From an uncultured Eubacteriales bacterium (GTDB lineage: Bacteria > Bacillota > Clostridia > Christensenellales > Aristaeellaceae): a DNA stretch of 33,734 bases. The notes under the pieces were generated by a model that saw only the letters and a program-made list of their open reading frames with translations, was not told where the DNA came from and searched no databases. Of this stretch, positions 1 through 33,734 are shown piece after piece. A program made the translations under genes and the position numbers. Each line of letters starts with the position of its first letter. Within the stretch, counting starts at the first letter, position 1. The stretch spans positions 1 through 33,734 of the forward strand of contig CADBCY010000034.1 of assembly GCA_902793325.1 (NCBI GenBank). The letters run 5' to 3'.

Positions 1-17
1 CAATATCATACAAACGC

Positions 18-50
18 TGCCAGGTCTGCGCAAGACCTGGCATTACTTTT
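18..50 (+). terminator. Intrinsic terminator of a gene upstream of the window
   Basis: A perfect 10-bp stem (TGCCAGGTCT at 18-27 with AGACCTGGCA at 33-42, loop of five) is followed by a T-rich stretch at 43-50 on the plus strand. It would end a plus-strand transcript entering from outside the window, converging on the transporter operon. Confidence 0.75.
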
Positions 51-61
51 TTCGTGTCCCA

Positions 62-93
62 TTATAAAGAGGCTGCCTCGTTTTGAGACAGCC
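62..93 (-). terminator. Intrinsic terminator of the opp operon
   Basis: Read on the minus strand, GGCTGTCTC (93-85) pairs with GAGGCAGCC (79-71) with one G-U pair and a five-base loop, followed by TCTTTATAAT. It lies 24 bases after the oppA stop codon and closes the five-gene transporter operon. Confidence 0.75.
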
Positions 94-117
94 CCGTCCG
101 TTCATGTCGGGGCGCGA

Positions 118-1719
118 TTACTTCGTGGCCATCATGAACAGCTTCTCGCCGGTGGGATACTGGGTCACGCCGGTGATCTCGGGAATGGCGATCCAGGTGG
201 TCGCGTAGTAGTAGACGGGGATGCAGCAGGCCTCGTCGCCGACCGCCAGCTTCTCCGCCTCGTGCAGCTTGGCGAAGTGCTCCTTCAGATCGGTGGTGGC
301 TGCGGCCGCCTCCATCAGCTTGTCGAACTCGGGGTTGTTGTAGAAGGTGGAGTTGTTGCCGGAGTAGCTGGTGAACAGGTCCAGCAGGTTGCTGGGATCG
401 CCGTAGTCGGCCACCCAGCCGTCGCGGGCCAGGGTGTGCTCGCCGTTGCGGCGCGCGGCCAGGAACACGTTCCACTCCATCTGAGCGATCTCGACGTTCA
501 CGCCCAGGTTCTCCTTCCACATATAGGCCAGCGCTTCCGCGGTGGGCAGGTGGACGCCGGAGACATTGGTGCAGTACTCGACGGTGGGGAAGCCCTCGCC
601 GTTGGGATAGCCGGCCTCGGCCATCAGCTCCTGCGCCTTCTTGATGTTCGCCTCGTAGTCGCTGCGGTCGATCACGGTGTCGTAATCGCCGAAGTCGCTG
701 CCGTCGTCAGCCACGAAGCCGCCGCCCACGAAGTCGGTGGCGGGCAGGTAGGTGCCCTGGGTGACCTGCTCGGACAGGTAGTAGGGATCGATGGCGAGCT
801 GGAAGGCCTTGCGGACGCGGACGTCGTCGAAGGGCGCGACCTTGTTGTTGATGTTCACGTAGTAGGTGCCGAGCTGCGGAGAGCTGTAGAACATGCCCTC
901 GGCCTGCAGGGAGGCCAGCTCCTCGGAGGGATAGTCGTCGCACCAGTCGAGCTCGCCCGCGCGCATGGCGGCCAGCTTGGCGTTGGGATCGGCGATCAGC
1001 TTCCAGCAGATGCGCTTGCACACCAGCTTGTCAGCGTCATAGTAGTTGGGGTTGGGCACCATGACGATCTCCTCGTCCATGGTGTAGCTCTCCAGCACGT
1101 ACGGGCCGTTGCCGATCAGGGTCTCGGGAGAGGTGGTCCAGGCGTCGCCATTGGCCTCGATGATGTCCTGACGCACGGGATAGTAGGTCGGGAAGGCCAT
1201 GATCTCCAGGAACCAGGCGCAGGGCTGCACCAGGGTGATCTCGATGGTCTTGCTGTCGATCGCCTTCACGCCCAGATCGTCCACGGGCTTGTCGCCGGAG
1301 GAGATTTCCAGGCCGTTCAGGATGTACTTGCCCATGTCGCCGGCATAGGGAGCGGCGGTCTCGGGATCCACCAGGCGCTTCATGGTGTACACGAAGTCGT
1401 CCGCGGTGAGGTCCTGTCCGTCGGACCACTTGGCGTTCTCACGAATGTGGAAGGTGTAGACCAGGCCGTCGTCGCTCACGTCATAGGACTCGGCGGCGCC
1501 GTTCACGATGCCCTTGCCCTCCCAGTCATACTTCATCAGGCCCTCGAAGAGGTGCTTGATGTAGTTGGAGCCGTCAGAGGCGGAGTTCTTCTGGGGGTCC
1601 AGCGTTTCGGGCTGGGAGCCGATGCAGGCGTTGATGGTCTGGACTTCCTCAGCGGAAACCGTACCAACGATCCCCGCGATCAGCGCGAGCGCGAGTACAA
1701 GTGCGAAGAGTTTTTTCAC
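118..1719 (-). CDS. oppA: Oligopeptide ABC transporter substrate-binding protein (SBP_bac_5 / OppA type)
   Basis: The 533-residue product binds peptides outside the membrane and delivers them to the OppBC channel. It has a signal peptide (about residues 1-22, hydrophobic core then TVSA before Glu-Glu) and the family start pattern GSQPETLDPQ, then a full-length SBP_bac_5 fold including WSDGQDLTADDFVYT and a C-terminal half near the usual family length. The start is GTG with AAGGAGG eight bases upstream. Unlike most Gram-positive binding proteins there is no lipobox cysteine, so it is predicted to be cut by signal peptidase I and not lipid-anchored. It is the last gene of the operon, separated from oppF by 57 bases holding a small hairpin. 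Peptide as substrate is family knowledge; nickel or another ligand cannot be excluded. Confidence 0.93.
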   Translation of the reverse strand: MKKLFALVLALALIAGIVGTVSAEEVQTINACIGSQPETLDPQKNSASDGSNYIKHLFEGLMKYDWEGKGIVNGAAESYDVSDDGLVYTFHIRENAKWSDGQDLTADDFVYTMKRLVDPETAAPYAGDMGKYILNGLEISSGDKPVDDLGVKAIDSKTIEITLVQPCAWFLEIMAFPTYYPVRQDIIEANGDAWTTSPETLIGNGPYVLESYTMDEEIVMVPNPNYYDADKLVCKRICWKLIADPNAKLAAMRAGELDWCDDYPSEELASLQAEGMFYSSPQLGTYYVNINNKVAPFDDVRVRKAFQLAIDPYYLSEQVTQGTYLPATDFVGGGFVADDGSDFGDYDTVIDRSDYEANIKKAQELMAEAGYPNGEGFPTVEYCTNVSGVHLPTAEALAYMWKENLGVNVEIAQMEWNVFLAARRNGEHTLARDGWVADYGDPSNLLDLFTSYSGNNSTFYNNPEFDKLMEAAAATTDLKEHFAKLHEAEKLAVGDEACCIPVYYYATTWIAIPEITGVTQYPTGEKLFMMATK

Positions 1720-1743
1720 GGGTATTCCTCCTTTTGATATTGT

Positions 1744-1761
1744 AAAAAGTCTGAAACAGAC
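1744..1761 (-). promoter_or_regulatory. Small intercistronic hairpin with T-run between oppF and oppA
   Basis: On the minus strand GTCTG (1761-1757) and CAGAC (1753-1749) form a 5-bp stem with a TTT loop, followed directly by TTTTT. It is too weak to be a convincing full terminator but could be an attenuator, a processing site or a 3'-end stabiliser that sets a different oppA level from the rest of the operon. Confidence 0.35.
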
Positions 1762-1776
1762 GATTTACTTCGGCGA

Positions 1777-2760
1777 TTACAGGCCAAGATCCCGCTGCAC
1801 CTTGTGGCAGGCGCAGGTGTGGTTGGGCCCGACGGTGATCGTCGTCGGCCGCTGTTCGCGGCAGATGTCCATGGCGTAGGGGCAGCGGGTGTGGAACTTG
1901 CAGCCCTTCGGCGGGTTGATGGGGCTGGGGACGTCGCCCTCCAGCACGATGCGCTGGCGGCTGCGGCTCACCTCCGGGTCCGGGATGGGGATGGCGGAGA
2001 GCAGCGCCTGCGTGTAGGGGTGCATCGGGTTGCGGTAGAGGCTGTTCGATTCGCACACCTCGACCAGGCTGCCCAGGTACATCACGCCCACGTGCTTGGA
2101 GATGTGGCGGACGACGTTCAGGTCGTGCGCGATGAACAGGTACGCCATGCCCAGCTTCTGCTGCAGGCCCATCAGCATGTTGATGACCTGCGCCTGGATG
2201 GATACGTCCAGCGCGGAGATCGGCTCGTCGCAGACCATGAAATCCGGGTGCAGCGCCATCGCGCGGGCGATGGACACCCTCTGGCGCTGGCCGCCGGAGA
2301 ACTCGTGCGGGTAGCGGTTCATGTGCTCGCTGTTGAGGCCGACCAGGTTCAGCAGCTCCAGTATCCTGTCGTGGCGCTCCGCCTTGCTCGCGCAGGCGTC
2401 CTGGATGTCCAGCGGCTCCCCGACGATGTCGCCGACCGTCATGCGCGGGTCGAGCGAGGCGTAGGGGTCCTGGAACACGATCTGCATGCGCTTGCGGTAG
2501 GGGCGCATGTTGACTTTCGTAATGTCCTCCCCGTCCAGCAGGATCTGGCCGGAGGTGGGCTCGTGCAGCCGCAGGATCGTGCGGCCGATGGTGGACTTGC
2601 CGCAGCCGGATTCGCCGACCAGGCCGAACGTCTCGCCCTTTTCGATGGTGAAGGATACGTCGTCGACCGCGTGCACGACGCGGGGCTTGCTGAGGAGGCC
2701 GCCCCCCAGCTGGAAGTTCTTGACGATGTGTCGCGCTTCAAAGAGTGGAGCTCCGCTCAA
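1777..2760 (-). CDS. oppF: Oligopeptide ABC transporter ATP-binding protein OppF
   Basis: One of the two ATPases that power peptide import; it works on the cytoplasmic face as a heterodimer with OppD. The 327-residue product shows Walker [10 protein letters not shown], the Q-loop [10 protein letters not shown], signature SGGQRQR, Walker B FMVCDEP with the D-loop SALD, and the H-loop IAHDLNVV. The C-terminal oligo_HPY extension includes the motif C-x5-C-x7-C plus a CAC, the Cys cluster seen in this family. I chose the TTG start at 2760, which overlaps the oppD stop as TTGA and has GGAGGT nine bases upstream; no better in-frame start lies nearby. The overlap implies translational coupling to oppD. 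Confidence 0.93.
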
Positions 2761-3758
2761 CTGTCCTGCACCTCCTCTCCGACGGCTTCCAGCGCATGGA
2801 GCCAGCAGACTGAAGTATGTCCCTCGCCGACCTGGAAGGTCGGCGGCTGTTCGCTGAGGCAGACCTTCATGCAGTTCTTGCAGCGAGGCGCGAAGGCGCA
2901 GCCCTTGGGCAGCGCCAGCAGGTCCACGGGCGTGCCCTCGATGGGCTCCAGCGGCTTGGAGCTGTCGCTGTCCAGCCGGGGCAGGCAGCGCAGCAGGCCC
3001 TGCGTGTAGGGATGGGCGGGCCGGTAGAAGATGTCGTCGGTGGTCCCGCGCTCCACGATCCGGCCGGCGTACATGACGATGACCTCGTCGCAGATGTCGG
3101 AGACGATGCCCAGGTCGTGCGTGATGAGTATGATCGCCGCGTTGATCTTCTCGCGCAGGCGCTTCATCAGGTCCAGGATCTGCGCCTGGATGGTTACGTC
3201 CAGGGCCGTGGTGGGTTCGTCGGCGATCAGCAGCTTCGGGTTGCACAGCAGCGTCATGGCGATCATCGCGCGCTGGCGCATGCCGCCGGAGAACTCGTGC
3301 GGGTACTGCTTGATCCGCTGCTCGGGGTTGTTGATGCCCACGAGCCGCAGCATTTCAATGCTCTGCGCCCAGGCTTCGGCGCGGGTGATCTTGGTGTGGC
3401 GGCGCAGGGTCTCCACCAGCTGCTCGCCGATGGTGAACACCGGGTTGAGGCTGGTCATGGGGTCCTGGAAGATCATGCCGATCTCCTTGCCGCGCACCGC
3501 CTGGATCTGCTCCGCGTTCATGGACAGCACGTCCTGGCCGTTGAAGTGTATGCTTCCGCCGACCACGCGGCCCGGGTAGGCCAGCAGTTGTATCATGGCG
3601 CTCACGGACACGCTCTTGCCGCTGCCGGATTCGCCCACGATGCCCAGCACCCGGCCCTCGTCGAGGTCGTAGGAGACGCCGTTGACGGCCTTGACCTCGC
3701 CCGCGGGCGTAAAGAAGGAAACCTTCAGATCCGTGATTTCCAGAAGATGATCTTTCAC
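2757..3758 (-). CDS. oppD: Oligopeptide ABC transporter ATP-binding protein OppD
   Basis: A 333-residue ATPase partner of OppF. Walker A is GESGSGKS, the Q-loop [10 protein letters not shown], signature SGGMRQR, Walker [13 protein letters not shown], and the H-loop ITHDLG. The C-terminal oligo_HPY region again has a cysteine cluster (C-x5-C-x2-C-x3-C). The start is GTG with AAGGAGG overlapping the oppC stop, giving a 15-base gap and close coupling. Its stop overlaps the TTG start of oppF. All motifs are intact and length is normal, so the ATPase is expected to be active. Confidence 0.94.
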
Positions 3759-3773
3759 GTCGGTTTCGCCTCC

Positions 3774-4820
3774 TTAATTGCGCATCTTGGGATCCAGCGC
3801 GTCGCGCAGGCCGTCGCCAAGCTGGTTCATCGCCAGGATGATCAGCGCCAGCACGGCCGCCGGGATGAACAGCCGGTAGGGCGCGGTCTGGAAGCCGTTG
3901 AGCGCGTCGTTGACCAGCGAGCCCAGCGAAGCCATCGGCGCGCTGACGCCGAGGCCGATAAAGCTGAGGAAGGACTCGGTGAAGATGGACGACGGGATCT
4001 GGAATGTGGTCGTCACCACGACGGTGCCGATGCAGTTGGGCACCAGGTGCTTGCGGATGATCCAGCTGTTGCTGCCGCCCAGCGCCCGGGAGGCGGTCAC
4101 GTATTCGGAATTCTTCAGCGCCAGGATCTCGCCGCGGACCATGCGGGCCATGCTGACCCAGTACAGCAGCGCGAAGGTGACGAATATGCAGATGAGGCCG
4201 GTGCCCACCGTGCTGAGCGCTTCCATGTGGCCGGCGTCGAAGAAGCGCTGCATCGGCTCCTTGAGCACGATGTTGAGCAGTATGATGATCAGCACCGTGG
4301 GGATGGAGTAGATGATCTCGCAGATGCGCATCATGATCATGTCCACGGCGCCGCCGATGAAGCCGGAAACCGCGCCGTAGAGCACGCCGATGACCACGAT
4401 GAACAGCGTGGAGACCACGCCGATGACCAGCGAGATGCGGGTGCCGATCATGACGCGCACGCACAGGTCGCGCCCCAGGTTGTCCGTGCCGAAGGGATGG
4501 AAGAATTCGCCGTTGATGACCGGCGCCAGGCGCTCGTGTCCGCGGAGCTGCTGGTCGTAGGAATAGGGCATCAGCAGGGGCCCGACAAAGGCGAAGAGCA
4601 CGATGAGCAGGATCAGCGCCAGGCTGACCATGGCGACCTTGTTGGCCTTCAGGCGGCGCATGGCGTCCTTCCAGTACGTGGTGGACTCGCGCATCATGAT
4701 CAGCTGTTCCCGCTCTTCCTTCGTGGCGGGGATCATCATTTCGGGGGTCAGCTTGATGCGGAAGGGATCGAGTACCGGCTTCGGCGGCAGATTCGCGTTC
4801 CTTGAGGTATCCTTGTCCAT
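3774..4820 (-). CDS. oppC: Oligopeptide ABC transporter permease OppC
   Basis: Inner-membrane channel subunit with a cytosolic N-terminal tail, an OppC_N-type first membrane helix (about residues 50-70) and a BPD_transp_1 region carrying the EAA loop (YVTASRALGGSNSWII) that docks the ATPases. I prefer the ATG at 4820 because an AAGGAG lies 11 bases upstream; the ATG at 4841 would overlap the oppB stop as ATGA but has no visible Shine-Dalgarno, so seven extra N-terminal residues remain possible. The product is 348 or 355 residues, normal for OppC. It sits between oppB and oppD in the operon. Confidence 0.92.
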   Translation of the reverse strand: MDKDTSRNANLPPKPVLDPFRIKLTPEMMIPATKEEREQLIMMRESTTYWKDAMRRLKANKVAMVSLALILLIVLFAFVGPLLMPYSYDQQLRGHERLAPVINGEFFHPFGTDNLGRDLCVRVMIGTRISLVIGVVSTLFIVVIGVLYGAVSGFIGGAVDMIMMRICEIIYSIPTVLIIILLNIVLKEPMQRFFDAGHMEALSTVGTGLICIFVTFALLYWVSMARMVRGEILALKNSEYVTASRALGGSNSWIIRKHLVPNCIGTVVVTTTFQIPSSIFTESFLSFIGLGVSAPMASLGSLVNDALNGFQTAPYRLFIPAAVLALIILAMNQLGDGLRDALDPKMRN

Positions 4821-4837
4821 AGTTCCTGCCGCTCCTT

Positions 4838-5752
4838 TCATTCGTACTTGATGCGCCGGTCGATGACGCCGTACATCAGGTCCACGATCAGATTCATCAG
4901 CACCAGCAGCGCGGAATAGAAGATCGTCACGCCCATGATGAGCGGATAATCGCGGTTGTTGATGGATTCCACGAAGAACTTGCCCATGCCGGGGATCGTG
5001 AAGATCTTTTCAATGACGAAGCCGCCCGTCAGGATGCCCGCCGTGAGGGGCCCCAGATAGGTCACCACCGGCAGGATCGCGTTGCGCAGTGCGTGCTTGA
5101 AGAGCACGACCTTCTCGCGCAGGCCCTTGGCGCGGGCGGTCTTGATATAATCCTGCCGCAGCACGTCCAGCATGCTCGAACGCATGAGGCGGGAGATATA
5201 ACACATGGGGTTGAAGGAGAGCGCCAGGGCGGGCATGATGTAGTGCTTCCACGTCTTGAGCCCCAGCGTCGGCAGCCAGCCGAGCTGCACGCCGAAGAAG
5301 AACAGCAGCGCCGTCGCCATCACAAAATTGGGCACGGCGATGCCCAGGTTGGCGATGAACATCACGACGCGGTCCAGCGGCCGGTTGTGCTTGAACGCGG
5401 CGATGATGCCCACCGGCACGCCGATGAGCACCGCGAGCAGGATCGCGAACACGCCCACGCCGGCGGAAACCGGGAACTTCTCGGCCAGGATCTGGTTCAC
5501 CGAGAAGCCGATGCGCTTGTAGCTGTCGCCCAGGTCCAGCCGGACCAGGCGCTTGAGATACATCAGGTATTGCTCGAAGAGCGGCTTGTCCAGCCCGTAC
5601 TTGCTCTCCATCATCTCGACGGTCTTCGCGCTGGCGCGCTCCGTGTTGAACGGGCCGCCGGGGATCATGTTCATCAGGAAGAACGTGATGGTCGCAATCA
5701 CGAACAGCGTGAGCAGCGCCGAAAGGATTCTCCGTACCACAAATCTCGTCAA
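4838..5752 (-). CDS. oppB: Oligopeptide ABC transporter permease OppB
   Basis: First gene of the operon, a 304-residue permease with about six membrane helices. It has the OppB signature opening (RILSALLTLFVIATITFFLM), the GGPF motif, and the EAA loop YIKTARAKGL facing the ATPases. The start is TTG at 5752 with AAGGTGAT six bases upstream, an unusual start but with the correct N-terminal family sequence right after it. A promoter is visible 32 bases upstream. The stop overlaps the alternative oppC start. Confidence 0.93.
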   Translation of the reverse strand: MTRFVVRRILSALLTLFVIATITFFLMNMIPGGPFNTERASAKTVEMMESKYGLDKPLFEQYLMYLKRLVRLDLGDSYKRIGFSVNQILAEKFPVSAGVGVFAILLAVLIGVPVGIIAAFKHNRPLDRVVMFIANLGIAVPNFVMATALLFFFGVQLGWLPTLGLKTWKHYIMPALALSFNPMCYISRLMRSSMLDVLRQDYIKTARAKGLREKVVLFKHALRNAILPVVTYLGPLTAGILTGGFVIEKIFTIPGMGKFFVESINNRDYPLIMGVTIFYSALLVLMNLIVDLMYGVIDRRIKYE

Positions 5753-5783
5753 AGGATATCACCTTCAGATCAATATATAGATT

Positions 5784-5812
5784 ATTTTATATCACCCGTG
5801 GGATTTCGTCAA
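5784..5812 (-). promoter_or_regulatory. Sigma-A promoter of the opp operon
   Basis: On the minus strand TTGACG (5812-5807), a 17-base spacer and TAAAAT (5789-5784). The expected transcript start is about 25 bases before the oppB start codon. The stretch is AT-rich against a GC-rich background. Confidence 0.75.
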
Positions 5813-5854
5813 GTAGAATATGCATTTTCGGGACCCGCGCGCGTGAAATCCTGG

Positions 5855-5885
5855 AAAAGGGCGGAATCCCGATCGGGATTCCGCC
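5855..5885 (-). terminator. Terminator of the EAL/GGDEF operon
   Basis: A perfect 26-base palindrome (5860-5885, half-site GGCGGAATCCCGA) forms a stem of at least 11 bp and is followed on the minus strand by CTTTTCC. It lies 47 bases beyond the stop of the upstream GGDEF/EAL gene and also separates it from the opp promoter. Confidence 0.7.
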
Positions 5886-5932
5886 TGTCGCAGGGGAGGG
5901 CCCGGCGCGCCGCGATTCCGCCGGGCGCGGGG

Positions 5933-8497
5933 TCACCCGACGGGGGCGAACCGCGCTTCGAATTCCTCGACCGACACCGGCCGGGAGAAGTAATACCCCT
6001 GGAAATGATTGCATCCCATCTCCGAGAGCGCGCGGAGCTGCTGTTCCGTCTCCACGCCCTCCGTGATCACCTCCATGCCCAGCGAGTCCGCCAGGTCGAT
6101 CACGGACTTCAGTATGATCCGGCTGCGCTCCCTGTCCCGGATCTCGCGCAGGAAGCTCATGTCGATCTTCAACACGTCCGCCTGGATGTTCTTCAGCAGG
6201 CCCAGCGAGGAGAAGCCCTTCCCGAAGTCGTCGATCTCCACGAGGAAGCCCGCCTTTCGCAGCTTCGACACGACGGCGTCGCTCTTGTCCGGCTCCACCA
6301 GCAGCGCGGTCTCCGTGATCTCCAGCCGGAGCATGCGGCTGTCCACGCCGTACCGCTCGACGAGCCCGGTCAGCACGTCGTACACGTCGATGCTGAAGAA
6401 ATCCTTCGCCGACATGTTGACGGAGATCGTCAGGTTCTCCCTCTCGGTCCCCTTCCAGGCGCAAAGCTGCTTTACCGCCAGCTCCCACATGTATGCGTCG
6501 AGCCGGTGGATCAGGCCGGCGTTTTCCAGCGTTTCGATGAAATCGCCCGGCAGGCCGACCGCGCCGTCCGGCCTGCACCAGCGCGCCAGCGCCTCCGCGC
6601 CGATGACGCGGCCGCTGTCCCCGACCAACGGCTGCAGGTACATCCGGAACTGCCCGCTCCTGAGCGCCTCGTCGAAGCCGCTGATGATCGTCTGCTCCGT
6701 CAGGAGCTTCTCCATAATGGCGTCGTCGAAGTACGCGACGGTGCACGTCAGATCCTCGCGGATCGTGCGCAGCGCCGAGTTCGCGCGCCCGCACATCACC
6801 GACACGGGGATGGAGGGATCGTCGACGTGGTACACGCCGAAGTGGATGCAGAACGTGTAGATGCCGCTGTTGAAGGCGGCCGACAGCGCGCGGGCGATGC
6901 CCTGCAGCGTTTCCTCCCGGTACGCCGACCGCGGGATTATCAGCGCGAACTGATCCCCGCCGAGCCGGCCGCACAGGCCCTTCGCCCCTTCCGAAACCGT
7001 CCGCAGCATGGCGGCCGTTCGCACCAGGACCTCGTTGCCCTTCAGCACGCCGAACAGCGTGTTGACCAGGCGGAAGTTCATGATGTTGCCGGTGATCATC
7101 GTCCACGGGGTGTCCGGGTCGTCCTTGAGCTTCTCGCGGGCGAATTCGTAGAACGCCTCGGCGTTCAGCGCGTTCGTCAGGCTGTCGTGGTGCGCCGCGT
7201 AGTGGGCGGCCCGGCTGCCGACGTTCTCCGCCGCCCGGTCGTTGGCCGCGCGGCCGCCCTCCTTATCGACGTTCACCAGCTCGACGACGGCGTCGAACAC
7301 GCTCCCGTCCGCGAGCTTCAGCGACACCGGGCTGGACTGGATGTCGTACACCTGCTCCTTGAAGTGCTCCGTCTTCCGCTGGCGGCATCCGGTCCTGCAG
7401 GCGAGGGCGCTGGAGCAGTTGATGCACTTCTGCTCCGCCTCCCATATGCCGTAGCAGCGCTCGTTCATGCGGATGCCGCCGTCGTCCTGGAACTCCAGGA
7501 TGCGGCATTCGATCGGGTCCACCACGCGCGCGAGGTCGTACTTGCCGGACATCTTCGCCAGGAAGGCCCGCATCTCCCCGACGGTGTACTCGTTCGCCTT
7601 CTCCTGCGGCTGCGCGATCTCGCACTCGATCACCGGCATGCGGACCTTGTCGCGCTTCGTGTGGTACATCTCCTCGTCCGCGTTGGCGATGAGGTTGCGG
7701 AGCCGGGAGGAGTCGTTCACCAGCGCGTGCACGAACCCCACCGAGAAGCCCACGTCGTTGAATTCGTCGATCATCGGCCGCCTGCGCAGCATGGCGTCCA
7801 GCTTCTCCCGGAACGCCGCCTCCGCGATGTCCGGCTCGATGATGAGAAACTCGTCGCCGCCGTAGCGGTAGCAGTGGTCCCGGCCGAAGGTTTCGGCGAG
7901 GAGGCTCCCGGTCTCCCGCAGGATGCGGTCGCCCTCTTCGTGCCCGCGCGTGTCGTTGATGGACTTGAAGTCGTTCAGATCCAGCATCATCACCGCGACT
8001 TCGTGGCCCTGGTAGGAGGCGTAGTCCTGCCGCAGCGCCATGCGGTTGCGGATGCCCGTGAGCGCGTCGGTCAGCGACATGTGCTGCAGCTGCTCGTTCT
8101 CGAGGTGGAGCTTTTCCGTAAGGGCGTCCACCTCCCGGAACGCCTGGAGCTCCGACTTCTTCAGGAAGCACACGAGCAGCATGTCCGCGGTCACGCCGAT
8201 CAGCGACACGGCCACCTTTTGCAGGTTCTGGGTCGTGAACTGCGTGAAAGTGTGGTCCGTGGAGAAGAAGAACAGCGTGTAGCCGAGCATGATCACCGAC
8301 GCGACGATCCCCCCGCCGAACCCGAACAGCGCGGAGCACAGCACGAGCCCCGCAATCAGGATCATGTTGGGGTTGGGGATGTTGCCGAAGTACACGAACA
8401 GGATCAGCATGAGCATGATCCCCGCCGTCACCGCCACCTTCGTCGGCAGGCTGACCTGTAGCTGCAGCAATGTGGGCTTGCGTGGTTTATCCATCAT
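5933..8497 (-). CDS. Membrane GGDEF - Cys-rich PAS-like - degenerate GGDEF - EAL protein
   Basis: An 854-residue c-di-GMP enzyme. Residues 18-112 hold about three to four membrane helices. GGDEF domain 1 follows (motif RYGGDEF, GGDEF at 213-217, intact; the inhibitory I-site position is FGRD, lacking Arg). Residues 305-410 look PAS-like and carry cysteines 348, 358, 361, 367 and 371. A second GGDEF reads GGDQF (513-517), altered at the catalytic Glu/Asp. The EAL domain (605-850) is intact: EAL 635-637, Asn694, EITET 726-730, Asp756-Asp757, Lys777, Glu813, Gln833. So both synthesis and hydrolysis of c-di-GMP are possible. It starts with ATGATG behind AGGAG and lies 27 bases after the sister EAL gene, in the same operon. 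Confidence 0.9.
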   Translation of the reverse strand: MMDKPRKPTLLQLQVSLPTKVAVTAGIMLMLILFVYFGNIPNPNMILIAGLVLCSALFGFGGGIVASVIMLGYTLFFFSTDHTFTQFTTQNLQKVAVSLIGVTADMLLVCFLKKSELQAFREVDALTEKLHLENEQLQHMSLTDALTGIRNRMALRQDYASYQGHEVAVMMLDLNDFKSINDTRGHEEGDRILRETGSLLAETFGRDHCYRYGGDEFLIIEPDIAEAAFREKLDAMLRRRPMIDEFNDVGFSVGFVHALVNDSSRLRNLIANADEEMYHTKRDKVRMPVIECEIAQPQEKANEYTVGEMRAFLAKMSGKYDLARVVDPIECRILEFQDDGGIRMNERCYGIWEAEQKCINCSSALACRTGCRQRKTEHFKEQVYDIQSSPVSLKLADGSVFDAVVELVNVDKEGGRAANDRAAENVGSRAAHYAAHHDSLTNALNAEAFYEFAREKLKDDPDTPWTMITGNIMNFRLVNTLFGVLKGNEVLVRTAAMLRTVSEGAKGLCGRLGGDQFALIIPRSAYREETLQGIARALSAAFNSGIYTFCIHFGVYHVDDPSIPVSVMCGRANSALRTIREDLTCTVAYFDDAIMEKLLTEQTIISGFDEALRSGQFRMYLQPLVGDSGRVIGAEALARWCRPDGAVGLPGDFIETLENAGLIHRLDAYMWELAVKQLCAWKGTERENLTISVNMSAKDFFSIDVYDVLTGLVERYGVDSRMLRLEITETALLVEPDKSDAVVSKLRKAGFLVEIDDFGKGFSSLGLLKNIQADVLKIDMSFLREIRDRERSRIILKSVIDLADSLGMEVITEGVETEQQLRALSEMGCNHFQGYYFSRPVSVEEFEARFAPVG

Positions 8498-8524
8498 TCC
8501 GTCACTCCTGACTCTCGCACAGGG

Positions 8525-10762
8525 TTACAGCTCCGGCGGGACCCTGTCGTCGTTCTCGATCAGGTGCTCAAAATCCTGCACCGTCATGGGCTTGTAGAAG
8601 TAGAAGCCCTGCATTTCAGAGCAGCCGACGCTCTGGAGGAAGCGGGCCTGCGCGACGTTCTCCACGCCCTCGGCGATCAGGCTCATGCCCAGCGAGCGCC
8701 CCATCTGGATCATGTAGTTGATGATGACGCGGCCCTTCTCCGGGTCGCCCGTCTCGGTCAGGAAGTAGAGGTCCAGCTTGATGCGGTCCACCTGCACCTC
8801 CTTGAGCATGTGCAGGGAGGAGTAGCCGCTGCCGAAGTCGTCCATCTCCACCTGGAAGCCAAGCTCCCGCAGCCTGACCGTGGTCTGGATCAGCAGGGCG
8901 GGGTTTTCCACGTAGGCGGTCTCGGTAATCTCGATCCTCAGCTGGTCGGGCGTCAGGCCGTAGGTCTGGATCAGGTCGCAGAAGTGCCCGGGGATGTCCC
9001 CGCCCTCCCGGATGTCGCAGCGCGACAGGTTCACCGATACGGACCGGCGCAGGCCCATGCGGTTCCAGCGCTGCAGGTCCTGGCAGACCCGATCCCAGAC
9101 GTAGCAGTCCAGCTCAAAGATCAGGCCGGCCTCCTCCAGCATGGGGATGAACTCCGCCGGGCGGAGCCACCCCAGCCGGGCGTGGTTCCAGCGGCACAGC
9201 GCCTCCGCGCCGGTGATCTCGCCCGTGTCGTAGTTCACCTGGGGCTGGTACCAGACCTGGAATTCCCCGGTGTCGATCGCCACGGGCAGGTGGCTGACGA
9301 CGTCCGCGGCCCGCTTGCCCTTCTCCCACTGGTCCGGGTTGTAGAACCCATAGCCGTCCTTGTAGGTGTCCCGGACCTTTCGCTCCGCCAGGCGGGCGAA
9401 GTCCAGCATGTGGTCCACGTCGATCTGCTGGTAGTCCTTCGGCGTCAGCACGTAGATGCCGCTGCAGATCTGCACACGGTTGCCCTTGCCCTGGTCGATG
9501 AAGAAGTTCCGCACCGGCGCGAACACGTCCTCGCCGTCCCGGATCAGCAGCGCCTCGCCCCCGACGCGGCGGAGCACGGCGAAGTGGTCGCTCTCGATGC
9601 GGCCCATCGCCTCGTCCTCCGTCAGCGTTTCCATCGATTTATCGACCCAGAAGCGCAGCAGGTCGTCCCCGGCCGCGCGGCCCAGGGTGTCGTTGATGTA
9701 TTTGAAGTCCTTGATGTTGTTGTAGGAGATGAGGTACGGGACGTCCGGGTGCGCGCGCAGCAGCTCCTCCGCCCGCTTGCGGAAGCCGTTCAGGCTGTAC
9801 ACGCCGGTCAGCGGGTCGTGGTCGATCAGCCGGCGCATCTTCTCCGCCTGCTCCATGCGGACGGTGCGGATCTTTTGCAGCGTAATCACGATCAGGGAGA
9901 CGAACAGCATCAGCACCAGCAGCAGGATCAGCCCGTACTGGTACAGGTAGTCGACGAGGCCGTACCGGTACAGCCGCCGCGACGTGTAGTCCAGCACCAC
10001 GGCCTGGCGGCGCGTGTCGCTCAGCGCGGCGATGCCGCCGTTCAGGCGCTCGATGATCGCCCGGCCGGCCGGGGTGTCCAGCGTGCCCGCGCGGAAGTCC
10101 ATCGAGAACATGGCGGAGGGCTGGACCCGCAGGTCCGAATAGGAGGGCTTTTGCAGCACGTAGCTCCACACGTAGGAGTTGTGCAGCAGCGCGTCCACCG
10201 CGCCGGCGCGCAGCGCCCGCACGCTCCCGGCCATGCTCTCGTACATGACGATTTCGATGCCGGGGTAGAGCTGGCGGACCGTCTCCGCCACGCCGCCCAG
10301 CGAGTGCGGCATGCCCACCCGGAGGTCGTTCAGCGCCGACAGGTTGCGCTTGCCCAGCGTGACGAGCGTGAACGGCGTCTGGATCAGGTTGTCCGAGACG
10401 ACGCTCGCGCGGCTGGAGGCGCTGGCGATGGCGCTGCCGAAGGGCATGAGCAGATCGTAGCGCTCGTTGTCCAGGGCGTCCTTCAGCGTTTCCTCCCCGA
10501 TGACCTGGAACTCGACGGCCAACCCGGCGGACTCCGCCGCGGCGCGCATCAAATCCACGCCGATGCCCACGATCTCGCCCGTGTCGGCGTCCTGGTAGAA
10601 TATGGGGCAGCGGTCCACGGGCACGCTGATCGTCACGGGCCCTTCCTGCGCAGCAAGGGCGGCGGGGACCGCCGCGGCGGCGCAGCAGAGCGCGACGATC
10701 ATGCATAGCAGGAACGTCAGGGCGCGTCGGGATAATCGCATTCCGATCAAGGGCGACACCAT
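8525..10762 (-). CDS. Solute-binding sensor - TM - degenerate GGDEF - EAL phosphodiesterase
   Basis: A 745-residue predicted c-di-GMP phosphodiesterase. A signal or anchor helix (residues 13-37) leads into an SBP_bac_3-like extracellular ligand domain (about 42-265), as in amino-acid-binding receptors. One membrane helix (277-297) follows. The GGDEF-like domain (310-475) has ESDHF (390-394) in place of GGDEF, so cyclase activity is not expected; it may bind GTP. The EAL domain is complete: EAL 520-522, Asn578, EITET 611-615, Asp641-Asp642, Lys662, Glu698, Gln718. The start is uncertain within 21 bases: ATG 10762, GTG 10759 (GAGAGG three bases upstream) or ATG 10741, which begins a typical signal peptide. 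It follows the XRE gene by 66 bases without a visible terminator. Confidence 0.9.
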   Translation of the reverse strand: MVSPLIGMRLSRRALTFLLCMIVALCCAAAAVPAALAAQEGPVTISVPVDRCPIFYQDADTGEIVGIGVDLMRAAAESAGLAVEFQVIGEETLKDALDNERYDLLMPFGSAIASASSRASVVSDNLIQTPFTLVTLGKRNLSALNDLRVGMPHSLGGVAETVRQLYPGIEIVMYESMAGSVRALRAGAVDALLHNSYVWSYVLQKPSYSDLRVQPSAMFSMDFRAGTLDTPAGRAIIERLNGGIAALSDTRRQAVVLDYTSRRLYRYGLVDYLYQYGLILLLVLMLFVSLIVITLQKIRTVRMEQAEKMRRLIDHDPLTGVYSLNGFRKRAEELLRAHPDVPYLISYNNIKDFKYINDTLGRAAGDDLLRFWVDKSMETLTEDEAMGRIESDHFAVLRRVGGEALLIRDGEDVFAPVRNFFIDQGKGNRVQICSGIYVLTPKDYQQIDVDHMLDFARLAERKVRDTYKDGYGFYNPDQWEKGKRAADVVSHLPVAIDTGEFQVWYQPQVNYDTGEITGAEALCRWNHARLGWLRPAEFIPMLEEAGLIFELDCYVWDRVCQDLQRWNRMGLRRSVSVNLSRCDIREGGDIPGHFCDLIQTYGLTPDQLRIEITETAYVENPALLIQTTVRLRELGFQVEMDDFGSGYSSLHMLKEVQVDRIKLDLYFLTETGDPEKGRVIINYMIQMGRSLGMSLIAEGVENVAQARFLQSVGCSEMQGFYFYKPMTVQDFEHLIENDDRVPPEL

Positions 10763-10828
10763 CCTCTCATCAGCCGAAAGCGGGGATCGAGGGGGAGGGG
10801 AGAAACGGTCGTTTTCCGCGCTGCGGAG

Positions 10829-11062
10829 CTACTTCGCCGCGGGCTTGGGCGTCCCGCGCTTCTTCCTGTACGTCAGTTCCACGTCGTAGCCGAGCTCGTC
10901 CAGGATCCGGAGAAACGTCTTGTTGATGATCCGCTCCCGGCCGAGCGTGATCCGGTTGATGTACGAGGAGGACACGCCCACCCGGTCGGCCATCTGGGTC
11001 TGTGATACCTTGCTCTGGATAAACCTCGTCTTCAAATCCAGTTCGACATTGTTTCGAAGCAT
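10829..11062 (-). CDS. Small XRE-family helix-turn-helix regulator
   Basis: A 77-residue protein made almost entirely of one Cro/C1-type DNA-binding domain; residues 19-40 (VSQTQMADRVGVSSSYINR region) give the helix-turn-helix, with the typical Gln-Thr-Gln-Met-Ala start. A basic tail (KKRGTPKPAAK) ends it. I chose ATG 11062, with GGGAGG 11 bases upstream, because the protein then begins just before the conserved fold. A promoter lies directly upstream, divergent from the next gene. It heads the operon of the two EAL proteins, so it may be their autoregulator; targets are not visible from sequence. Confidence 0.85.
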   Translation of the reverse strand: MLRNNVELDLKTRFIQSKVSQTQMADRVGVSSSYINRITLGRERIINKTFLRILDELGYDVELTYRKKRGTPKPAAK

Positions 11063-11101
11063 CGGTTCATATCCCTCCCAAAAGCAACTTATTCCTTGAA
11101 A

Positions 11102-11130
11102 ATTATAACATATCTGTCCGTCGGTTTCTA
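11102..11130 (-). promoter_or_regulatory. Promoter of the XRE - EAL - GGDEF/EAL operon
   Basis: On the minus strand a consensus TATAAT (11107-11102), a 17-base spacer and a weak TAGAAA -35 (11130-11125). A poor -35 with perfect -10 is common at regulated promoters. Confidence 0.65.
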
Positions 11131-11166
11131 CCCATGCGGCGAAAAAAAGCGCGGCGACATTGCCCA

Positions 11167-11195
11167 TTGACAGAAATCCTGTGTTTTATTAAAAT
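11167..11195 (+). promoter_or_regulatory. Strong sigma-A promoter for the TPR/zinc-ribbon gene
   Basis: TTGACA (11167-11172), exactly 17 bases, then TAAAAT (11190-11195). It faces away from the XRE promoter; the two -35 boxes are 36 bases apart, so one bound regulator could affect both. Confidence 0.8.
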
Positions 11196-11231
11196 AGAAG
11201 CGGAAATACGGGAACGGGAGATGTACAACGC

Positions 11232-12356
11232 ATGTTCATCTGGTATCGGAAATCCTTCCTGGCCTCCCTGGTCAGCATCATTTCCTGCACCGCCATCATC
11301 ATGGCCATAAAGGGCATCCGCGACGGCGAGCTCAAAATGGAGGAGGGCATCGCGGTGATCGCGGTCGGCGTCGTCGGCTTTATCCTCGGCGCGCTGATCA
11401 ACAGCCACAAGCAGAAGAAGCTCGCGGAGAAGGCGGCGGAGGCCGCCCGGATCGAAGCCGCCGCCAGGGCCGAGGCCGCGCGGGCCGAAGCCGCCAGGGC
11501 CGAAGCCGCCGCCAGGGCCGAAGCCGCGCGGGCGGAAGCCGCTGCCAGGGCGAAGGCCGAAGCCGCCGCAAAGGCGGAAGCCGCTGCCAGGGCGAAGGCC
11601 GAAGCTGCCGCCAAGGCGGAAGCCGCCAGGGCGGAAGCCGCCAGGGCCGAAGCGGCCAGGGCGGCCCGTACCCGCGCCGAGTCGGCGGGATTCGGGCAAT
11701 CCGACGACCGCGCGAGGGCGGGCGAGCGGTTCGCCGCCGGCGCGCAGCGCTTCTGCACCCAGTGCGGCGCCCCGCTGCCGGAGGGCTCCGCCTACTGCGG
11801 GTCCTGCGGCGCGAAGGTGGGCCAGCGCGCCGCCCAGGCCTCGGCCTCGCAGGCGGACGACGGCGGGCGCGCCTCCGTGAGCCTGGAGGAGGTGCTGGAG
11901 CAGTCCACCGCCCTCGAGGAGAAGGGGGACTACAGGCGCTCGCTGGAGCTTCAGCTCGGGGCGCTCGAGCAGTACCGCGACAACACCACGCTGCTCGTGC
12001 GCGTGGGCCGGGCCTACCGCAACCTGGGGGAGAACCAGAAGGCCATCGAGTACTACGAGCGGGCCGCCGCCATCGACCCGGACGACCCGGTCATCTACGG
12101 CAACATGGCCATACTGTACCTGAGCGTGGGGTTCTATGCCCAGGCGAGGCCGCTGTTCGACAAGGCGCTCTCGATCATCTCCCACAAGCCGGAAAGCGTT
12201 CCCCAGGCCACGCTGGCGACGCTGCTGGCCAACTACGCGCTGTGCCAGGGCAAGCAGGGTGAGCTGGAGGAAGCCGGGCGCAAGCTGAAGCGGGCGGAGG
12301 AGATGGGCTACAACCCGGAGAACGCCGCCAATATCCGCAGGCAGTTGGGCATCTGA
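11232..12356 (+). CDS. Membrane protein with Ala-rich helical rod, zinc ribbon and TPR domain
   Basis: A 374-residue protein of unknown role. Residues 8-27 and 40-58 are membrane helices. Residues 62-148 are a long alanine-rich charged helix built from EAARA/AEAAAKA-type repeats. A zinc ribbon follows (C-x2-C at CTQCG and C-x2-C at CGSCG, about residues 175-195), then three TPR-like units (about 215-370, with AIEYYERAAAIDPDDP as the clearest). The combination looks like a membrane-tethered scaffold with the TPR end in the cytoplasm. The ATG at 11232 has GGGAG 11 bases upstream and a strong promoter 37 bases upstream. It is monocistronic, with a terminator after it. No enzyme motif is seen. 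Confidence 0.85.
   Translation: MFIWYRKSFLASLVSIISCTAIIMAIKGIRDGELKMEEGIAVIAVGVVGFILGALINSHKQKKLAEKAAEAARIEAAARAEAARAEAARAEAAARAEAARAEAAARAKAEAAAKAEAAARAKAEAAAKAEAARAEAARAEAARAARTRAESAGFGQSDDRARAGERFAAGAQRFCTQCGAPLPEGSAYCGSCGAKVGQRAAQASASQADDGGRASVSLEEVLEQSTALEEKGDYRRSLELQLGALEQYRDNTTLLVRVGRAYRNLGENQKAIEYYERAAAIDPDDPVIYGNMAILYLSVGFYAQARPLFDKALSIISHKPESVPQATLATLLANYALCQGKQGELEEAGRKLKRAEEMGYNPENAANIRRQLGI
11426..11670 (+). repeat. GC-rich codon repeat encoding the Ala/Arg/Glu/Lys helical rod
   Basis: Imperfect repeats of GCC AGG GCC GAA GCC type, encoding EAARAEAA and KAEAAAKAEAA blocks. Units vary in codon choice, so this is an expanded coding repeat under protein-level selection or slippage rather than a mobile repeat. 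Confidence 0.75.
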
Positions 12357-12384
12357 AAAACGCCGGCCTTTCTCTGCCCTCTTG

Positions 12385-12411
12385 CAGCATGTCGACTTCG
12401 TCGACATGCTG
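12385..12411. repeat. Perfect 12-bp stem hairpin
   Basis: CAGCATGTCGAC (12385-12396), loop TTC, then GTCGACATGCTG (12400-12411). It has no T-run on either strand and touches the following terminator, which lies between two converging genes. Confidence 0.7.
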
Positions 12412-12439
12412 ACGCCTCCCATTCGGGAGGCGTTTTTTT
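12412..12439 (+). terminator. Intrinsic terminator of the TPR/zinc-ribbon gene
   Basis: ACGCCTCCC (12412-12420) and GGGAGGCGT (12425-12433) form a 9-bp stem with an ATTC loop, followed by seven T residues. On the minus strand there is no T-run, so it mainly stops plus-strand transcription. Confidence 0.85.
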
Positions 12440-12472
12440 GCGGGAATCGGGCCCTTTCCGTCCGGGATGGCG

Positions 12473-15037
12473 TTATTTCCAGAACAGGGGGAAGTCCGGG
12501 TTGGAGTAGATCGCCTGCGGATGCTGGGCGAACTTTTGGGTATATGCCTTGTCGATGGTCTTCTCCGTGACGTAGTTGACGAATTCCTCCACCGTCAGCA
12601 CGCCGTCCTTCGGCTGATTGTCGCCCTTCAGATCCCGGATCGCTTCGGCCATGACCACGGAAAACCCGTTGCCCTCATCGTAATCAGAGCCGAAGGACTC
12701 TTCGTTCCGATCGCAGCCGACGAACAGGATGATGCGGTCGTCCCTGAAATCCGGGACGTCCAGCGCACGCCCGGAGAGGCAGGAATCCAGCAGCACCACC
12801 TTCGTCCCCCGCATCATTCGGATGGCCCGCGCGAGCACGGACAGGCTCATGAAGCTTTTGGCGTCCAGCACCAGGTCGCCCTTGTGCGCATGCTCGCGGT
12901 CCACGCCCTGCCCGTGGGCGGTGACGTACAGTATGAACACGTCCCGGTCCGAGACATAGTCCGCGTCGTCGTTGATCAGCGACAGCAGCCTGCCGGCCGT
13001 GATGTTCAGGTATTTGCTCGTGTGCAGCGTTTTGCCGTTGGTCTCCTTCAACGCCTGGTTGATCGCCTCGGTGCCGTAGTAAAACCGGTCGTTCAGTTTT
13101 GTGCCGTCAGCGTTAAGCCCGGTCTGGCCGACGCACAGCGAAATCATATTCCGCTCCAGGGGATACCTGGACCCGCGGATGGCCGTGACCTTGCCCTTGC
13201 CGCTCACGGTGAAGCGCAGCGCGAAGAAGCCGGGATGCTTCTCCCATACGAACTGCTTGACCCACTTCTGCGCCCCGATATCGCCGGTGTACGCCGGGTT
13301 TTCCTCCCAGCCGTTCTGCCTCAGGACCTTCTGCGCCTTCGACCACGACATCCCCGGGACCACGCCGCCCAGGGTGTAGCTCTGCTTGCCGTCGGAGGTG
13401 AGGTAGATGTAGTCCACCATGCCGATGCCATAGGGGTAGGGATCGGAATAATCGCCCAGGGAGAGCCCCTTGAGGCCCCAACTGCCCTCCCCGGCCCTGT
13501 TCCACTTCAGCTTCAGCTTCTTGGCGACCTTGTTCGCGGGCTTGCCGACGTAGTCGCTCAGCTCGATGCGCGCTTTGCCCTTTTTGACCTTGACGGTGAT
13601 GGTCGCCGTCTTGCCGCCCGCCGTCGCGGTGATCTTGGCGGTTCCCGCGCCCCTGGCCCGGACGAGGCCCGCGGCGTTGACCGTGGCCACCTTGGGCTTG
13701 TTGCTGTGCCACTTGACGCCCTTGTTGCAGAATTCCGGGGAGACGGTGGTCGTCAACTGGAGCGCGTCCCCGACCGTCAGGGTTTTCTTCTTGCCCTGGT
13801 TGATCTTCACCTTCTTCGGGGAAACAGAAAGCACGGTCAGTTCAAGCTTCAGCGTGCGTTTGTCGGAGAGGGTCAGCGTGATTTCTGCGGAACCCGCTTT
13901 CTCCGCGATCACGATGCCGTTATCGAGGACGTCGATGACGCCCGACGGCGAAAACTCATAGCGTTCGATGTACGCGGGCGCGGCGAGATGGATCTGTTCG
14001 CCGACGAACATGACGTAGCTGGTATCCTTGTCGACGTAGACCGTCTCCATATTGTCCGGCGGCAGCGTGACCACGGGGCCCGTGCTGGGCGACGCAGAAG
14101 GCGACGCAGAGGGCGACGCGGAAGGCGATGCGGAAGGCGATGCGCTGGGTGACGCGGAGGGCGATGCGGAGGGCGATGCGCTGGGCGAGGCGGAGGGGTT
14201 CAAGGTGGCGAGGTTGTGCGCGTTGGCGTAGTCGTCCGCCGCCGACCCGGGGGAGCAGTAGAGCGTGAGCTGCTCGCCGCAGTCTTTGAAGACATCGATG
14301 CCGAGCCGGGTTACGCTGTCGGGGATGTCCACGCGCTCGAGCGCGCCGCACTCCGCGAAGACCATGCCGTCCAGGGCCGTGACCGACGCGGGGATCGTGC
14401 ACCGCACGAGGCCGGAGCACTTCCAGAACGTGCCGTGTGGCAGCATCTCCAGGCTGTCCGACAGCGCGACGGAGGCCATGTCCCTGCAGCCGTAGAAGAC
14501 CGCGTTTCCCAGGGTGCGCACGCGGTTGGGCAGGGTGATGTCCTGCAGGCAAACGCAGTTCATAAAGGCGTATTCGCCGATGCGCTCCAGGCTCTCCGGG
14601 AGCGTCGCGGAAACCAGCTTCGAGCAGCCGGCGAAAGCGTTCGCGCCGATGGCCTTGACGCCGGCCGGCACGGTCACGGAGGTGATGCTGTTGTTGACGT
14701 AGAACGCCTTCTCCCCGATTTTCTCGATGCACAGGTCGGCGGGGATCGCCACGTCGCCGCCCGCGCCGTTATACCCGGTGAGCACCCCGTCCGTCACGGT
14801 GAAATCGCCGCTGTTGGGCGCGGCGGACATCGCGTCGCTCAGGTTCACCAGGCCGAGCTCCCGGGACTCGCCGTCCCATTCCGCGCAGACCTGCGAATCG
14901 GAGATCAGCGCCTCGTCCGGGGCGGGTTCGCGTTCGCTCCATGCGTCCGGGTTGATCGCTTCGCCGGGGACGAATTCTGCCAGCGCACAGGGCAGAAGCA
15001 TGGCCAGGCATACCACGATTGCCAGAAACCGCTTCAT
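12473..15037 (-). CDS. Secreted BspA-like LRR - Ig-like - caspase-like (C14) protein
   Basis: An 854-residue exported protein. Signal peptide 1-20 (CALA before Glu-Phe). Residues about 95-260 are LRR_5/BspA-type repeats (KIGEKAF, AIGANAF, RIGEYAF, TLGNAVF). Residues 281-318 are a Ser-Ala-Ser-Pro linker. Residues about 330-490 include a Big_2-like Ig domain (VKWHSNKPKVATVNAAGLVRA). After a region of unknown fold, residues about 640-854 resemble peptidase C14: His708 in YVTAHGQG and Cys753 in LLDSCLSG form the expected dyad. No LPxTG, S-layer or membrane anchor is seen at the C-terminus, so it should be released or held by its repeats. The ATG at 15037 has AGAGGTGG five bases upstream and a promoter 116 bases before it. 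Substrate and autoprocessing are unknown; clostripain-type C11 is less likely because of the DSCLSG motif. Confidence 0.87.
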   Translation of the reverse strand: MKRFLAIVVCLAMLLPCALAEFVPGEAINPDAWSEREPAPDEALISDSQVCAEWDGESRELGLVNLSDAMSAAPNSGDFTVTDGVLTGYNGAGGDVAIPADLCIEKIGEKAFYVNNSITSVTVPAGVKAIGANAFAGCSKLVSATLPESLERIGEYAFMNCVCLQDITLPNRVRTLGNAVFYGCRDMASVALSDSLEMLPHGTFWKCSGLVRCTIPASVTALDGMVFAECGALERVDIPDSVTRLGIDVFKDCGEQLTLYCSPGSAADDYANAHNLATLNPSASPSASPSASPSASPSASPSASPSASPSASPSASPSTGPVVTLPPDNMETVYVDKDTSYVMFVGEQIHLAAPAYIERYEFSPSGVIDVLDNGIVIAEKAGSAEITLTLSDKRTLKLELTVLSVSPKKVKINQGKKKTLTVGDALQLTTTVSPEFCNKGVKWHSNKPKVATVNAAGLVRARGAGTAKITATAGGKTATITVKVKKGKARIELSDYVGKPANKVAKKLKLKWNRAGEGSWGLKGLSLGDYSDPYPYGIGMVDYIYLTSDGKQSYTLGGVVPGMSWSKAQKVLRQNGWEENPAYTGDIGAQKWVKQFVWEKHPGFFALRFTVSGKGKVTAIRGSRYPLERNMISLCVGQTGLNADGTKLNDRFYYGTEAINQALKETNGKTLHTSKYLNITAGRLLSLINDDADYVSDRDVFILYVTAHGQGVDREHAHKGDLVLDAKSFMSLSVLARAIRMMRGTKVVLLDSCLSGRALDVPDFRDDRIILFVGCDRNEESFGSDYDEGNGFSVVMAEAIRDLKGDNQPKDGVLTVEEFVNYVTEKTIDKAYTQKFAQHPQAIYSNPDFPLFWK
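14084..14197 (-). repeat. 12-bp tandem repeat encoding (Ser-Ala-Ser-Pro)n
   Basis: Nine to ten 12-base units (plus-strand form GGCGAYGCGGAR) encode the SASP linker between the leucine-rich repeats and the Ig-like part. Unit number is likely to vary between strains by slippage; the length keeps the frame. Confidence 0.9.
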
Positions 15038-15159
15038 TCTAACCACCTCTGTATTGCGAAATTCCCGTCCCGCGGGCCGCCGGGTCCGGCCATGCGGCCG
15101 TCGCCCCGGCGGCGGGAGCCTTGCGGGGAACCGCGTCGCCGCAAGCCTGTTTATGCCTG

Positions 15160-15188
15160 ATTTTACCACAGCCAAGGCAGGTTGTCGA
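15160..15188 (-). promoter_or_regulatory. Promoter of the secreted caspase gene
   Basis: On the minus strand TCGACA (15188-15183), a 17-base spacer, then TAAAAT (15165-15160). Five of six -35 bases and five of six -10 bases match consensus. Confidence 0.7.
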
Positions 15189-15371
15189 GGGCGAATTCCG
15201 CGCGATGCGCACGGCTGCGAAAAGGGCCGATTCTCTCCAGCGCGCGCCCGGAGAATCCAACAAATCAATCTGTTCCATGGGTTTTATGGCGGCCTTTTTT
15301 CCCCGGTTTTTTGCGCGTTTTCAGACATTCCGCCCGGATTGTCTATGGTTTTTTCCGGAAAAGCGGCGTAA

Positions 15372-15387
15372 GATTACTCCCGTAATC
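15372..15387. promoter_or_regulatory. Inverted repeat before the envelope operon
   Basis: GATTAC and GTAATC separated by TCCC, ending 24 bases before the first start codon. It may be an operator or a small 5' hairpin; it lies next to a poor -10-like TAAGAT (15369-15374). Confidence 0.35.
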
Positions 15388-15411
15388 AACCAACACGAGG
15401 AGGAAAAAACC

Positions 15412-16110
15412 ATGAAACGCACTTTGGGAATGCTGCTTGTTCTGACCATGATCATCGGCCTGCTGCCCGCCTACGCCGCCGGCGGCATCGAAACCACCGA
15501 GGAGACCTGGTACGCGGTCTCCAAGTCCGACGATTACAAAGTTTATTACTACAGCACGGTGACCAACACCGGCGACGAGCCCGCCGCCATCAAAAACCTG
15601 CTGTTCGAGATCAAGGACGCCGACGACCGGGTGCTCGAGTCCACCTCGAAGTTCAGCCTGTATCCCAGCGTGCTGACGCCCGGCCAGACCGGCTGGCTGG
15701 TCATCACCCAGGACGTGAAGGACATCGCCAAGAAGGCGGTCATCGACCACTGCGACCTGGAGATCGCCGGCAAGGTCGACGACGACCACGCGGCGAACCT
15801 GCTGCCCGCCACAGCCGAGTACCTGAAGGAGGACGAGGACGAGAACGAGGACATGCTGCGGATCGCCGTCACCAACCCCGGCGAGGGCAACGCCTTTGAG
15901 ATCACCGCCGCCATGGCCGCGCGCGACGCCTCGGGCAAGCTCCTCTACATCGTCGGCGCGGGCACCCGTGACATCGGCCTGCCGGCGGGCGGCGCGCTGA
16001 CGCTGCGCAGCCAGGTGCGGTCCGACATCATGGACGCGCTGGAGGACGAGAACGCGGAGATCGCCTCCGTGGAAGCCCTCGCCTATACCGTAGAGGACCT
16101 GGACGACTGA
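15412..16110 (+). CDS. Secreted FxLYD-like protein
   Basis: A 232-residue exported protein with a signal peptide (residues 1-22, AYAA before Gly-Gly). Residues 28-110 match the pattern of FxLYD-type beta-sandwich domains (YYYSTVTNTGDEPAAIKN, then a hydrophobic strand, LYPSVLTPGQTGWL). A second similar unit (about 140-215: LRIAVTNPGEG, LPAGGALTLRS) follows, so it is probably two related domains, separated by an acidic stretch (KEDEDENED). No enzyme motif. The ATG at 15412 has AGGAGG nine bases upstream. It is the first gene of the four-gene operon, 25 bases before the next, so it is probably an extracellular part of the same system. Confidence 0.8.
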   Translation: MKRTLGMLLVLTMIIGLLPAYAAGGIETTEETWYAVSKSDDYKVYYYSTVTNTGDEPAAIKNLLFEIKDADDRVLESTSKFSLYPSVLTPGQTGWLVITQDVKDIAKKAVIDHCDLEIAGKVDDDHAANLLPATAEYLKEDEDENEDMLRIAVTNPGEGNAFEITAAMAARDASGKLLYIVGAGTRDIGLPAGGALTLRSQVRSDIMDALEDENAEIASVEALAYTVEDLDD

Positions 16111-16135
16111 TATTCGAACATTGGAGGAATGCGTC

Positions 16136-16711
16136 ATGCGTTCTACGAAGCTCATTCGCACGGCCAAGGCCGGATACCTCACCCTTTCGGCGGCGTTCTG
16201 CGCCCTGGGTGCTTTCCTGATGCTCCGCCCCGGCCTTTCCGTCCCGTTGATCGAGCGGATCGTGGGGGTGGGCATGGTGGCCTTCGGGCTGGTAAAGCTG
16301 CTGGGCTACTTCTCCCGGGACCTGTACCGGCTGGCGTTCCAGCACGACCTGGCCTTCGGGAGCCTGCTGGTGGCCATGGGGCTGCTGCTCCTGCTGAAGC
16401 GGGGCGCCGTGATGAGCCTGCTGTGCTCGATACTGGGCGTGGCGGTGGTGGCGGACGGCTTCTTCAAGGCGCAGACCGCCCTGGACGCCCGGCGCTTCGG
16501 CCTCTCGAGCTGGTGGCTGATGCTGGTCGTGGCCCTGGCCGCCGGGGCGGTGGGCGTGGCGCTCGTCGCCTGCCCCGCCGCCAGCGTCCGGGCGGCCACC
16601 CGGCTGCTGGGCTTCTCCATGCTGATGGAGGGCGCGCTGAACCTGTGCGTGGGCCTGTGCGCGGTGAAGATCATCCGTCACCAGTGCGGGGAGTCCCGCC
16701 AATACCTGTGA
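16136..16711 (+). CDS. DUF308/HdeD-like multi-pass membrane protein
   Basis: A 191-residue integral membrane protein with about six helices arranged as three pairs, each with a Gly-rich turn (GVGMVAFGLVKLL, GVAVVADGFFKAQ, GFSMLMEGALNLC). This threefold repeat is typical of the HdeD/DUF308 family, whose biochemical function is unclear apart from HdeD in acid resistance. The ATG at 16136 is preceded by GGAGG eight bases upstream. It sits between the FxLYD-like gene and the MMPL exporter with gaps of 25 and 19 bases, suggesting a helper role in the exporter system. Confidence 0.85.
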   Translation: MRSTKLIRTAKAGYLTLSAAFCALGAFLMLRPGLSVPLIERIVGVGMVAFGLVKLLGYFSRDLYRLAFQHDLAFGSLLVAMGLLLLLKRGAVMSLLCSILGVAVVADGFFKAQTALDARRFGLSSWWLMLVVALAAGAVGVALVACPAASVRAATRLLGFSMLMEGALNLCVGLCAVKIIRHQCGESRQYL

Positions 16712-16730
16712 GCGAAAGGGCGACAAACGC

Positions 16731-18815
16731 ATGCGTTTTTCCAGATTCATTGTCAAGAGCCGCGTGGTCATACTGGCGCTGGCCATCGCGCTGCTGGTGC
16801 CGTCGGCGATCGGCATGGCGGCCACCCGCGTGAACTACGACATGCTGACCTACCTGCCCGGGGACATCGACACCATGGTCGGGCAGGACGAGCTGATGAA
16901 CGAGTTCGGCAAGGGCGCCTTCTCCTTCGTCATCATCGAGGGCATGAGCGACGAGGACGTGTCGAAGCTGCGCGACCGCATCGAAACGGTGGAGCACGTG
17001 GAGTCCGCCATCTGGTACACCAGCTTCGCGGACCTGTCCATCCCCAAGGAGCTGCTGCCGGACAAGCTGTACGATGCCTTCAACGCCGGCGACGCCACCA
17101 TGATGGCGGTGTTCTTCGACGGCACCACCTCCGAGGACGGCACCATGGCTGCCTTCCAGGAGATCCGCAGGATCTGCGGCGAGCAGTGCTTCGTCTCCGG
17201 CATGACGGCCATGGTGCTCGACCTGAAGGACGTGTGCCGGAAGGAGGAGCCCATCTACGTGGCCATCGCCGTGGCGCTGGCTGTGGCGGTGATGATGCTC
17301 CTGCTGGACAGCTTCCTGGTGCCGCTGGTGTTCATGGCCTCCATCGGCATGGCCATACTCTACAACATGGGCACGAACGTCCTGCTGGGGGAGATCTCCT
17401 TCATCACGATGGCGCTGGCGGCGGTGCTGCAGCTGGCGGTGACGATGGACTATTCCATCTTCCTCTGGCACAGCTACAACGAGCAGCTTGAAACCTATGC
17501 CGACAAGCAGGAGGCCATGGCCGTGGCCATCCAGAAGACGCTGTCGAGCGTGGTGGGCAGCTCCATCACCACGGTGGCGGGCTTCGTGGCGCTGTGCTTC
17601 ATGAGCTTCAAGCTGGGCCTGGACATGGGCCTGGTGATGGCCAAGGGCGTGGTGCTGGGCGTGATCGGCTGCGTGACCATACTGCCCGCCATGGTGCTGC
17701 TGCTGGACAAGCCCCTGCAGCGGACCCGCCACAAGGCGCTGATCCCCGACATGCAGAAGTTCGCCGGGGCGGTCACGAAGGCGTTTCCCGTGTTCGTGGC
17801 GCTGTTCGTGCTACTGGTGGCGCCCGCCTACGGCGCCTACCGCCAGGCCAACGGCGAGGTGTACTACAACCTCGGCGCGGCGATGCCGGAGTACATGCAG
17901 TACTCCATCGCCCAGCGCAAGCTCGAGGATACCTTCCACGTGGCGTCCACGCACATGCTGCTGGTGGACGCCGGCACCTCCGAAAAGGACATCCAGGCGA
18001 TGATCGACGAGATGGAGCAGGTGGACGGCGTCAAGTACGTGCTGGGGCTGGAGAGCATGACCGGCGCGACCATTCCCCGGGAGATACTGCCGAAGCGCAT
18101 CGTGGAAAAGCTGCGCGGCAAGCACTGGGAGCTCATGCTGATCAACTCCGACTACGCCGTGGCCAGCGACGAGGTCAACGCGCAGTTGGGGACGCTGAAC
18201 GAGATCCTGAAGAAGTACGACCAGCGGGGCATGCTCATCGGCGAGGCCCCCTGCATGAAGGACATGATCGAGATTACCGACCACGACTTTCAGGTGGTCA
18301 ACCTGGTGTCTATCGCGGCCATTTTCGCGATCATACTGCTGGTGACGCGCAGTGTCAGCCTGCCCTTCATACTGATCGCGGTGATCGAGCTGGCCATATT
18401 CATCAACCTGGGCTGCGCGCACTACCTGAAGCAGAGCCTGCCCTTCATCGCGCCCATCTGCATCTCGACCATCCAGCTGGGCGCCACGGTGGACTACGCC
18501 ATCCTGATGACCACCCGCTACAAGACCGAGCGCACCGCCGGCAAGTCCCGGCGCGAGGCCGTGGCCATCGCGCTGTCCACCTCCGCGCCGTCGATACTCG
18601 TCAGCGGCATGGGGCTGTTCGCGGCGACCTTCGGCGTGGGCCTGTATTCCGACATCGACATCATCAGCTCCATCTGCATGCTGCTGGCCCGCGGCGCGAT
18701 TATATCGATGGTGCTGGTCATACTGGCGCTGCCGGCGATGCTGATGCTGTTTGACGGCCTCATCCGCCGCACCACCCTCGGTATGAGGGTCAAATCCGCA
18801 AAGGAGGAAGGTTGA
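16731..18815 (+). CDS. MMPL/RND-family transporter
   Basis: A 694-residue integral membrane exporter of the MMPL family, with about 11-12 helices in two halves, each with an extracellular loop (residues 30-170 and 370-520). The proton-relay Asp-Tyr pairs are present in both halves: Asp240-Tyr241 (VTMDYSIFL) and Asp588-Tyr589 (ATVDYAILM), matching the functional pairs in MmpL3-type proteins. Length and halves are complete. Unlike many Firmicutes MMPL proteins, the loops do not contain Leu-x-x-Gly heptads; these are on the next gene instead. AAAGGG lies nine bases before the ATG, and the next gene starts three bases after its stop. Lipids or hydrophobic compounds are the usual substrates; the one here is unknown. 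Confidence 0.92.
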   Translation: MRFSRFIVKSRVVILALAIALLVPSAIGMAATRVNYDMLTYLPGDIDTMVGQDELMNEFGKGAFSFVIIEGMSDEDVSKLRDRIETVEHVESAIWYTSFADLSIPKELLPDKLYDAFNAGDATMMAVFFDGTTSEDGTMAAFQEIRRICGEQCFVSGMTAMVLDLKDVCRKEEPIYVAIAVALAVAVMMLLLDSFLVPLVFMASIGMAILYNMGTNVLLGEISFITMALAAVLQLAVTMDYSIFLWHSYNEQLETYADKQEAMAVAIQKTLSSVVGSSITTVAGFVALCFMSFKLGLDMGLVMAKGVVLGVIGCVTILPAMVLLLDKPLQRTRHKALIPDMQKFAGAVTKAFPVFVALFVLLVAPAYGAYRQANGEVYYNLGAAMPEYMQYSIAQRKLEDTFHVASTHMLLVDAGTSEKDIQAMIDEMEQVDGVKYVLGLESMTGATIPREILPKRIVEKLRGKHWELMLINSDYAVASDEVNAQLGTLNEILKKYDQRGMLIGEAPCMKDMIEITDHDFQVVNLVSIAAIFAIILLVTRSVSLPFILIAVIELAIFINLGCAHYLKQSLPFIAPICISTIQLGATVDYAILMTTRYKTERTAGKSRREAVAIALSTSAPSILVSGMGLFAATFGVGLYSDIDIISSICMLLARGAIISMVLVILALPAMLMLFDGLIRRTTLGMRVKSAKEEG

Positions 18816-18818
18816 ACC

Positions 18819-21800
18819 ATGAATATGAAACTGTATCGCGCCCTGTCCCTGCTGCTGACGCTGGCGCTGTTCTGCGGCGCGGCCGCGCCTGCCTTTGCGG
18901 AGGACAAGAAGGAAACGGTGTTCGTGCTGGCGGACGCCCTGGGCAACCCCAATCAGGTGACCGTCAGCGAGCGGCTGTACAACCCGGACGGGCTGGACGT
19001 GCTGCAGGACGTCAGCAGCCTGTCGGACATCGAGCGCGTGGACGGCGGCCCGGCGGGCGACGGCGCCGACGGCGCGCTGACCTGGCAGGCCGACGGCCGG
19101 GAGGTTCGCTACGAGGGTTCGAGCGACGCGCCGCTGCCCGTGGGCGTGCACTTCGCCTACAAGCTGGACGGCGAGGCGATCGCCCCCGAGGCGCTGGCCG
19201 GCAAGAGCGGCCACCTGGAGATCGACGTTACCTATGAATCGCTGCAGTCGGAGGACGTGGAGGTCGCCGGCGAAACGGAGCGCATGGCCGTGCCCTTCCT
19301 GATGGCCACCGTAATGGTCATCGACGAGGACGTGTTCGACAACGTGCAGGTGGAGAACGGCAAGGTGATCGACGCCGGCAACCTGCGGGCGGTGCTGTGC
19401 TACGGCCTGCCCGGCGTCAACGAGGCGCTGCGGCTGGACGAGTACGAGGACATCGATATCGACATCACCTCCGCCAGCAAGATCACCGCGGACGTGACGA
19501 ACTTCGCCTTCTCCGGGACCTATACCATCGCTTCCAACGCCATATTCACCGACCTGGGCAAGGACAGCGACCTGGACCTGGACGTGAACGACATGAGCGG
19601 CGATCTGACCGACGCCGTGACCCAACTGCTGGACGGCGCGGACGAGCTCTACGGCGGCGCGGACGCCCTGGCGGACGGCGCGCGGCAGCTCGACGACGGC
19701 ATGGGCGACCTCGCCGGCGGCGCGGCTCAGCTCGCGGACGGCGCGGGCGACCTCACCGGCGGCGCGCGGCAGTTGAACGGCGGCGCGAACGACCTCGCGG
19801 ACGGCGCGAGCGAGCTGGCGGACGGCGCGAGCGACCTCGCGGACGGCGCGCGGCAGCTCGACGACGGCGCGGGCGACCTTGCGGACGGCGCGGGCAAGCT
19901 GAACGACGGCGCGGGCGACCTCGCGGACGGCGCGCAGCAGCTCGACGACGGCATGGGCGACCTTGCGGACGGCGCGGGCAAGCTGAACGACGGCGCGGGT
20001 GACCTCGCGGACGGCGCGCAGCAGCTTGCGGACGGCACGAGCGACCTTGCGGACGGCGCGCAGCAGCTCAACGACGGCGCGGCCCAGCTCGCGGACGGCC
20101 TGCGGGAGATCGACGACAACAGCCAGGTGCTCAACGACGGCGCCAGGCAGATCTTCGAGGCCATCATCGACAGCGCCAACGAAGGCCTGGAGGAGAAGCG
20201 CGCCGACTTTGAGAAGCTGGACATCGAACTGAAGCCGCTGACCATCGGCAACTATTCCGGCGAGATCCGCCGCCTGCAGCGCGAGCTGCTGGACAAGGTG
20301 GAGGACTACGTCTACAGGGAGGCCGACCGGACGCTGGCCGAGAAGGTCCGCGCCGCGGTGGCGGACGAGGTGGACCGGCAGGTGCGCCTGGCCGCCCACG
20401 CGAAGGTGGTCTCCGCGGTGAAGGACGCGGCCCGCAAGAAGGTGCGCGCCGAAGTGAAGGACGCCGCCAAGGACCTGGTGCGCCAGAAGGTCAACGAGGG
20501 CGCGCGGGCGAAGGTGCGCGAACAGGTGGAGGCCGCCGTGGGCCAGAAGGTGCGCGAGGCGGTGGAAGCCGCGGCCCGGCAGCAGGTGGAGGCCATGGTG
20601 CGCAACCCTGATGAGGCCGCGCTGGAGGCCGAGGCCGACCGCCGCGTAAAGAGCGAAGCCGTGCAGGCGCAGATCGACGCCGCCGTAGCGGAGCAGATGC
20701 AGTCCCCCGCCGTGCAGGGCATGATCGACCAGCAGTTGGAAGCGGTCGTCCGGCCGCAGGTGGAGGCCGCCGTGCAGGCGCAGGTGCGCCAGCAGGTGAC
20801 CGCCGCCGTGGAGGAACAGGTGCGCCGGCAGGTGACCGCCGCCGTCGAGGAACAGGTGCGCCGGGAGATCCTGGCCAACCTGGGCCAGGAGGAAGCCAGC
20901 CCCGGCAGCGCCGCCGAGCCCGCGGAGGAAGCCGAGCCCGCCGAAGCGCCCGCGGAGGAAGCCGCGCCCGCGGAGGATGCCGCGGAGGACTCCGCACCGG
21001 AATTCGCGGACGAGGGGGAGGAAGCGTCCGAGCCCGCGCCCGAAGGAGCGGCGGAAGCGGAGGACAAGGCCGAAGACAAGACCGAAGACAAGGCCGAAGC
21101 GGAGGATCAGCCCGAGCCCGAGGACAAGACCGAGCCCAACGGCGCGGACGAAGGCGCGGAGGAAGGCACGGAGGCGGCCGAAACCGTCCCCGGGAAGCAG
21201 CCCGAGGTCGCGGAGGCGGACGAAGCGGTGAATCCGGAGAAGGTACAGGTGCCCGCAGAGGCCGCGCCCGCGGAGGCGTCCGCGCAGAAGGGCGACGCCG
21301 AACCCGCGGAGGAAACCAGGCTGGACGCCGGCGAATCCGAAGCGGCGGAAGAGGCGGAAGCCCCGAAGGCCGGGAAGAAGGGCGGAAAGTCCAAGTCCAG
21401 GAAGGGCGGGAAATCGAAGAAGGCCCGCAAGGCGAAGAAGAGCGGGAAGGCGAAGAAAGCCGGAAAGCGGACGAAGTGCGCCGAGGGCGTCCTCTCCCTC
21501 TCGAACCTGATCCCCGCCGCCCAGGCGGAGGAGGCGGACATGGAAGCCCAGCTTGCAAAGCTGGTGGCGCAGCAGATGGCCGACCCCGCGGTGCAGGCGA
21601 AGATCGACGCCGCCGTGGCCGAGCAGATGGCCGGCGCGGAGGTACAGGCGAAGATCGACGCCGCCGTGGCCGAACAGATGGCCGGCGCGGAGGTGCGCGC
21701 GAAGGTCGACGCCGCCGTGCAGCAGAAGCTCCGGGACCCCGACGTTCGCGCCCAGGCGGAGGCCCAGGCCGAGGCGAAGGTGCGCGAACAGGTGGAGGCC

Positions 21801-23048
21801 GCCGCCCGGCAGAAGGTGATCGACGCCATCCGCAGCCTGCCCGAGTCGCAGATTCCCGCGGCCGTGGAGGAGAAGATGCAGAGCGCCGAGGTCCAGGCGC
21901 AGATCGACGCCGCCTGCAAGGCCAAGATGGGCGCCGAGGACATCGTGCAGACCATCGAGGCCGAGACGGACAGGCAACTGGCCGCGCCCGAGGTGCAGGC
22001 CATGATCGAAGCCGAGTATGAAAAGCAGTTGGGCTCCGACGAGGTGCAGCGCACCGTGGACGCCAACGTGAAGAAGTACATGGCGTCCGCCAAGGTGCGC
22101 CGCCTGGTGGACAAGAACGTGAACGAGCAGATGGCCAGCGGCAAGGTGCGCCGGCTGATCGACCAGAACATCGACGAGCAGATGCGTTCGCAGAAGGTGG
22201 CGGACATCATCGCCGAGAACATCGCCGACCAGAAGAAGAAACCCGCCTACCTGAACGGCGTGGCGGACGCCCTGGAGGAGAACGGCGAGAACGGCGCCGC
22301 CTACCGCTCCCTGGCGGACCTGATGGACAGCCTGGACGACGTGCGGACCTTCTACGAGGGCCTCGTGGACTACACCGACGCCGTGGGCCAGGCCGCGGAC
22401 GGCGCGCGGACGCTGAGCGGCGGCGCGGGCGACCTGCTGGACGGCGTGAACGCGCTGGACGACGGCGCGAACAGCCTGCTGGACGGCGCGCTCCAGGTGT
22501 CGGACGGCACGGGCGACCTGCTGGACGGCGCGGCGCAGCTGAAGGGCGGCACGGGCGACCTGCTGGACGGCGCGAACGCGCTGGCGGACGGCGCGCAGAC
22601 GCTGAGCGGCGGCACGGACGACCTGCTGGGCGGCGCGAACGACCTGCTGGACGGCACGGGCGCGCTGGCGGGCGGCGCGACGAACCTGCTGGACGGCGCG
22701 GGCCGGCTGGCGGACGGCACCTTCGACCTGCTGAGCGGCGCGGAGCAACTGGAGGCCGGCGCGGGCGACCTGCTGGACGGCTCGGAGCAGTTGTACGGCG
22801 GCGCGGACGACCTGCTGGACGGCGCGCAGCAGCTCCGCGACGGCATGGGCAAGCTGAAGGACGGCATGAACGAGTTCAACGACGAGGCCATCGAGAAGCT
22901 GGTCAGCTTCCTGACCGACGACCTCGAGGTGGTGTCCGATCGCGCCACCGCCATGCTGGACCTGGCGAAGGACTATCGCTCCTACTCCGGCATCGCCGAG
23001 GGCATGACGGGCATGACCCAGTTCATCATTAAGACCGAGGGCGTCTGA
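18819..23048 (+). CDS. Giant secreted Leu-x-x-Gly heptad-repeat protein with acidic and lysine-rich core
   Basis: A 1409-residue exported protein. Signal peptide 1-27 (AFAE). Residues 30-255 form a beta-rich N-domain (KKETVFVLADALG; TYTIASNAIF). Residues 270-445 are heptads of the LADGAxQ/LDDGAGD type (TIGR03057-like). Residues 480-690 are charged helical repeats rich in Ala, Val, Glu and Gln; 694-847 are Glu/Ala/Pro acidic; 849-887 are Lys/Gly-rich and histone-tail-like; 908-1141 are 17-residue repeats (AKIDAAVAEQM). A second heptad array (1193-1350) and a conserved-looking end (SYSGIAEGMTGMTQFIIKT) follow. No membrane helix after the signal. It starts four bases after the MMPL stop with AAGGAGG inside the MMPL gene, so it is probably its extracellular partner. 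Its function is unknown; YhgE/Pip-like proteins share only the heptads. Confidence 0.88.
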   Translation: MNMKLYRALSLLLTLALFCGAAAPAFAEDKKETVFVLADALGNPNQVTVSERLYNPDGLDVLQDVSSLSDIERVDGGPAGDGADGALTWQADGREVRYEGSSDAPLPVGVHFAYKLDGEAIAPEALAGKSGHLEIDVTYESLQSEDVEVAGETERMAVPFLMATVMVIDEDVFDNVQVENGKVIDAGNLRAVLCYGLPGVNEALRLDEYEDIDIDITSASKITADVTNFAFSGTYTIASNAIFTDLGKDSDLDLDVNDMSGDLTDAVTQLLDGADELYGGADALADGARQLDDGMGDLAGGAAQLADGAGDLTGGARQLNGGANDLADGASELADGASDLADGARQLDDGAGDLADGAGKLNDGAGDLADGAQQLDDGMGDLADGAGKLNDGAGDLADGAQQLADGTSDLADGAQQLNDGAAQLADGLREIDDNSQVLNDGARQIFEAIIDSANEGLEEKRADFEKLDIELKPLTIGNYSGEIRRLQRELLDKVEDYVYREADRTLAEKVRAAVADEVDRQVRLAAHAKVVSAVKDAARKKVRAEVKDAAKDLVRQKVNEGARAKVREQVEAAVGQKVREAVEAAARQQVEAMVRNPDEAALEAEADRRVKSEAVQAQIDAAVAEQMQSPAVQGMIDQQLEAVVRPQVEAAVQAQVRQQVTAAVEEQVRRQVTAAVEEQVRREILANLGQEEASPGSAAEPAEEAEPAEAPAEEAAPAEDAAEDSAPEFADEGEEASEPAPEGAAEAEDKAEDKTEDKAEAEDQPEPEDKTEPNGADEGAEEGTEAAETVPGKQPEVAEADEAVNPEKVQVPAEAAPAEASAQKGDAEPAEETRLDAGESEAAEEAEAPKAGKKGGKSKSRKGGKSKKARKAKKSGKAKKAGKRTKCAEGVLSLSNLIPAAQAEEADMEAQLAKLVAQQMADPAVQAKIDAAVAEQMAGAEVQAKIDAAVAEQMAGAEVRAKVDAAVQQKLRDPDVRAQAEAQAEAKVREQVEAAARQKVIDAIRSLPESQIPAAVEEKMQSAEVQAQIDAACKAKMGAEDIVQTIEAETDRQLAAPEVQAMIEAEYEKQLGSDEVQRTVDANVKKYMASAKVRRLVDKNVNEQMASGKVRRLIDQNIDEQMRSQKVADIIAENIADQKKKPAYLNGVADALEENGENGAAYRSLADLMDSLDDVRTFYEGLVDYTDAVGQAADGARTLSGGAGDLLDGVNALDDGANSLLDGALQVSDGTGDLLDGAAQLKGGTGDLLDGANALADGAQTLSGGTDDLLGGANDLLDGTGALAGGATNLLDGAGRLADGTFDLLSGAEQLEAGAGDLLDGSEQLYGGADDLLDGAQQLRDGMGKLKDGMNEFNDEAIEKLVSFLTDDLEVVSDRATAMLDLAKDYRSYSGIAEGMTGMTQFIIKTEGV
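19626..20130 (+). repeat. N-terminal Leu-x-x-Gly heptad array
   Basis: Roughly two dozen 21-base units of GCG GAC GGC GCG type, many pairing into 42-base units (GACCTCGCGGACGGCGCG + CAGCTCGACGACGGCGCG). They encode D-L-A-D-G-A-x / Q-L-D-D-G-A-G heptads; a few units carry Met, Thr or a second Gly. Confidence 0.9.
21597..21698 (+). repeat. Near-identical 51-bp tandem repeat
   Basis: Two consecutive 51-base units (21597-21647 and 21648-21698), each encoding AKIDAAVAEQMAGAEV plus one residue, differ at only a few bases. A third, diverged unit follows. This shows recent duplication inside the helical repeat part of the giant heptad protein. Confidence 0.9.
22399..22870 (+). repeat. C-terminal Leu-x-x-Gly heptad array
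   Basis: About twenty 21-base units encoding DLLDGAx / xLxGGAx heptads. Codon choice (CTGCTGGACGGC) differs from the N-terminal array (CTCGCGGACGGC), so the arrays expanded independently and were not copied from each other recently. Confidence 0.9.
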
Positions 23049-23080
23049 GGCCGCGCCGCGGCGCAACGCCCAGTATCCAA

Positions 23081-23110
23081 GGCGGCTCCCTTGAGAAGGG
23101 AGCCGTCTTT
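23081..23110 (+). terminator. Terminator of the envelope operon
   Basis: GGCGGCTCCCTT (23081-23092) and AAGGGAGCCGTC (23096-23107) form a 12-bp stem with one G-U pair and a GAG loop, followed by TTT. It lies 32 bases after the heptad gene stop. Confidence 0.75.
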
Positions 23111-23197
23111 GCATCCCGGCGCTCGGAACGGAGCGCGGGATTCGGTCGCCGTTTTGGAGGGATGTACAATCCTGCCGATGCACAGCGCAAGAAAGGA

Positions 23198-23226
23198 TAG
23201 TCAATTTTTTCAGTTTGTGTTATAAT
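23198..23226 (+). promoter_or_regulatory. Promoter of the binding-protein/GGDEF gene
   Basis: TAGTCA (23198-23203), 17 bases, then consensus TATAAT (23221-23226) in an AT-rich island. The gene starts 64 bases downstream of the -10 box. Confidence 0.7.
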
Positions 23227-23289
23227 TACAATAGAGGGGTGTAAGGTTCGCGGGAGCCGGCCCCGGACGAGCAGAGAGGCGCAGCGACC

Positions 23290-25248
23290 ATGAGACGAAA
23301 GACAGCAGCGGTATACATCTCCAATCTCTACATGGACATGGTGCGGGAGACGGTGGAGGGCGTGCAGGAATCCGCCAGGCGGCACGACGTCAAGCTCCTG
23401 TTCTTCACCAGCTTCAGCGATAATTTCAGCAGCCGCCAGTACGCCCGGTACAAGAACTACGATACCGGCGATTTTGTCGTCTTTCTGCTGGCGGACCCGG
23501 GGGAGTACGACGGGCTGATCTCCTTCGATACCTACATGCCGATCCTGTACCTGGACCCGGTGGACCGACTCAAGGCGCAGGCGAATTGCCCGGTGATCAC
23601 GCTGGGCACCGTGAAGGACGGGACGTACAGCGTAGTCAACGACCAGGACCGCTCCATGCGCGAGGTCATCGAGCACGTGATCCTGGCGCACGGCTGCAAG
23701 GACATCATGCACGTGGCCGGGAACCGCGAGATGAGCTTCACCCGGGAGCGCATCGACATCTTCCGCGAGACCCTGGAGCGCTACGGCCTGCCCTGCGGCG
23801 ACGACAGGATCGTCTACGGCGACCTCTCCCCGGAGTGCGGGGACGCGGTGGTGGCGGAGATGCTGGAGCGCCGCGCCGCGGCGGGCATGCCCGCCCTGCC
23901 CGAGGGCATCGTCTGCGCGAACGACTACATGGCCATCGGCGTGTGCAAGGCGCTGCGGCTGCGCGGCGTCCGGGTTCCCCGGGACGTGATCGTCACCGGC
24001 TACGACGACATCCTGCGGGCGAGGTTCAACGAGCCGTCCATCACCACCTCGGCCCAGCCGTTCCGGCAGGTCGGCTGGATGGGCATGGAGGTGCTCGCCA
24101 GCCTCTGGGCCGGCGAGGCGCCCAAGCCCGTGATCGCGGTGCCCGGCGTGCTGGCCTGCCGCCAGTCCTGCGGCTGCGAGCCCTTTTACGTCTACAAGAA
24201 GGATACCATCCGCGAGAAGTACATCGATATGGTGTCCCGGATGGAGAACCTGATCCAGTCCAACACCAACCTCATCCTGGGCGCCGCGACGGACGAGACC
24301 GTGGAGGACGTGTTCAACGAAATCGAGGAGAGCTGCCTGCGGGAGACGGGCTTCCGCGACGCCGTGCTGTGCCTGATCCGCGACTGGGACAAGAAGAAGG
24401 TCATCCGAAGCCGGGCGGACTTGCGGGACGCGACCTTCGACATCGTGTGCGGCATGTACAACGGCCGCCCCGTACGCCGGCGGGCGCTGCCGAAGGGCGC
24501 GCTCGTGCCCGAGGAAATGATGGATTCGCCTGAGCCGTGCTTTCTGTATCCCATCCACCACATGCAGTACTTCATGGGGTATTTCGTCGTGTCGCCCGAC
24601 CTGAAGAACCTCGGGCAGCTGCACATCAAGTCCTGGCTGATGAGCATCAGCACCATCCTGGAGAACTGGTGCATCCGGCGGCAGCTCACGCAGAGCGTCG
24701 AGGAGCTGGAGCAGCTCTACCGCACGGACATGCTGACCGGGCTGTTCAACCGCCGCGGCTACTACATGAGCTTCGAGGAATACTACCGGGCGTGCCGGGA
24801 GGCGCAGACCAACCTGGCCGTGTTCCTGATCGACATGAACCACATGAAGGCCGTCAACGACAACTACGGCCACGCCGAGGGGGATTACTGCCTGTGCGCC
24901 ATCGCGGACGCCATGCGGCGCTGCGCGACGATGGGGGAGATCTGCGTCCGCACGGGCGGCGACGAGTTTGTGGTGCTGGCGAAGCACTACGACCGGGCGC
25001 GGGCGGAGGCCTACGTCCGCGCGCTCCGGGAGGCCCTCGACGAGGTGCGCCGCAGGGACGGCAAGCCTTACGAGCTCTCGGTGAGCGTCGGCTATTCCAT
25101 GATGGTGCCGCCCGCGGACGACGCGATTTCCGCGCAGAACGCCGCGGAGCTGTTCCTGCGGCGCGCGGACCGGGCCATGTACGCGGAAAAGAAGAAGCTG
25201 CGGGAAGGGCTGTGCGGATCGGAAGGCCGGGATGCGCCCATACAATAA
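23290..25248 (+). CDS. Cytosolic LacI-type binding-fold - GAF-like - GGDEF diguanylate cyclase
   Basis: A 652-residue predicted diguanylate cyclase. Residues 5-295 resemble the Peripla_BP_3 fold of LacI repressors (AVYISNLYMDMVRE, GIVCANDYMAIGVCKALRLRG, VIVTGYDD), but there is no signal peptide, membrane helix or helix-turn-helix, so a ligand would be sensed in the cytoplasm. Residues about 310-465 look GAF-like. The GGDEF domain (about 475-640) has the intact motif RTGGDEF at 556-560; the I-site position has Thr and Glu in place of Arg and Asp, so product inhibition by that site is not expected. GAGAGG lies 11 bases before the ATG. It has its own promoter and terminator. This fusion is known in Clostridia; the ligand, perhaps a sugar, is inferred. 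Confidence 0.9.
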   Translation: MRRKTAAVYISNLYMDMVRETVEGVQESARRHDVKLLFFTSFSDNFSSRQYARYKNYDTGDFVVFLLADPGEYDGLISFDTYMPILYLDPVDRLKAQANCPVITLGTVKDGTYSVVNDQDRSMREVIEHVILAHGCKDIMHVAGNREMSFTRERIDIFRETLERYGLPCGDDRIVYGDLSPECGDAVVAEMLERRAAAGMPALPEGIVCANDYMAIGVCKALRLRGVRVPRDVIVTGYDDILRARFNEPSITTSAQPFRQVGWMGMEVLASLWAGEAPKPVIAVPGVLACRQSCGCEPFYVYKKDTIREKYIDMVSRMENLIQSNTNLILGAATDETVEDVFNEIEESCLRETGFRDAVLCLIRDWDKKKVIRSRADLRDATFDIVCGMYNGRPVRRRALPKGALVPEEMMDSPEPCFLYPIHHMQYFMGYFVVSPDLKNLGQLHIKSWLMSISTILENWCIRRQLTQSVEELEQLYRTDMLTGLFNRRGYYMSFEEYYRACREAQTNLAVFLIDMNHMKAVNDNYGHAEGDYCLCAIADAMRRCATMGEICVRTGGDEFVVLAKHYDRARAEAYVRALREALDEVRRRDGKPYELSVSVGYSMMVPPADDAISAQNAAELFLRRADRAMYAEKKKLREGLCGSEGRDAPIQ

Positions 25249-25271
25249 GCCCGCTCCGGTTTGGAGCGGGC
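25249..25271 (+). repeat. Hairpin directly after the stop codon, no T-run
   Basis: GCCCGCTCC (25249-25257) and GGAGCGGGC (25263-25271) with loop GGTTT. Its sequence resembles the true terminator 110 bases downstream, but CAGGGCG follows in place of T residues. Confidence 0.65.
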
Positions 25272-25380
25272 CAGGGCGCCGATAAGGGCCGCGACCGCGG
25301 AGATTTCCTGAAGGACCGCTGACGCGGAGGAAAGCACCGCTTGCCGCGCCGGGCTGTCCTGGAGGATTACTTACGTCATA

Positions 25381-25408
25381 ACCCGCCCCGATTTGGGGCG
25401 GGTTTTTG
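25381..25408 (+). terminator. Terminator of the binding-protein/GGDEF gene
   Basis: ACCCGCCCC (25381-25389) and GGGGCGGGT (25395-25403) with loop GATTT, then TTTTG. The stem lies 16 bases beyond the end of the converging GGDEF gene and may also slow minus-strand transcription. Confidence 0.85.
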
Positions 25409-25418
25409 ATTGCGCGGG

Positions 25419-26558
25419 TCAGCGCTTTTTTTCCGCGTACATGGCCCGGTCGGCTTCCGCGATCAGCGCCTTGAGCGCCTTGCCGCGCTCCGCCCGTGCC
25501 GTGCCGACGCTGACGGTGAGGTCGTAGGGCGCATGCGCCGCCGCGTTCAGCCGCGCGAGGTGGGCGTCGATGCGGCCGCGCAGCGCCCGGATCTCCTGCG
25601 CCTGCTCCGCCTGCACCAGGATCACGAACTCGTCCCCGCCGTAGCGGGCGATGTTGTAGCGGCGCCGGAGCTCCCGGCAGGCCAGCCGCAGCGCCTCCGC
25701 GATCCGCTCCAGCGCGGCGTCGCCCTGGAGGTGGCCGCAGGTGTCGTTGATGGACTTGAACTTGTTGGCGTCGATCAGCAGCAGGTACAGCGGGACGGCG
25801 TCCTCGTGGCGCGTCAACTGCTCGTACTGGTGCGCGAGCTGCTTGCGGTTGTTCAGCCGCGTGAGCGGATCGACGGAGATCATGTCGTCCAGCCAGTTCT
25901 GGTACAGCATGAGCGTGGCGAAGGCCAGCGCGACGCAGGCCACCGGCAACTGCGGGTAGATGAACTGCAGGATGCCCGCGCCCGCCGGGGCGATGGGGAA
26001 CAGCGCCAGCCAGAGGAGCAGCCTGCGCTGGGCGAGGTGTTTTTTCCGGAACAGGCCGACCAGCGCGTGCCCGCAGGCGGCGAACACGTAGACGTAGGAG
26101 AGCAGGTACTGTACCGCGAACAGCGGGCCCCGGCGATAGACGCCGTCCTCCAGCCGGAACAGTATGCCGGTGAAGCAGTTGACCACGAGCAGCAGGCCCA
26201 TCGCCCACACGAGGCAGGAGCAGAGCAGCACGGTTCGCCGGTTGCCGACGAAGGCCGAGCCCTGCAGGTGCTCGAAGTAGATGAACCAGAAGAAGCACAT
26301 CAGCGCGGTGGAGAAGAAATAGAGGGACTTCGCGGCCAGCAGCGCGGCGCCGCCGAGGGGCAGCATGCCGCAGGAGATCAGCACCGCCGCGGTGTCCGAC
26401 AGGAAGAACACGATCTGGGCGTCGATGGCCAGCGAGAAGTTCCGCTGGGAGACCATTCGGGAGATGCCGAGCGTCTTGAAGCGGATGAAGCCGACCAGCA
26501 GCACGGCCACCAGATTGATCTCAAGGTAGAGGATGGCGTAGAGCGTCTGCAGATCCAT
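25419..26558 (-). CDS. Multi-TM membrane diguanylate cyclase (GGDEF)
   Basis: A 379-residue predicted diguanylate cyclase. Residues 5-215 form seven or so membrane helices with short loops, a membrane sensor common in clostridial GGDEF proteins. The GGDEF domain (about 230-379) is intact, with DPLTRLNNR, DANKFKSINDTCGH and ARYGGDEF (GGDEF 307-311); the I-site is absent (Tyr at the Asp position). The ATG has GGGAGGA six bases upstream. It is the last gene of a three-gene minus unit, 35 bases after the 177-residue gene, and converges with the other GGDEF gene. Confidence 0.9.
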   Translation of the reverse strand: MDLQTLYAILYLEINLVAVLLVGFIRFKTLGISRMVSQRNFSLAIDAQIVFFLSDTAAVLISCGMLPLGGAALLAAKSLYFFSTALMCFFWFIYFEHLQGSAFVGNRRTVLLCSCLVWAMGLLLVVNCFTGILFRLEDGVYRRGPLFAVQYLLSYVYVFAACGHALVGLFRKKHLAQRRLLLWLALFPIAPAGAGILQFIYPQLPVACVALAFATLMLYQNWLDDMISVDPLTRLNNRKQLAHQYEQLTRHEDAVPLYLLLIDANKFKSINDTCGHLQGDAALERIAEALRLACRELRRRYNIARYGGDEFVILVQAEQAQEIRALRGRIDAHLARLNAAAHAPYDLTVSVGTARAERGKALKALIAEADRAMYAEKKR

Positions 26559-26593
26559 GGCGATCCTCCCAAAGCGGTGTTCGACGGGGCGGG

Positions 26594-27127
26594 CTAGAAT
26601 TCGATTTCGGGAATGCCCAGGAACGGCGTGGCCAGCATCAGCGCCAGCAACCTGGCGTCGAGGTTTTCGTCGACGGTCGCCACGTAGCGCCGCGGGAACT
26701 GCTCGCCGTACTTGACGCGGCCGAGGTAGGTGGAATAGGCCAGCTCAATGCGGCAGATCTCCTCCGCGCCGCGGGTGAACACGAAGGAGCGCTCCTGGGG
26801 CCGCCAGGGCTTTCCCTGGATGGTGTAGGCGTCGGCGTACAGCGCCAGCAGCCCCTCCGTGGACAGGGCGACTGAGAAGCGGTTCGGCTGCCAGCGGTAG
26901 ATCCAGGCGTCCGATTCGCCGGTGAAGGCGTCGCGGAGGGCGTGCTCGGTCGCGCCCGGGGCGTCGGGCGGGGCGAACGTCCAGGAGAAACTGCCGGCGT
27001 AGACGCGCAGGGGATGGCCGGGAAAGGAAGCCCGGCTGACGCGCACAATGCTGTCCCCGTCGGCGTTGAAGAACTCATAGCTGGAGACGCCTGTCGCGGT
27101 GAAAAAGTAGCCGTCGCAGCGGGTCAT
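26594..27127 (-). CDS. Uncharacterised 177-residue protein
   Basis: I do not recognise this family with confidence. The product is soluble, with no signal peptide or membrane helix. It reads as alternating beta strands (GYFFTATGVSSYEFFNADG, SIVRVSRASF, FSWTF, FSVALSTEGLLALYADAY, RSFVFTRGAEEICRIELAY) ending in one hydrophobic helix (ARLLALMLATPFLG). This layout is reminiscent of Tubby/LURP-one-like barrels with a central helix, but the similarity is by eye only. The ATG at 27127 has GGGAGG 11 bases upstream. It lies 34 bases after the Cys-rich gene and 35 before the GGDEF gene, so it is probably cotranscribed with both. Confidence 0.72.
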   Translation of the reverse strand: MTRCDGYFFTATGVSSYEFFNADGDSIVRVSRASFPGHPLRVYAGSFSWTFAPPDAPGATEHALRDAFTGESDAWIYRWQPNRFSVALSTEGLLALYADAYTIQGKPWRPQERSFVFTRGAEEICRIELAYSTYLGRVKYGEQFPRRYVATVDENLDARLLALMLATPFLGIPEIEF

Positions 27128-27161
27128 GGCTTCGCGTACCTCCCTGTGGTTGGTTTTCTCC

Positions 27162-27359
27162 TTACTTGCCGAGCATCTTCACGTGCCCCGAGAGCTTCAG
27201 GCCGATCACGATGTTGCTCGTCTTTCGGCAGCAGGGACACTCGTGGGGGTCGGCGTACCGACAGTCCCGGTTTGCCAGATGCACGTCGTACCCGCGGTTC
27301 AAACAGCGCCGACAGATGTAGTCGCCGTATTGCAGCACCACCGGCTTCAGGGTCAGCAT
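27162..27359 (-). CDS. Tiny Cys-rich (zinc-binding-like) protein
   Basis: A 65-residue protein with cysteines in a C-x2-C (YICRRCLNRG) and a CPCC motif about 20 residues later, plus one between, resembling a zinc ribbon or rubredoxin-like knuckle. The rest is basic. I prefer the second ATG (27359) because GAGGGGG lies seven bases upstream of it, while it is too close to the ATG at 27365; the longer form has 67 residues. A promoter is visible just upstream, so it is the first gene of the unit with the 177-residue and GGDEF genes. Function unknown; metal or redox sensing is a guess. Confidence 0.7.
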   Translation of the reverse strand: MLTLKPVVLQYGDYICRRCLNRGYDVHLANRDCRYADPHECPCCRKTSNIVIGLKLSGHVKMLGK

Positions 27360-27391
27360 GTCCATACCCCCTCGATGTTATTTCTGTATGT

Positions 27392-27420
27392 ATTCTACCA
27401 TATCCTCCCCTGCCGGGCAA
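27392..27420 (-). promoter_or_regulatory. Promoter of the Cys-rich / 177-residue / GGDEF unit
   Basis: On the minus strand TTGCCC (27420-27415), a 17-base spacer, TAGAAT (27397-27392). The predicted transcript start is about 25 bases before the first gene. Confidence 0.6.
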
Positions 27421-27474
27421 CCGGTATTTGCGCGCCGGCGACGGTTTTTTGGGAAATCGCCCGCGTGAGCGGCA

Positions 27475-27510
27475 GAAATCCCCGCGGCGCGGAAGCGCAG
27501 CGGGGATTTC
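27475..27510 (-). terminator. Probable terminator of mgtE
   Basis: A long hairpin, GAAATCCCCGC near both ends with a GC-rich interrupted inner stem and TTCC loop, 18 bases after the mgtE stop. The U-tract is short (ATTTC inside the stem), so termination strength is uncertain; it may work in both directions. Confidence 0.55.
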
Positions 27511-27528
27511 ATGGCGCCGGCCGCGGCG

Positions 27529-28893
27529 TCAGTGCAGGTAGCTCGACAGCAGCATGGTGGTGAACTGGAAGTAGATGAGCAGCGACAGCACGTCCACGAT
27601 GGTGGTGATGAACGGGCTGGCCATCACGGCGGGGTCCAGGTGGGCCTGCTTGGCCAGCATGGGCAGCGTACAGCCCACCAGCTTGGCGATCACGATGGTG
27701 CACAGCATCGTCAGGCACACGGTGAACGCCACGGGCACGGGGATGTGGTCGAAGGCCATCAGCCGGGCGAAGTTCACCGCCGTCAGCGTGACGCCGCACA
27801 GCAGGGCGACGCGGAATTCCTTCCACATGACCCGGAAGATGTCCTTGAATTCCAGCTCGCCCAGGCTCAGCGCGCGGATGACGGTGACGGAAGCCTGGCT
27901 GCCGGAGTTGCCGCCGGTGTCCATCATCATGGGGATGTAGGCGATCAGCATGGGAAGCGCCGCCAGCGAATTCTCGAAGTTCGAGATGACGATGCCGGTG
28001 AAGGTGGCGGAGACCATCAGCAGCAAGAGCCACGGGATGCGGTTTTTCCAGATGGTCAGCACGCCGGTCTTCAGGTAGGGGTCGTCGGAAGGCGTGATGG
28101 CGGCCATCTTGGCGATGTCCTCGGTGGCCTCTTCTTCCATGATGTCCAGGGCGTCGTCGACGGTGATGATGCCGACCATGCGGTTTTCGGCGTCGACGAC
28201 GGGCAGGGAGGAGAAGTTGTACTTCGACATCTGCCGCACGGCGGTCTCCTGGTCGTCGGTGGTGGTGACGCTGATGGGCTCGGCGGTCATCATGTCGGCG
28301 CAGGGGGTGTCGGGGGCGGCCAGGATCAACTGGCGAATGGTGACGGTGCCCACCAGGTGGTACTTCTCATCCAGCACGTAGCAGGTGTTGATGGTCTCCT
28401 TGTCCACGCCGGTGGCGCGGATCTGGGCGATGGCCTCCGCGGCGGTCATGCCCTCCTTCAGGGCGACGAACTCCGTGGTCATCACGGAACCGGCGGTGTC
28501 GTCCTCGTATTTCAGGATCTCGTTGATCTGCTTGCGGGTGTCCGCGTCGGCCTGGGCCAGTATGCGCTGCACCATGCCCGCGGGCATCTCCTCGATCAGG
28601 TCCACGGTATCGTCCATGTACATCTCGTCGATGACGGCCTTCAGCTCGCTGTCGGTGAAGCTCTTGATCAGCGCTTCCTTCACGTCGCTTTCCATCTCGA
28701 CGAAGGTGTCCGCCGCCAGGTCCTTGGGCAGCAGCCGGAAGATGGCGGACATGTACTTTTCAGGCAGGTCGCTGAGGATGGCGGCGATGTCCGCCGGGTA
28801 CAGCGTCTGCATCAAATCCCGGAGGGAGGCGAACTTCTTCTCCTCCGCCAGCTTGCGGAAGGTCTCCTCCAGGATCTCGGTTCTTTCCTTCAT
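27529..28893 (-). CDS. mgtE: Magnesium transporter MgtE
   Basis: A 454-residue Mg2+ channel. It has the cytosolic MgtE N domain (residues 1-130), two CBS domains (about 135-195 and 200-255, MTTEFVALKEGMTAAEA and MTAEPISVTTTDD) that close the channel when Mg2+ is high, and a membrane domain of five helices (about 285-450). The selectivity signature PMMMDTGGNSGSQAS is intact, including Asp325. I start at ATG 28893, which has GGAGG eight bases upstream; an in-frame TTG 15 bases earlier would overlap the Shine-Dalgarno. Expression is likely controlled by the M-box riboswitch upstream (29284-29440), an independent line of evidence for the Mg2+ role. Confidence 0.95.
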   Translation of the reverse strand: MKERTEILEETFRKLAEEKKFASLRDLMQTLYPADIAAILSDLPEKYMSAIFRLLPKDLAADTFVEMESDVKEALIKSFTDSELKAVIDEMYMDDTVDLIEEMPAGMVQRILAQADADTRKQINEILKYEDDTAGSVMTTEFVALKEGMTAAEAIAQIRATGVDKETINTCYVLDEKYHLVGTVTIRQLILAAPDTPCADMMTAEPISVTTTDDQETAVRQMSKYNFSSLPVVDAENRMVGIITVDDALDIMEEEATEDIAKMAAITPSDDPYLKTGVLTIWKNRIPWLLLLMVSATFTGIVISNFENSLAALPMLIAYIPMMMDTGGNSGSQASVTVIRALSLGELEFKDIFRVMWKEFRVALLCGVTLTAVNFARLMAFDHIPVPVAFTVCLTMLCTIVIAKLVGCTLPMLAKQAHLDPAVMASPFITTIVDVLSLLIYFQFTTMLLSSYLH

Positions 28894-29232
28894 GGGTCTC
28901 CCCTCCAATCATGTCGTGATCGCCGGCGGAAGGGCTTCCGCCGCGCGGAGCGGACCGTCGGGCATGGCCCGGCGGACGCCGACCGTCGCAGGACGACGGC
29001 AATCATTCACTTGGAGGACGGGGGCGCGCCCCGCCTCCTCTGACAGGAGCAGGACACAGCAGAATGGGAGACGGCAATCACCGCGGGAAGGCGGCTGTCA
29101 ACGTGCGAAAACAGACGCCCGCGGGGATCGTCGTATGTGATCTGCGTATGTGCCGCATCGACCGCCAGCGTCCATTCTCGTTCACCTCACTTGCTTCGTT
29201 GATGGGAGAGCGCCGGGCGAAGCGCCCGCGCA
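28894..29232 (-). promoter_or_regulatory. Long structured mgtE leader beyond the riboswitch terminator
   Basis: About 340 bases between the riboswitch terminator and mgtE. On the minus strand there are several stable hairpins without T-runs: GGAGGCGGGGC/GCCCCCGTCCTCC (about 29012-29038), GCCGTCG/CGACGGT (about 28981-28999), and GGCGGAAG/CTTCCGCC (about 28924-28941). The motif TGATTGCCGTC occurs twice. A candidate 25-codon reading frame lies in its first part. No second promoter was found. Confidence 0.5.
29098..29175 (-). CDS. Candidate leader peptide upstream of mgtE
   Basis: A 25-codon frame (MDAGGRCGTYADHIRRSPRA then SVFAR) starts at ATG with GAGGTGA seven bases upstream, a better ribosome site than expected by chance. 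It lies between the riboswitch terminator and mgtE, where Mg2+-transporter leaders in other bacteria sometimes carry short peptides. No homology is claimed; it could be chance. Confidence 0.3.
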   Translation of the reverse strand: MDAGGRCGTYADHIRRSPRASVFAR

Positions 29233-29235
29233 AGC

Positions 29236-29261
29236 AAAAACCCGCACCCGAACGGATGCGG
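29236..29261 (-). terminator. Riboswitch-controlled terminator
   Basis: On the minus strand CCGCATCC (29261-29254) and GGGTGCGG (29249-29242) with loop GTTC, then G and five T residues (29240-29236). It directly follows the M-box aptamer, as expected for an OFF switch when Mg2+ is plentiful. Confidence 0.85.
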
Positions 29262-29283
29262 ATTCATTCATCAATACGCATGA

Positions 29284-29440
29284 CTGCCTTCGCACCGTTC
29301 GAGCTTCAGCTTCGCCGGGCGGTGAAATTGCATTAGATAATACCTTGTGCTTCGATATTACCTGCTCAAACCCTCTCATGGTGTCTCCACCACTTCGCGG
29401 CAGCAATCCATATCCCTGCGGTAGCCTTACTTACCGGATC
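29284..29440 (-). ncRNA. M-box (ykoK) Mg2+ riboswitch
   Basis: The minus strand matches the M-box layout in order: AAGGCTACC and GGATATGGATTGCTGCC near the 5' end, CCATGAGAGGGTTTGAGCAG in place of the CCAAUGGGU-AACAG segment, the TAATATC/GGTATTA stem whose 3' side reads AAGGTATTATCTAATGC, and GCTGAAGCTCGAACG near the 3' end in place of GCUAAAGCUCUACG. It sits between a strong promoter and an intrinsic terminator upstream of mgtE. Bound Mg2+ should favour termination. Assignment is by motif memory, without a covariance search. Confidence 0.82.
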
Positions 29441-29450
29441 TTACAGTATC

Positions 29451-29479
29451 ATTGTATGCGCCGCGGGGCGCTTTGTCAA
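29451..29479 (-). promoter_or_regulatory. Promoter of the M-box-mgtE transcript
   Basis: On the minus strand consensus TTGACA (29479-29474), a 17-base spacer and TACAAT (29456-29451). The spacer and flank contain a 10-bp inverted repeat around the -35 box. The transcript start would be near 29444, just before the aptamer. Confidence 0.85.
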
Positions 29480-29489
29480 CCCCGCGGCG
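29459..29489. repeat. 10-bp inverted repeat around the mgtE -35 box
   Basis: CGCCGCGGGG (29459-29468) and CCCCGCGGCG (29480-29489) are perfect inverted copies with an 11-base centre that contains the -35 box. It also lies just after the stop of the upstream epimerase gene on the same strand, so in read-through RNA it would form a hairpin, though without a following T-run. Confidence 0.8.
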
Positions 29490-29502
29490 GAAAAATCTGC
29501 GA

Positions 29503-30579
29503 TTAATTCTGTCCTTCGCCCATATAATAGGTACGGTACCACGCCGCGAACCGCCGCAGGCCCTCCCGCAGGGGCGTGGACGGGCGGTAGCCGAAGTCCG
29601 CCTCCAGGGCCGCGGTGTCCGCGAAGGTGAGGGGCACGTCGCCCGGCTGCATGGGCACGAGCTGCTTGTGGGCCTCGAAGTCGTAGTCCGGCGGCAGCAC
29701 GCCCGCCCGCACCAGCTCCTCGCTGAGCACGCGCACGAAATCCGTCAGGTTCTCCGGGCGCCCGCCGCCGATGTTGTACAGCCTGTAGGGCGGCACCGGC
29801 AGGCCGTCCGCGCCCGTGGCCCGGTCGGGGGCCGAGGCCATCACGCGCACCACGCCCTCCACGATGTCGTCGATGTAGGTGAAATCCCGGCGGCAGTTGC
29901 CGTAGTTGAAGATGCGGATGGTCTCCCCGGCCCGCAGCTTGTCGGTGAAGCCGAAGTAGGCCATGTCGGGCCGCCCGGCGGGGCCGTACACGGTGAAGAA
30001 GCGCAGCCCCGTGCAGGGGATGCCGTACAGCTTGGCGTAGGCGTGGGCCATCAGCTCGTTCGACTTCTTCGTCGCCGCGTACAGCGACACCGGCGCGTCG
30101 GTGCGGTCGTCGGTTCTGTAGGGCACCTTGGCGTTGGCGCCGTACACCGAGCTGCTGCTGGCGTACACCAGGTGCGCCACGCCCGCCGCGCCGCCGTCGT
30201 AGCTGTGGCGGCAGGCCTCCAGCACGTTGAAAAAGCCGACGAGGTTGGAGGAGACGTAGTCGTCCGGGTGCGTAATGGACCAGCGCACGCCCGCCTGGGC
30301 CGCCAGGTTCACCACGATGCGCGGCCGGTGCTCGGCGAACAGGGCGTCCAGCAGCGCCTTGTCGGCGATGTCGCCCCGCACGAAGGTGAAGCGATCGCTC
30401 CCCGACAGCGCGCGCAGGCGGTATTCCTTCAGGCTCACGTCGTAGTAGTCGTTCATATTGTCCACGCCGACGATGTGCGCGCCGGGCGCGTCCGCCAGCA
30501 GCCGCTTCACCAGGTTCGCGCCGATGAAGCCCGCCGCGCCGGTCACCAGTATGCTTCCGCTCAATTCAACCCTGCTCAC
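29503..30579 (-). CDS. UDP-glucuronate 4-epimerase-like NAD-dependent epimerase
   Basis: A 358-residue short-chain dehydrogenase of the extended epimerase group, cytosolic, probably converting UDP-glucuronate to UDP-galacturonate for surface polysaccharide. The NAD-binding motif is TGAAGFIGANL, the adenine-side acid is in GVDNMNDYYDVSLKEYRL, a phrase typical of CapI/LpsL-type UDP-glucuronate 4-epimerases; the catalytic set is Ser (YASSSSVYG) and Tyr-x3-Lys (YAATKK). I chose GTG 30579, nine bases after AAGGAGG; TTG 30585 is too close to it. A -10 element is visible upstream. The substrate is inferred from sequence style; UDP-glucose epimerase is less likely. Confidence 0.88.
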   Translation of the reverse strand: MSRVELSGSILVTGAAGFIGANLVKRLLADAPGAHIVGVDNMNDYYDVSLKEYRLRALSGSDRFTFVRGDIADKALLDALFAEHRPRIVVNLAAQAGVRWSITHPDDYVSSNLVGFFNVLEACRHSYDGGAAGVAHLVYASSSSVYGANAKVPYRTDDRTDAPVSLYAATKKSNELMAHAYAKLYGIPCTGLRFFTVYGPAGRPDMAYFGFTDKLRAGETIRIFNYGNCRRDFTYIDDIVEGVVRVMASAPDRATGADGLPVPPYRLYNIGGGRPENLTDFVRVLSEELVRAGVLPPDYDFEAHKQLVPMQPGDVPLTFADTAALEADFGYRPSTPLREGLRRFAAWYRTYYMGEGQN

Positions 30580-30611
30580 GGGCAAGTTCCTCCTTCATGG
30601 TGTTCGCATCC

Positions 30612-30639
30612 ATTATAATGCATCGCGGCCAAAAAGCAA
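30612..30639 (-). promoter_or_regulatory. Promoter of the epimerase gene
   Basis: On the minus strand TATAAT (30617-30612), a 16-base spacer and a weak TTGCTT -35 (30639-30634). It lies back to back with the strong promoter of the acyltransferase gene; the -35 boxes are 14 bases apart. Confidence 0.6.
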
Positions 30640-30653
30640 ACCCCCCGCGCGCC

Positions 30654-30682
30654 TTGACACCGCGGCCCGAGGGGGTTACAAT
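30654..30682 (+). promoter_or_regulatory. Promoter of the acyltransferase gene
   Basis: TTGACA (30654-30659), 17 GC-rich bases, then TACAAT (30677-30682). The transcript should start near 30689, which excludes upstream in-frame start codons of the acyltransferase. Confidence 0.8.
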
Positions 30683-30725
30683 GATGGACGATACCGGTTT
30701 TCGTTGGCTTTTACGGGAAGGATGG

Positions 30726-31952
30726 ATGAGTGTGCGCGCGTCCAGGAAGAGGCGGTCGACCCCGTCGCCCCGATACGCCGCCGCGGCGGACCTGCTGCGG
30801 GTGCTGTGCGTGTTCATGGTGGCCTGGTTCCACATCTGGCAGCAGTCCTGGCTGAGCCCGGTGCTGCGGGTGGGCGGCTTCACCCTGAACCTGACCGCCC
30901 AGGTGCGGGCGGGATACATGTTCGTGGATCTGATGCTGCTGCTCAGCGGCTTTCTGTGCTACCTGCCCTATGCCCGGGGCAAGGAGTACGGCACGGGCGA
31001 GTTCTACGCGCGCCGCGCGCTGCGGATACTGCCCAGCTACTGGTTCTGCCTGGCGGTGATGCTGGCCATGGCGCTGCTGACCCCCGGCTTTTGCGACCCG
31101 GGGCGGTTGATGAAGGACCTGCTGCTGCACCTGGGCTTCGCGCACAACCTGTTTCCCGAGAGCTACACCATGACCCGCCTGAACGTGGTGCTGTGGACGC
31201 TGGCGGTGGAGGTGCAGTTCTACCTGCTGCTGCCCGCCCTGGCACCGGTGTTCCGGAAGCACCCGCTGATCACCTGGCTGGCGATGACCCTCGCGGCGTT
31301 CTGCTTCCGCTACCGGTGGACGATGTTCTATACCGACACCACGCTGTACATCAACCGCCTGCCCAACATGCTGGACCTGTACGCCACGGGCATGCTGGCG
31401 GCGCACTTTTATCCCCGGCTGGCGAAGATCCGCAGGCGCCGCGCGCTGGTGGCGACGCTGGCCACGGTGGCGATGATCGCCGGGCTGTGGGGCATCTGGC
31501 ACATCGTCGCGGTGCAGGCGCGGGTGAGCGGCTACGAGGCCCTGCACAACGGCCAGTTGACGCGGCGCTTTCCGCTGGCGGTGTGCGGCGGGCTGTTCCT
31601 GCTGGGCGGCAGCCTGAGCTTCCGCCCGGTGCGCGCGCTCTGCTCGAACCCCCCGGTGCGCTGGCTGTCGGGTATTTCCTACAACTATTTCATCTGGCAC
31701 CAGTGGCTGGCGGTGCAGTTCAAGAAGTGGCGCATCCCGCCCTATCTGGCCGAAGCCGACCCCAACCAGGTGGGCGAGCAGCCCTGGCAGCTTCGCTACA
31801 CGCTGCTGTGCTTCGCGGCGGCGCTGCTGGTCGCCGTGGCGGTGACCTATCTCATCGAACGGCCCTGCGCGCGCCTCGGCCGGCGCTGGCTGGAGGCCGA
31901 AAAAACGGACGGGGCCGTTCCCGAAGAAACGGTTCCGCCCGCCGACGGGTAG
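30726..31952 (+). CDS. Acyltransferase-3 family membrane protein (OafA-like)
   Basis: A 408-residue integral membrane acyltransferase with about ten helices. The family marks are present: RRALRILPSYWFCL (the R-x10-type arginine motif after the second helix), VVLWTLAVEVQFYLLLP (the E-x-Q-F-Y motif) and a His in the first helix (MVAWFHIWQQSW). Such proteins transfer acetyl or similar groups to sugars, peptidoglycan or antibiotics at the membrane. I set the start at ATG 30726, behind GGGAAGG (short spacing) and downstream of the predicted transcript start; a GTG six bases later has better spacing. It converges with the next gene, three bases apart. Neighbouring sugar genes suggest polysaccharide O-acylation. 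Confidence 0.88.
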   Translation: MSVRASRKRRSTPSPRYAAAADLLRVLCVFMVAWFHIWQQSWLSPVLRVGGFTLNLTAQVRAGYMFVDLMLLLSGFLCYLPYARGKEYGTGEFYARRALRILPSYWFCLAVMLAMALLTPGFCDPGRLMKDLLLHLGFAHNLFPESYTMTRLNVVLWTLAVEVQFYLLLPALAPVFRKHPLITWLAMTLAAFCFRYRWTMFYTDTTLYINRLPNMLDLYATGMLAAHFYPRLAKIRRRRALVATLATVAMIAGLWGIWHIVAVQARVSGYEALHNGQLTRRFPLAVCGGLFLLGGSLSFRPVRALCSNPPVRWLSGISYNYFIWHQWLAVQFKKWRIPPYLAEADPNQVGEQPWQLRYTLLCFAAALLVAVAVTYLIERPCARLGRRWLEAEKTDGAVPEETVPPADG

Positions 31953-31955
31953 GAT

Positions 31956-32477
31956 TCAGCGAAACTTCTCCAGCAGCTCCCGCACCTCCCGGGACCGCAG
32001 CAGCCCGCGCGCCAGCAGCGCCGACGCGATGATACCGAAGGCCCCCTGCGCGAGGTTGCCGGGCACCTCCGGCAGCGCGCCCACGCCGTAGCCCAGGCAC
32101 ACCGCGGTATAGCCCAGGTAACCCAGCACCATGATGAGCTCCCCGCACAGCCCGCCGAGCAGCCTGCCCGCGGCGGGTCGGGCGGGGAGCTTGCGCGCGA
32201 TCAGCCCCGCCACCAGCGCCGTCGCGGCCTTGATGACCAGCGTGCCGGGGGCGTAGGCCGGATAGCCCGCCAACAGGTCCGCCAGCATCGAGCCCAGTCC
32301 CGCTGCCGCCGCACCCCAGTACGGCCCCAGCAGGAACGCGCTCAGCAGCGCGATGGCGTCGCCGGCGTTGATGTACCCGCCGGTGGGCGAGGGGATGCGA
32401 ATGATCATCGTCGCCACGCATACCAGCGCCGCGAACAGCGCCGTCAGCACGATGCGAAGGGTATGTCGGTCGCCCAT
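31956..32477 (-). CDS. ECF transporter S component
   Basis: A 173-residue membrane protein with five to six helices, matching the substrate-binding S subunit of energy-coupling factor vitamin transporters (ALFAALVCVATMIIRIP, GYINAGDAIALLSAFLLGPYWGAAAAGLGSMLADL, YAPGTLVIKA). S components bind a vitamin or metal at picomolar to nanomolar strength and borrow the shared EcfAAT module, which is not in this window. The substrate cannot be told; no vitamin riboswitch was recognised upstream. The ATG at 32477 has only a weak GGGAAG eight bases upstream. A promoter with an inverted repeat lies just before it. Confidence 0.85.
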   Translation of the reverse strand: MGDRHTLRIVLTALFAALVCVATMIIRIPSPTGGYINAGDAIALLSAFLLGPYWGAAAAGLGSMLADLLAGYPAYAPGTLVIKAATALVAGLIARKLPARPAAGRLLGGLCGELIMVLGYLGYTAVCLGYGVGALPEVPGNLAQGAFGIIASALLARGLLRSREVRELLEKFR

Positions 32478-32513
32478 GGAATCGCTTCCCTTCCGTTTGG
32501 TTTAATGGGTTGT

Positions 32514-32548
32514 ATCATAGCACGCAAAATGCCTATCATAAAGATAGG
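32514..32548 (-). promoter_or_regulatory. Promoter with overlapping inverted repeat, ECF S component
   Basis: On the minus strand TATGAT (32519-32514), a 17-base spacer and a poor TTTATG -35 (32542-32537), which falls in the loop of an inverted repeat CCTATC-ataaa-GATAGG (32532-32548). A repressor site is possible. Confidence 0.5.
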
Positions 32549-32590
32549 TAAATGAAAGCTTCCGATAAGCTTTGGTTAACAGACGTGACG

Positions 32591-32619
32591 AAAGCGCGCC
32601 CCGCGGGGCGCGCTTTTTC
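32591..32619. terminator. Palindromic terminator after the glycosyltransferase
   Basis: A perfect 26-base palindrome (32591-32616; half-site AAAGCGCGCCCCG). On the plus strand it ends in TTTTT; on the minus strand, the direction of the glycosyltransferase, it ends in TTTCG. It lies about 10 bases after the minus-strand stop. Confidence 0.7.
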
Positions 32620-32626
32620 GCGGAGG

Positions 32627-33574
32627 CTACCGATCCTCCCGCAGCCGGGTGCGCAGCCGGTCCTCGCAGCGGTGGAGCTCCATCTCGAAGTCCTGCCGGT
32701 TCTTCTGCGTCATGGTCTGTAGCTGCATGCCCGAGAAGAAGGCCTGCAGCGCGGCGATGACCGTGAAGCCGCAGACGATCAGCGTCGGGAAGTTGGGCAC
32801 CCGCCCCGTGCGGATGTAGGTCGCCAGCACCGGGATGAAGAACACCAGCGCGAGGATCAGCAGCAGCAGCGCCAGCGCGCTGAAGAACATGAACGGCCGG
32901 TAGTTCTTGGACAGCCGCACGATGGTGCCGATGACCCGCAGGCCGTCGCTGTAGGTGTTCAGCTTGGACTGGCTGCCCTCCGGCCGGTCGCGGTACTCGA
33001 TGACCACGCTCTCGATGTACATATTCTTGTCCAGGGCGTGAATGGTCATCTCCGTCTCGATCTCAAACCCCTTGGACAGTACCGGGAACGTCTTTACGAA
33101 CGAGTAGCTGAACGCGCGGTAGCCGGTCATGATGTCCTTCACGTCGGCACGGAACAGTGTGTTGATGCCCCAGCGCACCAGGGAGTTGCCGAAGTTGTGG
33201 AAGGGCCGCTTGTTCTCCTGGAAGTAGGTGGAGGAGAGCCGGTCGCCCACCACCATGTCCGCATGGCGCTCCAGCACCAGGTTCACCATCTCGCGGCCGT
33301 ATTGGGCGGGATAGGTGTCGTCGCCGTCCACCATGATATAGGCCTCGGCGTCGATCTCCCGGAACATCCTGCGGATGACGTTGCCCTTGCCCTGCATGTA
33401 CTCCTGCCGCACCACCGCGCCGGCCTTCCGGGCGATCTCCCCGGTGCCGTCGGTGGAGTTGTTGTCGTACACGTAGACGGTCGCCTCCGGCAGCGCCTGC
33501 CGCCAGTCCGCCACCACCTTGGCGATGGTCTGCGCCTCGTTGTAGCAGGGTACCAGCACCGCGATGTGATCCAC
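32627..33574 (-). CDS. Family 2 glycosyltransferase (polyprenyl-phosphate sugar synthase-like)
   Basis: A 315-residue GT2 enzyme. The N-terminal GT-A domain (residues 1-220) has VLVPCYNEAQTI, DNNSTDGT, and the metal-binding MVDGDDTYP (DxD region), followed by MTGYRAFSYSF, close to dolichyl- or undecaprenyl-phosphate mannose/glucose synthases. Two membrane helices (about 228-250 and 262-285) anchor it, with a charged tail. It should load a sugar onto a lipid carrier at the cytoplasmic face, feeding surface glycan or glycosylation. The start is GTG at 33574 with AAAGGAGG eight bases upstream and a promoter 37 bases upstream. It appears monocistronic. Confidence 0.92.
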   Translation of the reverse strand: MDHIAVLVPCYNEAQTIAKVVADWRQALPEATVYVYDNNSTDGTGEIARKAGAVVRQEYMQGKGNVIRRMFREIDAEAYIMVDGDDTYPAQYGREMVNLVLERHADMVVGDRLSSTYFQENKRPFHNFGNSLVRWGINTLFRADVKDIMTGYRAFSYSFVKTFPVLSKGFEIETEMTIHALDKNMYIESVVIEYRDRPEGSQSKLNTYSDGLRVIGTIVRLSKNYRPFMFFSALALLLLILALVFFIPVLATYIRTGRVPNFPTLIVCGFTVIAALQAFFSGMQLQTMTQKNRQDFEMELHRCEDRLRTRLREDR

Positions 33575-33610
33575 GTCCCTTCCTCCTTTGCGCGCGCGTT
33601 TGTACTATGT

Positions 33611-33639
33611 ATTATAATCTGTAATCGCCGGGGCTGCAA
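33611..33639 (-). promoter_or_regulatory. Promoter of the glycosyltransferase gene
   Basis: On the minus strand TTGCAG (33639-33634), a 17-base spacer and consensus TATAAT (33616-33611). Confidence 0.7.
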
Positions 33640-33734
33640 GAGCGAAAAGGGCGGGGCGAATGATTTTCGTGGAGGAGGGGAGAAAAGGGGCGAAAAGGCG
33701 AAGGGAGGAGGGGGTGGGAGGAGGAATGTTCGTG
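33640..33734 (+). other. Purine-rich end of the window
   Basis: The plus strand is almost pure G and A from about 33671 on, with several GGAGG-like runs and an ATG at 33729. It may be a leader or the start of a plus-strand gene cut by the window edge; nothing can be assigned. Confidence 0.3.

Follow-up and report, generated by a model that had tools for sequence, protein, structure and literature searches.

Beside the gene for an MMPL exporter, in a 33,734-nucleotide stretch of DNA (hereafter the window, taken at its full length), lies a gene for a giant protein that carries two arrays of Leu-x-x-Gly heptads, and the question raised by this locus is what such a protein could do for its exporter. 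How pumps hand over lipids and amphiphiles across the wall of thick-walled bacteria is poorly known, and a conserved partner with no described function and with length-matched arrays leads to a testable prediction, a hairpin of tunable length.

Anatomy of the heptad protein and its locus

Table 1. Positions in the window of the exporter gene, its upstream neighbour and the parts of the heptad protein.
Feature	Residues	Position	Strand	Basis
DUF308 membrane protein, 196 aa, just 5' of the MMPL gene		16121..16711	+	PF03729, E 1.2e-14
MMPL (RND-superfamily) exporter, 694 aa, without heptads		16731..18815	+	PF03176, E 8.6e-49
AAAGGAGG, likely ribosome-binding site of the partner gene, within the end of the MMPL gene		18800..18807	+	Read directly
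Two-array heptad partner protein, 1409 aa		18819..23048	+	ORF with ATG start; TIGR03057, 169.6 bits
Signal peptide, AFA/ED (slash, cleavage site)	1-27	18819..18899	+	Hydropathy peak; AxAED conserved in close homologues
N-terminal domain	~28-245	18900..19553	+	All-beta in AlphaFold2 models of two homologues
Array 1, LxxG heptads; proposed ascending stalk helix	270-441	19626..20141	+	TIGR03057, tandem repeats, L..G scan, length match
Left distal arm: helix, Val at 4-residue spacing, 12-residue units	~444-700	20148..20918	+	
Variable low-complexity tip: acidic/Ala/Pro, then Lys-rich stretch	~701-887	20919..21479	+	
Tip motif: hydrophobic stretch and AxA/EE	888-903	21480..21527	+	Resembles an internal signal-peptidase site
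Right distal arm: 17-residue helical units	904-1177	21528..22349	+	51-nt tandem repeats; 15-residue helices in the L076 model
Array 2, LxxG heptads; proposed descending stalk helix	1178-1349	22350..22865	+	TIGR03057, tandem repeats, L..G scan, length match
C-terminal region ending in FIIKT (residues 1402-1406, 23022-23036)		22866..23045	+	

The main features given in a preliminary description of this DNA were recovered. The signal peptide appears as a hydropathy peak (the top 19-residue window starts at residue 9, in the sole strongly hydrophobic stretch of the protein) followed by the AFA/ED site, and the protein is almost certainly secreted; past this segment, no hydropathy window above 1.25 and no LPxTG motif were found. 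The N-terminal domain (N-domain), described as beta-rich, is all-beta in the AlphaFold2 models of two homologues, L076 and L093, in both of which the arrays form long helices, and it matched no Pfam or NCBIfam family. The FIIKT-like end is present as well, and the strict motif occurs in the last 90 residues of 79 of the 100 homologues without a 3' contig-edge flag.

The heptads belong to the TIGR03057 repeat, which the protein matched in 13 stretches (NCBIfam; 169.6 bits, cut-off 18.6, E 2.7e-51), and all nine matches to this model in the genome fall inside the same gene. A tandem-repeat analysis independently recovered both arrays, with 21/42/84-nt units at 19631-20117 and 21/42/63/126-nt units at 22397-22834. 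By a strict L..G pattern array 1 runs from residue 270 to 441, while array 2 ends at residue 1349 and starts at 1199, or at 1178 if a looser first position and single gaps are allowed; the arrays are thus ~740-760 residues apart, in agreement with the spacing of about 750 first reported. Cut into heptads, residues 270-441 yield 24 units (L in 23, G in 23) and residues 1192-1349 yield 22 (L in 20, G in 22).

The exporter matched PF03176 in two stretches with 166.7 bits (gathering score 20.5), which places it in the family, and its best sequence relatives in the PDB are MmpL4/MmpL5; the only other PF03176 match in the genome is a short one, above the cut-off at 27.4 bits. Three bases separate its TGA stop (18813-18815) from the ATG of the partner at 18819, and translational coupling of the partner to the exporter is plausible from the letters. 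Counted among MMPL-paired loci with at least 0.9 kb of upstream sequence, a DUF308 gene is the near upstream neighbour in 19 of 24 loci of the genus, 3 of 35 of the order and 4 of 38 of the class. Further from the pair, the minus strand at 12476-15268 encodes a protein with BspA-type LRR (PF13306), Big_2 and a PSAS repeat stretch, in which a caspase-like HG...DSC pattern can be seen by eye and is unreported by Pfam, and the plus strand at 23290-25248 encodes a LacI-type sugar-binding domain fused to GGDEF, possibly a ligand-sensing diguanylate cyclase.

Genes and proteins that carry the N-domain

A single-sequence search detected the N-domain in 32 of the 60 relatives; an alignment of 15 rows, used as the query, detected it in 35 of 297 order, 104 of 391 class and 32 of 299 phylum genomes sampled, the samples partly overlapping. 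The loci examined comprise all places from the relatives and the order sample, L093, the window and, from the class sample, in which 4 of the 104 genomes were already covered, one place each from 40 of the other 100 (mostly higher-scoring, some weak); new matches of the phylum search are not among them. The total is 114 loci, four of which were taken for their MMPL gene only, giving 110 N-domain frames.

Homologues stand beside MMPL genes rather than regularly away from them: a same-strand MMPL gene adjoins 99 of the 110 frames, directly upstream in 92 and directly downstream in 7. Together with the signal peptide, this upholds the earlier claim that the protein is secreted and serves an MMPL exporter as a partner of its own, except that the transporter is not always an MMPL, as five frames (L063, L130, L134, L136 and L137) follow an FtsX-type ABC permease, with PF02687 in all five loci and PF00005 in all four ATPase genes tested. 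The remaining six frames adjoin neither. Three of them (L050, L056 and L059) run into a contig edge, with the MMPL gene of the same genome lying within ~0.2-1.7 kb of the end of another contig; the real exceptions are L062, whose genome has a second N-domain copy adjoining an MMPL gene (L159), L161 (a weak match, 36.6 bits) and L215. According to these counts, pairing with MMPL is a rule with exceptions and the class of the transporter is not fixed, and the heptad protein is very probably an MMPL partner. That one partner family accompanies two unrelated energised transporters would suggest an extracytoplasmic module of general use.

The order of the genes is reversed, partner before MMPL, in seven genus loci (L045, L047, L052, L054, L055, L057 and L058) that form one clade in the N-domain tree; their MMPL proteins are 49-51% identical to that of the window, and those of the other giant-type loci, with MMPL upstream, 73-79%. 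The titles of MAGs from the genus name roe deer rumen and jejunum, goat ileum and sheep duodenum or bear RUG numbers, which we take to denote rumen sets, and one S12M_St_22 isolate is among these relatives.

The size of the window protein was as first described, and the giant form occurred in these samples only in the genus of the window. In frames without a contig-edge flag, measured from stop to stop, lengths were 610-1636 residues in the genus (21 frames, median 1200; one edge-flagged frame reaches 1819), 303-1064 in the order group (40 frames, median 629) and 556-1052 in the class group (39 frames, median 763). N-domain proteins of class genomes mostly have 550-1050 residues, and no frame above 1100 residues was listed outside the genus in the order, class or phylum searches. 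Fifteen of the 110 frames lack a run of four heptads: contig ends cut three, six have 303-372 residues, and six are others (L062, L070, L142, L161, L243 and L251). Given these sizes and array-less frames, the N-domain is the constant part of the family and the stalk the variable one. The six short proteins (L146, L155, L156, L157, L158 and L160), a stalkless partner form, are MMPL-adjacent and count against a universal stalk. In L043, L048 and L060 the frame stops in the repeat-rich middle, which leaves one array, through sequencing error or real loss.

Heptads within MMPL loops, which the preliminary description gave for many Firmicutes, were not seen here: at least four phased heptads, the one kind of coiled coil looked for, occurred in 0 of 103 MMPL frames (at least 250 residues) of partner loci and in 0 of 13 further frames from 11 other loci. 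Across 101 phylum genomes, TIGR03057 gave nine loci outside the window, five of them YhgE/Pip and four without a YhgE/Pip domain, and the latter coincide with N-domain matches of the class and phylum searches; in this sample, the other home of the repeat is YhgE/Pip. A heptad-free MMPL of 1760 residues (L166:2307-7589) has its two MMPL halves separated by ~1090 residues.

Matched lengths of the two arrays

With conserved residues outside the repeats as end points, array lengths were measured in 19 proteins: L093, from a MAG titled Ruminococcus sp., and all 18 intact giants of the genus, that of the window among them. Array 1 has 111-236 residues and array 2 has 81-207, and the first exceeds the second by 28-33 residues in 19 of 19 (r = 0.999; 13 distinct pairs), a constancy that 0 of 100,000 permutations reached, with all 19 proteins and likewise with the first 17. 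Independent contrasts for 17 proteins on the N-domain tree gave r = 0.9997 and a slope of 1.008 between the arrays, and r = 0.52 between array 1 and the length of the middle. Under a looser scan of the 110 frames, 73 had exactly two arrays, with r = 0.81 overall and 0.97, 0.67 and 0.49 in genus, order and class (median differences of 2, 2 and 1 heptads). The nucleotide blocks of the window are more alike within arrays (0.88 and 0.83) than between them (0.77-0.78), and the arrays therefore seem to expand locally; we infer selection for equal array length.

Because array lengths match across species, we read the arrays as pairing antiparallel into one stalk, and the extended chain previously envisaged is probably a hairpin instead. 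Antiparallel pairing is the simplest structural reading of the length match, and we hold it to be highly likely for arrays 1 and 2; an intramolecular hairpin is likely, too, if less assured. Alacoils, helix pairs that pack closely in antiparallel orientation, also have a small residue at each seventh position as their hallmark. The homologue models that bear on an antiparallel hairpin geometry are of modest confidence. Antiparallel partners from two molecules, domain-swapped or bundled, also predict equal lengths; they would build a filament or mesh embedded in the wall, which would conduct nothing and serve the exporter only as a scaffold or spacer. Its acidic and Lys-rich tip could bind wall polymers, and, consistently, the protein has no anchor segment after the signal peptide. 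However, L068 (571 residues, 11 and 10 heptads, little middle) fits a simple intramolecular hairpin, and such pairing between molecules seems rather unlikely to us.

In the middle region, the left and right distal arms measure 118 and 154 residues between fixed anchors in eight homologues (window included), the default, and 154 and 205 in five others, i.e. 36 and 51 more, or three units each. L072 (154 and 256) breaks this equal-unit rule; L086 has 106/138, L084 114/154, and in L093 both arms are much shorter. With the AxA motif as end point, the arms of 14 homologues, with L074 anchored on a different AxA, correlate at r = 0.90. On these data the arms are likely to pair as well, less firmly than the arrays. 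The variable stretch that includes the tip spans 92-410 residues between the two innermost anchors in 16 genus proteins. Where tip and right arm meet, 15 of the 18 intact giants (window included; missing in L041, L044 and L049) have a hydrophobic stretch followed by AxA, a cleavage-like point, E or D, and E; it resembles either a signal-peptidase site within the chain or a hydrophobic patch conserved at the tip.

A proposed stalk for the exporter, and its alternatives

As the MMPL of the window has no heptads and the neighbouring gene supplies much longer arrays, we take the partner to be the stalk of the exporter. The closest case worked out so far is MmpL5 of Mycobacterium tuberculosis (MmpS5L5), where the coiled coil is a 196-residue insertion in the transporter itself, is predicted to be antiparallel, is needed for efflux and, in a model of the trimer, forms a 13-nm tube (PMC12501195). 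Both systems would join an MMPL transporter, related in sequence, to an outward antiparallel coiled coil, but in the window the arrays, of ~172 residues each, belong to a second, secreted protein that has an N-domain of its own. A heptad coiled coil inserted in the transporter, after the manner of MmpL5, was not found in the partner-locus MMPL frames counted above.

Starting from the observed anatomy, the conserved gene pairing and the matched lengths, we lean towards an extracytoplasmic stalk subunit of the MMPL exporter, a hairpin rod docked on the MMPL. After Sec export and removal of the signal peptide, array 1 would run outward from the membrane side, the middle would form the distal arm and tip, and array 2 would return, pairing with array 1 heptad for heptad in an antiparallel coiled coil. 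The N-terminal beta domain and the C-terminal FIIKT segment would thereby meet at the base of the stalk, which would dock on the extracytoplasmic domains of the MMPL; docking by this beta base is slightly favoured. A C-terminal strand (E982-988) is present in the L076 model at pLDDT <50, and the L093 model has no strand there; this and the six array-less homologues lowered our confidence in the reading marginally, and in the docking a little more. The rod might take an exported amphiphilic cargo, or transmit the movement of the MMPL, outward from the membrane to the wall or through it, a role that the MmpL5 coiled coil may also have. The cargo and an oligomeric tube are guesses, and tube formation is improbable. 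At 0.15 nm per residue, arrays of 172 residues would reach ~26 nm, or ~60 nm if the distal arms extend the rod, and wall spanning, judged from helix length, is plausible.

FtsX-type ABC permeases are a class known for mechanotransmission; FtsEX-CwlO-SweCD is a case treated in PMC6705773. With members of the N-domain family following such permeases at five loci, the protein could be a mechanical regulator in which transporter motion moves the rod onto distant wall enzymes, so that MMPL or ABC energy would serve wall remodelling and not export. The TetR-family domains in all six upstream ORFs tested, which had been chosen for a TetR-like look, fit efflux better, and we consider this regulator doubtful. 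A bolder form of the stalk reading is about as doubtful, or slightly more so: a modular, transporter-independent trans-wall conduit of Clostridia, with hairpin copies bundled as an alpha-helical tube of 25-60 nm, the beta base on MMPL or FtsX-type ABC pumps, length set by equal heptad addition to both arms, and giants cut at the internal tip AxA/EE into two chains. That the protein is a surface adhesin or spacer which only shares a transcript with the exporter is very improbable, given MMPL adjacency in 99 of 110 frames across a class and a protein with neither LPxTG nor a hydrophobic anchor past its signal peptide.

Several known families resemble the stalk protein in part. TIGR03057 heptad repeat proteins share its repeat, far above the cut-off, but the model describes 28 repeat positions and excludes the N-domain, the paired arrays and the MMPL context. 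YhgE/Pip proteins (TIGR03061/TIGR03062 with TIGR03057) likewise carry LxxG heptads between terminal domains; TIGR03061 and TIGR03062 were both absent from the window protein at E up to 0.1. MmpS, a small beta-rich operon partner of MmpL, is like it in being a beta-rich partner of an MMPL and is not known to have a hairpin or heptads; neither Pfam nor NCBIfam lists an MmpS family for the window protein at E up to 0.1. Membrane fusion proteins of the HlyD/CusB type are extracytoplasmic helical-hairpin partners of RND or ABC pumps, but for the window protein Pfam at E up to 0.1 lists only GerD, below its cut-off, and L063 has a HlyD-type gene beside the homologue, as a separate protein. Five other heptad proteins carry the TIGR03061/TIGR03062 domains, the second falling just under the cut-off in the truncated L212.
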